This document shows, piece after piece, positions 1 to 64,000 of a DNA stretch of 64,000 nt. The DNA is taken from positions 1 through 64,000 of the forward strand of contig NZ_AUFE01000034.1 in assembly GCF_000426345.1 (NCBI RefSeq), given 5' to 3'. Source of the DNA: Cupriavidus phytohabitans. Its GTDB lineage: Bacteria > Pseudomonadota > Gammaproteobacteria > Burkholderiales > Burkholderiaceae. The position numbers were made by a program, and so were the translations under genes. Position 1 is the stretch's first letter; each line of letters starts with the position of its first letter. A model generated the notes under the pieces. It was not told the origin of the DNA, made no database searches, and saw only the letters and a program-made list of their open reading frames with translations.

Positions 1-181
1 TGGGCGCCACCGTCGCCGTCGAGGCAAAGCGCTGACCGAGGTGGCCGCGCAGGTACCACACCACGCCGCCTACGCGCTGCAACTGCGGCACGTACACGTT
101 GAGGTACATCCGGTCGATGCACTCGCTTTCGAGCACGACGTGGTCGCGTAGAACATCGCACACACTGTGTGGTACCGTCAT
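1..181 (-). CDS. N-terminal part of an unknown protein, cut by the left edge
   Basis: The reverse strand encodes 60 residues from an ATG at 181 to the window edge with no stop. The frame contains the stretch ECIDRMYLNVYVPQLQ and then RGHLGQRFAS. From memory this resembles the start of a recurrent family of roughly 400-500 residue unannotated proteins found in many high-GC bacteria, often in several near-identical copies per genome. I could not verify this and know no function for them. The start lies just downstream, in the direction of transcription, of a strongly folded leader (185-425). A short palindrome (161-172) overlaps the first codons. No Shine-Dalgarno is obvious, because the ATG sits directly after the closing helix of the folded region. 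A transposon-like or RNA-associated element is possible, but only the beginning is visible. Confidence 0.55.
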   Translation of the reverse strand, partial: MTVPHSVCDVLRDHVVLESECIDRMYLNVYVPQLQRVGGVVWYLRGHLGQRFASTATVAP

Positions 182-184
182 GTC

Positions 185-425
185 TGGCTCCGGTCGTCCA
201 CGGGGTCTTCGGACCCCATTGAGCTTCGAGCTCGTACATCGCTGGGCTTGTCCCAGCCGGCTCGACCGGAGCCACCTTACCCCCTCAGCGCTCCGCAGTC
301 ACCCGTACTACTCGTCGGTCTGAGGCAGAGCCTCGTTAGTAGTGAAAGTCGCATGATGATGCCACCTTCCGTCAGCCCCGGCCTAAAACGAACGCGTTGC
401 GACTGTTTGCGAGTTTTCCACTCGC
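185..425 (-). ncRNA. Multi-helix structured RNA leader before the left-edge gene
   Basis: Perfect complementary segments stack here. A 12-bp closing helix pairs 185-196 with 263-274. Inside it are three hairpins: 202-207/212-217 with a TTCG loop on the + strand, 221-225/229-233, and 241-246/252-257. The result is a four-way junction. Further out, 322-326/330-334 forms a hairpin enclosed by 307-312/338-343, 348-353 pairs with 398-403, and 409-413 pairs with 421-425. In addition 283-288 can pair with 320-325, overlapping one hairpin as a pseudoknot or alternative fold would. The orientation is inferred from the leftward gene that begins 4 nt past the closing helix. I do not recognise the fold as a known riboswitch or intron. 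It could be an element-end structure, a translation-control leader or a functional RNA. Confidence 0.5.
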
Positions 426-504
426 TGATCGCCCTGCCACAAGATTAGGCGACATTGGCGAAGATTCCATGCAGAGTCAGTGGATGCGCCGCAGAGCGTC
501 CGGG

Positions 505-616
505 CAAGCAGCAAGTGCGAAATGCAACAAATTGTCATATCTGACGACTTATTGCATTTGGGTGATGCAGGCAGCAAGTGGATGCCATAAAGTGCCCCGG
601 CCTTTGTCGGCACTTT
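505..616 (+). promoter_or_regulatory. Repeat-rich upstream region of the loiP-like gene
   Basis: No gene is seen between the structured leader and the protease gene. Three symmetry elements occupy it. A 10-bp direct repeat GCAGCAAGTG lies at 508-517 and 571-580. An 8-bp inverted repeat AAATGCAA/TTGCATTT lies at 520-527 and 552-559, between the direct copies. An 8-bp hairpin AAAGTGCC/GGCACTTT lies at 589-596/609-616, just upstream of the start at 642. They may be a promoter with a regulator site, or the outer end of the element to the left. No regulator can be named. Confidence 0.35.
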
Positions 617-641
617 CCGGGCCTCTATCAACAACAACATC

Positions 642-1403
642 ATGAAAGCATCATTCTCTCTCACTACCTGCGCCATCGCGGCCGCACTGCTGGCCGGCTG
701 CTCCGCTGGCATGCCCACCAACATCGACGGCATGGTGTCCGCCGGCTCCTCGCTGGCCAAGGCCGCGACGCTGAGCGACGCGGACGTCAAGAGCCTGTCC
801 GACCAGGCCTGCGCCGAATCGGACAAGACCAACAAGATCGCCGGGGCCAATACCACCTACGGCAAGCGCCTGGCCAAGATCATGAGCGGCCTGAATGGCA
901 GCAACGTGCCCAACGTCAACGCCAAGGTGTACCTGACCAGGGACGTCAACGCCTGGGCCATGGCCAATGGCTGCGTGCGCGTCTACAGCGGCCTGATGGA
1001 CATGATGACCGACGATGAAGTGCGTGGCGTGCTCGGCCATGAACTGGGCCATGTGGCACTGGGCCACACCAGGAAGGCCATGCAGGTCGCCTACACCGCG
1101 ACCGCCGCGCGTGGCGCTGCCGTGTCGGCAGGCAACGGCGCGGTGGCCGCGCTGTCGTCGTCGCAGCTGGGCGAGCTGGGTGAGAAGCTGATCAACGCGC
1201 AGTTCTCGCAGTCGCAGGAAAGCGCCGCCGATGACTACTCCTTCGACCTGCTGACCAGGAACAAGGCCAGCACGCGCGGCCTGGTGACGGCGTTCCAGAA
1301 GCTGGCCAAGCTCGATGGCGGCAAGTCGAGCATGTTCTCGTCGCACCCGGGTTCGGATGACCGCGCCAGACATATCGAGGAGCGGATCCGCAAGGCTTCG
1401 TAA
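642..1403 (+). CDS. M48-family metalloprotease lipoprotein, LoiP/YggG-like
   Basis: A 253-residue zinc peptidase predicted to sit in the cell envelope. The first 20 residues form a lipoprotein signal ending in LLAGC, so Cys20 should be lipidated. The zinc site HELGH lies at residues 133-137, and a downstream ESAADDY segment supplies the third ligand, near Glu193. Length and order match the short periplasmic M48 family of E. coli LoiP (YggG), which degrades damaged or misfolded envelope proteins and is induced by stress. There is no C-terminal TPR extension, which separates it from BepA. The gene stands alone, followed by a strong hairpin terminator shared with the convergent uspA. The upstream region holds paired repeats that could control it. 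Confidence 0.9.
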   Translation: MKASFSLTTCAIAAALLAGCSAGMPTNIDGMVSAGSSLAKAATLSDADVKSLSDQACAESDKTNKIAGANTTYGKRLAKIMSGLNGSNVPNVNAKVYLTRDVNAWAMANGCVRVYSGLMDMMTDDEVRGVLGHELGHVALGHTRKAMQVAYTATAARGAAVSAGNGAVAALSSSQLGELGEKLINAQFSQSQESAADDYSFDLLTRNKASTRGLVTAFQKLAKLDGGKSSMFSSHPGSDDRARHIEERIRKAS

Positions 1404-1430
1404 TCTCGTAAGCCACTGGCAGCAGGCATG

Positions 1431-1467
1431 ACAACGCCCGCACCGGAGAGCCCGGTGCGGGCGTTGT
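1431..1467. terminator. Bidirectional terminator hairpin
   Basis: A perfect 16-bp stem pairs 1431-1446 with 1452-1467 around a 5-nt loop. It lies between the convergent loiP-like and uspA genes. Only short T tracts flank it, so it may work with Rho or simply as a strong bidirectional hairpin. Confidence 0.8.
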
Positions 1468-1490
1468 GCTTTCTGCGCAGCGGGTCGGGG

Positions 1491-1925
1491 TCAGCGATAC
1501 ACGATCACCGGGATATCGGTATGGGTCAGCACCTTCTGCGTTTCACTGCCGAGCAGCAGGCCGGACAGCCCGCGCCGGCCATGCGACGCCATGAAGATCA
1601 CGTCGCAGCCATGGCGCTCGGCCGCGTCGATGATGCCGAGGTAGGGCACGGCGAAGGTCGACATGTCCGCGTCAAAGGTGACGCCGGCCGCGGTTGCCAG
1701 GTTCTCGACTTCCTTCAGGTAGAGCTTGGCCTGGTTCTCGATGCGGTCCTTGAAGGCCTGCGGCGCCTCGACCACGATTTCGCTGAACGGGGTGTAGGGA
1801 TACTCCTCCAGGCAGACATAGGCCGTGACGCGCGCGCCGATGGCCTTGGCGAGTTCCAGCCCGCCGTTGATGGCTTTCTTGGAGAGTTCCGAGCCGTCGG
1901 TGGGTAGCAGGATGTGTTGGAACAT
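1491..1925 (-). CDS. Universal stress protein, UspA family
   Basis: A 144-residue single Usp domain, the usual family length. It starts at the ATG at 1925, which has an AAGGAG box just upstream; a longer in-frame extension to 2021 is proline/arginine-rich and unlikely. The N-terminus MFQHILLPTDGS is the typical first strand. The C-terminal glycine-rich stretch GRRGLSGLLLGS (about 116-127) is the nucleotide-binding loop of ATP-binding Usp proteins. The product is cytoplasmic and probably helps survival under stress. It is closely similar to the second Usp gene of the window (7418-7849), including the GCDVIFMASHGRRGL segment. The gene is monocistronic, ending at the shared terminator. Confidence 0.92.
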   Translation of the reverse strand: MFQHILLPTDGSELSKKAINGGLELAKAIGARVTAYVCLEEYPYTPFSEIVVEAPQAFKDRIENQAKLYLKEVENLATAAGVTFDADMSTFAVPYLGIIDAAERHGCDVIFMASHGRRGLSGLLLGSETQKVLTHTDIPVIVYR

Positions 1926-2101
1926 GCGGGGCTCCTTTTTTGACCAGGGATGGGGGCAGGGCTGCCGCCCGGCGCCGGTGGGGCGATGCCGGGGCGGAGG
2001 AAAGCGCCTGTCTGAATCCATTGTAGTCAGGGTGCCGAGTACGGCATTGTGCTAAATCAATTGCAACAAAAGCGTCACACCCCGGAGTCTTGCGCTGGCC
2101 G

Positions 2102-3052
2102 TCAGCTTGCCAGCGCAGCTGCCGCCGACACGGATGCCGCCTGCTCCGCCCGGCGCCAGTAGGCCGGGTTGCCGTAAGTGTTCTTCAGGTGGTCGATAAA
2201 CAGCCGCACCCGCAGCGGCAGGTGCTTGCGCTGCGGGAACACCGCATGGATGCCGATCGGCGGCGCCTGGAAGTCGTCCAGCACCGTGACCAGCCGGCCG
2301 CTGGCAATTTCGTTGCCGACTTCCCACCACGAGCGCCACGCCAGGCCGTTGCCCTGCAGGCACCACTCGTGCAGCACCGCGCCGTCGGTGCATTCCATGG
2401 TGCCGCCGACCTTGACGGTCACCGAGCGGCCGTCTTGCGTGAATACCCAGCCGCGCTGCACGTTGGCGCTGGCGCCAAAGGCCAGGCAGTTATGCCGCTG
2501 CAGGTCGTCCGGCGTGTCGGGGCGGCCGGCGCGGGCCAGGTAGTCGGGCGAGGCCACTACCACGCGCCGGGTCTCGGCCAGCCGGATCGAGACCAGGCTG
2601 GAGTCGGGCAGGTCGCCCAGCCGGATCGCGCAGTCGAAGCCTTCATTGACCAGGTCGACCACGCGGTCGGACAGGTCCAGCGTGATCGATACGTCCGGGT
2701 GGGATTCGATGAACAGCGGCACCAGCGGCGCCACGTGCTTGCGGCCGTAGCCGGCCGGCGCGGTCACGCGCAGATGGCCGCTGGCCTTGACGCCGCCGGC
2801 CGAGACACTGGCCTCGGCATTGTGCAAATCGTTCAGGATGCGCTGGCAGTCCTCCAGGAAGGCCGAACCTTCGAAGGTCAGGCTGATCTTGCGCGTGGTA
2901 CGTACCAGCAACTTCACGCCCAGCCGCTCTTCCAGCGCATCGATGCGACGCCCGATGATGGCCGGCGCCACGCCTTCCGCCGCCGCCGCCGCCGACAGGC
3001 TGCCGCGCGAGGCGACGGATACAAAAGTCTCCAGCTGTTTGAAATGGTCCAC
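2102..3052 (-). CDS. LysR-family transcriptional regulator
   Basis: A one-component DNA-binding regulator. The N-terminal winged helix-turn-helix contains AAAAAEGVAPAIIGRRIDALEE and is followed by the LysR effector-binding domain, which has the usual two-lobed fold. I place the start at the GTG at 3052 (fMet-Asp-His-Phe-Lys-Gln-Leu-Glu), because family members begin with that segment; an upstream in-frame start at 3118 would add 22 residues of low-complexity sequence. That gives 316 residues, normal for the family. It is transcribed away from the HAD-aceB pair across a 291-bp region, the usual LysR layout, so it may control those genes. Its inducer cannot be read from sequence. Confidence 0.9.
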   Translation of the reverse strand: MDHFKQLETFVSVASRGSLSAAAAAEGVAPAIIGRRIDALEERLGVKLLVRTTRKISLTFEGSAFLEDCQRILNDLHNAEASVSAGGVKASGHLRVTAPAGYGRKHVAPLVPLFIESHPDVSITLDLSDRVVDLVNEGFDCAIRLGDLPDSSLVSIRLAETRRVVVASPDYLARAGRPDTPDDLQRHNCLAFGASANVQRGWVFTQDGRSVTVKVGGTMECTDGAVLHEWCLQGNGLAWRSWWEVGNEIASGRLVTVLDDFQAPPIGIHAVFPQRKHLPLRVRLFIDHLKNTYGNPAYWRRAEQAASVSAAAALAS

Positions 3053-3343
3053 AAATGTTCGCCGAGTAGTGCCCGAGTAGTACCCACCCGCGCCTTTTGT
3101 GCCGGTTCGGTCACGCACGATGCGTTCCAGCGTGCTGCCGGCGGCAAATGCGCAAGGTTTTAGTGCGGAGTATCGTTTTAGTCAGCCAAGATTAGTGGCC
3201 GAAAAGTAAAAGATCAAGTGACCCGGGGCACCTTTGCCGCAGTGCAGCGTCTTTCTACAATGCGATGCATTCATCGGTGTACACGGCTACGCAGTTGTGG
3301 TCCGGCACCGACACACCTTGCACACACAGGTTGCCAGCGCCCC

Positions 3344-4045
3344 ATGAACAAGATCCGCGCAGTCGTCTTCGATGCCTATGGCACGCTGTTCGACGTGTAT
3401 TCCGTCACCGCGCGCGCGGAACAGCTGTTCCCGGGCCGCGGCGAGGCGCTGGCGCTGCTGTGGCGCGATCGCCAGATCGACTACACGCGCATCCGCACCA
3501 TGGCCGCGCACGACGGCGCGCACTACAAGCCGTTCTGGGCCATCACCGTGGACGCGCTGCGCTACGCCGCCGAGCGCCTGGGCCTGCCGCTGGACGAGGC
3601 CACCGAAGCCCAGCTGCTCAAGGAATACGCCTGCCTGTCGGCATTCCCGGAAAACCTGGGCGCGCTCAAGCGCCTGCGCAAGGCGGGACTGCCGCTGGGC
3701 ATCCTGTCCAACGGCAATGCCGAGATGCTCGATATCTCGGTCAAGAGCGCCGGCATGCACGGCCTGTTCGACCATGTGCTGTCGGTCGATGCGGTGCGCC
3801 AGTACAAGACCGCGCCCGCTGCCTATGCACTGGGGCCGCTGGCCTTCGGGCTGGACGCGCAGGAGATGCTGTTCGTCTCGTCCAACGGCTGGGACGCCTG
3901 CGGCGCCACCTGGTTTGGCTACACCACCTTCTGGATCAACCGTGCCGGCCACCCGGCGGAGCGGCTCGACGTAGCCCCCTCCGGCACCGGGCACGACATG
4001 AACGACCTGCTCGAATTTGTCCGCGCCCATGGCGTGGCGGTATAG
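3344..4045 (+). CDS. HAD-superfamily type II haloacid dehalogenase-like hydrolase
   Basis: A 233-residue cytoplasmic hydrolase. HAD motif I, VVFDAYGTLFD, places the nucleophile at Asp10. Motif II is LSNG at 121-124, Lys155 is motif III, and SSNGWDACGA at 179-188 is the acidic motif. The SSNxWD form and the small helical cap are typical of L-2-haloacid dehalogenases. In this family the aspartate displaces halide from short 2-haloacids to give 2-hydroxyacids, but a phosphatase role cannot be excluded. The ATG at 3344 was chosen because the upstream extension is not protein-like. Malate synthase follows after 50 nt, so the two are probably cotranscribed; that would link a glycolate- or glyoxylate-yielding dehalogenation to the glyoxylate shunt. 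Confidence 0.85.
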   Translation: MNKIRAVVFDAYGTLFDVYSVTARAEQLFPGRGEALALLWRDRQIDYTRIRTMAAHDGAHYKPFWAITVDALRYAAERLGLPLDEATEAQLLKEYACLSAFPENLGALKRLRKAGLPLGILSNGNAEMLDISVKSAGMHGLFDHVLSVDAVRQYKTAPAAYALGPLAFGLDAQEMLFVSSNGWDACGATWFGYTTFWINRAGHPAERLDVAPSGTGHDMNDLLEFVRAHGVAV

Positions 4046-4095
4046 CAGGGCGCCCCAATCACCAAGCTATCGCTATCGTTTACAGGAGAACACTG

Positions 4096-5682
4096 ATGGC
4101 TATCACGCTGCCCGCGGGCATGAAGATTACCGGCGAAATCCTGCCGGCCTACGAAGATATCCTCACGCCGGAAGCCCTGGCCCTGGTAGACAAGCTGCAC
4201 CGCGCCTTCGAGCCGCGCCGTCAGGAACTGCTGGCCGCGCGCGTCGAGCGCGCCAAGCGCCTGGACGCCGGCGAAGTCCCCGATTTCCTGCCGGAAACCA
4301 AGAGCATCCGCGAAGGCGACTGGAAGGTTGCACCGGTGCCCAAGGCGCTGGAATGCCGCCGCGTGGAAATCACCGGCCCGGTCGAAGCCAAGATGGTGAT
4401 CAACGCCTTCAACTCGGGCGCTGACAGCTACATGACCGACTTCGAGGATTCCAACACCCCCAACTGGCACAACCAGCTGCAGGGCCAGGTCAACCTGAAG
4501 GCTGCCGTGCGCCGCACGCTGACCCTGGAATCGAAGGGCAAGCAATACAAGCTGAACGACAAGATCGCCACGCTGCAGGTGCGTCCGCGCGGCTGGCACC
4601 TGGACGAAAAGCACGTCACCATCGACGGCAAGCGCGTCTCGGGCGGCATCTTCGACTTCGCGCTGTTCCTGTTCCACAACGCCAAGGAACAGATCGCCCG
4701 CGGCGCCGGCCCGTTCTTCTACCTGCCCAAGATGGAAAGCCATCTGGAAGCGCGCCTGTGGAACGACATCTTCGTGATGGCGCAGAACGAAATCGGCCTG
4801 CCGCAAGGCACCATCAAGGCCACCGTGCTGATCGAGACCATCCTCGCCGCGTTCGAGATGGAAGAGATCCTGTATGAGCTGCGCGAGCACAGCGCCGGCC
4901 TGAACGCCGGCCGCTGGGACTACATCTTCTCGTGCATCAAGAAGTTCAAGAACGACAAGGACTTCTGCCTGGCCGACCGCGCCAAGGTCACCATGACCGC
5001 GCCGTTCATGCGCGCCTACGCGCTGCTGCTGCTCAAGACGTGCCACTCGCGCGGCGCCCCCGCCATCGGCGGCATGAGCGCGCTGATCCCGATCAAGAAC
5101 GATCCGGAGAAGAACGCCATCGCCATGGAAGGCATCATCAGCGACAAGCGCCGCGATGCCACCGACGGCTACGACGGCGGCTGGGTGGCGCACCCGGGCC
5201 TGGTCGAGCCGGCCATGAAGGAATTCGTGGCAGTGCTGGGCGACAAGCCGAACCAGTTCGAAAAGCAACGTCCGGACGTGCAAGTGAAGGGCGCCGACCT
5301 GCTCGACTTCAAGCCGGAAACGCCGATCACCGAGCACGGCCTGCGCATGAACATCAACGTCGGCATCCACTACCTGGGCGCCTGGCTGGCCGGCAACGGC
5401 TGCGTGCCGATCCACAACCTGATGGAAGACGCCGCCACCGCCGAGATCTCGCGCTCGCAGGTGTGGCAGTGGATCCGTTCGCCGAAGGGCAAGCTGGAAG
5501 ACGGCACCAAGGTCACGGCCGAGCTGGTGCGCAAGCTGATCCCGGAAGAGCTCGCCAAGGTGAAGGAACTGGTCGGTGGCGACACCAAGACCTATGACCG
5601 CGCTGCCGAGATCTTCGAGCAGATGTCGACGTCGGAGGATTTCGCCGAGTTCCTGACGCTGCCGCTGTACGAAGAGGTCTGA
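4096..5682 (+). CDS. aceB: Malate synthase A
   Basis: A 528-residue enzyme that condenses glyoxylate with acetyl-CoA to malate and CoA, the second step of the glyoxylate bypass. Length and motifs fit the A isoform rather than the 720-residue G form. Visible are FEDSNTPNW in the acetyl-CoA/Mg region, the GPFFYLPKMESHLEARLWN segment, and the family signature region GLNAGRWDYIFSCIKKF (about 266-282). A good ribosome site, CAGGAG, precedes the ATG. Isocitrate lyase is not in the window. The upstream HAD gene is 50 nt away and a strong terminator follows the stop, so the transcriptional unit is HAD-aceB at most. Confidence in function is very high. Confidence 0.97.
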   Translation: MAITLPAGMKITGEILPAYEDILTPEALALVDKLHRAFEPRRQELLAARVERAKRLDAGEVPDFLPETKSIREGDWKVAPVPKALECRRVEITGPVEAKMVINAFNSGADSYMTDFEDSNTPNWHNQLQGQVNLKAAVRRTLTLESKGKQYKLNDKIATLQVRPRGWHLDEKHVTIDGKRVSGGIFDFALFLFHNAKEQIARGAGPFFYLPKMESHLEARLWNDIFVMAQNEIGLPQGTIKATVLIETILAAFEMEEILYELREHSAGLNAGRWDYIFSCIKKFKNDKDFCLADRAKVTMTAPFMRAYALLLLKTCHSRGAPAIGGMSALIPIKNDPEKNAIAMEGIISDKRRDATDGYDGGWVAHPGLVEPAMKEFVAVLGDKPNQFEKQRPDVQVKGADLLDFKPETPITEHGLRMNINVGIHYLGAWLAGNGCVPIHNLMEDAATAEISRSQVWQWIRSPKGKLEDGTKVTAELVRKLIPEELAKVKELVGGDTKTYDRAAEIFEQMSTSEDFAEFLTLPLYEEV

Positions 5683-5710
5683 GCAGGCCGCACTGCTCCG
5701 GCATGAACAA

Positions 5711-5740
5711 AACCGCAGCCTGATGGCTGCGGTTTTTTTG
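5711..5740 (+). terminator. Rho-independent terminator of aceB
   Basis: A perfect 10-bp stem, AACCGCAGCC at 5711-5720 paired with 5725-5734 around a TGAT loop, is followed by a T run (5733-5739). An A tract precedes the stem, so it may also serve the convergent gene at 5753-6076. Confidence 0.9.
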
Positions 5741-5752
5741 TGCGGCTTCCTT

Positions 5753-6076
5753 TTACAGCGGCCCGGGCAGCGTCTTCAGCCCGATCCAGAGCACCATGAT
5801 GATGACGTTGACCGGCACGCTGAGCGCGCCCGGCACGTAGAACAGCGCCGACAGCACCGGCGCGCACAGCACGCCTTCCACCACGCTGCCGACGGCATAG
5901 AAGAAGACCCCGCACCACAGCCAGCGCCGCATATATGTCGGCAGCCAGTGCGCACGCGCCTTGTTGAAATGCCAGGCGTGGGCCCGTTCGGCGTGGCTTC
6001 CCCGGCTGGCGTCGCGGAACAGCCAGTTGAAGAAAAAGTAGCGGTACAGCAGGGTGCGGAAGGCCAGCTCTTGCAT
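5753..6076 (-). CDS. Small conserved-looking membrane protein of unknown function
   Basis: A 107-residue protein starting MQELAFRTLLYRYFFFNWLF. I chose the ATG at 6076 because AGGAG lies six bases upstream; a longer frame to 6121 lacks such a site. The first half is aromatic- and arginine-rich (RYFFFNWLFRD, then HWLPTYMRRWLWCG). The second half has two hydrophobic segments, about residues 55-75 and 82-100, long enough to span the membrane. No catalytic motif is visible and I do not recognise the family. It is convergent with aceB and monocistronic. Confidence 0.6.
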   Translation of the reverse strand: MQELAFRTLLYRYFFFNWLFRDASRGSHAERAHAWHFNKARAHWLPTYMRRWLWCGVFFYAVGSVVEGVLCAPVLSALFYVPGALSVPVNVIIMVLWIGLKTLPGPL

Positions 6077-6313
6077 GATCACTCCTATCGCCGTGCCAAG
6101 CCGGTGGTGTGCAACGTTCATACCAGCGCATGCAGGGACGACGGCGGCTTATATCAGCAGCGTAGCAAGAAGTCGCGCGGACAGCCCAGCCGCCGGGAGC
6201 AATCCGGATCCGCGCCATGCTGGAAAACCCCGCATGTCCCGCGCAGCAACACTCCCTAATATGAAGTACCCGCCGCCAGCGCGGCCGACAACATTAAAGC
6301 GGAGACTTCAGAT

Positions 6314-7297
6314 ATGGACCGTCGACAGTTCCTGGGCACCGCAGTCCTTGCCGCAAGCGCCGGCGTGGCGCCGTTTGCCATGGCGCAGCAGTGGCCGTCG
6401 CGGCCGATCCGGCTGGTGGTGGCGTATCCGCCCGGCGGCGGTACGGACGTGGTGGCGCGGCTGTTTGCCGACTATCTTGGCCGCGTGGCGGGCCAGTCGG
6501 TGGTGGTGGAGAACAAGCCGGGTGGCGCCACCATTCCCGCCACGCAGGACGTGATCCGCGCCAGGAACGACGGCCAGACGCTGCTGGTGACGCTAGGTTC
6601 GTCCGCCACCTCGGGCGCGCATATCAACCGCGTGCCCTATGACCCGCTGACCGACCTCACCGCGCTGGCCGAACTCGGCCGTGCCCCGGTGCTGCTCGCC
6701 GCCAACAAGGACGCCCCTTATTCCACGCTGAAGGAACTGATCGCCTATTCCAAGGCCAACCCGGGCAAGCCGATCCATTCCGCCTCATACGGCCCGGGCA
6801 CGTCGTCGCACTTTGGCCCGCTGCTGTTCAACCGGCTGGCAGGCACCAACCTGGAGCCGGTGCTGTACAAGGGCTCGGCGCCGGCCACGCAGGACCTCGT
6901 GGGCGGCGTGGTGCCGCTGATGATCGACGGCCTGACCACCGGCGTGCCGCTCTACCAGGCCGGCAAGACCAAGGTGCTGGCGACCACCATCCCGGAACGC
7001 TCAGAGATGGCGCCCGGCGCGCCGACGTTCCGTGAGCTGGGTTTCCAGGAGATGGAGCAACTTAGCGGCTATTTCGCCCTGTTTGGACCGAAGGGCATGC
7101 CGAAGGCAACGGTTGATGCCGTCTCCGAGGCCGTGCGCAAGGTGCTGGCCGACCCGGCGTACCAGAAACGGCTGGCCGGCATCGGCGTGCTGCCGGCGCA
7201 GGCGGTCACGCCAGAAGCGTTTTCCGCACAGATCCGGACCGATCATGCGCGTTGGGGACAGTTCATCAAGGACATCGGGTTCAAGATCGAGAATTGA
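6314..7297 (+). CDS. Bug/TctC-family solute-binding receptor, Tat-type signal
   Basis: A 327-residue periplasmic binding protein of the tripartite tricarboxylate transporter (TTT) family. The N-terminus MDRRQFLGTAVLAASAGVAP carries a twin-arginine motif (RRQFLG), suggesting export by Tat and cleavage after FAMA (about residue 24). The mature protein opens with the typical WPSRPIRLVVAYPPGGGTDVVARL segment, in which the PGGGTD loop contacts a carboxylate of the ligand. No TctA/TctB genes are nearby, so it is one of the orphan Bug proteins typical of beta-proteobacteria; such receptors bind organic acids or amides. A usp gene follows 120 nt downstream on the same strand. The ligand is not predictable. 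Confidence 0.9.
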   Translation: MDRRQFLGTAVLAASAGVAPFAMAQQWPSRPIRLVVAYPPGGGTDVVARLFADYLGRVAGQSVVVENKPGGATIPATQDVIRARNDGQTLLVTLGSSATSGAHINRVPYDPLTDLTALAELGRAPVLLAANKDAPYSTLKELIAYSKANPGKPIHSASYGPGTSSHFGPLLFNRLAGTNLEPVLYKGSAPATQDLVGGVVPLMIDGLTTGVPLYQAGKTKVLATTIPERSEMAPGAPTFRELGFQEMEQLSGYFALFGPKGMPKATVDAVSEAVRKVLADPAYQKRLAGIGVLPAQAVTPEAFSAQIRTDHARWGQFIKDIGFKIEN

Positions 7298-7417
7298 GTC
7301 CGCCAGTTCGCCTGAACTCAAAGACGGGCTCCGCCGCGGGGCGATTTATTGTCCATACTGAACCTTGCCGCGGCACCTCGCCGCGGCAACAAGAATCAGC
7401 AGCCTATGGAGGGAATC

Positions 7418-7849
7418 GTGTTCAAGCACATCTTGCTGGCCACTGATGGCTCGGAGCTTTCCAAGGTCGCCATGGCGGCGGCGATCAATTTCGTCAAGGC
7501 GGGCGGTGCGAAGCTGACGGCGTATACGTGCATGGAGGAGTATCCCTACCTGTCCTCAGGGGATGCCGGCCATCCGCGGCGAAAGGCGTATGAGGAACAT
7601 GAGGCCGAGCGGGCCGGCGCGGTGCTGGCCGAGGTTGTCGCCGCGGCCACCGAGGCGGGCGTGACCTGCCAGACCGACATGAGCACGTCGGTGCCATACA
7701 AGGGCATCATCGATGCCGCCGCCAAGCACGGCTGTGACGTGATTTTCATGGCATCGCACGGGCGGCGCGGGCTGGAAGGGCTGCTGGTCGGCAGCGAAAC
7801 ACAAAAGGTACTCACGCACTGCAGGATTCCCGTGCTCGTCTACCGCTGA
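7418..7849 (+). CDS. Universal stress protein, UspA family (second copy)
   Basis: A 143-residue Usp-domain protein. A GTG at 7418 with a GGAGG box six bases upstream gives the start fMet-Phe-Lys-His-Ile-Leu-Leu, matching its paralog at 1491-1925. An ATG 12 bases earlier would add MEGI and sits on top of the ribosome site, so GTG is preferred. The C-terminal GRRGLEGLLVGSETQKVL loop retains the glycine and serine residues of ATP-binding Usp proteins. It is cytoplasmic. It differs from the paralog mainly in the middle, where SSGDAGHPRRKAYEE replaces the paralog loop. Confidence 0.92.
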   Translation: MFKHILLATDGSELSKVAMAAAINFVKAGGAKLTAYTCMEEYPYLSSGDAGHPRRKAYEEHEAERAGAVLAEVVAAATEAGVTCQTDMSTSVPYKGIIDAAAKHGCDVIFMASHGRRGLEGLLVGSETQKVLTHCRIPVLVYR

Positions 7850-7867
7850 GCTTGCGCAATCCGCCGG

Positions 7868-8070
7868 TCAGGATTCCTTCGACAGTTGCGCGATGCGCTT
7901 CCAGTGCGCGTCCTCGTTCGGCAACGGGCCGGGGAACTGGCGGCGCTCGGCGATAACATCGACTGGTTCGCGCAGAACGCCTTGGACTCGGGTGACTGAG
8001 CGATCCTGACCAGTTCGTCGGACAAGCGCTCGACCAGCGGCCGGTTCGCGAGCCGGCGCTTGCCGGAATG
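7868..8070 (-). pseudogene. Decayed C-terminal fragment of a Bug/TctC receptor
   Basis: The reverse strand encodes PLVERLSDELVRIAQSPE and a few further residues in one frame, then switches to another frame reading DVIAERRQFPG and NEDAHWKRIAQLSKES before a stop at 7868. Joined across a frameshift near 7960, these read like the last 65 residues of a Bug receptor, where a helix of the form V-x-R-L-x-x-E is followed by a glutamine-rich turn and a W-x-x-I helix. No N-terminal part, signal peptide or start is visible. The remnant sits between usp and the ABC exporter gene. The assignment rests on pattern recognition of the family C-terminus. Confidence 0.5.
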
Positions 8071-8092
8071 CGAACATGCGCGCGCCGTGCCC

Positions 8093-9859
8093 TCAGAAAC
8101 GGTAGCCCCGGCTCGGATTGACTTTCCAGCCGCCGGTGCCGTCGAGTTCCAGCACCTGGTGGTGGTACTTGAGCAGTGACGGACGGTGGCTGACGCTGAC
8201 CAGCGTCGCGTCCATGCCGGCCAGCAGCCGGTACATGCCTTCCTCGTTGGCGATATCGAGCGCGCTGGTGGCCTCGTCGAGCATCACATAGCGGGGCCGC
8301 GACAGCAGCACGCGCCCGATCGTCAGCCGCTGCTGCTCGCCCAGCGACAGCACCTTGCCCCAGTCCACTTCGGTGTCGAGGCCGCCGAAGCGGTCGACGA
8401 TGCTGCCAAGGTTTACCAGCTCCAACAGCCGGATCAGCTCGTCGTCGGCAATGTGCTGCCCGATGTGGTTGGGGTAGAGCAGCTGGCCGCGCAGGCTGCC
8501 GACCACCATGTACGGGTGCTGCGGCAGGAACAGCATGTCCTGCGGACGTGGGCGCATGATGCAGCCGCTGCCGCTGGTCCATAGTCCGGCAATGGCGCGC
8601 ATCAGCGAGCTCTTGCCGCCGCCGCTGGCGCCGACGATCAGCAGCCCTTCGCCGGGATCGGCCGACACCGTCAGGTCGCGCACCAGCGTGCGTTCCAGGT
8701 TCGGCGTGCGCAGCGTCACGTGCAGCAGCGACAGGCGCGAGTCCTGCACCGCCTCGATCGTCGGCGCCGGCTCGGCCGGTTTGCCAGGTTTGGCCGGCGA
8801 GTCGGCCAGTGTGCTGGCGAAGGTATCCAGCCGGTCCAGGCCGGCGACAAAGCGGGCCAGCTCTTCGAAGTTGTCGACGATAACCGTCAGGGCATTCAGC
8901 ACCGCGGCGAACGCCCCCGCGGCCTGGATCGCGCGCCCGACCTCCATCTCCCCGGACAGCACATGCGAGGCGACGATGGCGCTGGGCAGCAGGATGGTCA
9001 GGAAGCCGTAGCCGTACTGGAATGTGTTCAGGCTCAGCTGCCACTTGATGAGCTTGTCGAAGTTGCGGAAGGCCTGCTCGAAGCGGCCGCTGATATGCGA
9101 CGATTCCAGCGCCTCGCCACGGTAGAAGGCGATCGACTCGGCATTCTCCCGCACCCGGATCAGGCTGAAGCGGAAGTCCGCCTCGCGCTTGAGCTGGAAG
9201 AAGTTCAACCCGATCAGCACGCGCCCGAAGAAGTACATCGAGACGAAGCTCCCGGCGATGGCATAGACCACCAGGAAGTAGACCAGCATCTGGGAAATCG
9301 ACCACAGCACGGCGCTGAAGGCAATCAGCTGCAGCAGCGCGCCGATGCCGATCGACAGGAAATACAGCGATTGCTTGGTGAAGGTGTTGATGTCTTCGCT
9401 GATGCGCTGGTCCGGATTGTCGATCGCCGCGTTGGCGTTGAGCTTGTAATAGGTCCGGTCCTTGAAGTACCCGTCGAGGTAATGGCGGGTGAGCCATCGT
9501 CGCCACAGCAGGCCCAGCTTGTTGCGCAGGTAGTAGTAGGAGGAATAGACGGGAACGGCGCCGAGCAGGATGTATAGGCACTTCTGGATCGAGCCCCAGA
9601 AGCGGTCGGCATCCTGCGCCGCCAGGGCCGAAGTGAATTCGCCGGTCTGTTTGTTGATCCAAACTTCGGCCTGCGTCTGGCCGAGCAGCAGCAGGATCAG
9701 CAGGAGCAGCAGGCCGGACGCCTTCCATCGCTCACGCGAAAACCAGTAGGGGCGGGCAATGGCCCAGTAACGGGTCCACACATGGCGCGTGGGGGCGCCC
9801 GGACGTTTCTTGCGGGTTGAAGTGGTGCCGGCAACCCTTGGCTCGGGCACGACGCTCAT
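8093..9859 (-). CDS. ABC exporter, SbmA/BacA-like membrane domain fused to ATPase (YddA type)
   Basis: A 588-residue inner-membrane half-transporter. The first about 330 residues hold six hydrophobic segments and the landmarks RYWAIARPYWFS and LNANAAIDNPDQRISEDI, characteristic of the SbmA_BacA family. The C-terminal ATPase has Walker A GASGGGKSS (410-418), signature LSLGEQQR (504-511), Walker B YVMLDEAT and the switch histidine in VSHRPS. Relatives include E. coli YddA and mycobacterial Rv1819c (vitamin B12/bleomycin). Substrates of this class are bulky hydrophilic compounds or peptides. The ATG at 9859 has GGAGAG upstream; the longer frame to 10048 looks non-coding. The gene is monocistronic. 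Direction of transport is uncertain, since YddA-type proteins include both importers and exporters. Confidence 0.9.
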   Translation of the reverse strand: MSVVPEPRVAGTTSTRKKRPGAPTRHVWTRYWAIARPYWFSRERWKASGLLLLLILLLLGQTQAEVWINKQTGEFTSALAAQDADRFWGSIQKCLYILLGAVPVYSSYYYLRNKLGLLWRRWLTRHYLDGYFKDRTYYKLNANAAIDNPDQRISEDINTFTKQSLYFLSIGIGALLQLIAFSAVLWSISQMLVYFLVVYAIAGSFVSMYFFGRVLIGLNFFQLKREADFRFSLIRVRENAESIAFYRGEALESSHISGRFEQAFRNFDKLIKWQLSLNTFQYGYGFLTILLPSAIVASHVLSGEMEVGRAIQAAGAFAAVLNALTVIVDNFEELARFVAGLDRLDTFASTLADSPAKPGKPAEPAPTIEAVQDSRLSLLHVTLRTPNLERTLVRDLTVSADPGEGLLIVGASGGGKSSLMRAIAGLWTSGSGCIMRPRPQDMLFLPQHPYMVVGSLRGQLLYPNHIGQHIADDELIRLLELVNLGSIVDRFGGLDTEVDWGKVLSLGEQQRLTIGRVLLSRPRYVMLDEATSALDIANEEGMYRLLAGMDATLVSVSHRPSLLKYHHQVLELDGTGGWKVNPSRGYRF

Positions 9860-10285
9860 CTGACTCTCCAGCGCAGACGGATTCCCCGCCGCCACGCACA
9901 TTCGTCGTGCTGCCACGAAGCGGACCAGCAGGAGAAATCTCTGGATGAAATATAGGCCAGCAAAATCCACGCCTGGCCAGAATTCATCCACGCGGCGCTC
10001 GTTTTTTTTGCGCCGGCGCGCGGTGTGCAGTGTTGGCGGCAACGTCAAACGAGCTCGGAGCCAGGAGGTGACCGAGCCGCTGCAGCGAACCCTGCAAGCC
10101 TTTCCAGCGTACCTGCAGTTTCCGCTTCGATGCGTCCTTTCTGCTATGGATTCGGGTTCGAGTGAACGCCGCGTGTAGCGTGCGCCCGGCCCTGAACGAC
10201 ACGTCGTCGCTGACGGGCGGGCCGGGATGACGCGCGCTCCACCCGTCAGCCAATGTGGGTGGCCTCGGGGCGATGTGCAGGTGCG
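9860..10285. other. Intergenic region without a recognisable gene
   Basis: About 425 bp between the start of the ABC transporter gene and the terminator of the Bug gene. Short open frames on both strands have arginine/serine-rich, non-conserved-looking composition and no ribosome sites. The part next to 9859 must carry the ABC gene promoter; a T8 run lies near 10005. Nothing else was recognised. Confidence 0.6.
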
Positions 10286-10328
10286 GCTGCGGTCTTGAGG
10301 CAGGGCTTGCTCGCCTTAAGGCCGCAGC
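10286..10328 (-). terminator. Terminator-like hairpin after the leftward Bug gene
   Basis: A 16-bp inverted repeat with two mismatches pairs 10286-10301 with 10313-10328. It lies 8 nt past the stop of the receptor gene ending at 10336. No T run follows on the reverse strand. Confidence 0.55.
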
Positions 10329-10335
10329 GCCTGTC

Positions 10336-11322
10336 TCAGTCGAGGGTAATCTTTCCCGCCTTGACGATGTGGCCATAGCGAGCGATGTCGCGCTCGATCA
10401 CCTTGCGGAATTCCTCGGACGAACCGCTTGCCGGCACGAAGCCAAGGTCGGTCAGCTTCTTTGCCACGTCGGGACTGCGCGTTGCCGCCGCGATTTCCCT
10501 GGCCATGCGGTCAACCACGGGCGCGGGCGTGCCGGCAGGTGCCAGCAGGCCGGTCCAGGAGCTCATCACGAAGCCCGGGAAGCCCGATTCTTCCATGGTC
10601 GGGATATTCGGTTCGCCCGGCCAGCGCTTGGCCGAGGCGACGGCCAGCACATTGATCTTGCCCGACTTCACGTGCGGCATCGGCACCAGCAGGGGATCGA
10701 ATGCCACCGACACCTCGCCGGAAACAAGCGCCGGCAGGATCGGTGCGCTGCCGTTATACGGCACATGGGTCATCTTGACCTTCGATTCCATGGCAAACCG
10801 CTCGCCCGTCAGGTGCGCCGAGCTACCCACGCCGCTTGAGCCGAATGTCAGCGTATTGGGATGCTTCTTGCCATAGTCGACCAGTTCGGCAACGGTCTTC
10901 GCGGGCACCTTCTTGCTCGCGAACAGGAACAGCGGCAGCTCCGCCATCTCGGCCACCGGCACGAGGTCCGAAGGCTTGTAGCTCAGCTTGGAATACAGCG
11001 ACATGTTGGCGCTGTAGGCCGCGAGCACCGAGACAAAGGTATAGCCGTCCGGCGCCGAGCGCGCGGCAACGCCAACGCCAAGCGTACTGTTAGCGCCCGG
11101 CTTGTTCTCGATGATGATGGGCTGGCCGAGGCTTTGCGATACCTTCTCGAACACGACCCGGGATACCGTGTCGGTGGACCCGCCGGGGGTATAGGGAACG
11201 ATGACCTTGATCGGCCGGGTCGGCCAGGCGTCGGCCGCAAATGCCGCATGGCCGATAACGGCACTCGTGATGGCGAGCGTCACCAGACGGACGCTGCGCG
11301 CCGCGCGATTCGAAATGCTCAA
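10336..11322 (-). CDS. Bug/TctC-family solute-binding receptor
   Basis: A 328-residue periplasmic receptor with a Sec signal ending near AAFAADAWP (about residue 31). The mature part begins WPTRPIKVIVPYTPGGSTDTVSRVV. The PGGSTD loop and the later HVPYNGSAP and GVGSSAHLTGE segments are the ligand-contact regions of Bug proteins. No membrane components are adjacent, so it is an orphan receptor that may dock with a TctAB pair elsewhere or act in sensing. It is transcribed alone, ending in a hairpin. The ligand is unknown, probably a carboxylate. Confidence 0.9.
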   Translation of the reverse strand: MSISNRAARSVRLVTLAITSAVIGHAAFAADAWPTRPIKVIVPYTPGGSTDTVSRVVFEKVSQSLGQPIIIENKPGANSTLGVGVAARSAPDGYTFVSVLAAYSANMSLYSKLSYKPSDLVPVAEMAELPLFLFASKKVPAKTVAELVDYGKKHPNTLTFGSSGVGSSAHLTGERFAMESKVKMTHVPYNGSAPILPALVSGEVSVAFDPLLVPMPHVKSGKINVLAVASAKRWPGEPNIPTMEESGFPGFVMSSWTGLLAPAGTPAPVVDRMAREIAAATRSPDVAKKLTDLGFVPASGSSEEFRKVIERDIARYGHIVKAGKITLD

Positions 11323-11534
11323 CTACGTCTCCTGCTTTGGCAATATTTCTTCCTGCCATTGGGGCAGGGGTTCCAGCGGTGAATCCGCCGATCGATTATG
11401 CCGGAGCGGCCGCAGCCGGTACTTGCCATGAGGCTGCAGCGGATCGCATTCCGTGAAGTCAGTGTGCGATAAGCGGTCGAGGCGCAGGAGGGCGCCACGC
11501 CGCACGGCGTTGCCTGCACCGAGCTGTACCGCTT

Positions 11535-11588
11535 GCTTCCGGCCGCGCATCCGGCTGCGCTTCCGGCCGCGCTTCCGGCTGCGCTTCC
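11535..11588. repeat. 12/24-bp GC-rich tandem repeat
   Basis: Two 24-bp copies (11535-11558, 11559-11582) and a partial third are built from a 12-bp subunit GCTTCCGGCCGC with C/T and T/A variation. It starts immediately past the stop codon of the DUF5995 gene. In one reverse-strand frame it would encode alternating EAQPEARP, so it may be a former C-terminal tail of that protein displaced by a frameshift, or simple slippage DNA. Confidence 0.8.
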
Positions 11589-11597
11589 CGCGCGGCA

Positions 11598-12416
11598 CTA
11601 AACCACCGATGGGCCCACGACCTTCGCCTCGACCACAGCGCCGGCGCGGGCCACCTCCTGGTCCAGCAAGTCGATGATGCCGGCGACGCCGCGCAACTCG
11701 CCCATCCGCACGCCTGCCAGCGCGAGCGCCAGCGGCATCGCGGGTGCGGCGATGTGTTGTCCAATTGCCGCCACGTGGCGGTCCTGCCGTTCGATCAGCC
11801 CGCTTTCGCCGCCGCTGCTGGCGCGCAATGCCTGGCCAAAACCCCATGCCGCGGAACGCGTCTGCACGAGCGCCGCGCCGATCAGCATTTCGTCCAGGCG
11901 GCCGGCCACCCGGTCCGCCAGCCGCAGCAGCGGCCAGACGGCGGCGAGCCGGTCCTGTACCTCGTCGACCATCAGCAGCAGGAGATCATTCACGCGATCG
12001 AAATCCGTCCGGGGCAGCGGGTACTCGTCCAGCGTGCGGGCCGCGGCGATTCCCAGGTCCAGGTTGATATGCGCATTGATGCCGAGCAGCAGATGCTGCG
12101 ATACCGTGGGCCTCCAGCGCCCTGCGGCATCGAAGGCAACCTGCCATGCACGGGTCACCGGTGCTGCGCCAAGGTGTGCCGCCAGCGCTTCGAAGTACCG
12201 GCCGGCGAACAGCACCACCAGGCGCTCGGCCGCCTCGGGCTGCTCGAAGGCCCCGGCCGCGAGAGCACTGCGGGCGCGCAGCGTGACGCCGCGGTAGAGC
12301 GCGGCAAAATAGCCGAGCCGGCTTGCATGCTGGCGCGCCCAGGCCAGGATCGCATCGAAGCGCGCGAGGACCGCTGCGCCGTCGGGCGGCGGCACCGGGT
12401 CGAGCAGGACGCTCAT
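11598..12416 (-). CDS. DUF5995-family protein
   Basis: A 272-residue cytoplasmic protein. The segment around residues 60-130 has YFAALYRGVTLRARSAL, then FAGRYFEALAAH, then TVSQHLLLGINAHINLDLGIA, the pattern I associate with the uncharacterised DUF5995 family. The conserved HLLLGINAHINLDL contains paired histidines and an asparagine that could bind metal, but no enzyme activity is known. The ATG overlaps the stop of the upstream VWA gene by 4 nt (ATGA), so the two are translationally coupled and probably act together. GC-rich tandem repeats follow the stop directly. I cannot propose a function with confidence. Confidence 0.75.
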   Translation of the reverse strand: MSVLLDPVPPPDGAAVLARFDAILAWARQHASRLGYFAALYRGVTLRARSALAAGAFEQPEAAERLVVLFAGRYFEALAAHLGAAPVTRAWQVAFDAAGRWRPTVSQHLLLGINAHINLDLGIAAARTLDEYPLPRTDFDRVNDLLLLMVDEVQDRLAAVWPLLRLADRVAGRLDEMLIGAALVQTRSAAWGFGQALRASSGGESGLIERQDRHVAAIGQHIAAPAMPLALALAGVRMGELRGVAGIIDLLDQEVARAGAVVEAKVVGPSVV

Positions 12417-14272
12417 TCGCCTATCGTGACGTGTTCGATCCCGCCATGGTCGTCGAGCGCAATCGAGACCGGCAGGTTATCGTCGCGCGCCTTCTCCAGC
12501 AGGCGCCTCAGGCGCTCGTCGTGGCGCTTCACGGGAACCTCGCGCTGCTCGTCCAGCACTGCGGCGAGCAGCCGCCCGCGGGCATCGAAGCGCAGGGCCG
12601 TGACGAAGCCCGTCAGCAGGCGGTGGCCGCCTCCCGGCTGCTTTTCCACCACGATCCCGCCCAGCGTTTCCGCGTCGGGCTGGAAGGTCAGCACCTCGCG
12701 CGCACCGGGGAAGGCGTCGTTGGCAACGGAGATTTCCGCAACGGCTTCGAGCGGGCTCAGCACCGTGAAGCGCACGACTTCGATGCCCGCCCCGAAGGCG
12801 ATCTGGGTTGCGGCACAGAAGGCCGCATCGTGGATCGTTACCGCTACCCTGTAGCGGCGGCCCGGCCAGAAGCGGGCGGGCTCGACCGTGAGGCGCGGGT
12901 CGCGCGGGCGTCCGACCTGCACCGAGGTGAACTCCATGCGCGCGACCTTGTGCTTGCCTTCCAGCAGTCCCTTCAGCTCGACGCGCAGGGGCGCGATGCC
13001 GGGCTGCGGGAAATCCGCCTTGGCAGCGAGCGCGCCGTCCTGCTGCGGTTGCATGGGCCAGGTGCGGCCGGTGAAGTCGCTCAGCACCGCTTCAAACTTG
13101 CCGGCGGCCGGCTTGCCCCGGAACATCGGCGTCGCGGTGACGACGCTGGTGTCCTGCGGATCGAGCTGAAAGGGATCGACGCGCAGCAGGATATCGAACT
13201 CCGGGCTGACCGAGCGCGCCATCAGGTTCATGCGCAGCGGCCGGAACTGCGGATCGCCGGCAACGCGCACACGCCAGGTACCGGATTCGGGGGACGGAAC
13301 GTGCAGCGCGGTCATCCATCCCACACCGATCTCGAAGGCACCGTTGATTCCGTGGCGAAACGACGTGCCGGACGGCGAGGTGGCTTCGATCGAAGGGCGG
13401 CCGGGGTGATGCCACGTCAGCCCCAGCAGCAGTTCCTGCGAGATGTCGTCGACATCGACTTCGAACTGCGCCTCGTTGATGCGGTGTCGCGACCTTTCGC
13501 CATTGTCCGCCGCGGCCAGGGTCGGCAGGCTGAACTGCTCCCACAGCAGCCTGGAGGCAGGCCACGCCAGCGGCCGCAACGGCAGTATGCCGTTGTTGTT
13601 GACGACCTTCATCGAGTTCGTCATCAGCGCTGCCGAGGTATCCGCCGCATACGACGGCGTGGTGCTGATCGTCTTTACGGTGCTGCCGAAGGGCTCGGCT
13701 TCAGCGACCAGGTCCGTCAGCGTCGCGTTGAGCAGATCCGAGCCGATTCCCTGCGCATTGAGCGCGATGCCATTGCCTGCCAGCAGCACGGCAAAGTCGA
13801 TGCCCTGTTCGAATTCATAGCCGCTCTTGGTCAGCAGGCCGTCATGCTGGATCGTCTGGTTGCCGTCGGTGAACAGCACGATCTTCTTCTTGTACACCGC
13901 GGGGAACAGCGGTGGAGGATTGGCGACCATGAAGTCGGCCACGGTCCGCACCGCATGGAAAATATCTGTCATGCTGCCGACCGCGCCCTGCACCGAAGGC
14001 TGGTCTTCGATCGCGCTGACCACGTTCTTCCAGATCGTAGTGTCGCCCACCGGAAAATTTCCCTGGCCGATCAGTCCCTTGGTCTGCGTGGCGAAGTACC
14101 AGAACGAAACCGCCCAGGTTTCGTTGGACGACGAGGTCTTGTTCTCGATCTCATCGATGATGTACTGCACCGATTCCGAGGCCTCGACGATCTTGTCCTT
14201 GGAGGAGCCGTTGCCAGCGCTGTGGAACATCGAGCCCGAGGCATCGATCAGGATAGCGAGTTGCTTGGCCAT
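12413..14272 (-). CDS. VWA-domain protein with C-terminal beta-rich region
   Basis: A 619-residue protein with an N-terminal von Willebrand A domain. The metal site is complete: DASGSM at 10-15 (DxSxS), Thr102 in GSMTD, and Asp136 in VLFTDGNQ. About residues 230-600 look like beta-sandwich repeats, with pieces such as SGTWRVRVAGDPQ and FWPGRRYRVAVTI. This resembles the Ig-like ends of VWA proteins that bind subtilisin-like or pilin-type partners. There is no signal peptide or lipobox, so it appears cytoplasmic or exported by a non-Sec route. It is the first gene of a two-gene unit with DUF5995 (4-nt overlap). The binding partner is unknown. Confidence 0.85.
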   Translation of the reverse strand: MAKQLAILIDASGSMFHSAGNGSSKDKIVEASESVQYIIDEIENKTSSSNETWAVSFWYFATQTKGLIGQGNFPVGDTTIWKNVVSAIEDQPSVQGAVGSMTDIFHAVRTVADFMVANPPPLFPAVYKKKIVLFTDGNQTIQHDGLLTKSGYEFEQGIDFAVLLAGNGIALNAQGIGSDLLNATLTDLVAEAEPFGSTVKTISTTPSYAADTSAALMTNSMKVVNNNGILPLRPLAWPASRLLWEQFSLPTLAAADNGERSRHRINEAQFEVDVDDISQELLLGLTWHHPGRPSIEATSPSGTSFRHGINGAFEIGVGWMTALHVPSPESGTWRVRVAGDPQFRPLRMNLMARSVSPEFDILLRVDPFQLDPQDTSVVTATPMFRGKPAAGKFEAVLSDFTGRTWPMQPQQDGALAAKADFPQPGIAPLRVELKGLLEGKHKVARMEFTSVQVGRPRDPRLTVEPARFWPGRRYRVAVTIHDAAFCAATQIAFGAGIEVVRFTVLSPLEAVAEISVANDAFPGAREVLTFQPDAETLGGIVVEKQPGGGHRLLTGFVTALRFDARGRLLAAVLDEQREVPVKRHDERLRRLLEKARDDNLPVSIALDDHGGIEHVTIGE

Positions 14273-14523
14273 GCCGGTGCTCCTGTTCGGACGGATAGCG
14301 CTTGCGCGACGGACAGGGGCATGCGTTCGGACCCCGGTTAGCAGTTAGTTATAGTGCGTCGGGCGTGACCGGGAGGCCGGCTGTTGCTTTTCTGTCTATC
14401 CCCCTGGTGCAAGTGAAGATCGTGCAGATCTCATTTGCAGCGAATTTGCGTGAGTCATTTTGCGCGAGTCATTCGCGGTGCAATGTCACGCTCGCACTTC
14501 ACTCTCAGTTCGTCGCGAGGGTC

Positions 14524-15249
14524 TCACGCATTCTGCACAGGCTGGGCCTGCACCGGATCCGCATGAATCTGCATCACGACCTCTCGCTTCTCCAGCAAGT
14601 GGTGCCGCAGGATGCCGGCCAGCTTCTTGCCATCGCGCGCCTCGAGCGCGCCGATCATGCCTTCGTGCTCGTCGACGGCACGGTCCCACTTTTCCGACTG
14701 GAAGTTGGAGCGGAAGCGCAGCGCCTGGATGCGCCGGTTCAGCGCGAGGTAGGTCTGGCTTAGCGCCGAGTTGCGCGCGGCGGCCACGATCAGGTTGTGG
14801 ATCTCCTGGTTGCGGGCGTAATAGCCGGGCAGGTCCTTCTGCACGCGGCAGGCCAGCATCGAGTAGTGCAGCGCCTTGATCTCGGCGAACTCCGCCGGCG
14901 TCATGCGCTCGCACGCCAGTTCGCCGGCGAAGGCCTCCAGGCCGCTCAGCAGCTCGAACATTTCCCACACTTCGGTCTCGCTCATGCGGGACACACTCGC
15001 GCCGCGGTTCGGCCAGATGTCGATCAGGCCTTCCGCCGCCAGTACCTTGAGCGCCTCGCGCAGCGGCGTGCGCGAGATGCCGAGCGTCTCGCACAGCTCG
15101 CGCTCGTTCAGCTTCATGCCCGGCGACAGCACGCCTTCCACGATGAACCGGCGCAGGTGCTCGACCACGACGTCGTGCAGGCGCTTGCGCTCCAGCCTGG
15201 GCATGAGCGGGTCGGATGGTCTGTTTTCGGCGTCGAGGGGATTTTGCAT
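14524..15249 (-). CDS. GntR-family regulator, FCD subfamily
   Basis: A 241-residue transcription factor. The N-terminal winged helix (about 24-90) contains ELCETLGISRTPLREALKVLAAEGLI, the classic GntR recognition region. The all-helical FCD domain (about 100-225) carries the metal/ligand histidines and acidic residues around MSETEVWEMFELLSGLE and NQEIHNLIV. FCD regulators sense small carboxylates and usually repress divergent catabolic genes. It is divergent from the aminotransferase gene at 15415 across 165 bp that contains a perfect TTGAATT-N3-AATTCAA palindrome, so it probably controls the locus 15415-23082 and itself. The effector is unknown, perhaps glyoxylate, glycolate or a related hydroxyacid. 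Confidence 0.9.
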   Translation of the reverse strand: MQNPLDAENRPSDPLMPRLERKRLHDVVVEHLRRFIVEGVLSPGMKLNERELCETLGISRTPLREALKVLAAEGLIDIWPNRGASVSRMSETEVWEMFELLSGLEAFAGELACERMTPAEFAEIKALHYSMLACRVQKDLPGYYARNQEIHNLIVAAARNSALSQTYLALNRRIQALRFRSNFQSEKWDRAVDEHEGMIGALEARDGKKLAGILRHHLLEKREVVMQIHADPVQAQPVQNA

Positions 15250-15373
15250 TCAATTTTTCCATCTTTCGGAGGCTGGCTCAATTGTATCTCAAGGCCAGAA
15301 TGCTCAGCCAACATAAGGGTTAACGCGGCGAAACTTCGGCTTGAGGTACGCCGGGTGCCGGTGCTACAGTAAA

Positions 15374-15390
15374 TTGAATTCAAAATTCAA
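15374..15390. promoter_or_regulatory. Palindromic operator upstream of the aminotransferase gene
   Basis: TTGAATT and AATTCAA form a perfect 7-bp inverted repeat with a 3-bp spacer. A further ATTCAA copy lies at 15391-15396 and a CATTCAA copy sits at the regulator start near 15250. The position between divergent regulator and target genes suggests the binding site of the FCD regulator encoded at 14524-15249. Confidence 0.55.
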
Positions 15391-15414
15391 TATTCAACCC
15401 GGAGACGCCATCCC

Positions 15415-16635
15415 ATGATCCACCTCGATTTCCATCCGGCTGGCCGCCACTTCCTGCAGATTCCTGGCCCGAGCCCGGTGCCCGATCGCATCCTGCGCGC
15501 CATGAGCTACCCGACCATCGACCACCGCGGTCCCGAGTTCGGCGCGCTGGGGCGAAAGGTGCTGGCCGATATCAAGAAGGTCTTCAAGACCGAGCACCCG
15601 GTGATCATTTACCCCGCGTCGGGTACCGGCGCCTGGGAGGCCGCGCTGGCCAACACGCTGAGCCCGGGCGACCGTGTGCTGATGTTCGAGACTGGCCACT
15701 TCGCCACGTTGTGGAAGAAGATGGCCGAAGCGCTGGGGCTGAAGCCCGAGTTCCTGGGCCTGCCGGGCCTCGAGGGTTGGCGCCGCGGCGTGCAGGCCGA
15801 CATGATCGAGGCGCGGCTGCGTGAGGACGCGGCGCACGGGATCAAGGCGGTTTGCGTGGTGCATAACGAGACGTCGACGGGCGTGACCTCGAACATCGCC
15901 GCGGTGCGCAAGGCCATCGATGCCGCCGGCCACCCGGCTTTGCTGCTGGTGGACACGATCTCGGGGCTGGCCTCGGCCGACTACCGGCATGACGAATGGG
16001 GCGTCGATGTCACGGTGTCGGGTTCGCAGAAAGGCCTGATGCTGCCGCCCGGCATCAGCTTCAACGCGCTCTCGCCGAAGGCGATCGCGGCCGGCCGGAG
16101 CGCGAGGCTGCCGCGCGCGTTCTGGGACTGGACCGAAATCATCGAAGCCAACAAGAACGGCTACTGGCCGTATACCCCGAACACCAACCTGCTCTACGGC
16201 CTGTCCGAGGCGCTCGACATGATCCTGGGCGAGGGGCTGGACAATGTCTTCGCCCGCCACCAGCGCCTGGCGGAAGCCACGCGCCGCGCCGTGCGCGCAT
16301 GGGGCCTGGAGATCCAGTGCGCCGACCCGGCCGTGTACAGCCCCGTGCTGACCGGCGTGATGATGCCGGAGGGCGTGGACGCCGATGCCGTGCGCAAGCT
16401 CATCTATGAGCGCTTCGACATGTCGCTGGGCCAGGCGCTCGGCAAGATGCGCGGCCGCATGTTCCGCATCGGCCATCTGGGCGACTGCAACGACCTGACG
16501 CTGATGGCAACGCTGGCCGGCTGCGAGATGGGGCTGAAGCTGGCAGGCGTTCCTGTCGCAGCGAGCGGTGTGGCGGCGGCCATGGATTACCTGGCGTCGC
16601 ACGCCGATATGCCAATGCTGAAGGCGGCTGCCTGA
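15415..16635 (+). CDS. Class V aminotransferase, serine-glyoxylate aminotransferase-like
   Basis: A 406-residue PLP enzyme. The N-terminal PGPSPVPDRILRAM segment, the YPASGTGAWEAAL phosphate-binding stretch and Lys206 in SGSQKGLMLPPG (the Schiff-base lysine) fit the alanine/serine-glyoxylate aminotransferase group. These transfer the amino group from serine (or alanine) to glyoxylate, giving hydroxypyruvate and glycine. The C-terminal part RIGHLGDCNDLTLMATLAG is also typical. It is the first gene of a rightward set with a hydroxyacid dehydrogenase and a TTT transporter, which suggests catabolism of an imported hydroxy- or amino-acid via glyoxylate. Related (S)-ureidoglycine aminotransferases share the fold, so the amino donor is uncertain. 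Confidence 0.85.
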   Translation: MIHLDFHPAGRHFLQIPGPSPVPDRILRAMSYPTIDHRGPEFGALGRKVLADIKKVFKTEHPVIIYPASGTGAWEAALANTLSPGDRVLMFETGHFATLWKKMAEALGLKPEFLGLPGLEGWRRGVQADMIEARLREDAAHGIKAVCVVHNETSTGVTSNIAAVRKAIDAAGHPALLLVDTISGLASADYRHDEWGVDVTVSGSQKGLMLPPGISFNALSPKAIAAGRSARLPRAFWDWTEIIEANKNGYWPYTPNTNLLYGLSEALDMILGEGLDNVFARHQRLAEATRRAVRAWGLEIQCADPAVYSPVLTGVMMPEGVDADAVRKLIYERFDMSLGQALGKMRGRMFRIGHLGDCNDLTLMATLAGCEMGLKLAGVPVAASGVAAAMDYLASHADMPMLKAAA

Positions 16636-16809
16636 ACACAGCCGCACAGGCCGGCGCCGGGAGAGGCCGGGCCGGCGTGGCAGCGCCATATCCACGCACC
16701 ACAAGCCCATGCCATCACGTGGGGTGATCGGCAGGGGCGCCTGTTGCCTGCGGATTCACGCAGGCATCCACCGACGTTCGCCCAGCCTGGCACAAGCCGG
16801 CTGTTTGCC

Positions 16810-19800
16810 ATGAATACCTTTACTTCCTCCACGCTGGTCAAGCCGATCCACCTGGTGTCGTCACAGCACCGCGCCGTGTCGCCGCTGTCTGCGCTGCTGC
16901 GCAAGGAACTGCGCGGCGACGTGCTGTTCGACCGCGCCGGCCGCGGGCGCTATGCCACCGATGCGTCGATCTACCAGATCATGCCGATCGGCGTGGTCGT
17001 GCCGCGCGACCAGGCCGACCTGCTGCGCGCGCTCGACATCGCCCGCGACCAGCGGGTGCCGGTGCTGGCGCGTGGCGCGGGAACCAGCCAGTGCGGGCAG
17101 ACCGTGGGCGAGGCGCTGGTGATCGACAACAGCAAGTGGCTCAACAACGTGGTGGCGTTCGACGCGGCGGCGCGCACGGTGACGGTGGAGCCGGGCATCG
17201 TGCTCGACCACCTCAATGCCTGGCTCAGGCCGCACGGCCTCTGGTTCCCGGTGGACGTGTCGACCGGCGCGCAATGCACCATCGGCGGCATGGCCGGCAA
17301 CAACTCGTGCGGGTCGCGCTCGATTGCCTACGGCAACATGGTGCATAACGTGCTGGCTATCGATGCCGTGCTGGCCGACGGCAGCCAATGCCATTTCGGC
17401 TCGCTGGCCAAGCCGGTGGCGGCGGGGCGCGCCGAAGGCATCCTGCGCGGTCTGGAACGCATCGCCACGCGCGAGCGCGGCGAGATCGCCGAGCGTATGC
17501 CGAAGGTGCTGCGCCGCGTGGCCGGCTACAACATCGACCTGTTCGACTGCCAGAACCCGATGGCCTATACCGACGATGGCCATGCCAACCTGGCGCACAT
17601 CCTCGTGGGGTCCGAGGGCACGCTGGCCTGCAGCAGGCAGGTCACGCTCAAGCTGTCGCCGCTGCCGGCGCACAAGGTGCTGGGCGTGGTGAATTTCCCC
17701 ACGTTCTACCAGGCCATGGACATGACGCAGCATATCGTCAGGCTGCGCCCGGTCGCGGTGGAACTGGTCGACCGGACCATGATCGACCTGTCGATGGAGA
17801 ACCCGGCCTTCCGCCCGGTGGTCGAGCGGGCGCTGAGCGGTGATCCGCAGGCCATCCTGCTGGTCGAGTTCGCCGGCGAGGACCGCCAGGCGTTGCTGGC
17901 GCAGCTGGAACAGCTGGCCGAACTGATGGGCGACCTGGGCCTGCCGGGTTCGGTGGTGAGAATGCCCGACGAGAAGGCGCAGAAGGCGCTCTGGGATGTG
18001 CGCAAGGCCGGGCTCAACATCATGATGAGCATGAAGGGCGATGGCAAGCCGGTCTCCTTCATCGAGGACTGCGCCGTCCCGCTGGAACACCTGGCCGAGT
18101 ACACGCGCCGGCTGACCGAGGTCTTCCACAAGCACGAGACCGAGGGCACCTGGTATGCCCATGCCAGTGTCGGCACGCTGCATGTTCGCCCGATCCTGGA
18201 CATGCGCCGCGACGGCGCGGTGCGCATGCGCGAGATTGCCGAGGAAGCGGCCGAGCTGGTGCGCGAATACAAGGGCGCCTATTCCGGCGAGCACGGCGAC
18301 GGGCTGTGCCGCGGCGAATGGGTGGCATGGCAGTACGGCCCGCGCATCAATGCCGCGTTCAGCGAGATCAAGGCGCTGTTCGACCCCGACAACCGCTTCA
18401 ATCCCGACAAGATCGTGCGGCCGCCCAGGATGGACGCGCGCGAGAACTTCCGCTTTGCGCCCGGCTACGCGGCACTGCCGCTGACGCCCGCGCTGGACTG
18501 GTCGGCCTGGAACGTCCGCCGCGACCCGATGACCGGCGCGGAAACCGCGCCCGGCACCGGCGCCGATACGGCCACGCACGGACTGGCCTCGGCGGTGGAG
18601 ATGTGCAACAACAACGGCCACTGCCGCAAGTTCGACGCCGGCACCATGTGCCCCAGCTATCGCGTGACCAAGGACGAGCAGCACGTCACGCGCGGCCGCG
18701 CCAATACCCTGCGGCTGGCCGTGTCCGGCCAGCTCGGCAGCGAAGGGCTGGCCAGCCCCGAGGTGAAGGAGGTGCTGGACCTGTGCGTGTCGTGCAAGGG
18801 CTGCAAGCGTGACTGCCCGACCGGCGTCGACATGGCCAGGCTGAAGATCGAGGCGCGCCATGCATGGGCCACGCGGCACGGCACCAGCCTGCGCGAGCGC
18901 CTGGTTGCGTACATGCCGCGCTATGCGCCGGTGGCGAGCCGGCTGTCGGGACTGCTGGCGCTGGCGGACAGCATCCCGCTGGTCTCGGGCTGGGTCAAGC
19001 GCGCGCTCGGGTTTGCGCCGGAACGGTCGCTGCCCCGCTTCCGCAAGCCCTTCCTGACAGCGGGCATGGACGCCGGCAAGCCCGCGGGCACCCGCGAGGT
19101 GCTGCTGTTCGTCGACACGTTCAGCAACTACATGGAACCCGAGAACGCCCGCGCCGCGCGGGCGGTGCTGGAGGCGGCGGGCTATACCGTGCATTTCAAC
19201 ACCCGCGCGGGCGAGCGTCCGCTGTGCTGCGGCCGGACCTTCCTGGCCGCGGGGCTGGTCGACCAGGCAAAGGAAGAGGCCCGGCGCATGCTGGACGCGT
19301 TCCGTCCCTATGTGGCGCGCGGCGTGCCGGTGGTGGGGCTGGAGCCGTCCTGCCTGCTGTCGCTGCGCGACGAATTCCTCGGCTACGGCTACGGCGACGA
19401 GGCCCGGCAGCTGGCCAGCCTGTCATTCCTGTTCGAGGAATTCCTGGTCCGCGAGCAGCGCGCGGGCCGGCTGGAACTGCCGTTGCAGCCCCTGCCGGCA
19501 TCGGAAGCGGTGGTGCACGGACACTGCCACCAGAAGGCCTTCGATGCCTTTACGCCGGTACAGGCCGTGCTCGCCTGGATCCCCGGGCTGAAGGTCGCGC
19601 CGGTGGAATCGTCGTGCTGCGGCATGGCCGGCAGCTTCGGCTACGAAGCCGAGCACTTCGCGGCGTCGAAGGCCATGGCCGAGCTGTCGCTGCTGCCCGC
19701 GGTGCGCAAGCGCGCCGCCGATGCCATCGTGGTTGCCGACGGCACCAGCTGCCGGCACCAGATCCTGGACGGCGCCGATGCGCAGGCCCTTCATGTGGCG

Positions 19801-19842
19801 CGCGTGCTGGAAATGGCGCTGGCAGGAGGCCGCGGCGGCTGA
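16810..19842 (+). CDS. FAD- and Fe-S-containing 2-hydroxyacid dehydrogenase, YdiJ-like
   Basis: A 1010-residue fusion. Residues about 45-560 are a GlcD/VAO-type FAD domain, with RGAGTSQCGQT and GGMAGNNSCGSRS binding FAD and SVGTLHVRPILD near the active site. Cysteines from 599 (CNNNGHC, MCP) and CVSCKGCKRDCP (from 659) bind two 4Fe-4S clusters. The end is a CCG/heterodisulfide-reductase-like domain with CCGMAGSFG (about 936). Length and order match E. coli YdiJ, a D-2-hydroxyglutarate dehydrogenase, and fused D-lactate dehydrogenases; electrons go to the quinone pool. I start at the ATG at 16810, although a TTG at 16744 is in frame. It follows the aminotransferase by 174 nt, so it may have its own promoter. 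Confidence 0.88.
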   Translation: MNTFTSSTLVKPIHLVSSQHRAVSPLSALLRKELRGDVLFDRAGRGRYATDASIYQIMPIGVVVPRDQADLLRALDIARDQRVPVLARGAGTSQCGQTVGEALVIDNSKWLNNVVAFDAAARTVTVEPGIVLDHLNAWLRPHGLWFPVDVSTGAQCTIGGMAGNNSCGSRSIAYGNMVHNVLAIDAVLADGSQCHFGSLAKPVAAGRAEGILRGLERIATRERGEIAERMPKVLRRVAGYNIDLFDCQNPMAYTDDGHANLAHILVGSEGTLACSRQVTLKLSPLPAHKVLGVVNFPTFYQAMDMTQHIVRLRPVAVELVDRTMIDLSMENPAFRPVVERALSGDPQAILLVEFAGEDRQALLAQLEQLAELMGDLGLPGSVVRMPDEKAQKALWDVRKAGLNIMMSMKGDGKPVSFIEDCAVPLEHLAEYTRRLTEVFHKHETEGTWYAHASVGTLHVRPILDMRRDGAVRMREIAEEAAELVREYKGAYSGEHGDGLCRGEWVAWQYGPRINAAFSEIKALFDPDNRFNPDKIVRPPRMDARENFRFAPGYAALPLTPALDWSAWNVRRDPMTGAETAPGTGADTATHGLASAVEMCNNNGHCRKFDAGTMCPSYRVTKDEQHVTRGRANTLRLAVSGQLGSEGLASPEVKEVLDLCVSCKGCKRDCPTGVDMARLKIEARHAWATRHGTSLRERLVAYMPRYAPVASRLSGLLALADSIPLVSGWVKRALGFAPERSLPRFRKPFLTAGMDAGKPAGTREVLLFVDTFSNYMEPENARAARAVLEAAGYTVHFNTRAGERPLCCGRTFLAAGLVDQAKEEARRMLDAFRPYVARGVPVVGLEPSCLLSLRDEFLGYGYGDEARQLASLSFLFEEFLVREQRAGRLELPLQPLPASEAVVHGHCHQKAFDAFTPVQAVLAWIPGLKVAPVESSCCGMAGSFGYEAEHFAASKAMAELSLLPAVRKRAADAIVVADGTSCRHQILDGADAQALHVARVLEMALAGGRGG

Positions 19843-19898
19843 GGCAGCAGGCGCATCGCAGGCGCGGACAACAAAGTCAAGCCGCAACCAAAGCGGAT

Positions 19899-19944
19899 CA
19901 GAGTACCAACCAGAGTACCAACCAGAGTACCAATCAGAGTACCT
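19899..19944 (+). repeat. Four tandem 12-bp repeats in a 5' leader
   Basis: The unit CAGAGTACCAAC occurs at 19899, 19911 and 19923 (last base changed) and again, shortened, at 19935. The array ends 7 nt before the ribosome site of the Bug gene at 19964. Because the unit is 12 bp, slippage would change leader length without altering a reading frame. It could be a multi-site operator or a neutral expansion. Confidence 0.85.
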
Positions 19945-19963
19945 AAGCCAAAGGAGACAAAGG

Positions 19964-20965
19964 ATGCAACGCAAGATCGTCAGGAGCACTCTCGCGGCCG
20001 TGGCCTGTGCCACCGCCTGCCTCGGCGCCAATGCATGGGCGTGGGAGCCGGCAAAGCCGGTCGAGATCGTCGTGCCATTCAGCGCCGGTGGCGCGTCGGA
20101 CCAGATGGCGCGCGCCATCCAGGGCATCATCGCCAAACACAAGCTGATGAGCCAGCCGGTCATCGTGCTGAACAAGGCCGGCGCCAGCGGAGCCGAGGGC
20201 CTGATGGACACCAAGGCGTCGCAAGGGAATCCCCACAAGCTGCTGGTCGCCTCCTCGGCGCTCTATACCGTGCCGATGGTCAGCCACCTGCCGTTCAGCT
20301 GGCGCGACCTGACTCCGGTAGCCATGGTTGCCCAGGACGAGTTCGTGCTGTGGACCAATGCCGCCGGACCATACAAGTCGGTGCCGGAGTTTGTCGACGG
20401 CTCCAAGGCGAACGCGGGCAAGGTCAAGGTAGGCGGCACCAGCTCCAAGCGGGAAGACCAGATCATTACCTCGCTGGTCCAGAAGAAGACCGGCGCGAAA
20501 TTCATCTACGTGCCGTACAAGGGCGGCGGCGAAGCGGCGACGCAGTTGTCGGGCCAGCATATCGACGCCAACGTCAACAATCCGTCGGAATCGGTCGGGC
20601 AATGGCGCGCCGGCGAACACAAGGCGCTGTGCGTGTTCGCGCCGGAGCGGATGGCCTACAAGGCCAAGGTCACGCAGGCCCAGGGCTGGAACGACGTGCC
20701 GACCTGCAAGGAGCTGGGGCTCGACGTGCAATACCAGATGCTGCGTGTCTTCATGATGCCCGGCGGCGTCACACCCGAGCAGCAGAAGTACTACGTCGAC
20801 CTGATGCAGAAGATCGTGGCCACGCCGGAGTGGAAGGAATACCTGGAAAGGAACGCGCTCAAGAACGAGTTTCTGACCGCGAAGGCGCTGGCCGACTTCC
20901 TGGCGAAGGACGAGGCCGCGCACCGCGACATCATCAAGGAGGCGGGCTTCGTCGCCGCGCGCTGA
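19964..20965 (+). CDS. TctC/Bug receptor of a complete TTT transporter
   Basis: A 333-residue periplasmic receptor with a Sec signal (cleavage likely after ANAWA, about residue 26). The mature sequence KPVEIVVPFSAGGASDQMARA has GGASD where many orphans have PGGG(S/T)D. The stretch YVPYKGGGEAATQLSGQHIDANVNNPSE matches TctC subfamily members that are encoded with TctA/TctB. A strong AAGGAGACAAAGG precedes the ATG. The membrane partners lie directly downstream, so this is the dedicated binding component. The ligand is probably a carboxylate related to the dehydrogenase and aminotransferase encoded upstream. Confidence 0.92.
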   Translation: MQRKIVRSTLAAVACATACLGANAWAWEPAKPVEIVVPFSAGGASDQMARAIQGIIAKHKLMSQPVIVLNKAGASGAEGLMDTKASQGNPHKLLVASSALYTVPMVSHLPFSWRDLTPVAMVAQDEFVLWTNAAGPYKSVPEFVDGSKANAGKVKVGGTSSKREDQIITSLVQKKTGAKFIYVPYKGGGEAATQLSGQHIDANVNNPSESVGQWRAGEHKALCVFAPERMAYKAKVTQAQGWNDVPTCKELGLDVQYQMLRVFMMPGGVTPEQQKYYVDLMQKIVATPEWKEYLERNALKNEFLTAKALADFLAKDEAAHRDIIKEAGFVAAR

Positions 20966-21063
20966 CGAATGCGCTGAGGAGTGCGCTGAAGAAGCGCGCC
21001 GCATTCGCAAGGCTCCGGCGCCGGCGCCGGAGCCGATGGCTGATGGGATATCAAGGGGCAGAG

Positions 21064-21570
21064 ATGGATTCACAGCATCAAGGAGAGCCGGCTGGCGCCG
21101 GGCTCTCGGTCAAGGCCGTGGAGCTTGTGGTCGCGCTATGCCTGCTGGCAGGCGCGATCGTGGTGATCTGGAGCAACTACAGCATTGGCGCGGGCTGGGC
21201 GCCGGACGGGCCTGAAGCCGGCTACTTCCCGATGCGCGTCGGCATCATCGTGCTGGCCTGCAGCGTGCTGGTGGCGATGCAGGCGCTGCGCGGCGACGGC
21301 AAGGCGGTCTTCGCGACCTGGCAGCAACTGCGGCAGGTCAGCGTGATCGTGCTGCCGCTGACGGGGTATGTCGGCCTGATCGGCGTGCTCGGCATCTACG
21401 TGGCGTCGGCGATCTTCATCGTCGGCTTCATGGTGTGGGTGGGCAAGTCGGGCTGGCCCAGGGCCTTGCTGATTGGCGCCGGCATCAACCTGTTGCTGTT
21501 CTGGATCTTCGAGATCCAGTTCCGCGTGCCGCTGCCCAAGGGGCCGCTGGAAGCTGCGCTGGGCTACTGA
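21064..21570 (+). CDS. tctB: TTT transporter small membrane subunit, TctB family
   Basis: A 168-residue protein with four predicted membrane segments: about residues 18-38, 56-72, 90-120 (two short segments) and 130-150. The motif AGYFPMRVG after the first segment is typical of TctB. It pairs with TctA to form the membrane part of the tripartite tricarboxylate transporter, driven by an ion gradient. It lies 98 nt after the receptor gene and 9 nt before tctA, in one operon. The first 15 residues are polar and cytoplasmic. Confidence 0.9.
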   Translation: MDSQHQGEPAGAGLSVKAVELVVALCLLAGAIVVIWSNYSIGAGWAPDGPEAGYFPMRVGIIVLACSVLVAMQALRGDGKAVFATWQQLRQVSVIVLPLTGYVGLIGVLGIYVASAIFIVGFMVWVGKSGWPRALLIGAGINLLLFWIFEIQFRVPLPKGPLEAALGY

Positions 21571-21579
21571 GGAGGCGCG

Positions 21580-23082
21580 ATGGAAGAAATGAACGCATTG
21601 ATGGGCGGCTTCGCGGTCGCCCTGTCGTGGCAGAACGTCGGCCTGATGTTCGCCGGCATCCTGCTCGGGATCGTGGTCGGCGTGCTGCCCGGACTGGGCG
21701 GCCCGAACGGCGTGGCGATCCTGCTGCCGCTGACGTTTTCGATGGACCCGGTCTCCGCCATCATCATGCTGTCCTGCATCTACTGGGGAGCCTTGTTCGG
21801 CGGCGCGATCACCTCGATCCTTTTCAATATCCCCGGCGAGGCGTGGTCGGTGGCCACCACCTTCGACGGCTATCCGATGGCCCAGCGGGGCGAGGCCGGC
21901 AAGGCCCTGACCTCCGCCTTCACCGGCTCCTGCCTGGGCGCGATGGCGGGGGTGCTGCTGATCACCTTCCTGGCGCCGATGGTGGCGAAGTTCGCGCTGC
22001 GCTTCGGGCCGCCGGAGTTCTTCGCGGTGTACCTGCTGACGTTCTGCAGTTTCGTCGGCATGGGCAAGGAGTCCAAGCCGAAGATCCTGATCGCGATGTG
22101 CCTGGGCTTTATCCTGGCGGCGGTCGGCATGGACACGGTATCGGGCACGCTGCGCATGACCTTCGGCTCGCACGAGCTGCTGCGCGGCTTTGACTTCCTG
22201 GTCGCGGTGATCGGGCTGTTTGGCATCAGCGAGATCCTGATGACGATGGAAGAGGGCGTGGCGTTCCGCGGCAAGCAGGCGCGCATCGACCTGAAGGTGG
22301 TCCTGAAGACCTGGGCCGAGCTGCCGCGCTACTGGATGACCGTGATCCGTTCCTCCGTGATCGGCTGCTGGCTCGGCATCACCCCGGGCGGCGCCACCGC
22401 GGCCTCGTTCATGGGCTACGGTGTCGCCAAGCGCATGGCCAGGAACCCGGACTCGTTCGGCAAGGGCAACGTTGAAGGCGTGGTGGCACCTGAAACCGCG
22501 GCGCACGCAGCCGGCACCAGCGCGCTGCTGCCGATGCTGGCGCTCGGCATCCCGGGCTCCGCCACGGCGGCGGTGCTGCTGGGCGGCCTGATGATCTGGG
22601 GCCTGCAGCCGGGGCCGCTGCTGTTCGCCGAGCAGGGGCCGTTCGTCTGGGGGCTGATCGCCAGCATGTACCTGGGCAATATCGTCGGCCTGATCGTGGT
22701 GCTGTCGACCGTACCGCTCTTTGCCGCGATCCTGCGCATTCCCTTCTCGATCATCGCACCGCTGATCCTGGTGATCTGCGCGATCGGGGCCTACACGGTG
22801 AACGGCGCGCTGTTCGACGTCTGGCTGATGCTGGTCTTCGGCGTGATCGGCTATGTGCTGAAGAAGCTCGACTATCCGCTGGCGCCGATGGTGCTGGCGC
22901 TGGTGCTGGGCGACCGCGCGGAAGACGCTTTCCGGCAGACCATGCTGGTGTCATCCGGCGAACTGGATGTGTTCTGGTCGAACGGGCTGGTCGGCACGAT
23001 CATGGGCCTGGCGATCTTCGTGCTGGTGTGGCCGCTGGTGAGCGACCTGCGTTCCAGGGCACGGGCAAAGGGGATCGCCTGA
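21580..23082 (+). CDS. tctA: TTT transporter large membrane subunit, TctA family
   Basis: A 500-residue protein with 10-12 hydrophobic segments. The conserved GIVVGVLPGLGGPNGVAILLPLTF near residue 30 and the repeated TPGGATAASFMGYG and LALGIPGSATAAVLLGGLMIWGL segments near the middle are the hallmark loops of the TctA family, thought to line the substrate path. It transports the ligand delivered by the upstream receptor. It is the last gene of the locus; the next genes are convergent. The protein has the family length and no disruption. Confidence 0.95.
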   Translation: MEEMNALMGGFAVALSWQNVGLMFAGILLGIVVGVLPGLGGPNGVAILLPLTFSMDPVSAIIMLSCIYWGALFGGAITSILFNIPGEAWSVATTFDGYPMAQRGEAGKALTSAFTGSCLGAMAGVLLITFLAPMVAKFALRFGPPEFFAVYLLTFCSFVGMGKESKPKILIAMCLGFILAAVGMDTVSGTLRMTFGSHELLRGFDFLVAVIGLFGISEILMTMEEGVAFRGKQARIDLKVVLKTWAELPRYWMTVIRSSVIGCWLGITPGGATAASFMGYGVAKRMARNPDSFGKGNVEGVVAPETAAHAAGTSALLPMLALGIPGSATAAVLLGGLMIWGLQPGPLLFAEQGPFVWGLIASMYLGNIVGLIVVLSTVPLFAAILRIPFSIIAPLILVICAIGAYTVNGALFDVWLMLVFGVIGYVLKKLDYPLAPMVLALVLGDRAEDAFRQTMLVSSGELDVFWSNGLVGTIMGLAIFVLVWPLVSDLRSRARAKGIA

Positions 23083-23156
23083 GTTCGGGGAGTCCGCGCA
23101 TCGCCGTGACGCGCGGTTTTCCCATGGTTTTCCCGCGGTTTTGCCGCAGTTTTCCT

Positions 23157-23402
23157 TCAGGCCCGGTATTTTTCCCACATTTCCCGGAGAACCGATTCCG
23201 GCGGCGGCGCCGATGCGAAGCCTGCGACATTGCCGAAAACGCCGAGGATGCGCCGCCTGAAGGCATCGAGGTCGGCTGTCGGCTCAGGCGAGGCACTTGC
23301 GCAATCGATGATCGTATGCAGTTGCCCGGCGGAGAGGCCGGCGATGGCAGACCACAGGTCGTCGGGGCTGGCGCAGGTACATGGCATGAATGGGGCAAAC
23401 AT
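23157..23402 (-). CDS. Small hypothetical protein downstream of the sulfite reductase
   Basis: A possible 81-residue soluble protein beginning MFAPFMPCTCASPDDLWSAI. A GAGGA sequence sits nine bases before the ATG, and the gene starts 29 nt after the reductase stop on the same strand, so it could be the last gene of that operon. A CTC-type cysteine pair near the N-terminus is the only notable feature. The rest is predicted helical (GLSAGQLHTIIDCAS). I do not recognise the family and it may be spurious. Confidence 0.4.
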   Translation of the reverse strand: MFAPFMPCTCASPDDLWSAIAGLSAGQLHTIIDCASASPEPTADLDAFRRRILGVFGNVAGFASAPPPESVLREMWEKYRA

Positions 23403-23431
23403 CGGTCATCCTCAACGTGGACCCATGATGG

Positions 23432-25141
23432 CTAGCGAGCCGCGCTGCGCTTGTTTCCGTCAGGGTACACGGCCGCCTGGAACGGTTCGAGCCCGATCCG
23501 CGCGACCACGTCGACGAAGCGCTCGGCATCGCTGTCGCGGTGCGCGAGATAGGTGCCGATCAGCCGCTCGACCACGTCCGGCACCTGTTCCTGCGCGAAC
23601 GACGGGCCGATGATGCGGCCGATCGCCGCGCCGCCGCCCGCGTGGCCGTCCCGGCTGTCGGCGCCGTTCTGCCGCCCGCCGAGGGTGACCTGGTACCAGG
23701 CCTCGCCGGCCTTGTCGACGCCAAGGATGCCGATATGGCCGACATGGTGGTGCCCGCACGAATTGATGCAGCCCGAGATGTTCAGGTCGAGCTCGCCGAT
23801 GTCGTGCACATGGTCGAGATCCTCGAAACGTTCCTGGATCGCCCGCGCCAGCGGAATCGACACCGCATTGGCGAGCGAGCAGAAGTCGCCGCCCGGGCAG
23901 GCGATGATATTGGTGATCCTGCCGACATTGGGCGTGGCGAGGCCGGCGGCATCCAGCGCGCGCCAGAGCGCGGGCAGGCCGCTGCGCCGCACGTCGGCCA
24001 GGATCAGGTTCTGCTCGTGCGAGACACGCAGCTCGCCAAAGCCGTGCCGCTCGGCGAGCTCGGCCATCAGGTCCATCTGCCCGGCAGTGATATCGCCGGG
24101 TGCGGGGCCGGTTGCCTTGAGCGACGCGGTCACTGCCGCATAGCCGGGAACGCGGTGCGGATGGACGTTGCTGCGCAGCCAGAGCCGGAATGCGCGGTCG
24201 GTCCGGGCGAGTTCCGCGCTCTCATCGGCGTCGTGCGCCGCGGCCGGATCATAAGGCGGCACCGTGAAGCGCGCCGACACCGACGCGACAAAGTCTTCGG
24301 TGACGGTATCCGGGCCTCCCCGGATGCGCTGCCACTGCTCCGCAACCTGTTCGCGGAAAACCTCGGGCGTGAGGTCTTTCACCAGGATCTTGATGCGCGC
24401 CTTGTACTTGTTGTCGCGCCTGCCATGCAGGTTGTAGACGCGCAGCGTGGCCTGCAGGTAGGTCAGCAGGTCCTGCCACGCCACGAAGGGATGGATCAGC
24501 TTGCCGACCATGGGCGTGCGTCCCATGCCGCCGCCGACCCACACGCGGAAGCCGACCTGCCCGTCCTGCTCCACCGCCTGCAGTCCGATGTCGTGCACGC
24601 CGACCGCGGCGCGGTCGGTGGTGGCGCCGCTGATCGCGATCTTGAACTTGCGCGGCAGGTAGGCGAACTCGGGGTGCAGCATCGACCATTGCCGCACGAT
24701 CTCGCACCACACCAGCGGGTTTACCAGCTCGTCGGGCGCGATGCCGGCGAAGTGGTCGGTGGTGGTGTTGCGGATGCAGTTGCCGCTGGTCTGGATGGCG
24801 TGCATCTGCACGGTGGCGAGTTCCGCGAGGATGGCAGGCGCGTCTTCCAGGCGCGGCCAGTTGAACTGCAGGTTCTGCCGCGTGCTGAAATGGCCGTAGC
24901 CGCGGTCCCAGCGGCGCGCGATCTCCGCCAGCTTGCGCAGCTGCCTTGACGCCAGCATGCCGTAGGGAATGGCCACGCGCAGCATGGGGGCATGGCGCTG
25001 GATATACAGGCCATTCTGCAGCCGCAGCACGCGGAATTCTTCCTCGTCGAGCTCGCCGTCCAGGAAGCGGCGGGTCTGGTCGGTGAACTGCACGACCCGT
25101 TCGTCGACCAGCCTCTGGTCGATCTCGTCATAGACATACAT
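23432..25141 (-). CDS. Siroheme nitrite/sulfite reductase, hemoprotein subunit
   Basis: A 569-residue enzyme of the NirA/CysI family. The four cysteines that bind the 4Fe-4S cluster and bridge to siroheme are present: C415 and C421 (CPGGDFC), C458 and C462 (CINSC). The two ferredoxin-like halves are visible, with GYGHFSTRQNLQFNW in the first and the RVSHEQNLILADV segment in the second. It reduces sulfite to sulfide, or nitrite to ammonia, with six electrons. No cysH, cysJ or ferredoxin gene is nearby. It begins 26 nt after cyoD with a good AAGGAG box, so it appears to be expressed with the quinol oxidase operon, which is an unusual association. Sulfite reductase is more likely than nitrite reductase. 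Confidence 0.88.
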   Translation of the reverse strand: MYVYDEIDQRLVDERVVQFTDQTRRFLDGELDEEEFRVLRLQNGLYIQRHAPMLRVAIPYGMLASRQLRKLAEIARRWDRGYGHFSTRQNLQFNWPRLEDAPAILAELATVQMHAIQTSGNCIRNTTTDHFAGIAPDELVNPLVWCEIVRQWSMLHPEFAYLPRKFKIAISGATTDRAAVGVHDIGLQAVEQDGQVGFRVWVGGGMGRTPMVGKLIHPFVAWQDLLTYLQATLRVYNLHGRRDNKYKARIKILVKDLTPEVFREQVAEQWQRIRGGPDTVTEDFVASVSARFTVPPYDPAAAHDADESAELARTDRAFRLWLRSNVHPHRVPGYAAVTASLKATGPAPGDITAGQMDLMAELAERHGFGELRVSHEQNLILADVRRSGLPALWRALDAAGLATPNVGRITNIIACPGGDFCSLANAVSIPLARAIQERFEDLDHVHDIGELDLNISGCINSCGHHHVGHIGILGVDKAGEAWYQVTLGGRQNGADSRDGHAGGGAAIGRIIGPSFAQEQVPDVVERLIGTYLAHRDSDAERFVDVVARIGLEPFQAAVYPDGNKRSAAR

Positions 25142-25167
25142 GGTGAAGGTCTCCTTGCGCCGGGGCG

Positions 25168-25545
25168 CTAGTCTTTTGCCCGTGCCCGTTCGATGGACAT
25201 GTCGGTCGGCATCATGTTGATGTCGGCGTTGTGCATCACCCACAACGAGCCGGCGACGACGATGACGATCAGGAAGCCGGTGCAGGCGAAGATGGCGGTG
25301 TTGCCGCGCTGGCCGGGGCCGGTGCCCAGGTGCAGGAAGTACACCAGCTGCACCAGCAGCTGCGCGACGCACAGGCCCACGACCAGCGCGATCGCGGCGT
25401 GGCTCTGCAGCGCGCCCGTCATGACCGTGGCAAACGACGCCACGGTGAGCGCGACCGACAGCAGCAGGCCGATGGTGTAGCTGCGCACGCTGCCATGGCT
25501 GGGGTGCTCGCCCGGATGGACTGAGTGAAGATGGGACGGCTTCAT
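25168..25545 (-). CDS. cyoD: Cytochrome bo3 ubiquinol oxidase subunit IV
   Basis: A 125-residue membrane protein with three hydrophobic segments (about 22-42, 50-70, 84-104) and the conserved HLGTGPGQRGN loop between the second and third. It is a small accessory subunit needed for assembly of the CuB site in the quinol oxidase. The N-terminus is histidine-rich (HLHSVHPGEHPSH). Its ATG overlaps the cyoC stop by 4 nt, so it is translationally coupled. The sulfite reductase follows 26 nt downstream. Confidence 0.93.
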   Translation of the reverse strand: MKPSHLHSVHPGEHPSHGSVRSYTIGLLLSVALTVASFATVMTGALQSHAAIALVVGLCVAQLLVQLVYFLHLGTGPGQRGNTAIFACTGFLIVIVVAGSLWVMHNADINMMPTDMSIERARAKD

Positions 25546-26186
25546 GCGAACTCCCGCAGGTAGACGAAGGTGAAGACGCAGATCCAGACCAGGTCCAGGA
25601 AGTGCCAGAACAGGCTCAGGCACGCCAGCCGGCGGCGCACGATGTCGTCGAGGCCGAAGCGGCGGACCTGGTGGATCATCACCGCCAGCCAGCACAGGCC
25701 CGCGGTGACGTGCAGGCCGTGGGTGCCAACCAGCGTGAAGAAGGCCGACAGGTAGGCGCTCACGCCAGGGCCGGCGCCCTGGTGCAGCAGATGGGCGAAC
25801 TCGTAGACCTCCATGGCGACAAAGAGCGCGCCCAGCACGAAGGTGGCCGCCAGCCAGCGGATCATGCGCGGCGCGGCATTCGCGTCCTGCCGCAGCATCG
25901 CCAGGCCGAAGGTGTAGCTGCTGAGCAGCAGCACCATGGTTTCGGCGAACACGAACGGCAGCTCGAACAGTTGCTGGCCGCCGGGCCCGCCAGCGGTGTT
26001 GCCGGACAGCACGCCAAAGGTGGCGAACAGCACCGCGAAGATCAGGCAGTCGCTCATCAGGTAGAGCCAGAAGCCCAGCGTGGTATGGGCGGCGGCATCG
26101 TGATGGCCGTGGTCGGCGGCGTGGGTGGTCGCGTGTGTGGCGTCCGGGCCCGGGTGGTGCAGGGTAGGGGATAGCGTCGGGATCAT
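25542..26186 (-). CDS. cyoC: Cytochrome bo3 ubiquinol oxidase subunit III
   Basis: A 214-residue polytopic membrane protein of the heme-copper oxidase subunit III family, five predicted helices as in E. coli CyoC. LGFWLYLMSDCLIFAVLFAT opens the first helix, and GTHGLHVTAGLCWLAVMI carries the family H-x-x-H motif. The first 35 residues are histidine-rich. It stabilises the proton-pumping core and starts 2 nt after the cyoB stop. The ATG at 26186 was chosen; a longer upstream frame reads through cyoB in the wrong frame. Confidence 0.95.
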   Translation of the reverse strand: MIPTLSPTLHHPGPDATHATTHAADHGHHDAAAHTTLGFWLYLMSDCLIFAVLFATFGVLSGNTAGGPGGQQLFELPFVFAETMVLLLSSYTFGLAMLRQDANAAPRMIRWLAATFVLGALFVAMEVYEFAHLLHQGAGPGVSAYLSAFFTLVGTHGLHVTAGLCWLAVMIHQVRRFGLDDIVRRRLACLSLFWHFLDLVWICVFTFVYLREFA

Positions 26187-26188
26187 GG

Positions 26189-28165
26189 TCAGGCAGCTTG
26201 CTGCAGTTGGGCGTAGCGGGCGCGCTCGATGCGCTCGACTTCGGCGGCGGGGACGTAGTAGTCCACGTTGCGGTCGTAGCTGCGCAGCACGAAGGTTGCG
26301 ATCGCGCCAACCAGCCCGGCAACGGCGACGAGCCACATGTGCCAGACCAGCGCGAAGCAGAACACCAGCCCGAACACCGACACGAGGAAGCCGGCCGCGG
26401 TGGGGCGTGGCATGTGGATGTCCTCGTAGTGGGCCGGCTGGCGCCATGCGCGTCCGGCTTCCTTGTCGTCCCAGTGCTGTTCCAGCGAAGTGATGTACGG
26501 CACCTTCGCGAAGTTATAGAACGGCGCCGGCGATGCGGTCGACCATTCCAGGCTGCGGCCGTCCCACGGGTCGCCGGTCAGGTCCTGGTTCTGCTTGCGG
26601 TCGCGGATGCTGACGGCCAGTTGCACGATCATGGCCAGGATGCCGGCGCCGATGACGAAGGCGCCGATCATCGCCACCACCAGGTAGGGATGCCAGTCCA
26701 CATTGGCGTAGTGGTTCATCCGGCGCGTCATGCCCTTGAAGCCCAGCACGTAGAGGGGCATGAAGGCGAGGAAGAAGCCGGCCAGCCAGCACCAGAACGA
26801 GACCTTGCCCCAGAACTCGTTCAGCTTGAAGCCGAACACCTTGGGGAACCAGAAACTGATCGCCGCCAGGCAGCCGAACAGCACGCCGCCGATGATCACG
26901 TTATGGAAGTGGGCCACCAGGAACAGGCTGTTGTGCAGCACGAAGTCCGCGCCCGGCACCGCCAGCAGCACGCCGGTCATGCCGCCGACCGCGAACGTCA
27001 CCATGAAGCCGATGGTCCACATGGTCGAGGTATGGAAGCGGATCCTGCCCCGGTACATGGTGAACAGCCAGTTGAACAGCTTCACGCCGGTGGGGATCGA
27101 GATGATCGACGTCATGATGCCGAAGAAGGCGTTCACGTTGGCGCCCGAGCCCATGGTGAAGAAGTGATGCAGCCAGACGAAGAAGGACAGCACGCCGATC
27201 GACGAGGTGGCATACACCATCGACTTGTAGCCGAACAGCGGCTTGCGCGAGAACGTGGCGATGATTTCCGAGAACGCGCCGAACGCGGGCAGGATCAGCA
27301 CATAGACCTCGGGGTGCCCCCAGATCCAGATCAGGTTCACGTACATCATGGCGTTGCCACCCAGCTCGTTGGTGAAGAAGTGCATGCCGAGGTAGCGGTC
27401 GGCGGTGAGCAGGGCCAGCGTGGCGGTCAGCACCGGGAAGATGGCGACGATCAGGATGTTGGTGATCAGCGCGGTCCAGGTGAAGACCGGCATCTTCATC
27501 AGGGTCAGGCCCGGTGCGCGCATGCGCAGGATCGTGACGATGAAGTTGATGCCGGTCAGCGTGGTGCCCAGCCCCGATATCTGCAATGACCAGATGTAGT
27601 AGTCGACGCCGACGGTGGGGCTGTAGCCGAGTTCGGACAACGGCGGGTAGGCCACCCAGCCGGTCGCGGCGAAGTCGCCCACGAACATCGACAGCATCAC
27701 CAGCACCGCCCCCATGGCCGACAGCCAGAAGCTCAGCGAATTGACGAACGGGAAGGCCACGTCGCGCGCGCCGATCTGCAGCGGCACGATCACGTTCATC
27801 AGGCCCACCACCAGCGGCGTGGCCACGTAGAAGATCATGATCACGCCATGGGCGGTGAAGATCTGGTCATAGTGGTGCGGCGGCAGGTAGCCGGCGGCAT
27901 CGCCGTAGGCGACGGCCTGCTGCGTGCGCATCAGGATCGCGTCGGCGAAGCCGCGCAGCAGCATGACCAGCGCCAGGATGATGTACATCACGCCGACCTT
28001 CTTGTGGTCGACCGAGCAGATCCATTCGGTCCACAGGTATTTCCACTTGCCGAATTTCGTGATCGCGCCGAGCAGCGCGGCGCCCAGCACCAGCACCACG
28101 GCCAGCGTCACCATGATGATCGGCTCGTGGTAGGGGATCGCCTCGAGGTTGAGTTTTCCTAGCAT
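26189..28165 (-). CDS. cyoB: Cytochrome bo3 ubiquinol oxidase subunit I
   Basis: A 658-residue catalytic subunit of the heme-copper oxidase. It holds heme b, heme o and CuB. Visible landmarks are [16 protein letters not shown] (low-spin heme ligand), [17 protein letters not shown] (CuB histidine cross-linked to tyrosine), [11 protein letters not shown] (two CuB histidines) and [12 protein letters not shown] (high- and low-spin heme ligands). It reduces oxygen to water with ubiquinol electrons and pumps protons. The 15-helix core with short N- and C-terminal extensions fits CyoB rather than cytochrome c oxidase. It begins 1 nt after cyoA. Confidence 0.97.
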
Positions 28166-28166
28166 G

Positions 28167-29177
28167 TCATTGCTCCATGCGGCCGGGGAGCGCCGACGGG
28201 ACGCGTTGGAAGGCCTGCAGTGATTCGGGGGTGTTGGCGCGGCAGATCGCGCCGTTGGCCTGCATGGTCTTGTCGACGACCTGGTCGAACAGCTTCGGTG
28301 TCACCGATGCGTAGAGCGTGACGGGATCCTTGCTGCTGGGCTGCTCCAGCGTGCGGTAGGTATTCGCGTCAAGCGCCCGTGCCGAGGCCCGGGCCTTGCC
28401 GATCCACGCGTCGAAGTCCTCGCGCGAGGTCGCCAGTGTCTTGAAATGCATGTCCGAGAAGCCCGCGCCGCTGTAGGCCGCGGACTGGCCGAGATAGATG
28501 CCCGGCGTGTCGGCGATCAGGTGCAGGCGGGTCTGCATGCCCGCCATGGTGTAGACCATGCTGCCAAGCTGCGGAATGAAGAAGGCATTCATCATCGATT
28601 CCGCGGTCAGCCGGAAGTTGACCGGCGTGCCGACCGGGATGGCGAGCTGGTTCACCGAGGCGACGCCGTACTCGGGGTAGATGAACAGCCATTTCCAGTT
28701 CAGCGCGATGACATCGACCTGCAGCGGCTTGACCTCGGACTCGAGCGGCCGATAGGGGTCGAGCTTGTGCGTGGAGTCCCAGATCAGCACGGCCAGGCAG
28801 GCCACGATCACGCACGGGATGCCCCACACGACGATCTCGATCCTGGTCGAGTGCGACCACTTGGGCGCGTAGGCCGCGCGCGTGTTGCTTTCGCGGTAGC
28901 GCCAGGCAAACCACAGCGTCAGGAAGATCACCGGGATGACGACCATCAGCATGACGAACAGCGCGATCAGGATCAGCGATTTCTCCTGCTCGCCGATGCT
29001 GCCCTTGGGATCGAGCAGTTCGAGGTTACAGCCGCCGAGCAGGGCGCTCAGGCCGGCGGCCAGCAACAGCGCGCCGATGCGGGGCGGCAGGGCGGGCGCT
29101 GGGCTGAGGCTGGGGGAAGGGTGGGGCAGCGGGCCTTGTCGATCTTTGTTTGCCGGCCCGGCGGTAGGTTTGAGCAT
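28167..29177 (-). CDS. cyoA: Cytochrome bo3 ubiquinol oxidase subunit II
   Basis: A 336-residue lipoprotein subunit with an N-terminal proline-rich cytoplasmic stretch, a signal ending in ALLGGC (lipidated Cys) and two further hydrophobic segments, then a periplasmic cupredoxin domain. The CuA cysteines are absent ([13 protein letters not shown] replaces them), as expected for a quinol oxidase. An ATG at 29177 is preferred over an in-frame GTG at 29186, because AAGGTG then sits at normal spacing. It is the first gene of cyoABCD. The promoter must lie in the 90-bp gap to the divergent MocR gene, which also contains inverted repeats. Confidence 0.95.
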
Positions 29178-29262
29178 GTCGGACACCTTGGTTACGGATT
29201 ACCGAAGGCATCCGGCCACGCGCTCCGATTCAAGTGCTGCGTCAGCCCCGTGCGAGACGGGT

Positions 29263-29350
29263 TTGTATGGATTCCCTCGACAATGTCTGGCATGCTAGTC
29301 GAAGACAAAGGCCATACATCGAGGAAACTTTTGCGACAGAATCCATACAA
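29263..29350. promoter_or_regulatory. Inverted-repeat operator between cyoA and the MocR gene
   Basis: TTGTATGGATTC (29263-29274) and its exact complement GAATCCATACAA (29339-29350) form a perfect 12-bp inverted repeat 64 bp apart. A third, shorter CCATACATC copy lies at 29312-29320. One arm overlaps the proposed ATG of the MocR gene. Widely spaced half-sites fit a dimeric MocR-type regulator that loops DNA, so autoregulation and control of cyo is likely but inferred. Confidence 0.6.
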
Positions 29351-30739
29351 GATGGCGAAAACGCTGCCCGAATCGCTACCCAATGGGATCTGCGGATCAC
29401 TGCATCCGGCGCGGCCCGGTACCTGCAGATCGTCGATTTCATCGAGCAGGCGATCGGCGAAGGCCGGCTGATGGCGGGTGACCGCGTGCCGCCGCAGCGC
29501 AGCCTGGCGAAAGTCCTCGGCGTCGACCTGACCACGGTGACGCGCGCCTATAACGAGGCCCGGCGGCGACAACTGATCGAAGCCAGGGGCGCGCTCGGCA
29601 CCTTCATCGCCGCGCCGCGCGCGGAACTGGCGCGGGTGGTCGACATGAGCATGAACGTGCCGCCGCCGCCGGCGGGCGTGGACTTCCAGGACCTGTTGCG
29701 GCGTGGCCTGAACCAGGTCCTGCTGCGCAGCGACCCGCACCTGCTGATGACCTACCAGCTTGGCGGCGGCAGTGCTTCGGACCGGTCGGCCGGCGCGCTC
29801 TGGCTGGCGCCGATGTTCGGGCAGGTCGATACCGCGCGGCTGGTGGTGTGCCCCGGCGCGCAGGCCGCGCTGGCCGCGGTGATCCTGAGCCGCACGCGGC
29901 CCGGCGAGGCGATCGTGACCGAGCCGCTGGCCTACCCGGGCATCCGCGCTGCGGCGGCGCAGCTTGGCCGGCGCGTCCTGATCGCGCCGTGCGACGCGGA
30001 CGGGATGCTGCCTGATGCGCTTGCCGCGGCGCGCGCCGAGGGGGCCACGCTGGCCTACCTCAACCCGACGGCGCAGAACCCGACGACGCACACCATGCCG
30101 GCCTCGCGCCGGGCAGAGATCGCCAGCGCCGCGAATCGCTGCGATATCGCCTTGCTGGAGGACGACCCGTACTGGCTGCTGACGCCGTCAGCGCCGCCGC
30201 CGCTCGCCACCTTTGCGCCCGAGCGCACCTGCTACGTCGCGACGCTGTCCAAGGCGCTCACGCCGGGCCTGCGCACGGCGTATGTGCTGTTGCCGGAGGG
30301 GAGTGGTGGCGAGGACCTGCTGGCAGCGCTGCGCGCCTTCGCGCTGATGGCCGCGCCGATGACCGCGGCACTTGCCACGCAATGGATCCATGACGGCTCG
30401 GCCATGCAGCTGCTCGACGGCATCCGCACCGAAGCGCTGGCGCGGTGCGCGCTGGCAAGCCGGTGGCTGAGCGGGATCGGCCAGCTGCCGCCCAGCGCCA
30501 TCCACGTCTGGCACCGCCTGCCCGCGCAGTGGTCGGCGCAGCAGCTCACCCGGGCCGCGCTGGCGGAAGACCTGCGGGTCACGCCTTCCGACGCGTTCTG
30601 GGACGGGCCCGGCGCGCCCAATGCCATCCGCATCTCGCTCGGCGGCGTGGACAGCCACGCGCAGCTGTCGCTGGCGCTGAGGAAGCTGGCGGCATTGCTG
30701 GAGCGCCGGCCGGCGTCGGGCGTGGAGATGGTGGTGTGA
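29267..30739 (+). CDS. MocR-type regulator: GntR helix-turn-helix fused to aminotransferase
   Basis: A 490-residue transcription factor. After about 40 residues of linker, residues about 45-115 form the winged helix (ARYLQIVDFIEQAI, VPPQRSLAKVLGVDLTTVTRAYNEARR). The rest is a fold-type I aminotransferase domain with the PLP lysine in TLSKALTPGLR (Lys329) and the YLNPTAQNPTT segment. MocR proteins use PLP as a sensing cofactor for amino-acid or vitamin B6-related signals. I start at the ATG at 29267; a GTG at 29234 is an alternative, and no start codon lies in frame closer to the winged helix. It is divergent from cyoA and flanks a 12-bp inverted repeat that is probably its own operator. Confidence 0.88.
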   Translation: MDSLDNVWHASRRQRPYIEETFATESIQDGENAARIATQWDLRITASGAARYLQIVDFIEQAIGEGRLMAGDRVPPQRSLAKVLGVDLTTVTRAYNEARRRQLIEARGALGTFIAAPRAELARVVDMSMNVPPPPAGVDFQDLLRRGLNQVLLRSDPHLLMTYQLGGGSASDRSAGALWLAPMFGQVDTARLVVCPGAQAALAAVILSRTRPGEAIVTEPLAYPGIRAAAAQLGRRVLIAPCDADGMLPDALAAARAEGATLAYLNPTAQNPTTHTMPASRRAEIASAANRCDIALLEDDPYWLLTPSAPPPLATFAPERTCYVATLSKALTPGLRTAYVLLPEGSGGEDLLAALRAFALMAAPMTAALATQWIHDGSAMQLLDGIRTEALARCALASRWLSGIGQLPPSAIHVWHRLPAQWSAQQLTRAALAEDLRVTPSDAFWDGPGAPNAIRISLGGVDSHAQLSLALRKLAALLERRPASGVEMVV

Positions 30740-30740
30740 A

Positions 30741-30762
30741 CCGCCTGGCGTCGCGCAGGCGG
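30741..30762. terminator. Bidirectional hairpin between MocR and catD genes
   Basis: CCGCCTG (30741-30747) pairs perfectly with CAGGCGG (30756-30762) around an 8-nt loop, in the 31-bp gap between two convergent genes. There is no T run, so termination efficiency is uncertain. Confidence 0.55.
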
Positions 30763-30770
30763 CGCCGACA

Positions 30771-31553
30771 TCAGGCGTGTAAAACGAAGTTGATCACCGC
30801 GTCAGAAAACTCCGCCGGCAGTTCCCAGTTCGACAGATGCGCCGCATTGAGCGCGAGATACTCGGCGTTGGCAATCCCATTAGCCAGCTCGCGCCCCTGT
30901 TCGGGCGTGGTGGCGGCATCCTGGACACCAGCAATCACCAGCACGCGCGCCTCAATGCCGGCCAGCAGGCCGCGCAGGTCGGCATCGCGCACCGCGGCGC
31001 AGTTGGCGATATAGCCGTCGGCATCGGTCGAGGCGAGCATCGACAACACCGGCGCCAGGCGCGCCGGATCGCCGGCGAGCGCGGCGGGAGTGAACCAGCG
31101 GGCCAGCACGCTCTCGGCGATGGCCGCCATGCCTTCGGCCTGCACGCGCTCGATGCGGGTATTCCAGCCGGAAGGCGGGCCGATCAGCGCTGCGGTATTG
31201 GCCAGCACGAAGCGGCCGAAGCGTTCGGGGTGATGACGTGCCAGCCAGATGCCGGTCATGCCGCCCATCGACAGGCCGCAGAAGTGCGCGCGCCCGATGC
31301 CGGCGTGGTCCATCACCGCCAGCACGTCGGCGCCCAGCTCGGCCATGCCGAATGGCGCGGCCGGCACGGCGGAGGCGCCATGGCCGCGCGTGTCGTAGCG
31401 CAGCACGCGGAAGCGCTCGAGCAGCGCCGGCATCTGCGGATCCCACATCGACAGGTTGGTGCCGAGCGAATTGGACATGACCAGCACCGGCGCGCCGGCC
31501 GGGCCCTGGAGTTCGTAGTGCAGGCGGAGCCCGTCACGGGAGGCAATGCTCAT
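30771..31553 (-). CDS. catD: 3-oxoadipate enol-lactonase
   Basis: A 260-residue alpha/beta-hydrolase that opens the enol-lactone ring to 3-oxoadipate. The nucleophile is Ser95 in GLSMGG, and the catalytic His is about residue 239 in NAAHLSNWELP. The lid-entry segment YDTRGHGASAVPAAPFGMAELGADV matches the PcaD/CatD family. It is the last gene of catB-catC-catD, 14 nt after catC, so the symbol catD reflects context; pcaD is the equivalent elsewhere. The start at 31553 was preferred over a non-coding-looking upstream extension. Confidence 0.92.
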   Translation of the reverse strand: MSIASRDGLRLHYELQGPAGAPVLVMSNSLGTNLSMWDPQMPALLERFRVLRYDTRGHGASAVPAAPFGMAELGADVLAVMDHAGIGRAHFCGLSMGGMTGIWLARHHPERFGRFVLANTAALIGPPSGWNTRIERVQAEGMAAIAESVLARWFTPAALAGDPARLAPVLSMLASTDADGYIANCAAVRDADLRGLLAGIEARVLVIAGVQDAATTPEQGRELANGIANAEYLALNAAHLSNWELPAEFSDAVINFVLHA

Positions 31554-31567
31554 GACGCGGGCCTCGC

Positions 31568-31846
31568 TCAGCGGATCGAAGAGGGATGCGGCGCCAGCGG
31601 CGTGACGGCGATCTTCATGTACGGGAACAGCGGCAGCGCCGACAGCAGGTTGTGCAGCGCCTCGTTCGACTCGACGTCGAACACGCTGTAGTTGGCATAC
31701 TCGCCGACCACGCGGTACAGGTGCAGCCACTTGCCCTGGCGCTGCAGGTCCTGCGCGTAGGCCTTCTCGCGCGCCTTGATCTCGTCGGCCTGCGCGGCGG
31801 GCATGTCGTGCGGCAGGTTCACGTCCATTCTTACCAGATACAGCAT
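31568..31846 (-). CDS. catC: Muconolactone delta-isomerase
   Basis: A 92-residue enzyme that converts muconolactone to the enol-lactone in the catechol branch of the beta-ketoadipate pathway. The start MLYLVRMDVNLPHDMP and the segment GKWLHLYRVVGEYANYSVFDVESN are diagnostic. The length is exact for the family, which assembles as a decamer. It lies between catB (34 nt) and catD (14 nt). Confidence 0.95.
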   Translation of the reverse strand: MLYLVRMDVNLPHDMPAAQADEIKAREKAYAQDLQRQGKWLHLYRVVGEYANYSVFDVESNEALHNLLSALPLFPYMKIAVTPLAPHPSSIR

Positions 31847-31880
31847 CGGGTTCTCCTCGTTTTAGTCCGGTGGTGAAAAA

Positions 31881-33020
31881 TCAGTCGCGTCGATAGTGCG
31901 CCAGCTTGTCTTCGTCGAGCGCGATCCCCAGCCCCGGCCCTTGCGGCAGGTGCAGCGCAAAGTCACGGTACACCGGCCGCTCCACCACGATATCGTCCTT
32001 CAGCAGCAGCGGCCCGAACAGTTCGGTGCCCCAGGCCAGCTGCGGCAGCGTGGCGAAGCCGTGGGCGGCGGCGATGGTGCCGACGCTGCCTTCCAGCATG
32101 GTGCCGCCATACAGCGCGATGCCGGCCGCGTCGCCGACCGCGGCGGTGCGCAGCATGCCGAAGATGCCGCCGGACTTGGCGATCTTCAGCGCGAACACGT
32201 CGGCGGCGCCGAGGCGGGCCAGTTCCATCGCGTCCTCGGGGCCGCACACGGCTTCGTCGGCCATGATGGGCACGACAAAGCGCGCCGCCAGCCGCGCCAG
32301 CGCGGTGCGCTGCTCGCGCGGCGTGGGCTGCTCGATCAGGTCGATGCCGGCGGCTTCGAGCATGGCAATGCCGGTGGCGGCTTCCGCTTCGTTCCAGGCC
32401 TGGTTGACGTCGACGGTGACGCGGGCACGGTCGCCCAGCGCGCGCTTGATCGCGGACACGTGGGCCACGTCCTCGCGCACGCCGCGGCGGCCAATCTTGA
32501 GCTTGAAGGTGTCGTGGCGGCGCTCGGCCAGCAGGCGCTCGGCCTCGTCGATGTCGCGCGCGGTATCGCCGCTGGCCAGCGTCCACAGCACCGGCAGCGT
32601 GTCGCGCACGGCGCCGCCCAGCAGCGTCGACAGCGGCACGCCCAGGCGCTTGCCCTGCGCGTCGAGCAGCGCCGTTTCCAGCGCCGACTTGGCGAAGCGG
32701 TTGCCGCGCGCGACCTTGTTCAGCCGTGCCATGGCCGCGTGCACGTTGGTGGCATCCTGCCCGAGCAACGCCGGCGCCAGGTAGGTGTCGATGGTCAGCT
32801 TGATGCCCTCGGGGCTTTCATCGCCATAGGACAGGCCACCGATGGTGGTGGCCTCGCCGATGCCTTCCACGCCGTCGCCGCAGCGCAGGCGGACGATCAC
32901 CAGGGTCTGCCGCTGCATGGTCGCCATGGCGAGCTGGTGCGGGCGGATGGTCGGCAGGTCGACCAGGATGGCCTCGATCGACTCGATGGCCGTGGGGCTG
33001 GATTGTGTTGCCACTTTCAT
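31881..33020 (-). CDS. catB: Muconate cycloisomerase
   Basis: A 379-residue enolase-superfamily enzyme that cyclises cis,cis-muconate to muconolactone. The acid/base lysines are Lys173 and Lys175 (FKLKIG); the metal ligands are Asp204 (VDVNQAW), Glu230 (DLIEQP) and Asp255 (ADEAV). The C-terminal GTELFGPLLLKDD is typical of CatB. It is first in catBCD. A perfect ATAC-N7-GTAT motif, the CatR/BenM-type LysR site, lies 82-96 bp upstream of the start. Neither catA nor a LysR gene is adjacent. Confidence 0.95.
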   Translation of the reverse strand: MKVATQSSPTAIESIEAILVDLPTIRPHQLAMATMQRQTLVIVRLRCGDGVEGIGEATTIGGLSYGDESPEGIKLTIDTYLAPALLGQDATNVHAAMARLNKVARGNRFAKSALETALLDAQGKRLGVPLSTLLGGAVRDTLPVLWTLASGDTARDIDEAERLLAERRHDTFKLKIGRRGVREDVAHVSAIKRALGDRARVTVDVNQAWNEAEAATGIAMLEAAGIDLIEQPTPREQRTALARLAARFVVPIMADEAVCGPEDAMELARLGAADVFALKIAKSGGIFGMLRTAAVGDAAGIALYGGTMLEGSVGTIAAAHGFATLPQLAWGTELFGPLLLKDDIVVERPVYRDFALHLPQGPGLGIALDEDKLAHYRRD

Positions 33021-33101
33021 ACCTTCCTGATGCAGTTGAATGTTGCATCGGAGTATGGATGGCTATTTTTCCGCTGTCCAAGACCGTTGTCGTCTGATTT
33101 G

Positions 33102-33116
33102 ATACTTCAAGAGTAT
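33102..33116. promoter_or_regulatory. CatR/BenM-type LysR operator of catBCD
   Basis: ATACTTCAAGAGTAT fits the consensus ATAC-N7-GTAT recognised by BenM, CatM and CatR-type regulators and is also a perfect 5-bp palindrome. A further GTAT half-site lies at 33053-33056 closer to the catB start at 33020, in the usual arrangement of recognition and activation sites. The cognate regulator is not in the window. Confidence 0.7.
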
Positions 33117-33198
33117 GAATTGCCGCCGGCGCCTTGCGCGCATCCGGTGCGCATGGTCTACGGCGTCACGAATGATATCGACCTTGTGGGCCTGCCTC

Positions 33199-33300
33199 GC
33201 ATTGGACATCCTCGTCAACAATGTCGGCGGCACCATCCGATACGAAGCCTCATACATCACCGGTACGGTCTTGCCGGTCGGCGGCGGGGACCAGGGCTGA
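33199..33300 (+). pseudogene. Deletion remnant of a benD-like dehydrogenase
   Basis: The forward strand encodes ALDILVNNVGGTI and continues without a stop into YEASYITGTVLPVGGGDQG followed by TGA. The first piece is the NNVGG motif from the middle of a short-chain dehydrogenase, and the second is the usual C-terminus. In BenD (dihydroxycyclohexadiene carboxylate dehydrogenase) these are separated by roughly 130 residues, so about 400 bp seem to have been deleted in frame. The N-terminal NAD-binding part is also missing. It lies just upstream of catB, where ben genes often sit in related bacteria. The benD identity is inferred from those two motifs. Confidence 0.65.
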
Positions 33301-33419
33301 CTGCACGCGCCGGTGTCCTCCGTTGCGGTGCGGGCGGGATAACGCGCGCTTGCCTATAGTGAACCCAGCCATGCAGCCAGCCGGCCCTCGGAGACTGCAG
33401 CGGCCGCCGGAGGCGAGCC

Positions 33420-34523
33420 ATGCAGATTGCGTCGATCGACACCATCGTGCTGCGCGTGCCGTTCACGGTCGGCGGGGTTTCCGCCGCCGGTGTGTGGGGC
33501 GGGGCGGGTTTGCAGGCCGCGGATTCGCTGCTGGTCCGGGTGACCACCGACGACGGCATCGTGGGCTGGGGCGAAACCTTCGGCTTTATCGGCATCCCGA
33601 TGGTCAAGGCGGCGCTCGACGAACTGCTGGCGCCCGCGTGCATCGGCATGGATGCCACGCAGCCCGAGGCGCTCAGCCTGGACCTGCAGCGCCGCTTCCA
33701 TGTCTTCGGGCGCAGCGGCGCCGTGCTGTATGGGCTGTCGGCGCTTGATATCGCGCTGTGGGATATCTGCGGCAAGGCCGCCGGCCTGCCGCTGTACCGG
33801 CTGCTGGGCGGAACGCGGCGAGAGCAGCTGCCGGCGTATGCCAGCCTGATCCGCTACGCCGACCGGGCGGCCATCGCGGCCAACATGCAGCGCGCGATCG
33901 CCGACGGCTACCGCAGCGTCAAGCTGCACGAAGTCGAGCTCGGCGTCATACGGGCCGCGCGAGACGCAGCCGGGCCGGATATCGAAATCACGCTGGATGT
34001 GAACTGTCCCTGGTCGCTGGCCGAGGCCATCGACATGGCGCGCGCACTGGCGCCGCTGTCGCTGCGCTGGCTCGAGGAGCCGCTGTGGCCGCCGGAGAAC
34101 TACGCCGGCCTGGCCGCGTTGCGCCGGCTATGCAGCATTCCCATTGCGGCAGGTGAGAACGCCTCGACGCTGATGGACTTCCACCAGATGCTCGGCGCCG
34201 GCGCGGTCGACGTGATCCAGCCCAGCCCGGCCAAGATGGGCGGCATCAGCCCGCTGCGCAAGGTGTTCGCGCTGGCCGAGGCACACAACACGCAGGTGAT
34301 GGTCCACACCTTCTACGACGGCCCCGGGCTGCTGGCCAGCATCCATGCCACGGCGGCGCTGGGCGATGCGCGTGCCATGATCGAATGGCGCTACTTTGAC
34401 ATGGAGGCCACGGTGCTCGGCGAGGCGGTGCTGCCGCGCGACGGGATGATCCGGGTGCCGGACGGGCCGGGGCTGGGAATCGATCCCGATCCGGAGGTGA
34501 TCCGGCGCTACCAGGTCGGCTGA
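33420..34523 (+). CDS. Mandelate racemase/muconate lactonizing enzyme family protein
   Basis: A 367-residue enolase-superfamily enzyme. The base pair is Lys168-x-His170 (VKLHE) instead of the K-x-K of CatB. Metal ligands are Asp193 (LDVNCPW), Glu219/220 (LEEPLWPP) and Glu246 (AGEN), and His296 (VHTFYDGPG) may be the second base. The family abstracts a proton alpha to a carboxylate and may dehydrate sugar acids or racemise hydroxyacids. The lid region GFIGIPMVKAALDELL does not identify the substrate. It lies divergent from catB with the benD-like remnant in between. The function within the superfamily is unassigned. Confidence 0.85.
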   Translation: MQIASIDTIVLRVPFTVGGVSAAGVWGGAGLQAADSLLVRVTTDDGIVGWGETFGFIGIPMVKAALDELLAPACIGMDATQPEALSLDLQRRFHVFGRSGAVLYGLSALDIALWDICGKAAGLPLYRLLGGTRREQLPAYASLIRYADRAAIAANMQRAIADGYRSVKLHEVELGVIRAARDAAGPDIEITLDVNCPWSLAEAIDMARALAPLSLRWLEEPLWPPENYAGLAALRRLCSIPIAAGENASTLMDFHQMLGAGAVDVIQPSPAKMGGISPLRKVFALAEAHNTQVMVHTFYDGPGLLASIHATAALGDARAMIEWRYFDMEATVLGEAVLPRDGMIRVPDGPGLGIDPDPEVIRRYQVG

Positions 34524-34864
34524 AAGGCTTCACCGGGAACGCGGCCCCGCACGCCGCGGTATCCAATGCGTGCACCAGTTCCGTGCCTGTCTTGTGCCGG
34601 CGACGGCGGCGAGTCAATGCAGGCAAAGTTGCCCGCGGCCCAACGATTTGGGGGAAGTGCACGGCCGGTACCAACACCGCGCCTGTTCCGCCACACGCGC
34701 GCCAGCGAGGGGGGCCGGCGAGCCGGCCGGTTGTCGATTCCCGCGCCGCACACCCGGAACTGTCATGCGAGGCGGGTACGCTGCACATCCCGCGAGGCCT
34801 GGCAGCAAACTTGCTTGTTGATTGCATCTGGCCGACAGGGGACATTCATCCGTTGGGAGAAGCC
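34524..34864. other. Intergenic region, no gene recognised
   Basis: About 340 bp between the enolase-family gene and the small unknown gene. It contains a GC-rich inverted repeat GGCCGGC-GAG-CCGGCC around 34710-34727 that may terminate upstream transcription, and a TTGCTT near 34815 that could be a -35 element for the next gene. Open frames here look like chance products of high GC. Confidence 0.5.
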
Positions 34865-35245
34865 ATGCATCAAGCACGCATCACCGCGCACAAGGGAATT
34901 CTGGTTGTCGAACTGGTGCCTGACCAGGAGAACGGGGAAGGGACCCCGACCAACAAGCTTCGCAACCTGGCCACGGTCATCCATGACACCGGACGGCACC
35001 TGGGTGTTTCCGAAGAAGCCCTGGCGCTGCTGAAGATGGTGAAACGCGGCCTGGACCGCATCGGCGACTTTGCCTGGTTCAGCAGCGACGACGGTACGGA
35101 CCATTTCGCCTGGCTGGGCGGCCCGAAGCGGCTGGTAAATCCCGCGTCGGTGGCGGCTGCCCGGGACTATGCGATCCTTGCCCACCGGGTTATTCCGAAC
35201 CAGGTGCCGGACGGCGCCAGGATGGCGATCGAGACGAACTTCTGA
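34865..35245 (+). CDS. Hypothetical protein, 126 residues
   Basis: A soluble protein beginning MHQARITAHKGILVVELVPDQ. A GGGAGAAG site precedes the ATG. It has no signal peptide, membrane segment or recognisable motif. The middle is helical (LGVSEEALALLKMVKRGLDRIG) and the end contains AWLGGPKRLVNPASVAAARDYA. Codon bias fits the neighbours, so it is probably a real gene. It stands alone between the enolase-family gene and the GntR gene. I do not recognise the family. Confidence 0.6.
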   Translation: MHQARITAHKGILVVELVPDQENGEGTPTNKLRNLATVIHDTGRHLGVSEEALALLKMVKRGLDRIGDFAWFSSDDGTDHFAWLGGPKRLVNPASVAAARDYAILAHRVIPNQVPDGARMAIETNF

Positions 35246-35330
35246 GTCCCGCCGCCGCGCGCACGGAGTGGGAATGGGAAGCCGGCACGGCCCCTGGCGC
35301 CGTGGCGCGGCTGGAATGCCAGCGGGTCCA

Positions 35331-35382
35331 TTTGGTATACTTCAAGGCAATTTCCGGCCCTTGCCGGGCCACCCATACCAAA
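35331..35382. promoter_or_regulatory. Inverted TTTGGTAT repeat upstream of the GntR gene
   Basis: TTTGGTAT (35331-35338) and ATACCAAA (35375-35382) form a perfect 8-bp inverted repeat just before the ATG at 35391. The same GGTAT half-site occurs near the paralogous GntR gene (45305, 45599, 45607). Autorepression by the product of 35391-36188 is likely. Confidence 0.55.
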
Positions 35383-35390
35383 GATCCGCC

Positions 35391-36188
35391 ATGACCCAAC
35401 CGCAGAAGCAAAGCATGGCCGCCGAGATCCGCGCGGCCATCGAGGCCGAGATCGAAAGCGGCGCATTGCCTCCCGGCACGCCGCTGGACGAGCGCAGCCT
35501 GGCAGAGCGCTTCGGCGTATCGCGCACGCCGGTGCGGGAGGCGCTGCAGCAACTGGCCGTGCAGAATCTCGTGCGCATCGCCCCGCGCGTAGGGGTCTTT
35601 GTCTCGCGCATGTCGATCACTCAGTTGCGGGAGACGCTGGAACTGCTTGGTGAACTGGAAGCGGTTGCCGCCAAGCTCGCCGCGCGGCGCATGGACGACG
35701 AGCAGCGCCTCCGGCTCAAGGCCAGCATGCAGCAGTGCGCCGAAGCGTTCGTCCAGGAGGATGGCAAGAAGTTCGCCGAGGCCAATGCCGGCTTTCACGA
35801 CCTGGTCTATGCCGGCAGCCACAACGAATACCTGGTCGAGCAGATCCAGGGCATCCGCCGGCTGATGCAGCGCTACCGGCCCAAGATCTTCCTGACCCAG
35901 GGCCAGCGCCAGCGCGCGCTGGCGGACCACCAGCGCCTGGCCGATGCGATCCTGAGTGGCGACGAGGCCGCGGCGCATGCGGCGATGCTGGAGCATGCGC
36001 CGGTGGGAACCACCGGGTTCTCGGAGTTCCTGTCGACGCTGCCGATGAGCTACCTCGAAACCGACAGCGGACCGGCCGCCGGCCTTGCGCCCGCCACCGG
36101 CAAGCGGGCCCGGCGGACCGGGACGGAAGAAGAGGGCGAAGCCAGGCCGCGGGCCCGGCGCACGCCAGGCCGCGTCAGCACGGCCTGA
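35391..36188 (+). CDS. GntR-family regulator, FCD subfamily
   Basis: A 265-residue regulator. The winged helix (about 10-78) has ERSLAERFGVSRTPVREALQQLA, and the FCD domain follows to about residue 225. The tail after about 230 is lysine/arginine/glutamate-rich and probably disordered. It shares the unusual (P/A)GTTGFSEFL(S/A)T end of its FCD domain with the regulator at 44481-45239, which marks the two as paralogs. A TTTGGTAT inverted repeat lies just upstream. It is convergent with the porin gene. A link to the catabolic cluster is plausible but not shown. Confidence 0.88.
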   Translation: MTQPQKQSMAAEIRAAIEAEIESGALPPGTPLDERSLAERFGVSRTPVREALQQLAVQNLVRIAPRVGVFVSRMSITQLRETLELLGELEAVAAKLAARRMDDEQRLRLKASMQQCAEAFVQEDGKKFAEANAGFHDLVYAGSHNEYLVEQIQGIRRLMQRYRPKIFLTQGQRQRALADHQRLADAILSGDEAAAHAAMLEHAPVGTTGFSEFLSTLPMSYLETDSGPAAGLAPATGKRARRTGTEEEGEARPRARRTPGRVSTA

Positions 36189-36208
36189 ATGACGCGTCCC
36201 GCCGGCGC

Positions 36209-37287
36209 TCAGAAGCGGTGCCGCATGCCGACCGCGACGCCAAACTGGCTGTCCTCGTTGGGCGCGATCCGGTAGGCCGCCGTGGCCCCGTTGAAGTTCT
36301 CGAAGTTGAGGGCCGCGTTCCTGGTGAAGGCTGCACTGAGATAGACATCGGTGCGCTTGGACAAGCTGTAGTCGGCGATCATCGTGACCTGCCACGGGTT
36401 GGCCGGATCGGTCGGGGCGCTACCCGCGGCGCCATAGACCGACCTGAGCTTGTCGTAGTAGACCGCGCCGGTCAGCTGCAGCGCCGGGGTGGCCTGGTAG
36501 TTGAGGGCGAACCACCAGAGGTCGTCGCGCCCGATGGCGCCTGGCGTCGCGACATCGTTCTTGCCGTAGCGGTATGCGGCCTGGGCCAGCAACTGCGGCG
36601 TGATCTTGTAGCGCAGGCCCAGCGCGGCCTTCTGGTTCCGCTGGTAGTCGCCCGCCACCTTCGGGCTGTTCACATTGTCATAGGCCGCCGCGATGCCGAA
36701 CGCTCCGATGCGGTAGTCCACGCCGGCACCGTAGCCGGCGGAACCCGTCATCGAGCCTGGCTGCTCCCCGAAGCTCCAGTGCAGTTGGGTGGACAGCGGG
36801 CCGAAGTCGCCCTGGTACTTCACCATGTTGTCCTGGCGCAGCCCCATGCCGGCGATGGTGGTCACCGGTTCGTACAGGGTCGCGTACGCGGTGGGCGAGT
36901 AGTTGGCCATGGTCAGGAACAGCGACGAGTATTGCCGGCCGAAGGTCAGCTTGTGCTGGCCCGCCGCCAGACCGACCCAGGCCTGGCGCCCGAACAGCCG
37001 GCCGCCCTGCGTGGAAATGCCGGTGTCGACGCTGAAGCCGCTTTCCAGCGCGAAGATCGCCTGCTTGCCGCCGCCCAGGTCTTCCACCCCGCGCAGGCCC
37101 CATCGGCTCGGCGACAGGCCGCCTGAACTGAGCGCCACCTTCGACTTGCCGTCCGGCTGCCCCGTCGCCAGGTTGTTGTTGCTGTACTCGATATTGGCAT
37201 CTACCACGCCGTACAGCGTGACCGAAGCCTGCGCCGTGCCGGCCAGGCCGGCCAGGGCGCACCGATGCCGATGGTGCGTTTTTTCAT
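36209..37287 (-). pseudogene. Porin, frameshifted inside the signal peptide
   Basis: A beta-barrel outer-membrane porin of the OmpC-like/Porin_4 family of beta-proteobacteria. SVTLYGVVDANIEY at the mature N-terminus, the RQAWVGLAAG and LTFGRQYSSLF loop-3 region and the final GVAVGMRHRF with C-terminal Phe are diagnostic. The expected start MKKRTIGIGA (ATG at 37287, after an A6 run) is in a different frame from the ALAGLAGTAQASVTLYG that should follow. One base is therefore missing or extra between about 37255 and 37284. The main frame is otherwise open from 36209 and could only be reached by a start at 37339 that gives no signal peptide. It is a pseudogene, a phase-off variant or a sequencing error. 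Confidence 0.75.
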
Positions 37288-37351
37288 TGATTTTCTCCTC
37301 CAGGATGAACGGATTGCGCGGCTGATCCCGCCGCTGCATCGGGATGCCATT

Positions 37352-37396
37352 GCGCGAATGGCGCGAATGGCGTGAATGGCGTGAACGGCGTGAACG
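37352..37396. repeat. Five tandem 9-bp repeats upstream of the porin gene
   Basis: The unit GCG(C/T)GAA(T/C)G occurs at 37352, 37361, 37370, 37379 and 37388. The array lies 65 bp upstream of the porin ATG, in the region where its promoter is expected. The copies drift progressively, suggesting recent duplication. Confidence 0.85.
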
Positions 37397-37510
37397 AAAG
37401 GGCTGGAAACGGAGTGTTCTGGCGGCACGAACCCGCGCCCGAGGCGCAGCCCGGCCGGGCTGCCGATCCTTCGGGCGACTGCTTTTCTTGCGTGGCGAGG
37501 GGTGGAAAAC

Positions 37511-38881
<1,371 letters not shown>

Positions 38882-38885
38882 GGCC

Positions 38886-39683
38886 TTAGTCCTGTTTGCC
38901 TGCCGGGGAGACCAGCGGCTGGGCGCGTCCTTCGACGAATTCGCGCAGCCGCTCGGCGGTTTCGGGGGAACGTTCCATGTTCGAGTTCAGGTACTCCATG
39001 AACAGGCCGTCGTCATGCGACAGGTCGTTGATGCGCGGCAGCACATTGGTGATGCGCCAGTTGGTGTCGGGCGTATTGCGGGCGATCTTCGCGGCCAGCT
39101 CGCGGGCCTTGTCCAGCGCCTGCCCGGCCGGCACGACGTAGCGCACGATATGCTCGCGCTCGCCCTCGGCTGCCGACAGCAGGCGGCCGGTCAGCATCAT
39201 GTCGGCCATCACGGTGTAGCCCACCACACGCTGCACGCGCACCGTGCCGCCGCCGCCGACAAAGATGCCGCGCTGGCCTTCGGGCAGGCCGAAGAAGGCG
39301 GATTCGTCCGCCACGCGCACATGCGCCGCGGTGGCCAGTTCCAGTCCGCCGCCGACCACCGCGCCGTGCAGCGCGGCGACGAAGGGGATGGGACCGCGCG
39401 CGATGATGTCGAACACGGTGTGCCAGGAATGCCGCTGGCGCTTGCGTGGCCGCGGCGCGGCGCCTGCAGCGCGCGCCAGCGCTTCCTTCAGGTCCAGGCC
39501 CGCGCAGAAGTTGCTGCCATGGCCGAACAGCACGCCGACGCTGGCTTCTTCGCCGGCGCGCACCACGGCGTCGCGCAGCGCCCACACCACGTCTTCGTTG
39601 ATGGCGTTGCGCTTGTCCGGGCGGTTCAGGCCGATCAGCGCGACCGGTCCGTCGAGTTCATAGGTAACCAGTTCAGTGCTCAT
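38886..39683 (-). CDS. Enoyl-CoA hydratase/isomerase (crotonase family)
   Basis: A 265-residue crotonase. The oxyanion-hole segments are NFCAGLDLKEAL and HGAVVGGGLELATAA. The second catalytic position is Glu in GLPEGQRGIFVGGGGT, where a catalytic acid is often found. It hydrates 2-enoyl-CoA or isomerises it. It starts 66 nt after the reductase gene and ends 4 nt before the 3-hydroxyacyl-CoA dehydrogenase, which should take its product. The central insert AAPRPRKRQRHSWHTVF is arginine-rich and unusual in the family. Confidence 0.88.
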   Translation of the reverse strand: MSTELVTYELDGPVALIGLNRPDKRNAINEDVVWALRDAVVRAGEEASVGVLFGHGSNFCAGLDLKEALARAAGAAPRPRKRQRHSWHTVFDIIARGPIPFVAALHGAVVGGGLELATAAHVRVADESAFFGLPEGQRGIFVGGGGTVRVQRVVGYTVMADMMLTGRLLSAAEGEREHIVRYVVPAGQALDKARELAAKIARNTPDTNWRITNVLPRINDLSHDDGLFMEYLNSNMERSPETAERLREFVEGRAQPLVSPAGKQD

Positions 39684-39749
39684 GATGGGGTTTCCAGTTG
39701 GCAGGAGCGGATATCGCTCGTTCGTTCATTCGATCGGTGGGTGGGGCAG

Positions 39750-40718
39750 TCACAGGTCCAGCACGAGCTTGCGGCTCCTGGCGCCGGAGCAGCAGATCAT
39801 CATGCGTTGGTTCGTGGCCTTGTCCGCTTCGCTGAGCACCAGGTCGCGATGGTCCGGCACGCCGTCGAGCACGCGCACCTCGCAGGTGCCGCAGATGCCT
39901 TCCTGGCACGAATACGGCGGCTCGATCCCCTGGCCGAGCAGGCAGTCCAGGATGGTCTGGCCCGCCTGCACTTCGACGCTGCGGCCGCTGCGGGCCAGCT
40001 CGACGGTGAAGCCGCCCTCGGTGGCGGCGCTCTCGCGCGCCGCGAAATACTCGCGGTGGACCTGCCCGGGGGGCAGGCCGGCAGTGGCCTGCTCGAACGC
40101 CTCCAGCATCGGCAGCGGGCCGCAGCAGTAGACGTGGGCGCTGGCCGGCAGCGCGCGGACGATGCCGGCGATGTCCAGCATGCGTCCGCCGGGCTCGCGG
40201 TCGAAGCACAGCTGGACTTCGGCGCTGGCTTCATCGCGCAGCGCCTGCACAGCGTCGAGGAAGCCGGCATTGCGGCGCGTGCGTGCCGCGTAGTGCAGCT
40301 GCCAGTGCCGGCCGAGCGCCTGCAGGCGGCGGATCATGCCGAGGATCGGCGTAATGCCGATGCCGCCCGCGATAAACACGCTCAGCGCGGCCGACTCATC
40401 GAGCGGGAAGTTGTTGCGTGGCGCGCTGATCGCCAGCGTGTCGCCCGGGCGCAGCACCTCGTGCAGGTAGCGCGAGCCGCCGCGGCTGTCCGGATCCTTG
40501 TTTACGCCGATCACGTAGCGGTGCCGCTCGTGCGGCGCGTTGAGCAGCGAGTAGTTGCGGATCAGGCCGTTGGGCAGGTGCACGTCGATATGGGAGCCGG
40601 CCGAGAACGGCGGCAGCGTCTTGCGCGGCGGCTCGGGCCACAACTCGTAGCTGAGAATGCCGTCGGCCTCCCAGGCCATGGACTTGACCCTGACCTGCAG
40701 TGTTTCGGAAATGCTCAT
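39750..40718 (-). CDS. Flavin/2Fe-2S oxygenase reductase, phthalate dioxygenase reductase type
   Basis: A 322-residue reductase of the VanB/Pdr type. The FMN domain has RNYSLLNAPHERHRY, the NAD domain has GGIGITPILGM, and the C-terminal plant-type ferredoxin has Cys271, Cys276, Cys279 and Cys309. It passes electrons from NADH through FMN and 2Fe-2S to a Rieske oxygenase. The partner oxygenase lies two genes upstream (41818-43056), with a Bug receptor between them. The domain order FMN-NAD-2Fe-2S fits two-component systems such as phthalate or vanillate oxygenases. Confidence 0.92.
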   Translation of the reverse strand: MSISETLQVRVKSMAWEADGILSYELWPEPPRKTLPPFSAGSHIDVHLPNGLIRNYSLLNAPHERHRYVIGVNKDPDSRGGSRYLHEVLRPGDTLAISAPRNNFPLDESAALSVFIAGGIGITPILGMIRRLQALGRHWQLHYAARTRRNAGFLDAVQALRDEASAEVQLCFDREPGGRMLDIAGIVRALPASAHVYCCGPLPMLEAFEQATAGLPPGQVHREYFAARESAATEGGFTVELARSGRSVEVQAGQTILDCLLGQGIEPPYSCQEGICGTCEVRVLDGVPDHRDLVLSEADKATNQRMMICCSGARSRKLVLDL

Positions 40719-40771
40719 GGTGCTTCCTTCGGTTCTTGCTGTCGGGCGGGGTTCTTCCTGCCGGGGCGTTG

Positions 40772-41767
40772 TCATTCCGGGCGGAAGCCGGACGACCTGA
40801 TGATGGGTTCCCACGCCGCCAGCTCTGCGCGCTGGCGGCGGGCCATGTCCGCGGCGTCGAGGAAGTCGGGCACGACCGACAGGCGCTGCATCAGGAAGGT
40901 CCCGGTCTCGGGTGCGGACAGGATCTTGCGCAGGGCCTGCTGCATGCGCTCGAGTTCGGCCGGCGGCGTGCGGGCGGGTGCCCACATCGCGGTCCAGCCT
41001 TCGGCGAACGGCATGTTCACGCCTTGCTCGGCCATGGTCGGGATCTCGGGGGCCAGCGGCGAGCGTTTGGGACTGAAGATGCCGATCACGCGGACCTTGC
41101 CGCTGCGGTGGTACTTCATCATGTCGTCCAGCAGCGTGACGGCCGCCGGCACATGGCCGCCCACCAGGTCGGTGATCATCGGCGGGGTGCCCTTGTAGGG
41201 CGCCGCGGTCAGCGCGATACCGGCCGCCCGCGCGAACTGCATGCCGAGGAAATGGTTCTGCCCGCCCAGTCCGGGCGTGCCGAAGGTGGCTTCCGCCGGA
41301 TGGCTTTTGGCCCAGCGGATGAACTCCTGCGCGTTCTTGCCGGTATCCGGGCGCACGGCCATGCCCAGCGGGTACGACACCAGCCCGGCCACCGGCGCGA
41401 AGTCGCGCCACAGGTCCCATTTGAGCTGCTTGCCGAACACCAGGGTCTGGAAGGTCGGCGTCGCGTTGGGGGCGATCATATAGGTCAGGCCATCGGGTTT
41501 GGCCGCCATCAGCACATCGGCCGCGATGCGGCCGCCCACGCCGACATGGCTTTCGATGATGACCGGCTGGTCCAGCAGTGCGGGCAGCCGGTCGGCGAAG
41601 TAGCGGGCGATCGCGTCGGTGCCGCCGCCGGGCGGCAGCCCGAGCAGGATGCGGATCACCGGTTTGCCCTGCATGCCGGCGTACGCCGCGGGGGCGGCCG
41701 GGGCGGCCGGGGCGGCGATGGCGGCACAGGCCGCCAGCAACAGCCGGCGTCGGCGCATGCTTGTCAT
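40772..41767 (-). CDS. Bug/TctC-family solute-binding receptor of the aromatic cluster
   Basis: A 331-residue periplasmic receptor. The signal MTSMRRRRLLLAACAAIAAP is alanine-rich with an arginine tetrad; cleavage is expected near AAYAGM (about residue 30). The mature part has LGLPPGGGTDAIARYFADRL and, later, YKGTPPMITDLVGGHVPAAVT. It is inserted between the Rieske oxygenase and its reductase in the same operon (about 50 nt each side), so it probably captures the aromatic substrate. GGAGACAAGC precedes the ATG at 41767. It resembles the receptor at 50237-51217 in the opposite arm. Confidence 0.9.
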   Translation of the reverse strand: MTSMRRRRLLLAACAAIAAPAAPAAPAAYAGMQGKPVIRILLGLPPGGGTDAIARYFADRLPALLDQPVIIESHVGVGGRIAADVLMAAKPDGLTYMIAPNATPTFQTLVFGKQLKWDLWRDFAPVAGLVSYPLGMAVRPDTGKNAQEFIRWAKSHPAEATFGTPGLGGQNHFLGMQFARAAGIALTAAPYKGTPPMITDLVGGHVPAAVTLLDDMMKYHRSGKVRVIGIFSPKRSPLAPEIPTMAEQGVNMPFAEGWTAMWAPARTPPAELERMQQALRKILSAPETGTFLMQRLSVVPDFLDAADMARRQRAELAAWEPIIRSSGFRPE

Positions 41768-41817
41768 GCTTGTCTCCGTTTCTCTTTGTCGTAGTGCTTG
41801 TCGTAGGCGTGTGCGTT

Positions 41818-43056
41818 TCAGCGCGCCTGGGTCAGCACGCGCCAGTCGGTGCCGGCGGGCAGCACCCCGCCGACCGATACCGCTTGCGTGTAGTCGAGCT
41901 CGGGGTTGTCCGCCAGCGTGGGGGTCTTGCCGGCCATGAACTCGCGCACCGACTTCAGCAGCGCCTGGCGCACGCGCAGCACGGCGCCGTCGGCCGAGCA
42001 CAGCTGTTCGGTGGTCCGGTCGGCGATCGGGCCCTGCCCCAGGAACATGGCGAAGTCTTCGGTCCCCAGGTGCTGCGGAAAACCGGTGGCGTGGCCGCGG
42101 CGCATCAGGTCGCGGTTCTGGCCCCAGTTGTTGTCGGGGCCGCCCGGCGGCAGCGGCGGGAAGTTCCACACGTCCGGCGTGGCCGACATCACCGTCATGC
42201 CCAGCGGCCGGTGCGGGTTGAAATGGACGAACCAGGCGCGGTGCGTGACGTCGTCGACCGGCGTCGAGAAGAACACCGTGCCGGGGCCCTTGGCGTCGGG
42301 GGCGCAAATGATGCCGTACCACGGCATCACGAAATTGTTGACGCGGGCATAGACCTTGTCGTCGGCCAGGGGGCGGATGGCAGCGTAACGGTAGCCGTAG
42401 GGCCGGTCTTCGAACTCCAGCCGTGGCGCCAGGGCCTGCGTCATGTGCAGGCGCTCGTTGCCGGAGCCGGCGGTGATCTGCGTGGTGGACTCGTGCAGCA
42501 CGCCGACGTGCGAGGAATCCATCGAGGCTTCCACGCCCTGCACCCAGTTGGTCGGCACTTCCTGGCTGGTGACCGAGCGCTGGTCTTCCGGCAGGCTGGT
42601 GAAAGGCAGGTCGGGGAACTTCGGTGCTTGCTCGCCCTTGCCCAGCCACACCCAGACGATGCCGCCGCGCTCCTCCACCGCATAGCGGTTGACGCGCACA
42701 TGCTTGCAGAACTGCGCCTGCTCGCCGGTGTGGTTGGGCGCCTCCACCACCTCGCCGCGGGTGTTGAGCTTCCAGCCGTGGAAGATGCAGCGCAGGCCGT
42801 TGTCTTCGTTGCGGCCCATCAGCAGCGAGGTCTTGCGGTGCGGGCACAGTTCGTCGACCACGCCCACGCTGCCGTCGGTCGCGCGGAAGGCCGCGTAGTT
42901 GCTGCCCAGCAGGCGCACGCGCACCGGCGCGCCGTCCGCCACCAGCCTGGCCGACGGCACCGCCGGCCGCCAGTAGTGCTGGCGGATCATTTCGCCCATC
43001 GGCGCGCCGCCTTCGACGCGGGTGAGCAGGTCGTTGTCTTCGCGGGTCATTGCCAT
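41818..43056 (-). CDS. Rieske non-heme iron oxygenase, large subunit
   Basis: A 412-residue oxygenase alpha subunit of the phthalate/vanillate group. The Rieske cluster ligands are Cys71-x-His73 and Cys90-x2-His93. The iron site is the NWVQGVEASMDSSHVGVLH region, with His183 and His188 and the bridging acidic residue Asp180. It hydroxylates or demethylates an aromatic acid using electrons from the reductase at 39750-40718. No small beta subunit is present, consistent with alpha-only enzymes. It starts 1 nt past the LigJ-like gene stop. The substrate is not determined by sequence. Confidence 0.93.
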   Translation of the reverse strand: MAMTREDNDLLTRVEGGAPMGEMIRQHYWRPAVPSARLVADGAPVRVRLLGSNYAAFRATDGSVGVVDELCPHRKTSLLMGRNEDNGLRCIFHGWKLNTRGEVVEAPNHTGEQAQFCKHVRVNRYAVEERGGIVWVWLGKGEQAPKFPDLPFTSLPEDQRSVTSQEVPTNWVQGVEASMDSSHVGVLHESTTQITAGSGNERLHMTQALAPRLEFEDRPYGYRYAAIRPLADDKVYARVNNFVMPWYGIICAPDAKGPGTVFFSTPVDDVTHRAWFVHFNPHRPLGMTVMSATPDVWNFPPLPPGGPDNNWGQNRDLMRRGHATGFPQHLGTEDFAMFLGQGPIADRTTEQLCSADGAVLRVRQALLKSVREFMAGKTPTLADNPELDYTQAVSVGGVLPAGTDWRVLTQAR

Positions 43057-43057
43057 G

Positions 43058-44062
43058 TCAGCACTCCTCGTCCTTGCGGAAGGCGCGCGAGTAGAGACGG
43101 GTGCAGTTGCACTCGAAGATGTTGCGGCGCTGTTCCTCGGTCAGCCAGTCGATGCTTTCGATCACCGGCTTCATGTCGTCGAAATCGCGGCCCGAGACCG
43201 GGTCGCGCGCGCTGCCCGTGCCGGGCTTCTCGGTGCCGAACAGCACGTTGTCGGTGCCGGCCACCTTGAGCAGCAGCTCGATTGCCTCGCGCGAGTAGTT
43301 GCAGGTGTCGAAGTACAGGTGCCTGAGCTGGTCGTCGAAGCTGGTGGCTTCGCCCTTGCGCACGTTCCACGCGCGGAAGCGGCCCATCTGGTAGGGAATC
43401 GCGCCGCCGCCGTGCGCCACCACGATCTTCAGGTCCGGGTACTTGTCGAACACCTTGGCGCCCAGCAGCGAGACGATGGCGATGCTTTCCTCGTTGATGA
43501 ACTTCAGCGTGTACGACTCGCGCGCGCTGCAGCTGCCCGCGGAGTGGATCAGGCCCGGCACGTCCAGGCGCGTCATGGCGTCGTAGAGCGGATACCAGAA
43601 CGGGTCACCCAGCCCAGGCGGGGTCGGGCCTTCGCCTTCGGTGGGATCCGGATTGATCAGGCAGCCGACAAAGCCCAGTTCCTTGACGCAGCGTTCCAGC
43701 TCGGGCACCGCGCGCAGCGCCGGCGATTCATCCATGTACTGGGGCAGGCCCGCCACGCCACGGAAGCGGTCGGGGAACAACTCGACAAAGCGCGCGATCA
43801 GGTCGTTGCAATGGCGCGACCACAGTTCCGTGACGCGGCCGGGCTTGACCGAGTGCATCTGCAGGTAGGGGCGCGGGGAAATGAACTGCACGTCGGTGCC
43901 GACGTTGTCCATGCTGCGCACCAGTTCCTCGGCCACCTTGCGCACCGATTCATCTGGGATGCGCGGCGTGGTCGAGGGATTGGCGCGGCCGCCGACCAGT
44001 TCCGCCATGTAGCGGAAGCTCTCGGGGGGCATGACGATGTGGGCGTGGGAATCGATGATCAT
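43058..44062 (-). CDS. Amidohydrolase, 4-oxalomesaconate hydratase (LigJ)-like
   Basis: A 334-residue TIM-barrel metalloenzyme. His6-x-His8 (DSHAHI) and GLIHSAG, AHGGGAIPY and LFGTEKPGT are the metal and active-site segments. From memory the runs ELERCVKELGFVG, NPDP and HGGGAIPY-x3-GRFR with FDTCNY closely follow Sphingobium LigJ, which hydrates 4-oxalomesaconate in the protocatechuate/gallate 4,5-cleavage pathway. Decarboxylases such as ACMSD share the fold but usually have FGSDYP at the end. Three RraA/LigK-type aldolases and a LigB-type dioxygenase in the opposite arm support this role. It is 5 nt from ridA. Confidence 0.82.
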   Translation of the reverse strand: MIIDSHAHIVMPPESFRYMAELVGGRANPSTTPRIPDESVRKVAEELVRSMDNVGTDVQFISPRPYLQMHSVKPGRVTELWSRHCNDLIARFVELFPDRFRGVAGLPQYMDESPALRAVPELERCVKELGFVGCLINPDPTEGEGPTPPGLGDPFWYPLYDAMTRLDVPGLIHSAGSCSARESYTLKFINEESIAIVSLLGAKVFDKYPDLKIVVAHGGGAIPYQMGRFRAWNVRKGEATSFDDQLRHLYFDTCNYSREAIELLLKVAGTDNVLFGTEKPGTGSARDPVSGRDFDDMKPVIESIDWLTEEQRRNIFECNCTRLYSRAFRKDEEC

Positions 44063-44067
44063 GGGTT

Positions 44068-44469
44068 TCAGCCTTGGGTATCGCTGGCCACCACGGCCAG
44101 GCATTCGAGTTGCAGCAACATGCCGTGCTGGAGGTCGTGCACGACGATGTGCCGCGCGGGGCGATCGCGCGGGTCCGGGAAGCGGCGCAGCCATTCGCCG
44201 TTGATGGCATCGCGCACGCTGTCGTCCTTCACGTACACGGTGAGCTTGAGCACATCGCCAAGCGAGGCACCGCCGGCATCGAGCACGCACTGCAGGTTGT
44301 GGAAGGCGAGCGCGGCCTGCGCGGTGGCATCAGGCGGCAGCTCGCCGCTGCGTGCGTCCTTGCCGGCGATCGCCGACGTGCAGATCAGGTTGCCAACGCG
44401 CGCGCCGACCGGGATCGGAGCCTTGTGCGCGAGGCCGGGAACATCGAGTGAGCGGAGCGGACGGGTCAT
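44068..44469 (-). CDS. RidA/YjgF-family protein
   Basis: A 133-residue trimeric-type enamine/imine deaminase family member. The PARHIVVHDLQHGMLLQLECLAV segment contains the conserved arginine near the active site, and GNLICTSAIAGKDARSGELPPD is the family N-terminal signature. Members in catabolic operons often act on pathway intermediates rather than as general imine scavengers. It is the second gene of the left arm, 11 nt after gntR and 5 nt before the LigJ-like gene. Confidence 0.85.
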   Translation of the reverse strand: MTRPLRSLDVPGLAHKAPIPVGARVGNLICTSAIAGKDARSGELPPDATAQAALAFHNLQCVLDAGGASLGDVLKLTVYVKDDSVRDAINGEWLRRFPDPRDRPARHIVVHDLQHGMLLQLECLAVVASDTQG

Positions 44470-44480
44470 GGAGTCCTCTG

Positions 44481-45239
44481 TCAGGAGATTTCGGCGCCGT
44501 GGTCGCCGTCGAAGAAATGGCGGGGAACGGTGGCCAGGAATTCGGAAAAGCCGGTGGTGCCGGCCGGCACGTGCAGCAGCATGGCCTTGCCGGCCTGTGC
44601 CTCGTCGCCGGCCTGGATGGCGCGGGCGATCTGCTGGTGGTCGTGCAGCGACCTGGCGATCTGCGCCGGGCTGATGAAGTCGCGCGTGCGATAGCGCTGC
44701 AGGCGCCGGCGCGCGTGGCGGATGTGGTCGGCCAGGTAGTCATTGCGGCTGCCGGCATAGATGGCCTCGTGGAACACCACGTTGGCGGCCGCGTATCCGG
44801 CGGCGTCGCCGCTGTCGGCGGCCGCCTGGCAGCAGCGCAGGCCTTCGTCGAGGGCCGCCTGCACGGTTCCGTCGATGCGCCGCGCGGCCAGCCTGGCGCT
44901 CAGCGATTCCAGTTCTCCCACGTATTCGAGCATCGCCCGCACCTTGGCGATCGACATCCGCGCCACCGTGGCGCCCTGGCGCGGCGACATGCATACCAGC
45001 TCGCGCGCGGCCAGTTGCTGCAGCGCCTCGCGCACCGGCGTGCGCGACACGCCGAAGCGGTCGGCCAGTGCGCGCTCGTCCAGCAGCGCGCCCGGCGGCA
45101 GCACACCCTTCTCGATTTCGTCCTCGAGCGTGGCCCGGATGTCGTTGGCCAGGCCGGCACGCGCCGGCGCATCAGCGGCGGCGGTGCCATGGCCTGCCGC
45201 CGGGGCGGGCAAGTGTGGGTGGAGTGCGTGCGAAGTCAT
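44481..45239 (-). CDS. GntR-family regulator of the catabolic cluster, FCD subfamily
   Basis: A 252-residue regulator. The winged helix (about 28-98) has ERALADRFGVSRTPVREALQQLA; the FCD domain follows. The end PAGTTGFSEFLATVP matches the paralog at 35391-36188. It is the first gene of the left arm and divergent from the acyl-CoA synthetase gene, so it is placed to control both arms. Palindromic sites lie at 45286-45310 and 45602-45619. The first 28 residues are a disordered alanine/histidine-rich tail. The effector may be the aromatic substrate or its CoA ester. Confidence 0.9.
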   Translation of the reverse strand: MTSHALHPHLPAPAAGHGTAAADAPARAGLANDIRATLEDEIEKGVLPPGALLDERALADRFGVSRTPVREALQQLAARELVCMSPRQGATVARMSIAKVRAMLEYVGELESLSARLAARRIDGTVQAALDEGLRCCQAAADSGDAAGYAAANVVFHEAIYAGSRNDYLADHIRHARRRLQRYRTRDFISPAQIARSLHDHQQIARAIQAGDEAQAGKAMLLHVPAGTTGFSEFLATVPRHFFDGDHGAEIS

Positions 45240-45709
45240 TGGTGTTTCTGCCGGTCGGCGCAAAGCAAGTCTCGTTGCGAAAAAATATACAACACATGAT
45301 TTGTGGTATGCAAATAAAGATTTCAGGCATTCTGCTTCGGTGGGCCCGATACGCCGCTGGCAACGCCCTGGCGCCATGCCCGCCGGCGGGCGCCCGCGCC
45401 GCCTCCACCACCTGCCGTGGCGGCGCGGCATCGCCGCCAATGCCTTTGCTGGCGCGGAAAAGGCGTCCTAATCTGTTGCTGCGGGAGAGGCCCGGCGTGC
45501 TGTGTCTTCGGCGCCGCGCCGTCCGCGGGCCGGCAATCTTCGCCTAGGGAAAACACCAACCAAAGAATGCCAAGAATTTTATGTGGTGTGTTGAAATTGG
45601 TATTCTGGTATGCCAGAATGAACTCAACGAACCTGATTCACGAACCAACCACGGCTGCGTGGGGCCTGCACGGCCCGGGCCGCAACATCCAACAGGAAGC
45701 TGCAATTCC
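45240..45709. promoter_or_regulatory. Divergent control region of the two-armed catabolic cluster
   Basis: Two symmetric sites flank about 290 bp without a recognisable gene. At 45286-45310 ATAC and GGTAT form an imperfect palindrome before gntR. At 45602-45619 ATTCTGG-TATG-CCAGAAT is a perfect 7-bp inverted repeat before the acyl-CoA synthetase gene, with two GGTAT half-sites (45599, 45607). AT-rich stretches near 45280-45300 and 45585-45605 are the likely promoters. The middle part (about 45330-45560) shows only chance open frames. Confidence 0.55.
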
Positions 45710-47836
45710 ATGAACAGTCCCACTCCCGTCCCTGCATCCGAGCTGGTGCCGGTGGATCGCATCCTGAAGCCGCGTTCGATCGCCATCGTCGGCGCCTCGG
45801 CGGACCCGAGGTCGTTCGGCGGCTTCGTGCTCGATAACCTGGAGCGCTTCGGCTATGCCGGCGCCATCCACCTGGTCAGCCGCAGCAGCACCGAGATCAA
45901 CGGCCGCGCCTGCGTGAAGACCGTGGATGAACTGCCGGAGGGCATCGACCTGGCCGTGCTGGCCATTCCCGAGGCCGGCGTGCTGGATGCGGTGCGCACG
46001 CTGGCCGCCCGCCGTGCCAGCGCGGCGGTGTTGTTTGCCTCGGGCTATGCCGAGACCGGCGACGAAGGCCGCGCGAAGCAGGAGGAGCTGGCTGCCGCCG
46101 CGCGTACGGCCGGCGTCGTGCTGCTGGGCCCCAACTGCATGGGCTTCACCAACTTCGAGGCCGGCGTGCCGGTCACCTTCGAGCCGGTGCAGCCGTATCC
46201 CTGCGGCGGCCGGCCCGGCATCGGCGTGGTGGCGCAGAGCGGCGCCATGGCGGCCAACCTGCGCGATGCCTTTATCGGCCGCGGGCTGCCGATGACGGCC
46301 ACGGTATCCACGGGCAACGAGGCGTCGGTCGGCATCGAGGATGTGCTGTCGTATTACATCGCCGATCCGCAGACGCGCGTCATCGCGGTCTACGCCGAGC
46401 AGGTGCGCAGGCCGGGCCTGTTCCTGCAACTGGCGCGCGCAGCCCGCGCCGCCGGCAAGCCCGTGGTGATGCTGATGCCGGGCCGCAGCGCCCGGGCGCG
46501 CGAGGCGGCGCAGTCGCATACCGGCGCGCTGGCCGGCGACCACGCCACGGCGTCGGTGCTGCTGGCGCGCGAGGCGGTGGTGCTGGTCGACTCGCTCGAC
46601 GAACTGTTCGACACGGCAGCGATCCTGCTGCGTTTTCCGGTCCCGCCCAGCGGCGGGCCGGCCTTTATGACCGGATCGGGCGCGATGAAGAACATCGCGC
46701 TCGACTTCTGCGACGGCCTCGGCCTGGACCTGCCCGCGCTGACCGCGCCGACCACGCAGCGCCTTACCGGGATGCTGCCGGGCTACGCCGTCGCCGAGAA
46801 TCCACTGGACTACACCACCATCGGCGTACGCCAGCCCGGCCTGATCGGCGACATCCTGCTTACCATGCTGGCCGATCCCAACGTCGGCAGCATCGTGCTG
46901 AGCATTCCGGCCGGCCCGCAGGTGGCCCAGCGCGACAAGGCCGAGCACATCGTGCCGGCGCTGGCCCGCGCGGACAAGCCGGCGGTGCTGGTGGTGACCG
47001 GCGACAGCGGACCGATCGAACCGTTCTTCGTGGAGGCGATCCGCGCCAGCGGCGTGCCGTTCTTCCGTTCGCCAGACCGCGCGCTGCGCGCGCTGGCGCG
47101 GGTGGCCGCCTACGGCGAGGCGCTGCAGCGTGCGGACCGTGCCACGCAGGGTGCGCCACGCGCGCTGCAGCTGCCCGGCCCAGTGCCGCCGTCGGGTGTG
47201 TTTGCCGAGTACCAGGGCAAGGCCTGGCTGGCCGGCGCCGGACTGCCGGTGCCGCAGGGTGGCCTCGCCGCCAGCGCCGATGAAGCCGTCGCGGTGGCCG
47301 CGCGCATCGGCTATCCGGTGGTGATCAAGGCGCAGGCCAGCGAGCTGCCGCACAAGAGCGACGTCGGCGGCGTGATCGTCGGACTGGCGGACGAGGCGGC
47401 CTTGCGTGCCGGCTGGCAGCAGCTGCACGAAAACATCGGCAAGCACCGTCCCGGCCTGCGCCTGGATGGCGTGCTGGTCGAGGCCATGGGCCCGCGCGGG
47501 CTCGAGCTGGTGGTCGGCGCGCGGCGCGATGCCGACTGGGGGCCGGTGGTACTGGTGGGCCTGGGCGGGATCTGGATCGAGGCGCTGAAGGACGTGCGCC
47601 TGCTGCCGGCCGACCTCGCGGAGGCCGACATCCTGCAGGAACTTGGCCGGCTGAAGGCGGTCGACACCGCGGCCATTGCCAGGGTGGTTGCGCTGATCGG
47701 CGAGCAGATGCGGGCCAATCCCGAGATTGCGGAGATCGACATCAATCCGCTGGTGGCCTATCCCGATCGCGTGCTGGCGCTGGATGCGCTGGTCGTCCTG
47801 CAGCCGCAGGCGGTCCTCCTGAAGCCGCAGGCATGA
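45710..47836 (+). CDS. NDP-forming acyl-CoA synthetase (acetate-CoA ligase family), fused alpha/beta
   Basis: A 708-residue ADP-forming acyl-CoA synthetase. The N-terminal CoA-binding domain has KPRSIAIVGASADPRSFGG; the middle carries the phosphohistidine His270 in QSHTGALAGDH; the C-terminal part is an ATP-grasp domain with YPVVIKAQASELPHKSDVGGV and an EIDINPL end. It activates a carboxylate with ATP and CoA to acyl-CoA plus ADP and phosphate. As first gene of the right arm it probably forms the CoA ester that feeds the dehydrogenases downstream. The acid chain is unknown. The ATG at 45710 lies downstream of a 7-bp operator palindrome. Confidence 0.9.
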   Translation: MNSPTPVPASELVPVDRILKPRSIAIVGASADPRSFGGFVLDNLERFGYAGAIHLVSRSSTEINGRACVKTVDELPEGIDLAVLAIPEAGVLDAVRTLAARRASAAVLFASGYAETGDEGRAKQEELAAAARTAGVVLLGPNCMGFTNFEAGVPVTFEPVQPYPCGGRPGIGVVAQSGAMAANLRDAFIGRGLPMTATVSTGNEASVGIEDVLSYYIADPQTRVIAVYAEQVRRPGLFLQLARAARAAGKPVVMLMPGRSARAREAAQSHTGALAGDHATASVLLAREAVVLVDSLDELFDTAAILLRFPVPPSGGPAFMTGSGAMKNIALDFCDGLGLDLPALTAPTTQRLTGMLPGYAVAENPLDYTTIGVRQPGLIGDILLTMLADPNVGSIVLSIPAGPQVAQRDKAEHIVPALARADKPAVLVVTGDSGPIEPFFVEAIRASGVPFFRSPDRALRALARVAAYGEALQRADRATQGAPRALQLPGPVPPSGVFAEYQGKAWLAGAGLPVPQGGLAASADEAVAVAARIGYPVVIKAQASELPHKSDVGGVIVGLADEAALRAGWQQLHENIGKHRPGLRLDGVLVEAMGPRGLELVVGARRDADWGPVVLVGLGGIWIEALKDVRLLPADLAEADILQELGRLKAVDTAAIARVVALIGEQMRANPEIAEIDINPLVAYPDRVLALDALVVLQPQAVLLKPQA

Positions 47837-47846
47837 GGCAAGCACC

Positions 47847-49052
47847 ATGAGACTGACTTTTTCCCCCGCAGAAGAGGCCTTTCGCCAGGAAGTGCGCGCC
47901 TTCGTGAAGGAGCACCTGCCTGCCGGCATCAAGCGCAAGGTCGAACTCGGCCTGCGGCTCGAACATGCCGACTACGTGACCTGGTTCCGCATCCTGGAAG
48001 CGCGCGGCTGGCTGACGCCGGGCTGGCCGGTCGAGCACGGCGGCCCGGGCTGGACCCACGTGCAGCGCTATCTCTTCGATGAAGAGACCATGCTCGGCGG
48101 CGCGCCGCGCATCATCGCCAGCGGTATCCAGATGCTGGGACCGGTGCTGATTGCCTTCGGCACGCCCGAGCAAAAGGCCAGGTACCTGCCTGACATCCGG
48201 CAAAGCAACACCTGGTGGGCGCAGGGGTTTTCCGAGCCGGGCGCCGGTTCGGACCTGGCCGCGGTGCGCACGACCGCCGTGCTGGAGCCCGACGGCAAGC
48301 ATTTCGTCGTGAACGGTCACAAGGTGTGGACCTCCTACGCGCACTGGTGCTCGATGATGTTCGCGCTGGTGCGCACCGATCCGGATGCCGCCAAGCCGCA
48401 GGAGGGCATCTCCTTCCTGCTGATCGACATGAAATCGCCCGGCGTGGATGTGCGCCCGATCCGCATGCTCGAAGGCGGCACCGACCTGAACGAGTGCTAC
48501 CTGGACAACGTGCGCGTGCCGGTCGGGAACCTGGTCGGCGAGTTGCACAAGGGCTGGTCCTACGGCAAGTACCTGCTCGGCCATGAGCGCACCGGCATCG
48601 CCGGCATCGGGTCGTGCAAGCAGCAGCTTGAGCGGGCACGCACGCTGGCCGTGCAGCAGGGACTTGAGCACGACGCGGTGCTGCAAGCGCGCCTCGCGCA
48701 GTTCGAGATCGAGCTGCTGGCGCTGGAATTCACCGCGCTGCGCCTGCTGAGCCCGAACCAGCAAAGCCGCGTGCCGGCCGTCGAGGCCTCGATGCTGAAG
48801 GTGCGCGGCACCGAATTGCGCCAGGCCATCTATGAGCTGCTGGTGGAGATCGCCGGCCCGCATGCGGTGCCGTTCGACGAAGGCGCGCTGCTGGGCGAGG
48901 GCGGTGATGGCGGCGATGGCGCTGACGCAGCCAGTCCGCCGGAGCTCGCCGCGCTGGCGGCCAACTACCTCGATGCGCGCAAGCTGTCGATCTACGGCGG
49001 CGTCAATGAAGTGCAGCGCAACCTGATCAGCAAGGCCTTCCTTTCGGCCTGA
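47847..49052 (+). CDS. Acyl-CoA dehydrogenase, larger of two
   Basis: A 401-residue flavoenzyme. The WWAQGFSEPGAGSDLA FAD-binding motif and the SIYGGVNEVQRNLI C-terminal signature are present. A glycine/aspartate-rich insert (EGGDGGDGADAAS) lies near residue 355. It probably forms a heteromer with the shorter dehydrogenase encoded 14 nt downstream, as in pimeloyl-CoA and steroid acyl-CoA dehydrogenases where unlike subunits share an FAD site. The role would be alpha,beta-desaturation of the CoA ester made by the synthetase 10 nt upstream. Confidence 0.92.
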   Translation: MRLTFSPAEEAFRQEVRAFVKEHLPAGIKRKVELGLRLEHADYVTWFRILEARGWLTPGWPVEHGGPGWTHVQRYLFDEETMLGGAPRIIASGIQMLGPVLIAFGTPEQKARYLPDIRQSNTWWAQGFSEPGAGSDLAAVRTTAVLEPDGKHFVVNGHKVWTSYAHWCSMMFALVRTDPDAAKPQEGISFLLIDMKSPGVDVRPIRMLEGGTDLNECYLDNVRVPVGNLVGELHKGWSYGKYLLGHERTGIAGIGSCKQQLERARTLAVQQGLEHDAVLQARLAQFEIELLALEFTALRLLSPNQQSRVPAVEASMLKVRGTELRQAIYELLVEIAGPHAVPFDEGALLGEGGDGGDGADAASPPELAALAANYLDARKLSIYGGVNEVQRNLISKAFLSA

Positions 49053-49066
49053 CACCGTACCCGACC

Positions 49067-50194
49067 ATGGATTTTTCTCTTAGCGACGAACACCTGGCGC
49101 TGCGCGATGCGGTGCGCCGATTCTGCGACGGCGAGTATCCCGCCCACCGGCGCGGCGAGGCCGAGCCGGCCGGACTGGCCGCCACGCGCTGGGCCGGCAT
49201 GGCCGATCTGGGCCTGCTCGGGCTGCCGCTGGCCGACGATGTCGGCGGCAGTGCACAGGGCCCCGTGGAGATGATGCTGGTGGCGCAGGAACTCGGCCGC
49301 GCGCTTGGTGGCGCGGGCTGGCTCTCCAGCGTGGTGCTGGCCGGCCAGTTGCTGGACGAGTCCGGCAGCCAGGCCCAGCGCCAACGCTGGCTGCCGGCGC
49401 TGGCTGCCGGAAAAGCGCGCATGGCGCTGGCATGCAGTGAAGCCGATGCGCGCTACGACCTGTCCCGCGTCGCCACGCTGGCGCGGCGCGATGGCGCGGG
49501 CTGGGTGCTGGACGGCACCAAGACCCTGGTGCTGGAGGCCGGCAGCGCGGACGTGTTCCTGGTTGTCGCGCGTACCGCCGGCGATGCCGACGACGATTCC
49601 GGCCTCTCGCTCTTTCTGGTCGAGGCGGGCGCGTCCGGCCTTTCGCTGAAGGAATTCAGCACGCTCGACGGGCGCCGCGCCGCGCACCTCACGCTGCGTG
49701 GCGTGCGCGTAGCGGCCGATGCCCTGGTGGGAGAGGCCGGCGCCGCGCTGCCGCTGGTCGAAGCCGCCACCGACCGCGCCAGCGCCATGCTGTGCGCGGA
49801 GGCGGTGGGCGCGCTGGAGGTGCTGATCGACCTGACCGCCGAACAGCTCAAGACCCGCAAGCAGTTCGGTACCACGCTGGCCAAGTTCCAGGTGCTGCAG
49901 CACCGCATCGCCGACATGCTGATCGCGCTGGAGCAGTGCAAGTCGATGGCCTGCGCGGCCGCGGTGGCGGTGCTGGAAGGCGAGCCGGCGCAACGCCGCC
50001 GGCTGGTATCCGCGGCCAAGGTGCTGGCCGGCCAGGCTGGCCGCCAGCTCGGGCAATGGGCCATCCAGATGCACGGTGCCATGGGCATGACCGACGAATG
50101 CCGCGTGGGGCACTACGCCAAGCGGCTGATGGTGATCAACCAGCTGTTCGGCGACGTCTCGCACCACCTGCGCCGCTTCGGCGGACAAGCATAG
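49067..50194 (+). CDS. Acyl-CoA dehydrogenase, smaller of two
   Basis: A 375-residue acyl-CoA dehydrogenase-fold protein. The start MDFSLSDEHLALRDAVRRFC and the end QMHGAMGMTDECRVGHYAKRLM are typical. The central FAD loop reads ALACSEADARYDLSRV and is poorly conserved compared with the larger neighbour (SEPGAGSD), which suggests this is the partner subunit of a heteromeric enzyme rather than a complete flavoprotein. The catalytic-region QFGTTLAKFQVLQHRIADM is intact. It is followed by a Bug receptor gene 42 nt downstream. Confidence 0.88.
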   Translation: MDFSLSDEHLALRDAVRRFCDGEYPAHRRGEAEPAGLAATRWAGMADLGLLGLPLADDVGGSAQGPVEMMLVAQELGRALGGAGWLSSVVLAGQLLDESGSQAQRQRWLPALAAGKARMALACSEADARYDLSRVATLARRDGAGWVLDGTKTLVLEAGSADVFLVVARTAGDADDDSGLSLFLVEAGASGLSLKEFSTLDGRRAAHLTLRGVRVAADALVGEAGAALPLVEAATDRASAMLCAEAVGALEVLIDLTAEQLKTRKQFGTTLAKFQVLQHRIADMLIALEQCKSMACAAAVAVLEGEPAQRRRLVSAAKVLAGQAGRQLGQWAIQMHGAMGMTDECRVGHYAKRLMVINQLFGDVSHHLRRFGGQA

Positions 50195-50236
50195 CCGCGC
50201 GGACCGCGCATCCATAAAGATAAAAGGAGACAACGC

Positions 50237-51217
50237 ATGGCCATTTTCAAGACCCTCAGGACGGTGTGCTGCGCGCTGGCGCTGGGCTTTACGCTGGCGG
50301 CCCACGCCCAGGACAAGCAGCCGATCCGGCTGCTGGTTGGCTTTCCGCCGGGCGGCTCCACCGATACCGTTGCCCGCGTGCTGGCCGACAAGCTGCAAGG
50401 CGTGCTCGGCCAGGTGGTGATCGTCGACAACAAGCCTGGCGCGGGCGGGCGCATCGCCACCGGCATGCTCAAGCACAGCGCCCCCGATGGACTGACCTAC
50501 ATGGTGGCGCCGAATGCCACCGCGATCTTCCCGACGCTGCTCTATCCGCCGGCAACGCTCAAGTACGACCTGCTGACCGACCTGAGCCCCGTCGCCGTGG
50601 TGATTTCCTACCCGCTGGCGCTGGTGGTGAGCAGCCAGACCGGCGTGAGCAACGTCAAGGAATACGTGGCCTGGCTCAAGGCCCACCCCAAGGAGGCCGT
50701 GTTCGGCAGCGCCGGCCTTGGCGGCCAGACGCACTTTACCGGGCTGCAGTTCGGCAAGGCAGCCGGCGTGCCGCTCAACGTGGTGCCGTACAAGGGCAAC
50801 GGGCCGCTGGCGACAGACCTGATCGGCGGCCAGCTCGCCGCCGCGGTGATGACCGCCGGCGACATCCTGCCGCACGCGCGCGGCGGCAAGGTGCGCATCA
50901 TCGGCGTGTTCAGCGCCAGGCGCTCGCCGCTGCTGCCCGATGTGCCCACGGTGGCCGAGCAGGGCGTCAAGGTGGATTCCGGCGAAGCCTGGACCGGCGT
51001 CTGGGCGCCGGCGAAGACGCCCAGGGCCGAACTCGAACGCATGCAGGCAGCGCTCGGCAAGGTGCTGGCCATGCCCGACGTGCGCAGCATGCTGGAAGAA
51101 AAGGCGGTGCTGCAGCCGGACTACCGCGACGCCGCGGACCTGGACCGCCTGCAGCGCAAAGAGCTGGCCTACTGGGGCCCCGTCATCAAGGCCAGCGGCT
51201 TCAAGCCAGAACAGTGA
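50237..51217 (+). CDS. Bug/TctC-family solute-binding receptor of the right arm
   Basis: A 326-residue periplasmic receptor with a Sec signal ending in AHAQ (about residue 23). The mature part begins KQPIRLLVGFPPGGSTDTVARV; YKGNGPLATDLIGGQLAAAVMT and GSAGLGGQTHFTGLQ are ligand-contact loops. An AAAGGAGACAACGC site precedes the ATG. It lies inside the right-arm operon between the dehydrogenases and the thiolase. It resembles the left-arm receptor 40772-41767 (both have GxxGLGGQ-x-HF and a FSxxRSPL motif), so the two could bind related ligands of the same pathway. Confidence 0.9.
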   Translation: MAIFKTLRTVCCALALGFTLAAHAQDKQPIRLLVGFPPGGSTDTVARVLADKLQGVLGQVVIVDNKPGAGGRIATGMLKHSAPDGLTYMVAPNATAIFPTLLYPPATLKYDLLTDLSPVAVVISYPLALVVSSQTGVSNVKEYVAWLKAHPKEAVFGSAGLGGQTHFTGLQFGKAAGVPLNVVPYKGNGPLATDLIGGQLAAAVMTAGDILPHARGGKVRIIGVFSARRSPLLPDVPTVAEQGVKVDSGEAWTGVWAPAKTPRAELERMQAALGKVLAMPDVRSMLEEKAVLQPDYRDAADLDRLQRKELAYWGPVIKASGFKPEQ

Positions 51218-51236
51218 CCCCTCCATCCATCCCGCT

Positions 51237-52400
51237 ATGACTCTGAACGGATCCGCATACATCGTGGGGGCCTACGAGCACCCCACCCGCAAGGCCGACG
51301 ATCTTTCCGTGGCCCGCCTGCACGCCGACGTCGCCCTCGGGGCGCTGGCCGATGCCGGCCTCTCGGCAAGCGACATCGACGGCTACTTCTGCGCCGGCGA
51401 CGCACCCGGCCTCGGCACCACCACCATCGTCGAATACCTCGGCCTGCGCCCGCGGCACGTCGATTCCACCGAATGCGGCGGCTCGGCGCCGATCCTGCAC
51501 GTGGCCCACGCCGCCGAGGCGATTGCCGCGGGCCGCTGCAACGTGGCGCTGATCACGCTGGCCGGGCGTCCCCGCGCGGCGGGCGCGGCGCTCTCGCTCA
51601 AGGCGCCGGACCCGGACGCGCCCGAGCTGGCGTTCGAGCTGCCGTTCGGTCCGGCCACGCAGAACCTGTATGGGCTGGTGGCACGGCGCCACATGCACGA
51701 GTTCGGCACCACCAGCGAGCAGCTGGCGTGGATCAAGGTCGCCGCCTCGCACCACGCCCAGCACAACCCGCACGCGATGCTGCGCAATGTGGTGACGGTC
51801 GAAGACGTGGTGAATTCGCCCATGGTCTCCGATCCTCTGCACCGGCTCGACTGCTGCGTGATGAGCGACGGCGGCGGTGCCCTGATCGTGGCGCGTCCCG
51901 AGATTGCCCGGCAGCTCAGGCGCCCGCTGGTCAAGGTGAAGGGCACCGGCGAGGCGCCCAAGCACGCCATGGGCGGCAAGATCGACCTGACCTGGTCCGC
52001 GACGGCGTGGTCGGGCCCCGCGGCATTCGCCGAAGCCGGGGTGACGCCAGCCGACATCAAGTACGCGTCGCTCTACGACAGCTTCACCATCACCGTGCTG
52101 ATGCAGCTGGAAGACCTCGGCTTCTGCAAGAAGGGAGAGGGCGGGAAATTCGTCGCCGACGGCGGCCTGATCTCCGGCGTGGGCAAGCTGCCCTTCAACA
52201 CCGACGGCGGCGGGCTGTGCAACAACCACCCGGCCAATCGCGGCGGCGTCACCAAGGTGATCGAGGCCGTCCGCCAGCTGCGCGGCGAAGCGCATCCCGC
52301 CGTGCAGGTCAAGGACTGCGACCTGGCGCTGGCCAGCGGCATCGGCGGCGCGCTCGCCTCGCGCCATACCGCGGCCACGCTCATCCTGGAAAGGGTTTGA
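51237..52400 (+). CDS. Thiolase-family protein (acetyl-CoA acetyltransferase/lipid-transfer type)
   Basis: A 387-residue thiolase-fold protein of the SCP-x/Ltp group. The N-terminal nucleophile region has ESTECGGSAPILHV-like sequence (DSTECGGSAP), with Cys about residue 81. The C-terminal part has CNNHPANRGGVTKVIEAVRQLRG near the second active site, and the classical CxG loop is replaced by ASGIGGALASRH. Members of this group act with a DUF35 partner in cleaving side-chain CoA esters of steroids and related compounds, as retro-aldolases or thiolases. The partner gene starts 4 nt downstream. The reaction type here is uncertain. Confidence 0.85.
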   Translation: MTLNGSAYIVGAYEHPTRKADDLSVARLHADVALGALADAGLSASDIDGYFCAGDAPGLGTTTIVEYLGLRPRHVDSTECGGSAPILHVAHAAEAIAAGRCNVALITLAGRPRAAGAALSLKAPDPDAPELAFELPFGPATQNLYGLVARRHMHEFGTTSEQLAWIKVAASHHAQHNPHAMLRNVVTVEDVVNSPMVSDPLHRLDCCVMSDGGGALIVARPEIARQLRRPLVKVKGTGEAPKHAMGGKIDLTWSATAWSGPAAFAEAGVTPADIKYASLYDSFTITVLMQLEDLGFCKKGEGGKFVADGGLISGVGKLPFNTDGGGLCNNHPANRGGVTKVIEAVRQLRGEAHPAVQVKDCDLALASGIGGALASRHTAATLILERV

Positions 52401-52404
52401 AACC

Positions 52405-52824
52405 ATGAGCACCACTACTACCACCAGCACCACCAACACCGCCGCGCGCAAGATCCCCGCGCCGCGCACGCTGCCGGAAAGCCTCCCATTCTGGGAGGCC
52501 GCCGGCCAGGGCCGCCTGCTGGTCAAGTTCTGCCTGGACTGCGGCGAGGCACATCACTACCCGCGCGACATCTGTCCGCACTGCCAGTCCCTGCGCACCG
52601 AATGGCGCGAGGCCAGCGGCCGGGGCACGGTCTATTCGCACAGCACCATGGGGCGGGCCGAGGCGGCCTACACGCTGGCCTTCATCCAGCTGGACGAGGG
52701 CGTGACCATGATGAGCAATCTGGTGGACTGCGATCCGCGCGAGGTGGCCATCGGCCAGCGCGTGCGGGTGGTGTTCAAGCCCAGCGACGGCGGCTACGCG
52801 GTGCCCATGTTCACGCCGGCATGA
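52405..52824 (+). CDS. Zn-ribbon OB-fold (DUF35) thiolase partner
   Basis: A 139-residue protein with a zinc ribbon (Cys43, Cys46, Cys57, Cys60) followed by an OB-fold. The N-terminus is a threonine-rich tail (MSTTTTTSTTNT). DUF35 proteins bind acyl-CoA and form complexes with Ltp-type thiolases/aldolases, for example ChsH2 with Ltp2. It starts 4 nt after the thiolase gene stop, which strongly suggests the same complex here. It is followed by a CaiB-type transferase gene after 16 nt. Confidence 0.9.
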   Translation: MSTTTTTSTTNTAARKIPAPRTLPESLPFWEAAGQGRLLVKFCLDCGEAHHYPRDICPHCQSLRTEWREASGRGTVYSHSTMGRAEAAYTLAFIQLDEGVTMMSNLVDCDPREVAIGQRVRVVFKPSDGGYAVPMFTPA

Positions 52825-52840
52825 CCTGAGAGAGTTGAAG

Positions 52841-54070
52841 ATGGAAGACAACGCAACCAACCCGCGCCAGTCGGAACCGAAGCGCCACGGACCTTTGTCG
52901 CGCTTCACCGTGATCGACGCCTCGCGCGTGCGGGCCGGCCCTACCGCGGTGCGGCTGTTCGCCGACATGGGCGCGCGCGTGATCAAGCTGGAGATCCCGC
53001 CCGGCGCAGCCGGCGGCGACGACATGATCGGCGGGCGCGACCACAACCGTGCCGACTACGAGAACCTGCATCGCAACAAGGAAAGCCTGACGCTCAACAT
53101 GAAGTCGCCGCAGGGCGTGGCGATCCTGCATGACCTGGTCAGGCGCGCCGATGTCTTCATCGAGAACTACCGGCCGGACGTGAAGCATCGCCTTGGCATC
53201 GGCCCCGATGCGCTGCGCGAGATCAATCCGCGCCTGGTCTACGCCAGCATCTCCGGCTTCGGCCAGGACGGTCCCTATGCGGGCTGGCCCGGCTTCGATT
53301 CCATCGCCCAGGGCATGGGCGGCCTGATGAGCGTGACCGGCAAGCCGGGCGAAGGGCCGATGCGGGTGGGCATCCCCATTGCCGACCTGTGCGCCGGGCA
53401 TTTCTGCGCCATGGGCATCCTGACCGCGCTGCTCGAACGCGAAGCTTCGGGCCAGGGGCAGTGGGTGCAGACCTCGCTGCTGGAAGCGCAGATCGCCATG
53501 CTGGACTTCCAGGCCGCGCAATGGCTGATCGACGGCAAGGTGCCGGCGCAGAGCGGCAACGAGCATCCGCTTACCGTGCCCACGGGCGTGTTCGCCACGC
53601 AGGACGGCTACCTCAATATCGCCGCGATCGGCCAGACCATGTGGAAGCGGCTGTGCGAGGCACTCGAAGTGCCGCATCTCGTCGATGAGCCGGGCATGGG
53701 CTCGGACCCGGAACGCGTGCGCAACCGCGACGCGGTCAATGCGGCGATCGAGGCCGCGCTGCGCGGGCGTACCACCGCGGAGTGGACCGAGCGCCTGCTC
53801 AAGGCCGGCGTGCCGTGCGGGCCGATCCACAGCATCGACCAGGTATTCGCCGACGCGCAAGTGCGCCACCTGGGCATGGCATGGCCGATGCGGCATGCGG
53901 AACTCGGCGACGTCTCGCTGGTGGGCCAGCCCATGCGCCTGTCGCGCTATCCGCGCGAAGCGCCGCCGCGCATGGCGCCCGAGCAGGGCGGCGATACCGA
54001 CACCATCCTCGCGGAGCTTGGCTACAGCGCGGCGCGCATCGCCGAACTGCGCGCGGCATACATCGTTTGA
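52841..54070 (+). CDS. CaiB/BaiF (class III) CoA-transferase
   Basis: A 409-residue transferase. The catalytic aspartate is Asp182 in VGIPIADLCAGH; NRNKESLTLNMKSPQG-like sequence (LHRNKESLTLNMKS) is the CoA-binding region. The family moves CoA between carboxylates through a mixed anhydride. It may recycle CoA between the pathway acid and a product acid. The ATG at 52841 was chosen; a TTG two codons earlier is in frame. It lies between the DUF35 gene and the LigB-type dioxygenase gene. Confidence 0.9.
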   Translation: MEDNATNPRQSEPKRHGPLSRFTVIDASRVRAGPTAVRLFADMGARVIKLEIPPGAAGGDDMIGGRDHNRADYENLHRNKESLTLNMKSPQGVAILHDLVRRADVFIENYRPDVKHRLGIGPDALREINPRLVYASISGFGQDGPYAGWPGFDSIAQGMGGLMSVTGKPGEGPMRVGIPIADLCAGHFCAMGILTALLEREASGQGQWVQTSLLEAQIAMLDFQAAQWLIDGKVPAQSGNEHPLTVPTGVFATQDGYLNIAAIGQTMWKRLCEALEVPHLVDEPGMGSDPERVRNRDAVNAAIEAALRGRTTAEWTERLLKAGVPCGPIHSIDQVFADAQVRHLGMAWPMRHAELGDVSLVGQPMRLSRYPREAPPRMAPEQGGDTDTILAELGYSAARIAELRAAYIV

Positions 54071-54085
54071 TCGAAGGACATTCCC

Positions 54086-55093
54086 ATGGCAAAGATCGTT
54101 GCCGCATTCGGCTCTTCCCACAGCATCATGCTGGCCGCCCAGCGCGAGGACTGGCAATACGGCTTCCCGCAGGTCGATCCCAAGAACCCGTATTACTTTG
54201 ACCGCGCAGGCGAGCCCACCACCTACGAGAAGCTGCTTGCCGCGGCGCCGGCCGAGGCCGAGGCCATGGTCACGCCCGACCGCATGGGCGAACGCTACGA
54301 CCGTGCCGAGGCCGCCATGGACGAGCTGCGCGCGCGCATCCGCGCCGCGCGGCTGGACGTGCTGCTGGTGGTGGGGGACGACCAGACCGAGCTGTTCCGT
54401 ACCACCAACAACCCGGCCTTCGCGATCTACTACGGCGACACCATCCGCAACGCCAAGCGCGACACGGGCGCGAACGACGGCTGGTACAAGAAGGCCCGCA
54501 TGGCGCGCCAGGAGCCGGAGGCCGACCGCGACTACCCCGTGCATGCGCCGCTGGCGCGCTGGCTGATCCGCGCGCTGTGCGACCGCGATTTCGACATCAC
54601 CGCCATGGACGGCCTGGAGCGCGGGCAGTTCGAGGGCCATGCGTTCTCGTTCATCCACCGCCGCTACCTGCAGGACATCGACCTGCCCGTGGTGCCGATA
54701 GTGCCGGTGATCGTCAACACCTTCGACCCGCCCAACCAGCCCACGCCGCGGCGCTGCATCCAGCTCGGCGCCGCGCTGCGCGAGCTGATCGCGGGCTATC
54801 CGGAAGACCTGCGCGTGGGCGTGCTGGCCTCCGGTGGCCTGAGCCACTTCGTGGTCGATGAAGCGCTGGACGAAGCCATCATCGCCGCGATCCGCAACAA
54901 GGACACCGCCTTCCTGGCGTCGCTCGATCCGAAGCAGCTGCAGGCCGGCAGCTCCGAGATCCGCAACTGGCTGATCGCGGTGGAAGCGGTGCGCGAGCTG
55001 GACCTGGAATGGGTCAGCTACGTGCCGGGCTACCGAACCCCCGCGCTGACCGGCACCGGGCTGTGCTTTGCCGCCTGGCGCACGCTGGTCTGA
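54086..55093 (+). CDS. Class III extradiol ring-cleavage dioxygenase, LigB-like
   Basis: A 335-residue non-heme iron(II) dioxygenase of the LigB superfamily. His12 (GSSHS) and a histidine in ASGGLSHFVVDE are candidate iron or base residues, and the VVVGDDQTELF loop is typical. It cleaves a catechol, protocatechuate or gallate ring next to a hydroxyl. No separate LigA alpha subunit is visible, unlike LigAB; gallate dioxygenase-like single-chain enzymes are the alternative. Its product would enter the LigJ-like and RraA-type steps encoded in the same cluster. It is 15 nt past the CoA-transferase gene. Confidence 0.85.
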   Translation: MAKIVAAFGSSHSIMLAAQREDWQYGFPQVDPKNPYYFDRAGEPTTYEKLLAAAPAEAEAMVTPDRMGERYDRAEAAMDELRARIRAARLDVLLVVGDDQTELFRTTNNPAFAIYYGDTIRNAKRDTGANDGWYKKARMARQEPEADRDYPVHAPLARWLIRALCDRDFDITAMDGLERGQFEGHAFSFIHRRYLQDIDLPVVPIVPVIVNTFDPPNQPTPRRCIQLGAALRELIAGYPEDLRVGVLASGGLSHFVVDEALDEAIIAAIRNKDTAFLASLDPKQLQAGSSEIRNWLIAVEAVRELDLEWVSYVPGYRTPALTGTGLCFAAWRTLV

Positions 55094-55112
55094 GGCGTAC
55101 CGCATCCCGCAA

Positions 55113-55145
55113 TACAAGACAAGACAAGACAAGGCAAGACGAGAC
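55113..55145 (+). repeat. ACAAG pentanucleotide repeats in the ribosome-binding region
   Basis: ACAAG is repeated about four times and then continues as degenerate copies (GCAAG, ACGAG) up to the ATG at 55147. No ordinary Shine-Dalgarno remains between the repeat and the start. Change in copy number could alter spacing or initiation of the first RraA gene. Confidence 0.8.
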
Positions 55146-55146
55146 C

Positions 55147-55809
55147 ATGACCCAACCTGACTCCTACGTACAGCGCCTGCGCCGGCTCGATTGCTGCGCC
55201 GTCTCGGACGCGCTCGACAAGCTGCAACTGCCCGGCGTGGTCACGGGCCTGCCGCAGCGCAGCGGCGCCGGCCGCGTTGCCGGGCGCGCCATCACCGTCA
55301 AGCTCGGCACCGGCGCGCCGCCGGCGGGCCCGGCGCGGCACCTGGGCTGCACCGCCATCGAAGCAGCCGGCCCCGACCACATCATCGTGGTCGAGCAGCG
55401 CAGCGGCGTCGAAGCCGGCAGCTGGGGCGGCCTGCTGTCGCTGGGCGCCAAGGTGCGCGGCGTGGCCGGCGTGGTCGCCGACGGCCCGGTGCGCGATATC
55501 GACGAGGCCATTGCGTTCGACTTCCCGGTGTTCAGCCGGGGCCTGACGTCCTTCACCGCACGTGGCCGCGTGGTGGAGAAGGGCACCAACGTACCGGTCG
55601 AGATCGCGGACGTGACCGTGGCCGGCGGCGATTACGTGCTTGCCGACCGCAGCGCGGTGATCTTCATCGCGGCGCGCGATATCGAGCGCGTGCTCGACAC
55701 CGCCGAGGCCATCGTCCTCAAGGAGTCCGCGATGTCGAAGGCCATCCTGGCCGGCACGCCGATCGGGCAGGTGATGGGCGGCAACTACGAACACATGCTG
55801 AAGGACTGA
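55147..55809 (+). CDS. RraA/LigK-family aldolase, first copy
   Basis: A 220-residue metal-dependent aldolase of the RraA-like fold, the family of 4-carboxy-4-hydroxy-2-oxoadipate (CHA) aldolases that yield pyruvate and oxaloacetate. The DG-x2-RD motif is VADGPVRD (about 116-123), and GVVADGPVRDIDEA plus the SWGGLLSLGAKVRG segment form the active site. It is first of three consecutive related genes. This copy is closest to ordinary RraA proteins and has the least acidic lid. The LigJ-like hydratase in the other arm would make its CHA substrate. Confidence 0.85.
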   Translation: MTQPDSYVQRLRRLDCCAVSDALDKLQLPGVVTGLPQRSGAGRVAGRAITVKLGTGAPPAGPARHLGCTAIEAAGPDHIIVVEQRSGVEAGSWGGLLSLGAKVRGVAGVVADGPVRDIDEAIAFDFPVFSRGLTSFTARGRVVEKGTNVPVEIADVTVAGGDYVLADRSAVIFIAARDIERVLDTAEAIVLKESAMSKAILAGTPIGQVMGGNYEHMLKD

Positions 55810-55814
55810 AGACC

Positions 55815-56477
55815 ATGAGCGAATCAACGGACATCAACGTGGGCCGCGCGGCGCGGCTCGATACCGCCACCCTGAGCGACGCGCTCGACAAGCTCGGCAT
55901 CGCCGGGCAGTGCTACCGCATCAAGCCGCGCGGCGACAGCTTCGCCATGGCGGGGCGCGCCTGGACGCTGCTGTATGGCCCGGCCGCCAACCCGCCGGGC
56001 ACGGTGGGCGACTACATCGACGACGTGCCGCCGGGCAGCGTGCTGGTGCTTGACAACGGCGGGCGCGACAACGCCACCGTGTGGGGCGACATCCTCACCG
56101 AGATCGCGCACCGCCGCGGCATCGCCGGCACCGTGATCGACGGCGTGTGCCGCGACGTGGCGCTGTGCCGCCAGCTCGGCTACCCGGTCTTCAGCAAGGA
56201 CCACTGGATGCGCACCGGCAAGGACCGCGTGCAGGTGGAAGCCACCAATATCCCCGTCAATATCGGCGACGCGCGCGTGCAGCCCGGCGATATCGTGCGC
56301 GGCGATGCCGACGGCGTGGTGGTGATCCCGCGCGAGCATGAAGCGGCGGTGCTGGACACGGCCGAGGCCGTCGAGCACGCCGAGAACGCGATCCGCGAAG
56401 CCGTGCGCGGCGGCATGCGGCTGGACGAGGCGCGCCGCCAGTTCCGCTATCACCAGCTGCAGACGAAGGGGGCATGA
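55815..56477 (+). CDS. RraA/LigK-family aldolase, second copy
   Basis: A 220-residue homolog. It has NATVWGDILTEIAHRRG in the substrate loop, and the DG-x2-RD motif is IDGVCRDV (about 114-121). DATIENP-like end is replaced by REAVRGGMRLDEARRQFRYHQL, a helical tail absent from the first copy. It starts 5 nt after the first copy and ends overlapping the third by 4 nt, so all three are cotranscribed and this pair translationally coupled. It could take a variant of the CHA substrate or a decarboxylation step. Confidence 0.85.
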   Translation: MSESTDINVGRAARLDTATLSDALDKLGIAGQCYRIKPRGDSFAMAGRAWTLLYGPAANPPGTVGDYIDDVPPGSVLVLDNGGRDNATVWGDILTEIAHRRGIAGTVIDGVCRDVALCRQLGYPVFSKDHWMRTGKDRVQVEATNIPVNIGDARVQPGDIVRGDADGVVVIPREHEAAVLDTAEAVEHAENAIREAVRGGMRLDEARRQFRYHQLQTKGA

Positions 56478-57142
56478 GCATGAAGGAACATGACGCAGCC
56501 AGCACCACGCGTGCTGATTTCGAGCGCGTGCCGGCGGAGGTCGCCGCGGCCGCTGCAACGCTGCCAACCGCTACGCTGCACGAGGCCGGCGGCAAGATCG
56601 GCGTGCTGCCGCCGGGGATCAAGCCGGTGGCGTCCCGCTTCCGCCTGTGCGGGCCGGCGCTGACCGTGCACTCGCCCGGCGGCGACAACCTGTGGCTGCA
56701 TCGCGCCATCGAAGCCGCGCGTCCTGGCGATGTGCTGGTGGTCCATGTCGGCGGTGCCTACGAGCATGGCTATTGGGGCGAGATCATGACCACCGCCGCC
56801 AAGGTGAAGGGCCTGGCGGGGCTGGTGATCGACGGCTGCGTGCGCGATGGCGTGCTGCTCGACGAGATCGGCTTCCCCGTCTTTGCGCGCGGCCTGTGCA
56901 TACGCGGCACGGGCAAGGACTATGGCGCCATCGGCTGGCTCAACGAGCCGGTGCTGTTCGGCGAAACCCGCGTGGAAGCCGGCGACCTGATCGTGGGCGA
57001 CGCGGACGGCGTGGTGGTGGTGCCGCGGCGGAGCGCGGCCGACGTGGTGGCGCGCGCGCAGCAGCGCGAAGCCGCCGAAGCGGCGATTCTCGGCCGCGTG
57101 CGCGCGGGCGAATCGACCATGCAGATCTATGGCTTCCACTGA
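56474..57142 (+). CDS. RraA/LigK-family aldolase, third copy
   Basis: A 222-residue homolog with HEAGGKIGVLPPGIKPV near the start and YEHGYWGEIMTTAAKVKG in the substrate loop, typical of CHA aldolases. The DG-x2-RD motif is IDGCVRDG (about 117-124). GKDYGAIGWLNEPV gives it the strongest resemblance to the LigK/ProA aldolase branch (established family pattern; from memory). It overlaps the second copy by 4 nt and the enoyl-CoA hydratase start by 14 nt. It is the best candidate for the actual CHA aldolase. Confidence 0.88.
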   Translation: MSMKEHDAASTTRADFERVPAEVAAAAATLPTATLHEAGGKIGVLPPGIKPVASRFRLCGPALTVHSPGGDNLWLHRAIEAARPGDVLVVHVGGAYEHGYWGEIMTTAAKVKGLAGLVIDGCVRDGVLLDEIGFPVFARGLCIRGTGKDYGAIGWLNEPVLFGETRVEAGDLIVGDADGVVVVPRRSAADVVARAQQREAAEAAILGRVRAGESTMQIYGFH

Positions 57143-57920
57143 TGGCATGAACAAGGCGAGCGCGCCGGGGCAGCCGCCCGCCCTCGTTATCGACGGTGCG
57201 GTGGCGGTCATCACGCTGCGCCGGCCCGAGGTTGCGAACCGCCTCGAGCCGGAAGACCTCGACCTGATGCGCGAGCACATCGCCGCCGTCAATGCCCGCG
57301 ACGAAGTGCTGGTGCTGCGGATCGAGGCACAGGGCAAGCATTTTTGCAGCGGCTTCAATATCGGCAAGGCAGGCGGCAGCGATGCCGGCGAGCGCTTCGA
57401 AGCGCTCGCCAACGCGCTCGAAGCGGCGCGGCCCGTCACCATCGCGGTGATCCAGGGCGGACTCTACGGCGGCGCGTCCGATCTCGCGCTGGCCTGCGAT
57501 TTCCGGCTGGGCGCGCAGGGCGTCGACATGTTCGTGCCGGCGGCGCGGCTGGGGCTGCTGTTCTACCGCGGCGGGCTCGAGCGCTATGTGGCGCGGCTGG
57601 GCCTGGCCACCGCCAAGCGCGTGCTGCTGGCTGTCGACAAACTCGATGCGGCGCAACTGCAGGCATGCGGCTTCCTCGACCACCTGGCCGCCGATCCGCA
57701 GGCGCTGCGGGCGCAGGCCGCTGCGCTGAGCGAAAAGCTGGCCGGCATGGCGCCGCTGGCCCTGCTGGGCATGAAGAAATACCTGAACCGGATCGCGGCC
57801 GGCACGCTCGACCCGGCGGAGATTGCCGCCGATATTGCGCGCGCCGAGGCGTCCGAAGACCTGCGCGAAGGCTCGCAGGCCTGGCTGGAAAAGCGCGCAC
57901 CGCGCTTTCGCGGCTGCTGA
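57129..57920 (+). CDS. Enoyl-CoA hydratase/isomerase (crotonase family), second of the cluster
   Basis: A 263-residue crotonase. HFCSGFNIGKAGG and QGGLYGGASDLALACDFR are the oxyanion-hole segments. The catalytic-glutamate position is less conserved (FYRGGLERYVARLG), so the reaction may differ from hydration. It begins inside the end of the third aldolase gene; an ATG at 57147, just past that stop, is an alternative start that would drop six residues. It probably acts on the CoA pathway intermediates formed by the dehydrogenase pair. Confidence 0.85.
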   Translation: MASTDGMNKASAPGQPPALVIDGAVAVITLRRPEVANRLEPEDLDLMREHIAAVNARDEVLVLRIEAQGKHFCSGFNIGKAGGSDAGERFEALANALEAARPVTIAVIQGGLYGGASDLALACDFRLGAQGVDMFVPAARLGLLFYRGGLERYVARLGLATAKRVLLAVDKLDAAQLQACGFLDHLAADPQALRAQAAALSEKLAGMAPLALLGMKKYLNRIAAGTLDPAEIAADIARAEASEDLREGSQAWLEKRAPRFRGC

Positions 57921-57936
57921 GAAGAGAGGATCGGGA

Positions 57937-58392
57937 ATGACATCGTCGATGACGTCGGTTGATATGGCCTCGGACAACTACTTCGCCAGGATGCAGCGCG
58001 GACAGGTGCCGCCGCCGCCCATCTGTGAATTGCTTGGCGGCAGCATCGGCGCGGTTGACCTGCAGGCGGGAACCCTGGAATCCGCCTATCACGCCACGCC
58101 GGCTTTCCTGAACCCGGCCGGCCAGGTCCAGGGCGGCATGCTGGGAGCGATGCTCGACGACGTGACTGCCATGTTGGTGACGGCCACGCTGGGCGAGGAG
58201 GAATTCTGCGCAACGCTGAACCTCAACCTCTCCTTCCTGCGGCCGGCCAGGACCGGCGTGCTGCTCGGACGCGCCAGGCTGGAGCGACGCGGCAGGAACG
58301 TCTGCCACGTCGCGGCGGAGCTGCTGCAGGACGGCCGGGCGGTCGCCACCGCGACGGCAACCTGCATGGTCGTCAGCCGGGTATCTGGCTGA
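57937..58392 (+). CDS. PaaI-family hotdog thioesterase
   Basis: A 151-residue hotdog-fold thioesterase. NPAGQVQGGMLGAMLDDVTAML is the central helix with the catalytic glutamine/aspartate region, and GVLLGRARLERRGRNVCHVAAELLQDG follows. Such proteins release CoA from aromatic or dead-end acyl-CoAs in degradation pathways. A GAGAGGATCGGGA site precedes the ATG at 57937. It is the last gene of the right arm, 16 nt after the hydratase gene. Confidence 0.88.
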   Translation: MTSSMTSVDMASDNYFARMQRGQVPPPPICELLGGSIGAVDLQAGTLESAYHATPAFLNPAGQVQGGMLGAMLDDVTAMLVTATLGEEEFCATLNLNLSFLRPARTGVLLGRARLERRGRNVCHVAAELLQDGRAVATATATCMVVSRVSG

Positions 58393-58455
58393 CCGGTGCG
58401 CGCGGAATGCGGATCCCGGTATGAGCCGGCGCTGCCAGGCCGCCGCCCCCGGCAT

Positions 58456-58800
58456 TCAGCGCTTGCCGCCGGCTTGCGCGGCGAACGTCCGCCATTCCCG
58501 GAACACGGCATCGAGGCAAGCCGCGGTCGCGCAGCTGTCGCGCTTCCTGCGGAACGCGGAGATGTCCGCCTCGGTGATCGTGCCGGCCTTGAGCTGCCGC
58601 TGCTGGTCGGCATGGATGCGCTGGTAGCCCATCGAAAACAGCGCCGACTCGCAGATCAGCCGCTGCGATGGCACGCGGCCGGCCGGCGCAGTTGACGGGT
58701 CGCAGTCGATATCGGTGGCGGCATGGGCTGCGCCGGCGAGCGCAAGGGCAACGGCGCCGATGCAGCAGTGCATAAAGCGGGAGCGGAAAAAGCGGTTCAT
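58456..58800 (-). CDS. Small secreted LprI/DUF1311-like protein
   Basis: A 114-residue protein with a Sec signal (MNRFFRSRFMHCCIGAVALA, cleaved after AHA near residue 27). The mature part has four cysteines in the pattern DIDC-x14-C, then CATAACLDAVFREW, like LprI-type lysozyme inhibitor domains, and R-x2-RDSC. It is probably periplasmic. It lies 6 nt after the GlxA-type regulator gene on the same strand, so they may be cotranscribed. The function is inferred from the cysteine pattern only. Confidence 0.6.
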   Translation of the reverse strand: MNRFFRSRFMHCCIGAVALALAGAAHAATDIDCDPSTAPAGRVPSQRLICESALFSMGYQRIHADQQRQLKAGTITEADISAFRRKRDSCATAACLDAVFREWRTFAAQAGGKR

Positions 58801-58806
58801 GACAAC

Positions 58807-59781
58807 TTATGCAGCGGCACGGCCTGGCGGCGCCGTGGTGCCGAACTGCTTGCGGTAGGCGGATGGCGAAATGGCAAAAGTCTGGGCAAAGTGCTGGCGC
58901 AACGAAACCGCCGAGCCGAACCCGACCAGGCCGGCGATCACGTCGACGCTCTTGCCGGTGGTCTCCAGCAGCCGCTGCGCCGCGGTGAGCCGGTGGTTCA
59001 GCAGCCACTGCGTCACCGTGGTGCCGGTCTTGGCCTTGAAGCGCCGGGTGAAATTGCGCCGGCTCATGCCTGCCTTGTCGGCCAGCAGGTCCAGCGTCAG
59101 CGGCTGTTCCAGGTGCTCGATGGCCCAGTCGAGCGTGGTGCTCAGCTTGTCGGCACCCGCGGTCTGCGGCAGCGGCTGCTCGATGTACTGCGCCTGCCCG
59201 CCATGCCGGTGCGGCGCCACCACCATGCGGCGCGCCACGCGGTTCGCGACGTCCGCGCCATGGTCGCGGCGCACCAGGTGCAGGCAGCAGTCCAGCGCGG
59301 CGGCGGTGCCGGCCGAGGTCAGGATGCTGCCATCGTCGATGTAGAGCGAACGGCGATCGAGCCGGACCCTGGGATAGCGCGCGGCAAAGTCATCGGCCCA
59401 GACCCAGTGGGTGGCCGCCGGCCGGCCGTCGAGCAGGCCGGCCTCGGCGACCACGAAGGTGCCCAGGCACAGCCCGGCGATGCGCGCGCCGCGGGCGCTG
59501 GCGGCCTGCAGCGCCGCCAGCAAGGCCGGTGACGGACGTTCCGCGGGGTCGCGCCAGGCCGGCATGATCACGGTATCGGCCTGTTCGAGCGCGGACAGGT
59601 CGTGCTCGACCTCGATGCGGAAGCCCGACATGGTCCGGATCAGGCCGGTCTGCTCGCCACAGATCAGCAGCCGGTAGCGCGGCACGCCCAGCATGGCGAG
59701 ATCGTCGCCGAACACGATGCAGGGCACCGACAGGTGGAACGGGCTGATGCCTTCGAAGGCAATCACGGCGACAGTGTGCAT
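58807..59781 (-). CDS. GlxA-family regulator: DJ-1/PfpI domain plus AraC helix-turn-helix
   Basis: A 324-residue regulator. Residues 1-190 form the DJ-1/PfpI-like domain, with a nucleophile-elbow cysteine in IAGLCLGTFVVAEAGLLDG. Residues about 215-310 hold the two AraC helix-turn-helix segments, LDLLADKAGMSRRNFTRRFK and VDVIAGLVGFGSAVSLRQHF. Family members control choline, carnitine, arginine and other nitrogen-compound genes. It is divergent from the isochorismatase-family gene at 59952 and probably controls it. The 170-bp gap is the likely operator area. Confidence 0.93.
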   Translation of the reverse strand: MHTVAVIAFEGISPFHLSVPCIVFGDDLAMLGVPRYRLLICGEQTGLIRTMSGFRIEVEHDLSALEQADTVIMPAWRDPAERPSPALLAALQAASARGARIAGLCLGTFVVAEAGLLDGRPAATHWVWADDFAARYPRVRLDRRSLYIDDGSILTSAGTAAALDCCLHLVRRDHGADVANRVARRMVVAPHRHGGQAQYIEQPLPQTAGADKLSTTLDWAIEHLEQPLTLDLLADKAGMSRRNFTRRFKAKTGTTVTQWLLNHRLTAAQRLLETTGKSVDVIAGLVGFGSAVSLRQHFAQTFAISPSAYRKQFGTTAPPGRAAA

Positions 59782-59951
59782 CGCTTCCTCGCAAGCAGGG
59801 GCGTCTGAAGTTGGCCCGATTCTAGCGGATGTTGTCCATCGGGACGCTTTCGGGGCGGCGGCGGTCGTTGGAAACTGCGTGCAGCGATGTGGCCGCGGCG
59901 GCTGTCCCGCCAGGCAAGCACGCTCTCCTTCCCATCACGACGAGGACAACG

Positions 59952-60560
59952 ATGACACACCCGACGATCCGCACCCTGGCCGGCGCCAGCGCCCCGACCG
60001 CGATCGCAGCCGCCAGCACGGCGCTGCTGGTGATCGATTTCCAGAACGAGTACTTCGACGGCATGCTGCCGATCCCGGACGGCGCGGCCGCGCTCGGCAA
60101 CGCCCGGCGCCTGGTCGCGCATGCGGACGCCGCCGGCATTCCCGTCTTCCACGTCCAGCACCTGGCGCCGGCGGACAGCCCCGTCTTTGCGGAGCAGGGC
60201 GCCAGCGCGGAGTTCCACCAGGACCTGCGTCCCGCGGGCCACCACACGGTGGTGCGGAAGACTTCGGTAAGCGTGTTTCCCACCACCGACCTGGACCAGC
60301 GCCTCAAGGCCGCCGGCATCAAGACGCTGGTCATCACCGGGCTGATGACGCACGCCTGCGTCGCGGGCGCCGCGCGCGATGCGGTGCCGCTGGGCTATGG
60401 CGTGATCGTGGCGGAAGACGCCTGCGCGACGCGCGACCTGGACCGGCCCGGCGGCGTGGTGCGGCATCGTGACCTGCACCAGGCTGCGCTGGCGAGTATC
60501 GAAGACACGTTCGGGGACGTGCTGACGACGGAGCAGGTGCTCAAGCTGCCGGTGGTCTGA
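59952..60560 (+). CDS. Isochorismatase-family cysteine hydrolase
   Basis: A 202-residue hydrolase. The catalytic triad is Asp29 (VIDFQNEYF), Lys103 (VRKTSVSVF) and Cys136 (LMTHACVAGA). The cis-peptide region before the cysteine is GLMTH. Members hydrolyse isochorismate, nicotinamide, N-carbamoyl compounds or biuret-type amides. The GlxA-type regulator is encoded divergently, which favours a nitrogen-containing amide as substrate. GACAACG precedes the ATG at 59952; an upstream TTG frame is ignored. Confidence 0.9.
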   Translation: MTHPTIRTLAGASAPTAIAAASTALLVIDFQNEYFDGMLPIPDGAAALGNARRLVAHADAAGIPVFHVQHLAPADSPVFAEQGASAEFHQDLRPAGHHTVVRKTSVSVFPTTDLDQRLKAAGIKTLVITGLMTHACVAGAARDAVPLGYGVIVAEDACATRDLDRPGGVVRHRDLHQAALASIEDTFGDVLTTEQVLKLPVV

Positions 60561-60587
60561 CAGCGGGGGACGCGCGCCCGCCCGCTG
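60561..60587. terminator. Hairpin between the isochorismatase-type gene and fumC
   Basis: CAGCGGG (60561-60567) pairs with CCCGCTG (60581-60587), with a 13-nt GC-rich loop. It is located in the 46-bp gap between two convergent genes. There is no T run. Confidence 0.5.
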
Positions 60588-60606
60588 ACGCCGTGCGCCT
60601 GCAGGA

Positions 60607-62001
60607 CTACGGTTGCCCCTTGGCCAGCCGCATCGGATCCACCAGGCGGTCGAACGCCTCGCCGCTCAGCAATCCCAGCGCGATCGCCGCTTCCCGCGGC
60701 GAGATGCCTTGCGCCAGCGCGTGCCTGGTGATCTGCGCCGCCCGGTCATAGCCCAGCACCGGGTTGAGCGCGGTGACCGCCAGCAGCGGGTTGTCCAGGT
60801 TGCGCGCCAGCCGTTCGGGGTTGACCGCCAGCCCCTGCACCAGCCGCAGTGCGAAGACGCGTGCGCCGTCCGCCATCACGCGTATCGACTGCAGCACGTT
60901 GTAGATCAGCACCGGCTTGGCCACGTTCAGCTCGAAGCTGCCGGAGGCGCCCGCCATGGTCACGGTGACGTGGTTGCCGGCCACCTGCATGGCGGCCTGC
61001 GCCACGACCTCGGCGATGGTCGGATTGCGCTTGCCGGGCATGATCGACGAGGTCAGGCCATCGTCCGGCAGCACCAGCTCGCCCAGCCCGCAGCGCGGGC
61101 CCGAGCCCAGCCAGCGCAGGTCGTTGGCGATCTTGGTGAAGGAGACGGCAACCACGTTGAGCACGCCCGAGAGCTCGACCAGTGCATCGTGCGCGGCCAT
61201 GCCCTCGACCTTGCAGGGATTGGCGCGGAAGGCCTGGCCGGTCAGCTGGCTGGCTTCCTCGCAAAAGGCCTCGGCGAAGCCCGCCGGCGCGTTCAGGCCG
61301 GTGCCGGCCGCGGTACCGCCCTGCGGCAGCACCAGCAGGCGCGGCAGGGTGCCGCGCACGCGCCCGATGGCGTTGTCGAGCTGCGCGGCAAAGCCGTCGA
61401 ACGCCTGCCCCATGGTCATGGGCACGGCATCCATCAGGTGCGTGCGCGCGATTTTGAGCACATCGGCAAAGGCCCGGGCGCGCTCGCGCAGGGCGTCGCG
61501 CAGCAGCGCCAGGGCGGGCAGCAACCGGTCTTCGAGCTCCAGCACCGCGCTCAGGTGCATGACCGTCGGGAAGCTGTCGTTGGAAGACTGCGACGCGTTG
61601 ACATGGTCGTTCGGGTGCACCGGCGCGCGCGTGCCCAGCGGCTGGCCAAGCCGCTCGTTGGCGCGGTTGGCGATGACCTCGTTGGCGTTCATGTTGGTCT
61701 GCGTGCCCGAGCCGGTCTGCCAGATCGTCAGCGGGAAATGGCTGTCGAAGCGGCCGCGGCGCAGCTCGTCGGCGGCGGCGACGATTGCCTCGGCGATGGC
61801 GGCGTCGAGCACGCCGCAACGCAGGTTGGCCCGGGCCGCCGCCATCTTGTGGACGCCGAAGGCATGGAGCAGGCAGTCGGGAAAGCGCTCTTCGCCGACT
61901 TCAAAGATCGCCAGCGCCCGCTGCGTCTGGGCGCCCCAGTAGCGGTCGGCGGGGATGTCGACCGGCCCGAAGGCGTCGTTCTCTACGCGGTATGCCGTCA
62001 T
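60607..62001 (-). CDS. fumC: Class II fumarate hydratase
   Basis: A 464-residue enzyme of the fumarase/aspartase superfamily that interconverts fumarate and malate without iron. The three conserved regions are GTQTNMNANEVIANRA (with WQTGSGTQTNMN), NASQSSNDSFPT and SSIMPGKRNPT. The last signature reads KRNP where most FumC have KVNP, an arginine change in the flexible catalytic loop. It lies downstream of a Bug gene (5-nt gap) and a PcaB-like lyase. The arrangement points to a catabolic role, beyond the tricarboxylic acid cycle; activity on a substituted fumarate is possible. Confidence 0.9.
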   Translation of the reverse strand: MTAYRVENDAFGPVDIPADRYWGAQTQRALAIFEVGEERFPDCLLHAFGVHKMAAARANLRCGVLDAAIAEAIVAAADELRRGRFDSHFPLTIWQTGSGTQTNMNANEVIANRANERLGQPLGTRAPVHPNDHVNASQSSNDSFPTVMHLSAVLELEDRLLPALALLRDALRERARAFADVLKIARTHLMDAVPMTMGQAFDGFAAQLDNAIGRVRGTLPRLLVLPQGGTAAGTGLNAPAGFAEAFCEEASQLTGQAFRANPCKVEGMAAHDALVELSGVLNVVAVSFTKIANDLRWLGSGPRCGLGELVLPDDGLTSSIMPGKRNPTIAEVVAQAAMQVAGNHVTVTMAGASGSFELNVAKPVLIYNVLQSIRVMADGARVFALRLVQGLAVNPERLARNLDNPLLAVTALNPVLGYDRAAQITRHALAQGISPREAAIALGLLSGEAFDRLVDPMRLAKGQP

Positions 62002-62006
62002 GGCGC

Positions 62007-62996
62007 TCAGTCCAGTGAGATATTGGCCTTGGCCGCCACTGCCTTCCAGCGCGTGATCTCTGCCTGGGTGTGCTTGCCGAGCGCGCTGGCGGTGTACTGC
62101 TCAGGCGGCAGCAGCTGGATCGCCTGCGCCGACATCTTGCCGGTGAAGGCCTTGTCGGCCATGACCTTCAGGTAGGCCTGCTGCATCTTGTCGATGACGG
62201 CCTGCGGCGTGCCCCTGGGCGCGTAGATGCCGTACCAGGTGCTGGCCTCGAAGCCGGGCAGTCCCGATTCGGCCAGCGTGGGCACGTCCTTGAGCTGCGC
62301 CACGCGGGTTGCCGAGGTCACCGCCAGCGGCCGCACCTTGGATTCGGTGATCTGTGGCAGCGCCGTATTGGTCTGGTCGAACATGCCATCCACCTGCCCG
62401 CCGATCACGTCGATCAGCGCCGGGCCGGCCCCTTTGTACGGCACCAGCGATACCTGCATGCCCGCCGACGAGGCGAACAGCGCCGCCACCAGGTGCGAGG
62501 TGGAACCCACGCCGGCATTGCTCAGGTTGAGCTTGCCCGGGTTCTTCTTGCCGAACTCGACCAGGTCGCGCACGTTCTTCGCGGGATGGTCCTTGCGCAC
62601 CATCAGGACCATCGGCGTATCCGGGAAGCGGAACACCGGCGCGAAGTCCTTGACCGGGTCGTAAGACAGCTTCTTGTACAGCGCGGGCGCGGCGCCCATG
62701 TAGCCCATGTGCCCGACCAGCATGGTGTAGCCGTCAGCCGGCGCACGCGCGGCCTTGGCCGTGCCGACGGTGCCGCCGGCGCCGGGCGAATTGTCGATGA
62801 TGATCGACTGGCCGACCTCGCGCGCGACCCGCTCGGCGATGGTGCGCGCCAGCGCGTCGGTGGGGCCGCCGGCGGCGAACGGGACGATCCAGGTGATCGG
62901 CTTGCCCGGCCAGGCCTGTGCCACGGCAGGGGATGCGGCCACGGCCGTGGCGAGTGCCAGCGCCGCGCACGCGGCCACTTTGCGGATGGGGTTCAT
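62007..62996 (-). CDS. Bug/TctC-family solute-binding receptor in a lyase operon
   Basis: A 329-residue receptor with a Sec signal ending in AVAQA (about residue 27). The mature part has WPGKPITWIVPFAAGGPTDALART; the loop reads AGGPTD, a variant of PGGSTD. YKGAGPALIDVIGGQVDGMFDQTNTAL is the second contact region. It is encoded between a PcaB-like lyase and fumC in one transcription unit, so it probably binds an unsaturated dicarboxylate related to their substrates. This is the sixth intact Bug gene of the window. Confidence 0.92.
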   Translation of the reverse strand: MNPIRKVAACAALALATAVAASPAVAQAWPGKPITWIVPFAAGGPTDALARTIAERVAREVGQSIIIDNSPGAGGTVGTAKAARAPADGYTMLVGHMGYMGAAPALYKKLSYDPVKDFAPVFRFPDTPMVLMVRKDHPAKNVRDLVEFGKKNPGKLNLSNAGVGSTSHLVAALFASSAGMQVSLVPYKGAGPALIDVIGGQVDGMFDQTNTALPQITESKVRPLAVTSATRVAQLKDVPTLAESGLPGFEASTWYGIYAPRGTPQAVIDKMQQAYLKVMADKAFTGKMSAQAIQLLPPEQYTASALGKHTQAEITRWKAVAAKANISLD

Positions 62997-63041
62997 GGGT
63001 TGTCTCCCTGGTTTGAAATGATGATGTGTGAGCCTGCTGCC

Positions 63042-64000
63042 TCAGGCCGCGGATTGCTCTCGGGACAGCGCGACAGCGCGGTCGACCATCTGCGGCGCGA
63101 GGCCGAGGTAATTGGCCGGATCGGTCATCCGGTCGATGGCGGCGCGGTCGAAATGCTGCGTGACGGCCGGCAACGCGGCCAGCGCGTCGGCCAGCGTGCC
63201 GCCGTGCTCGTTGACCGTGCGGCAGGCGTCGTAGACCACGTCGTGCGCCTGCTGGCGGCCGATATGCGGGGCCATCCCCATCATCACGGCCTCGGCCACG
63301 ATCAGGCCGTTGGAGATGCCGAGGTTGTGCTTCATGCGCGCTTCGTCGACGATCAGGCCGCCCAGCGCAAACTTTGCCTGGTGCAGTGCGCCGGCGGTCA
63401 GGATGAAGCTCTCCGGGATGGCGATCCATTCCGCATGCCACGGCCCGGTGGCGCGCTCGAAGTCCTGCACCATTGCGTCGACCATCAGGCCGGCGTGCTG
63501 GCGCACCGCCTTGGAAGCGGCCAGCATCAGCTCGCTGGAAATCGGGTTGCGCTTCTGCGGCATGGTGCTGCTGGCGCCGCGGCCCTTGACGAAGGGTTCG
63601 TACACCTCGGCGAACTCGGTCGACGCCATGATCATGATGTCGAGCGCGATCTTGCCCAGCGAGCCGGTGATGAGCGCGAGCAGGTTGACCGCTTCGGCAA
63701 AGCCGTCGCGTGCCACGTGCCAGGTGGTGGCCGGCACGCCCAGCCCCAGTTCTTGCGCCAGGGCTTCCTGCACCGCGAAACCCTTGTTGCCGCCTTCCTT
63801 GCTGTCGCCTTCTCCGCCCAGCGACGCCAGCGTGCCGGCCGCGCCGGCGAACTCGACCACGGCCACGCGCGGCCGCAGTTCGGCCAGGCGCTGCTGGTGG
63901 CGGTCGAACATGGCCAGCCAGATCGCCGCCTTGTAGCCGAAGGTCACCGGCAGCGCCTGCTGCAGGTGGGTGCGGCCCGCCATCGGCGTGTCGCGGTGCC
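63042..64000 (-). CDS. PcaB-like lyase of the fumarase superfamily, cut by the right edge
   Basis: The C-terminal about 319 residues of a lyase; the N-terminus is beyond the window. MAGRTHLQQALPVTFGYK and GASSTMPQKRNPISSELM are superfamily regions; FEGATG-like sequence appears as QDFERATGPWHAEW. Together with the ALAALPAVTQHFDR end these fit 3-carboxy-cis,cis-muconate cycloisomerase (PcaB) or a close relative, though adenylosuccinate lyase-type enzymes share the motif. It is first in the visible unit with a Bug receptor (45 nt) and fumC. The frame is open to the edge. Confidence 0.85.
   Translation of the reverse strand, partial: HRDTPMAGRTHLQQALPVTFGYKAAIWLAMFDRHQQRLAELRPRVAVVEFAGAAGTLASLGGEGDSKEGGNKGFAVQEALAQELGLGVPATTWHVARDGFAEAVNLLALITGSLGKIALDIMIMASTEFAEVYEPFVKGRGASSTMPQKRNPISSELMLAASKAVRQHAGLMVDAMVQDFERATGPWHAEWIAIPESFILTAGALHQAKFALGGLIVDEARMKHNLGISNGLIVAEAVMMGMAPHIGRQQAHDVVYDACRTVNEHGGTLADALAALPAVTQHFDRAAIDRMTDPANYLGLAPQMVDRAVALSREQSAA

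What the first reader, a model, noticed from the sequence alone, without database searches (positions are those of the whole stretch)
1..425. Structured RNA-like leader directly before an unknown leftward gene: candidate new element
Seen directly: at least seven perfect helices within 240 nt. They comprise a 12-bp closing helix (185-196/263-274) around three hairpins that form a four-way junction, a nested hairpin and helix at 307-343, a 6-bp long-range helix (348-353/398-403), a 5-bp hairpin (409-425), and a possible pseudoknot (283-288 with 320-325). The closing helix ends 4 nt before the ATG of a gene with no recognised domain. From memory, proteins starting ECIDR-x-YLN recur in many high-GC genomes as unannotated multi-copy genes. 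Inference: the folded RNA and protein could form one mobile or RNA-guided unit, or the RNA could control translation of the protein.
Basis: partly seen in the sequence, partly recalled or inferred. Interest (0 to 1): 0.85.

Follow-up and report, generated by a model that had tools for sequence, protein, structure and literature searches.

The report
Unclassified transposon with structured mRNA leader
The folded leader is the start of a 1.8-kb jumping gene found across many bacterial phyla, whose unnamed enzyme looks more like a plasmid-replication nicking enzyme than like a known transposase, and the folded RNA probably keeps that enzyme's production low.

Summary
The helices at window 185-274 are real and conserved. 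The genome has seven left and seven right junctions, all CTA-bounded; at one site three relatives read uninterrupted CTAG. The gene (~536 aa) has no convincing Pfam, NCBIfam or PHROG match apart from weak winged-helix hits; 172 stretches encode relatives, 80 fetched. Its N-terminal-domain model ranks a Rep_trans rolling-circle initiator, 4cij, first of 350,542 PDB chains (E 3.5e-3, low TM-score), and conserved D, D, Y-x-K, R-x-E fit in order; profile comparison found no sequence relationship. Leader helices covary; the closing helix holds a Shine-Dalgarno-like GGAG in 43 of 47 leaders. One symbiont genome has 504 left ends but five intact genes and six leaders, so mobility seems not to need the leader in cis. 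Best reading: a translation-limiting leader on a new transposon family with a Rep_trans-like transposase. RNA guidance is not supported.

The parts
1..339 (-). 5' (left) end of the transposon, cut by the contig edge; 337-339 is the CTA shared by target and element, the element proper starts at 336
   Evidence: 313-339 nt 100% identical at six other contig ends; seven left junctions; uninterrupted site in a relative
2..181 (-). first 60 codons of the ~536-aa putative transposase, including D23 (ECIDR-x-YLN motif)
   Evidence: ORF; full-length homologues L008, L009, L040
179..274 (-). structured leader ending with the ATG; covariance model R1
   Evidence: 78.8 bits, E 7.7e-14 (the window is one of the sequences R1 was built from); z -3.3
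263..274 (-). P1 closing helix, 5' strand (pairs with 185-196)
   Evidence: 93.5% of cells paired in 26 leaders, 7 of 12 pairs with two-sided changes
185..196 (-). P1 closing helix, 3' strand
   Evidence: as above; perfect complement
241..257 (-). P2 hairpin (257-252 with 246-241), variable among homologues, not tested for covariation
   Evidence: minimum-energy fold
221..233 (-). P3 hairpin (233-229 with 225-221)
   Evidence: 86.5% of cells paired, 4 of 6 pairs with two-sided changes
200..219 (-). P4 hairpin (219-212 with 207-200)
   Evidence: minimum-energy fold; weakly aligned across homologues (53.8% of cells paired)
188..191 (-). GGAG, Shine-Dalgarno-like, inside P1 3' strand, 6 nt before the ATG
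   Evidence: 46 of 47 leaders SD-like, mean unpaired probability 0.03
322..334 (-). 5'-terminal hairpin of the element (GAGGC-TCT-GCCTC)
   Evidence: stem pairs kept in 48-52 of 52 ends; A-T to G-C switch 31:21 at one pair
337..339 (-). CTA at the junction
   Evidence: at another insertion (contig C16) the uninterrupted site of three relatives reads CTAG
340..354 (-). host gene start (ATGCGACTTTCACTA), interrupted by the insertion; it resumes on contig C39

Best explanation
Window 1-339 is the left end of an insertion sequence of ~1.8 kb that inserts at CTAG. Layout: CTA | 5' hairpin, spacer, structured leader, ATG, one gene, then roughly 40-100 nt with a TTGACTCA-type motif, CTA | G. Shown: multi-copy, precise ends, CTA at both sides, uninterrupted sites in relatives, mini-elements that keep only the ends, leader covariation. 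Inferred: (1) the leader is a translation brake: the closing helix P1 buries the Shine-Dalgarno, so little transposase is made unless the helix opens (by transposase, antisense RNA or another factor, unknown). (2) The protein is a Rep_trans-like (TBP-fold, non-HUH) nicking enzyme with a C-terminal winged helix. It would use Y327 as nucleophile and D23/D152/E337 as metal ligands to cut one strand next to CTA at both ends and rejoin it at CTAG, leaving no duplication beyond the shared CTA.
For: Mobility: identical repeat at seven contig ends; 7/7 left junctions with CTA and 7/7 right with CTAG; one site (window/C39) uninterrupted in relative G217, same length as the two flanks joined on one CTA, though its own letters there are diverged; one site (C16) reading CTAG in three relatives; sharp ends between copies in four further genomes and between Burkholderiaceae records. 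Target: CTA before the 5' hairpin in 44 of 53 ends found (69 loci examined); of 62 right ends examined, 56 end in CTAG (45) or CTAA (11). Mini-elements: 504 left ends, 5 intact genes plus 3 fragments, 6 leaders in one genome; of 56 left ends in the fetched regions 40 could be closed into mini-elements, 37 with CTA on the left. Leader: covariation score 0.243 against 0.115 shuffled, 0 of 500 as high; 57 matches in 84 sources. SD-like motif in 46 of 47, median 6 nt before ATG. Protein: N-domain model pLDDT 89.4, pTM 0.87, top PDB hits 4cij_D (E 3.5e-3, probability 0.93) and 4cij_A; full model's BFVD hits A0A2N9QVX7 (E 1.1e-5) and A0A345MNV4 (E 1.4e-3), which PMC13107129 (passages) names as a viral TBP and an inovirus Rep_trans initiator and also obtained for its Rep-Arvir family. 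D23, D152, K329, R335, E337 in 45 of 45 and Y327 in 43 of 45; all invariant in the 9-sequence wider alignment. Y327 is predicted in a strand, as in Rep_trans and unlike HUH (PMC5714925, section 10).
Against: No detectable sequence relationship to Rep_trans: hhalign probability 0.1-0.7%. The structural matches have low TM-scores (0.25/0.35 for 4cij_D, 0.24/0.24 for A0A2N9QVX7) and large rmsd (12.9 and 26 A), and the PDB E-value is not below 1e-3. The Arg of motif I (RxD) and the Glu of YxKxxE are not met. The full-length model against PDB gave only MarR-type winged helices with high probability near the top. Y327 is missing in 2 of 45 (L047 H, L072 S). A lagging-strand orientation bias, expected for single-strand transposition, was not seen: 33+/44- where GC skew is positive, 7+/22- elsewhere, p = 0.11, with weak skew. 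TAnnnT before P1 in 6 of 47 (12.8%, shuffles 6.6%) is no good evidence of a promoter, so the transcript start is unknown. The SD count rests on leaders picked by the model, in which GGAGCC is conserved anyway. SD occlusion alone does not explain the inner hairpins.
Confidence: 0.65

Rival explanations
1. The leader is a guide or bridge RNA (as in IS110 or TnpB/IscB systems) that directs the protein to its target.
For: A conserved structured RNA next to a transposase-like gene, in the position of IS110 bridge RNAs (recalled); P2 is variable among homologues.
Against: Targets of seven same-RNA copies share only CTA and show no excess complementarity to the leader; the mini-elements looked at lack it; distant members lack it; no known RNA-guided nuclease or DEDD domain was found.
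Confidence: 0.1
2. The leader works as folded single-stranded DNA, an origin-like structure recognised by the transposase during excision.
For: The same sequence could fold as DNA (not computed); Rep_trans enzymes nick at hairpin-like structures (PMC5714925, passages).
Against: In the genome with 504 left ends only the five genes and one remnant keep it; the mini-elements retain only the terminal stretches.
Confidence: 0.08
3. The leader is a protein- or ligand-sensing RNA: the transposase itself (or a metabolite) binds the junction and regulates translation. This is a refinement of the best explanation more than an alternative to it.
For: Inner hairpins are conserved beyond what SD burial needs.
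Against: Found only before this gene in the two genomes searched whole, so a general metabolite sensor is unlikely; no binding data.
Confidence: 0.35
4. The protein is not Rep_trans-like; the element is a transposon with an unrelated, still unknown catalytic fold.
For: Low TM-scores and no profile similarity.
Against: Ranks 1 and 2 of the PDB search are chains of the same Rep_trans structure; BFVD hits of the same fold; conserved D, D, YxK, RxE in the right order.
Confidence: 0.32

Closest known systems
Rep_trans (PF02486) rolling-circle initiators and MOBT relaxases (pT181 Rep, RepSTK1/4CIJ, Tn916 and ICEBs1)
   Same: Predicted fold; order of D, D, Y-x-K, R-x-E; Tyr predicted in a strand
   Different: No sequence similarity found; C-terminal winged helix; gene sits in a minimal transposon; the review looked at (PMC5714925: passages and section 10) lists HUH enzymes as transposases and Rep_trans as initiators and relaxases
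Rep-Arvir (DUF7845) archaeal initiators (PMC13107129, passages)
   Same: TBP-like N-terminal fold, winged helix, two of the same BFVD hits, hairpin DNA partner
   Different: Archaeal virus and plasmid replication; sequence relation not tested
IS200/IS605 (Y1 HUH) with REP/MITE derivatives
   Same: Hairpin near the left end, no inverted terminal repeats seen, insertion at a tetranucleotide without long duplication, mini-elements (family traits recalled)
   Different: No HUH family or motif found; single ~536-aa gene; a right-end hairpin is not shown; no orientation bias shown
Transposase leaders of ISPpu9 and IS200
   Same: A folded 5' UTR that buries the ribosome site and limits transposase (ISPpu9: PMC8450116, abstract and passages; for IS200 this is recalled, the listing of PMC12594629 only speaks of a structured tnpA 5' RNA)
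   Different: Other transposase families; here P1 itself carries the SD and encloses three hairpins
IS110 bridge RNA elements (PMC11208160, search listing only)
   Same: Structured RNA upstream of the recombinase gene
   Different: Tests for guiding were negative here

Membership tests
Rep_trans (PF02486) | Match to the PF02486 profile | tested here: not met
   Not among the 12 Pfam families hit by any of 45 members at E <= 1 (HMMER filters drop most weak matches); hhalign negative
Rep_trans (PF02486) | TBP-like catalytic fold | tested here: inconclusive
   4cij rank 1, E 3.5e-3, TM 0.25/0.35; BFVD TBP-fold hits
Rep_trans (PF02486) | Motifs N' D, I RxD, II T/SxY/ExG, III YxKxxE, IV W/LxRxE (PMC5714925 section 10) | tested here: inconclusive
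   D23 (45 of 45), YxK (Y 43, K 45 of 45), RxE (45 of 45) met; the Arg of RxD and the Glu of YxKxxE not met; motif II not looked for
Rep_trans (PF02486) | Tyrosine-mediated DNA nicking | not testable with these tools
   needs a biochemical assay
IS200/IS605 | Y1 HUH transposase | tested here: not met
   No such family in Pfam or NCBIfam scans; no His among invariant or nearly invariant columns
IS200/IS605 | Hairpins near both ends, short fixed target | tested here: inconclusive
   Left hairpin and CTA target met; at the right end only a CAAG echo of TTG in 33 of 56, no hairpin test
IS110 / bridge RNA | DEDD recombinase and guide loops matching the target | tested here: not met
   No domain hit; no excess complementarity to 14 flanks
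Known RNA families (Rfam 15) | Covariance-model match | tested here: not met
   0 matches at E <= 1 in window 1-3000
Translation-occluding IS leader | SD inside a conserved helix | tested here: met
   46 of 47 SD-like, 41 of these with unpaired probability under 0.2; effect on translation not tested
Known IS family (ISfinder) | Similarity to a catalogued IS | not tested
   ISfinder is not available; RefSeq calls relatives 'hypothetical protein'

The most novel reading that the evidence does not exclude
A phylum-crossing class of transposons whose transposase is a Rep_trans/TBP-fold tyrosine enzyme: a route to hairpin-end, target-specific transposition besides the HUH enzymes, able to seed hundreds of leaderless mini-elements in one genome and held in check by a ~96-nt SD-burying RNA.
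Probability: 0.58. Interest if true: 0.88.

Novelty: new variant of a known kind. Interest (0 to 1): 0.78.

Why it matters
A transposon family seen in eight phyla by record title (phyla assigned from the names by me) is annotated 'hypothetical protein' where looked at, so its share of genome change goes uncounted. If the enzyme is a Rep_trans relative, replication initiators, relaxases and transposases share a second common fold besides HUH, and a compact CTAG-directed integration enzyme becomes available for study. The covarying leader is a ready model of RNA control of a transposase.

Tried and rejected
RNA-guided unit: set aside on target diversity, absence of complementarity, and leaderless mini-elements. 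Pseudoknot 283-288/320-325: not conserved. Helices beyond 339: host DNA. RNAalifold on the 52-sequence MAFFT alignment gave only seven pairs because the hairpins were misaligned; a 26-sequence subset, chosen by me for consistent architecture, was used with a hand-drawn structure, so its counts lean towards the structure; the 57-match alignment fitted to the model leans likewise. P2 was left unpaired in both. Sequence link to Rep_trans: three profile comparisons negative. Orientation bias: inconclusive. Promoter before P1: not shown. Viral contigs: 6 candidate stretches, none encodes a relative (single-protein query, close relatives only). The flank of contig C78 had no counterpart in nine relatives. 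For C16 the left flank matched relatives, but no right-hand contig could be paired. Literature searches showed no paper on this family or on a Rep_trans/TBP-fold transposase; I judged from listings, and only open-licence papers are held. PMC11109978 (passages) describes another repeated motif, MRSC-65-2, which I did not compare.

Rows dropped before counts: one search covered 73 of the 80 fetched loci (not L075, L077, L082, L086, L106, L107, L112) plus 11 other sources. One search used 47 of the 57 matches: left out were copies or close kin of rows kept (L008, L009, L010, L035, L074, L084, L118), the fragment L011, and the weak matches L097 and L113. One search left out one longer-stem 5' end (52 of 53 used). 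Its right-end count used 37 rows picked by hand; the recount on all 56 is and is the one quoted. In one search, 69 loci were examined for left ends and 62 for right ends, several from one genome. In one search the right-end pattern itself ends in CTA, so 39 of 40 on that side leans by construction; 16 of 56 left ends could not be closed.

Full report
WHAT THE REGION IS. The window begins at a contig edge (G000 contig C34). Its first bases recur at 100% identity, over 313-339 nt, at six other contig ends, the mark of a collapsed repeat. With a full-length relative as query, the same genome shows seven left ends and seven right ends plus internal pieces. All seven left junctions read CTA|ACGAGGC and all seven right junctions ...GGAATCTAG|. 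A relative (G217) lacks the element: the window's left flank and contig C39's right flank lie side by side there, in a small lipoprotein-like gene. Its letters at the junction itself have diverged and do not read CTAG; the length fits this genome's two flanks joined on a single CTA (the reading of the gene is mine). At a second site, C16, three relatives (G217, G202, G215) read CTAG where the element sits; no right-hand contig could be paired there.

FULL ELEMENT. Plasmid and genome relatives give the whole unit. Comparing copies within Thiosymbion, Thiocapsa, a Mycobacterium and a Vicinamibacterales genome, and between Burkholderiaceae records, yields ~1.80-1.86 kb with sharp ends (L008 is shorter by an internal deletion). 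Order: CTA, a 5' hairpin (CGAGGC-NNN-GCCTC, or CGGGGC...GCCCC in many actinobacteria), a variable spacer, the structured leader, ATG, a gene of about 530-540 codons, a TTGACTCA-type motif, and CTA|G. Left ends were found in 53 of 69 loci examined, 44 with CTA; of 62 right ends examined 61 had the TTGACTCA-like motif and 56 of these CTAG (45) or CTAA (11). These loci include several copies from the same genomes. In the 5' hairpin one stem pair switches cleanly between A-T (31) and G-C (21) in 52 ends. CAAG lies in the 12 nt before CTAR in 33 of 56 right ends, against 2.1 expected.

DISTRIBUTION. The genome scan matched 303 stretches, of which 172 encode relatives; the best 80 were fetched. By record title they include Pseudomonadota, Actinomycetota, Acidobacteriota, Chloroflexota, Planctomycetota, Myxococcota, Verrucomicrobiota and Armatimonadota (phyla assigned by me); many are metagenome bins, so some may be misplaced. 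In a sample of 200 genomes of the same order 3 had a match, the own genome and two of a distant branch, so it is patchy. That branch (L027, L028, L039, and a second gene in L038) shares ~25% identity; its ends were not determined.

PROTEIN. No Pfam family beyond a chance-level PapD-like hit (E 0.19) and no NCBIfam family matches two close full-length relatives; over 45 members Pfam gives only weak hits, mostly winged-helix. PHROGs gives only weak hits. In the distant branch one of two proteins reaches the HxlR winged-helix cut-off at its C-terminus. The full AlphaFold2 model (pLDDT 83.6) hits MarR-type winged helices in PDB and TBP-fold proteins in BFVD. The N-terminal domain alone (pLDDT 89.4, pTM 0.87) has RepSTK1, a Rep_trans rolling-circle initiator, as ranks 1 and 2 in PDB (4cij_D E 3.5e-3, 4cij_A 8.8e-3). 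PMC13107129 (passages) reports two of the same viral hits for its Rep-Arvir initiators, which it ties to Rep_trans by structure although no relationship is recognisable in sequence. Here too profile comparison is negative. The residues that never or hardly vary are in the Rep_trans order: D23 in the first strand, D152 at a strand end, Y327-x-K329 in a strand, R335-x-E337 in the next. Against: the Arg of RxD and the Glu of YxKxxE (PMC5714925, section 10) are missing, TM-scores are low, and I could not inspect coordinates. I put Rep_trans kinship at about two in three.

LEADER. The covariance model built from 26 leaders matches 57 of 84 sources at E <= 0.01 (the training sequences are among them) and, in the own genome, exactly the seven left ends. 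On the 26-row alignment 84.2% of cells pair (76.1 shuffled), 15 of 22 pairs have two-sided changes (9.2 shuffled), and the covariation score is 0.243 (0.115 shuffled; 0 of 500 as high); further pair types are only just above shuffles (29 against 24.9, 13 of 500 as high). Sliding the partner by one base drops pairing to 38-49%. P1 and P3 carry this; P4 is poorly aligned and P2 was not tested. On 57 model-aligned rows (54 distinct) the picture is the same. Distant members (L038, L039, L109, L114, L115, L117, L119) have no match.

WHAT THE LEADER DOES. In 46 of 47 leaders an SD-like motif (GGAG or GGAGG in 43) lies 3-9 nt, median 6, before the ATG, inside the 3' strand of P1, with mean unpaired probability 0.03. 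P1 changes on both sides at 7 of 12 pairs while the SD stays paired, which is what selection for a closed ribosome site could leave; the SD core itself hardly varies, so the two are partly confounded. ISPpu9 is a tested precedent: weakening its 5'-UTR structure raised transposase translation (PMC8450116, abstract and passages). The inner hairpins suggest a binding partner, perhaps the transposase; this is inference.

MINI-ELEMENTS. One Thiosymbion genome has 504 copies of the 5'-end motif at up to two mismatches (control 0), but five intact genes and three fragments and six leaders, five at the genes and one at a fragment. In 40 regions fetched around listed sites, 56 left ends were seen and 40 could be closed with a right end: 38 are 205-332 nt (extremes 95 and 578), 37 have CTA on the left, and 39 inner sequences fall into clusters of 17, 11, 8, 2 and 1 by linkage of partial matches. 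Several sit head to tail sharing one CTAG. So the ends seem to suffice for movement in trans, and the leader travels with the gene. In 800 kb of one contig 106 ends were found, 40 plus and 66 minus; no clear relation to GC skew (p = 0.11).

VERDICT. It is the regulated 5' end of a widespread transposon family that I did not find named in Pfam, NCBIfam, PHROGs, Rfam or the papers searched. ISfinder was not available. Guide RNA is unlikely; a translation brake is likely; a Rep_trans-type transposase is the best-supported and most consequential, but not yet proven, part.

Noticed in passing
L065 1-400, L041 3250-3510, L052 230-500: Shortly after the 5' end these elements carry an inverted copy (in L052 a partial one) of the same 5' end, making a long palindrome upstream of the leader.
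   Followed up: no
L179 160-1025, L074 5149-5398, L077 3139-3367: Head-to-tail arrays of mini-elements in which neighbours share one CTAG or CTAA, as if each had inserted into the end of the last.
   Followed up: partly
L027, L028, L039, L038 4760-6418: A distant protein branch (~25% identity, same invariant D, D, YxK, RxE in the members aligned), in RefSeq called 'ArsR family transcriptional regulator' (L039) or hypothetical; whether it is mobile is unknown.
   Followed up: partly
own genome contig C28 80602-80745: An internal piece of the element lies about 116 bases from a left end, in the other orientation: a decayed or nested copy.
   Followed up: no
window 642-1403 and 1491-1922: Next to the insertion: a protein with an HExxH metalloprotease-like motif and, on the other strand, a universal-stress-like protein (from reading the translations, no search made).
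   Followed up: no
5' ends, bases 3 and 17 of the terminal motif: Base 17 switches A to C exactly when the stem pair switches A-T to G-C (31 against 21, no exceptions in 52); may be clade history or a contact.
   Followed up: no

What the first reader, a model, noticed from the sequence alone, without database searches (positions are those of the whole stretch)
1..425. Structured RNA-like leader directly before an unknown leftward gene: candidate new element
Seen directly: at least seven perfect helices within 240 nt. They comprise a 12-bp closing helix (185-196/263-274) around three hairpins that form a four-way junction, a nested hairpin and helix at 307-343, a 6-bp long-range helix (348-353/398-403), a 5-bp hairpin (409-425), and a possible pseudoknot (283-288 with 320-325). 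The closing helix ends 4 nt before the ATG of a gene with no recognised domain. From memory, proteins starting ECIDR-x-YLN recur in many high-GC genomes as unannotated multi-copy genes. Inference: the folded RNA and protein could form one mobile or RNA-guided unit, or the RNA could control translation of the protein.
Basis: partly seen in the sequence, partly recalled or inferred. Interest (0 to 1): 0.85.

Follow-up and report, generated by a model that had tools for sequence, protein, structure and literature searches.

The report
New jumping gene with folded leader
The window begins inside one end of an uncharacterised bacterial jumping gene, present in seven copies in this genome, whose transposase matches no known family and whose messenger RNA starts with a conserved fold that hides its own ribosome-binding site.

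Summary
Window 1-339 is the 5' end of an uncharacterised ~1.8-kb insertion sequence: seven copies in this genome, none in 199 other genomes sampled from its family. Empty sites in relatives show insertion at CTAG, with nothing shared by both junctions beyond CTA. The leader (182-276, minus strand) is real: its covariance model hits directly before the gene in 38 of 59 loci (18 outside the seed) and its pairs covary. The closing helix holds GGAG six bases before the start codon in 35 of 40 leaders. The helices at 348-425 lie outside the element. The 536-aa relative of the protein has no family match. Its conserved D, QxE, KxYxK and RxE, each on a separate predicted strand, follow the order of the Rep_trans (pT181 Rep) active site; weak TBP-fold hits agree, but profile-profile comparison is not significant. 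Best reading: a single-strand or rolling-circle transposon with a Rep_trans-like nickase and a self-limiting leader RNA. RNA guiding is not supported: copies with an identical leader sit in flanks that share little beyond CTA.

The parts
1..339 (-). Left (5') part of the insertion sequence, cut by the contig start; the rest of the window's copy is inferred to continue on contig C39
   Evidence: seven identical copies that diverge after 339; C34 and C39 flanks adjacent in relative G201
2..181 (-). First 60 codons of the transposase gene (ATG at 181), cut by the contig start
   Evidence: 96.7% identical to the 536-aa P0001 over 60 residues
182..276 (-). Folded leader RNA, four-way junction, covariance model R1
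   Evidence: 83.7 bits; the window is one of the 21 seed sequences
263..274 (-). Closing helix P1, 5' arm
185..196 (-). Closing helix P1, 3' arm, 4 nt before ATG
188..191 (-). GGAG, Shine-Dalgarno-like, inside P1, 6 nt before ATG
   Evidence: reading as Shine-Dalgarno is inference
241..257 (-). Hairpin P2 (sequence varies between relatives)
   Evidence: single folds of relatives; not in the covariance model
221..233 (-). Hairpin P3
200..219 (-). Hairpin P4
322..334 (-). Terminal hairpin GAGGC-TCT-GCCTC of the left end; not formed in the minimum-energy fold of this copy
   Evidence: stems GAGGC/GCCTC 46 and GGGGC/GCCCC 23, no mixed stem in 69 stretches
335..339 (-). Left terminus CTAAC on the gene strand, with the CTA shared by both junctions at 337-339
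340..425 (.).

Best explanation
This is the left end of an autonomous insertion sequence of about 1.8 kb. Shown by comparison: it is multi-copy, sporadic, has different left and right ends, inserts at CTAG with no more than CTA shared by both junctions, and carries a conserved folded leader directly before its single gene. Inferred: the protein is a transposase that works as a tyrosine nickase with a Rep_trans-like active site (D23, E253, E337 as metal ligands; Y327 as nucleophile between K325 and K329) on a TBP-like sheet, with a C-terminal winged helix for binding the ends. It nicks one strand at CTA at each end, releases or copies out a single strand, and joins it into a CTAG site, as IS91 and IS200/IS605 do with the unrelated HUH fold. 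Inferred: the leader is a cis-acting RNA whose closing helix hides the Shine-Dalgarno, so that transcripts holding the whole leader, such as those that read in from outside, are poorly translated and transposition stays rare.
For: Mobility: seven identical copies at contig ends, six full right ends and one partial; 1 of 200 family genomes, this one. Target: CTAG alone between the flanks for C99/C73 in G201 and for C121/C21 in G131 and G200; CTAG after the C16 left flank in G201 and G204. Leader: 38 of 59 loci with an adjacent hit at E <= 0.001; two-sided changes in 14 of 20 pairs against 6.8 in shuffles and 9 against 5.8 on the alignment made without structure; mean z -4.94 over 39 leaders; GGAG in the closing helix of 37 of 40. 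Nickase: D23, Q251-x-E253, K325-x-Y327-x-K329, R335-x-E337 invariant or at least 90% in A8, kept in five full-length sister proteins, on strands 15-30, 246-260, 322-329, 333-340; same order as RepDE D46, R140-x-D142, R189-x-Y191-x-K193, R212-x-E214 (PMC4797284); viral-set top hit A0A2N9QVX7 is the TBP that PMC13107129 reports as a hit of the Rep_trans-related Rep-Arvir.
Against: Profile-profile comparison with Rep_trans is not significant: E 0.52 with only a C-terminal stretch aligned, 0.68 and 0.41. PF02486 does not match in the own genome. Neither PDB search shows a Rep_trans chain in its 50 rows (of 628 and 557 matches) and none reaches E 0.001. Viral-set TM-scores are low (0.23-0.24). No tandem or circle junction in 10 genomes. 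12 of 59 loci have the gene without a leader hit. The window's own empty site in G201 reads ATGG, not CTAG. No coordinates were given, so clustering of the proposed catalytic residues was not measured. No promoter inside the leader was looked for.
Confidence: 0.58

Rival explanations
1. The leader is processed into a guide or bridge RNA that binds the protein and picks target and donor DNA, as in IS110.
For: Conserved structured RNA at one end, directly before the gene; a short shared core at both junctions.
Against: Flanks of copies with an identical leader share CTA(G), C after CTAG in 6 of 6 right flanks, and little else; in Caballeronia only A four bases before CTA, 13 of 18. Flank-leader complementarity at chance in 12 of 13 flanks. 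A mobile sister element lacks the leader. No IS110 match of the protein.
Confidence: 0.1
2. The conserved fold acts as DNA: a cruciform or single-strand structure that the transposase recognises, not an RNA switch.
For: Rep_trans origins use hairpins, and a Holliday-junction model is proposed for RepDE (PMC4797284, passages); the reverse strand also matches the model, at up to 37.2 bits.
Against: GU/UG pairs outnumber the reverse-strand wobble letters CA/AC, 41 to 25, and the gene strand folds better than its complement in 31 of 39; the fold ends at the start codon and holds GGAG. These are modest. The fold lies about 60 nt inside the terminus.
Confidence: 0.2
3. The element is mobile as described but its transposase belongs to another catalytic class, and the Rep_trans likeness is chance or convergence.
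For: No significant profile or PDB match; other conserved acids exist, e.g. E20, E114, D152, D154.
Against: Four motifs in the right order on separate predicted strands, kept in the sister proteins. A pattern written after seeing both families matches 20 of 20 family proteins of at least 480 aa and 4 of 9 Rep_trans proteins; of 555 other ORFs it matches 5, namely those 4 Rep_trans proteins and one sister protein that slipped my filter.
Confidence: 0.27
4. The seven copies are a repeated gene or an assembly artefact, not a mobile element.
For: Every copy in this genome lies at a contig end, so none is assembled through.
Against: Precise empty sites in relatives; complete copies elsewhere, 1702 to 1884 bp in the seven that I measured.
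Confidence: 0.02

Closest known systems
IS91 / ISCR family (rolling-circle insertion sequences)
   Same: No inverted repeats, no target duplication, functionally different ends (PMC5714925, passages); a short tetranucleotide site at one end (recalled)
   Different: IS91 uses an HUH transposase with two tyrosines; here no invariant HUH pair is seen, the protein matches no family, and the site is CTAG
IS200/IS605 family
   Same: Hairpins near the ends and insertion at a short site without duplication (recalled)
   Different: HUH TnpA of about 150 aa (recalled) against a 536-aa protein with no such motif
Rep_trans endonucleases (PF02486: pT181 Rep, RstA, MOBT) and Rep-Arvir
   Same: Order and spacing of the active-site residues, catalytic residues on strands of a TBP-like sheet
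   Different: No significant sequence relation; they are described as initiators of plasmid and phage replication and of conjugation, not as insertion-sequence transposases in the passages that I saw
IS110 / IS1111 with bridge or seek RNA
   Same: Structured RNA at one end beside a single recombinase gene, short shared core (recalled; PMC11208160 and PMC11208158 seen as listing only)
   Different: No family match of the protein, and no sign of guiding in the flanks
Transposase leaders that hide the ribosome-binding site (IS10, IS50, IS200; recalled)
   Same: Shine-Dalgarno paired in the leader
   Different: Here a conserved four-way junction shared across phyla

Membership tests
Rep_trans (PF02486) | Match to the curated sequence model | tested here: not met
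   no PF02486 match in the own genome nor in hmmscan of 28 relatives; hhalign not significant
Rep_trans (PF02486) | Motifs N' D, RxD, T/SxY/ExG, YxKxxE, W/LxRxE in this order (PMC5714925) | tested here: inconclusive
   D23, QxE, KxYxK and LRxE are there; motif II and the E of YxKxxE were not recognised
Rep_trans (PF02486) | TBP-like catalytic sheet with the residues on its inner face | tested here: inconclusive
   predicted strands fit; TBP hits weak; inner face not testable without coordinates
IS91 / IS200-IS605 (HUH transposases) | HUH motif | tested here: not met
   H14 is the only invariant histidine in A1; no family match
IS91 / IS200-IS605 (HUH transposases) | No inverted repeats and no target duplication | tested here: met
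   ends and empty sites
IS91 / IS200-IS605 (HUH transposases) | Single-stranded intermediate | not testable with these tools
   no read data; circle-junction pattern 0 of 10 genomes
IS110 / IS1111 | DEDD recombinase family match | tested here: not met
IS110 / IS1111 | RNA that base-pairs with target and donor | tested here: not met
   no excess complementarity in 12 of 13 flanks; one left flank reached 9 nt, as long in 1% of its shuffles
Any Rfam 15 family | Covariance-model match | tested here: not met
   0 in the window at gathering, 0 at E <= 10 in 1-430

The most novel reading that the evidence does not exclude
A superfamily of bacterial insertion sequences, hidden behind 'hypothetical protein' and 'ArsR family' labels, moves single strands of DNA into CTA(G/A) sites with a TBP-fold tyrosine nickase, a catalytic fold so far tied to initiators of plasmid and phage replication and of conjugation. 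One branch adds a conserved leader RNA that hides its own ribosome-binding site and may be read by the transposase itself.
Probability: 0.5. Interest if true: 0.85.

Novelty: new variant of a known kind. Interest (0 to 1): 0.74.

Why it matters
Insertion sequences are well catalogued, yet this widespread one has no domain model and no RNA family in the libraries searched, and no paper on it turned up in ten searches of an open library. If the Rep_trans-like reading holds, it adds a catalytic fold to those used for transposition and links transposons to plasmid and phage replication initiators. The leader is a clean, testable case of a conserved RNA that restrains a transposase. Many unannotated multi-copy genes would become recognisable mobile elements.

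Tried and rejected
RNA-guided unit: tested by flank conservation and complementarity, not supported. Pseudoknot 283-288/320-325: partner in 12 of 68 left ends, not taken as conserved. Helices at 348-425: outside the element. Phage origin: no match in 50,697 phage records; in viral contigs 51 stretches matched a pattern and none was confirmed. Rep_trans by profile comparison: not significant. Circle or tandem junction pattern: 0 of 10 genomes; it asked for CTNCG loops, so it could have missed variants, among them the CTCTG loop of the window's own element. Defence system: one weak match (E 0.0041, residues 448-486) in one of two proteins. A sequence-only RNA model R2 was built and not used. Alignment A6 (453 columns) was replaced by A8. 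The structure models came without coordinates.

Full report
What is there. The window is the start of contig C34 of a 7.58-Mb, 260-contig genome. Window 1-339 occurs seven times there, each time at a contig end and identical where it overlaps, and the copies diverge right after ...GAGGCAGAGCCTCGTTAG. A search with the 536-aa relative P0001 finds the other side: six right ends that reach the last residue, one partial (residues 352-465), all at contig ends, and one diverged fragment beside the C28 copy. Over 200 genomes drawn from the family only this one matches. That is the mark of a recent multi-copy mobile element that breaks the assembly.

Empty sites. I searched 21 genomes (20 relatives and the own one) with five of the seven left flanks and compared the fetched regions with all seven left and six right flanks. 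Two pairs of flanks lie next to each other in a relative with CTAG alone between them: C99/C73 in G201, and C121/C21 in G131 and G200. The left flank of C16 is followed by CTAG in G201 and G204, but its right partner was not found. The window's copy pairs with contig C39; in G201 the four bases there are ATGG, so that relative does not show the CTAG. C78, C28 and C17 are unresolved: the first two were not in the query, and matches to C17 stopped short of the junction. So L-CTAG-R becomes L-CTA-ACGAGG...GAAT-CTAG-R. Whether the left CTA comes from element or target cannot be told.

Ends. On the gene strand the element starts CTAAC, a short hairpin sequence, then AGACCGACGAG or AGCCCGACGAG. In 69 distinct stretches (some are copies of one element or the same place cut differently) the stem is GAGGC/GCCTC in 46 and GGGGC/GCCCC in 23, never mixed. 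The hairpin is not part of the minimum-energy fold of the window's leader. At the right end CTTGAC or CTTGAT stands 41-43 nt before the end of CTAG in 17 of the 21 relatives that have it; 5 of 26 examined lack it, and the CTTGAC/GTCAAG stem is predicted in only some. Seven complete copies measure 1702-1884 bp. Upstream of CTA there is a preference for A four bases away: 13 of 18 in Caballeronia arationis, about two thirds overall.

Leader RNA. Leader 180-340 folds with z -4.68. A covariance model from 21 leaders was run over 72 sources. Of the 61 loci, 59 hold enough upstream sequence: a hit lies directly before the start codon at E <= 0.001 in 38 (18 outside the seed, some of them near-copies of seed sequences), at E <= 0.05 in 42, at E <= 1 in 46; one more hit is 194 nt away, and 12 loci have none. 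Weaker hits on the opposite strand of the same places reach 37.2 bits. On the model's own alignment 14 of 20 pairs have two-sided changes against 6.8 in shuffles, and slid versions do far worse; that alignment leans towards the structure. On the MAFFT alignment made without structure it is 9 against 5.8 (2 of 500 shuffles) and the covariation score exceeds all 500, but the number of pair types is not unusual (178 of 500). Many changes follow one split between two sequence types, so events are fewer than cells. Over 39 distinct leaders the mean z is -4.94 and 38 are below -2. GGAG stands in the 3' arm of the closing helix in 37 of 40 leaders, 6 nt before the start in 35 and 7 in 2; these 40 were picked by a model that includes that sequence. 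L039, which the model misses, has a closing helix of other sequence that still holds GGAG (read by eye). No Rfam family matches.

Protein. P0001 and P0002 have no Pfam match at E <= 1 and nothing better than 0.16 in NCBIfam or 0.17 in PHROGs. Among 28 relatives no Pfam or NCBIfam family recurs in more than two; the best single E is 0.003 in one member. PDB sequences give nothing below 0.077. AlphaFold gives mean pLDDT 83.1 for the whole protein and 80.9 for residues 1-350, poor around 265-311. PDB structure searches reach no E of 0.001: the whole model finds MarR-type winged helices best; the 1-350 model finds nothing convincing, with yeast TBP at rank 9, E 0.32. In the viral set the top hit is A0A2N9QVX7, E 6e-6 but TM-score 0.23-0.24; named TBPs stand at ranks 3, 8 and 10.

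Why Rep_trans. The conserved run K-x-Y-x-K...LR-x-E recalled the Rep_trans motif to me. PMC4797284 (abstract, passages, section 11) gives for RepDE the nucleophile Y191, flanking R189 and K193, metal ligands D46, D142 and E214, conserved R140, A144 and R212, and a TBP-like sheet with the metal ligands on separate strands. PMC5714925 (passages, section 10) lists the motifs. Here the residues are D23, Q251-x-E253-x-S/A, K325-x-Y327-x-K329 and R335-x-E337, on strands 15-30, 246-260, 322-329 and 333-340. Five full-length sister proteins keep them; the one measured is 25.9% identical. PMC13107129 (abstract, passages) tells a like story for archaeal Rep-Arvir: related to Rep_trans by structure only, marginal winged-helix hits in the PDB, and A0A2N9QVX7 among its viral TBP hits. 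Against it: hhalign E 0.52, 0.68 and 0.41, although the best path joins the same D and YxK/RxE motifs; motif II was not recognised. The pattern test was written after seeing both families; 5 of 9 Rep_trans rows miss it.

Sister elements. A 504-aa 'ArsR family' protein of Paraburkholderia phytofirmans (L169) has a near copy in P. elongata (L161): 1642 bp at 99.1% between unrelated flanks, edges CCTAAGCCGGACGAG and CTCCTTAGCGACTAA. So a sister is mobile too, with CTAA at both edges and no room for the four-way leader (about 75 nt before its ATG). Its Pfam matches lie in the winged-helix region only.

How it likely works. Shown: mobility, target, ends, conserved leader, GGAG in the closing helix. 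Inferred: tyrosine nicking of one strand at CTA at each end, a single-stranded intermediate, joining into CTAG; and repression of translation by the leader, strongest for transcripts that enter from outside. A promoter inside the leader, needed for the simplest form of that idea, was not looked for. The guide-RNA reading fails the flank tests.

Distribution and limits. By record title, the 61 loci include Pseudomonadota, Actinomycetota, Acidobacteria, Myxococcales, Planctomycetes, Chloroflexi, Rokubacteria and a Verrucomicrobia bin. Plasmids: 24 of 72,556 records, 17 of them Rhodococcus. Phylum sample: 10 of 398 genomes, own genome and sister groups included. Leader model: 9 of 10 chosen genomes. 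ISfinder and most subscription papers were not available, so the claim of novelty is bounded by the searches named.

Noticed in passing
L169:2372-4010 and L161:933-2574: A sister element labelled ArsR family regulator: 1642 bp at 99.1% identity in two Paraburkholderia with unrelated flanks, CTAA at both edges.
   Followed up: partly
G605 (Caballeronia arationis), loci L181-L208: 20 leader copies in one genome; the copies read break off near contig ends, which suggests a heavy recent expansion.
   Followed up: partly
L083 (G000:C28:80568-80747): A diverged C-terminal fragment of the same family (75% identity) lies beside one of the seven copies.
   Followed up: no
L168:2486-4102 and 4245-5906: Mycobacterium riyadhense plasmid with two distant family members in a row; the second ends in a long stem, CTTGAGGATT/GATCCTCAAG, then CGG-CTAG.
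   Followed up: partly
L039:100-202: A leader that the model misses, with a closing helix of different sequence that still holds GGAG just before the ATG.
   Followed up: no
left flanks of L061, L165, L048, L049, L166: Some actinobacterial copies share GTAGTA or GCAGTA right before CTA, so their target may be longer or the element may start earlier.
   Followed up: no
G000, right flanks L077-L082: C follows CTAG in 6 of 6 right flanks of this genome, but not in other hosts.
   Followed up: no
window 642-1403: The gene beyond the insertion encodes a lipoprotein-like protein with HELGH, as in M48-type peptidases (motif recalled, not searched).
   Followed up: no
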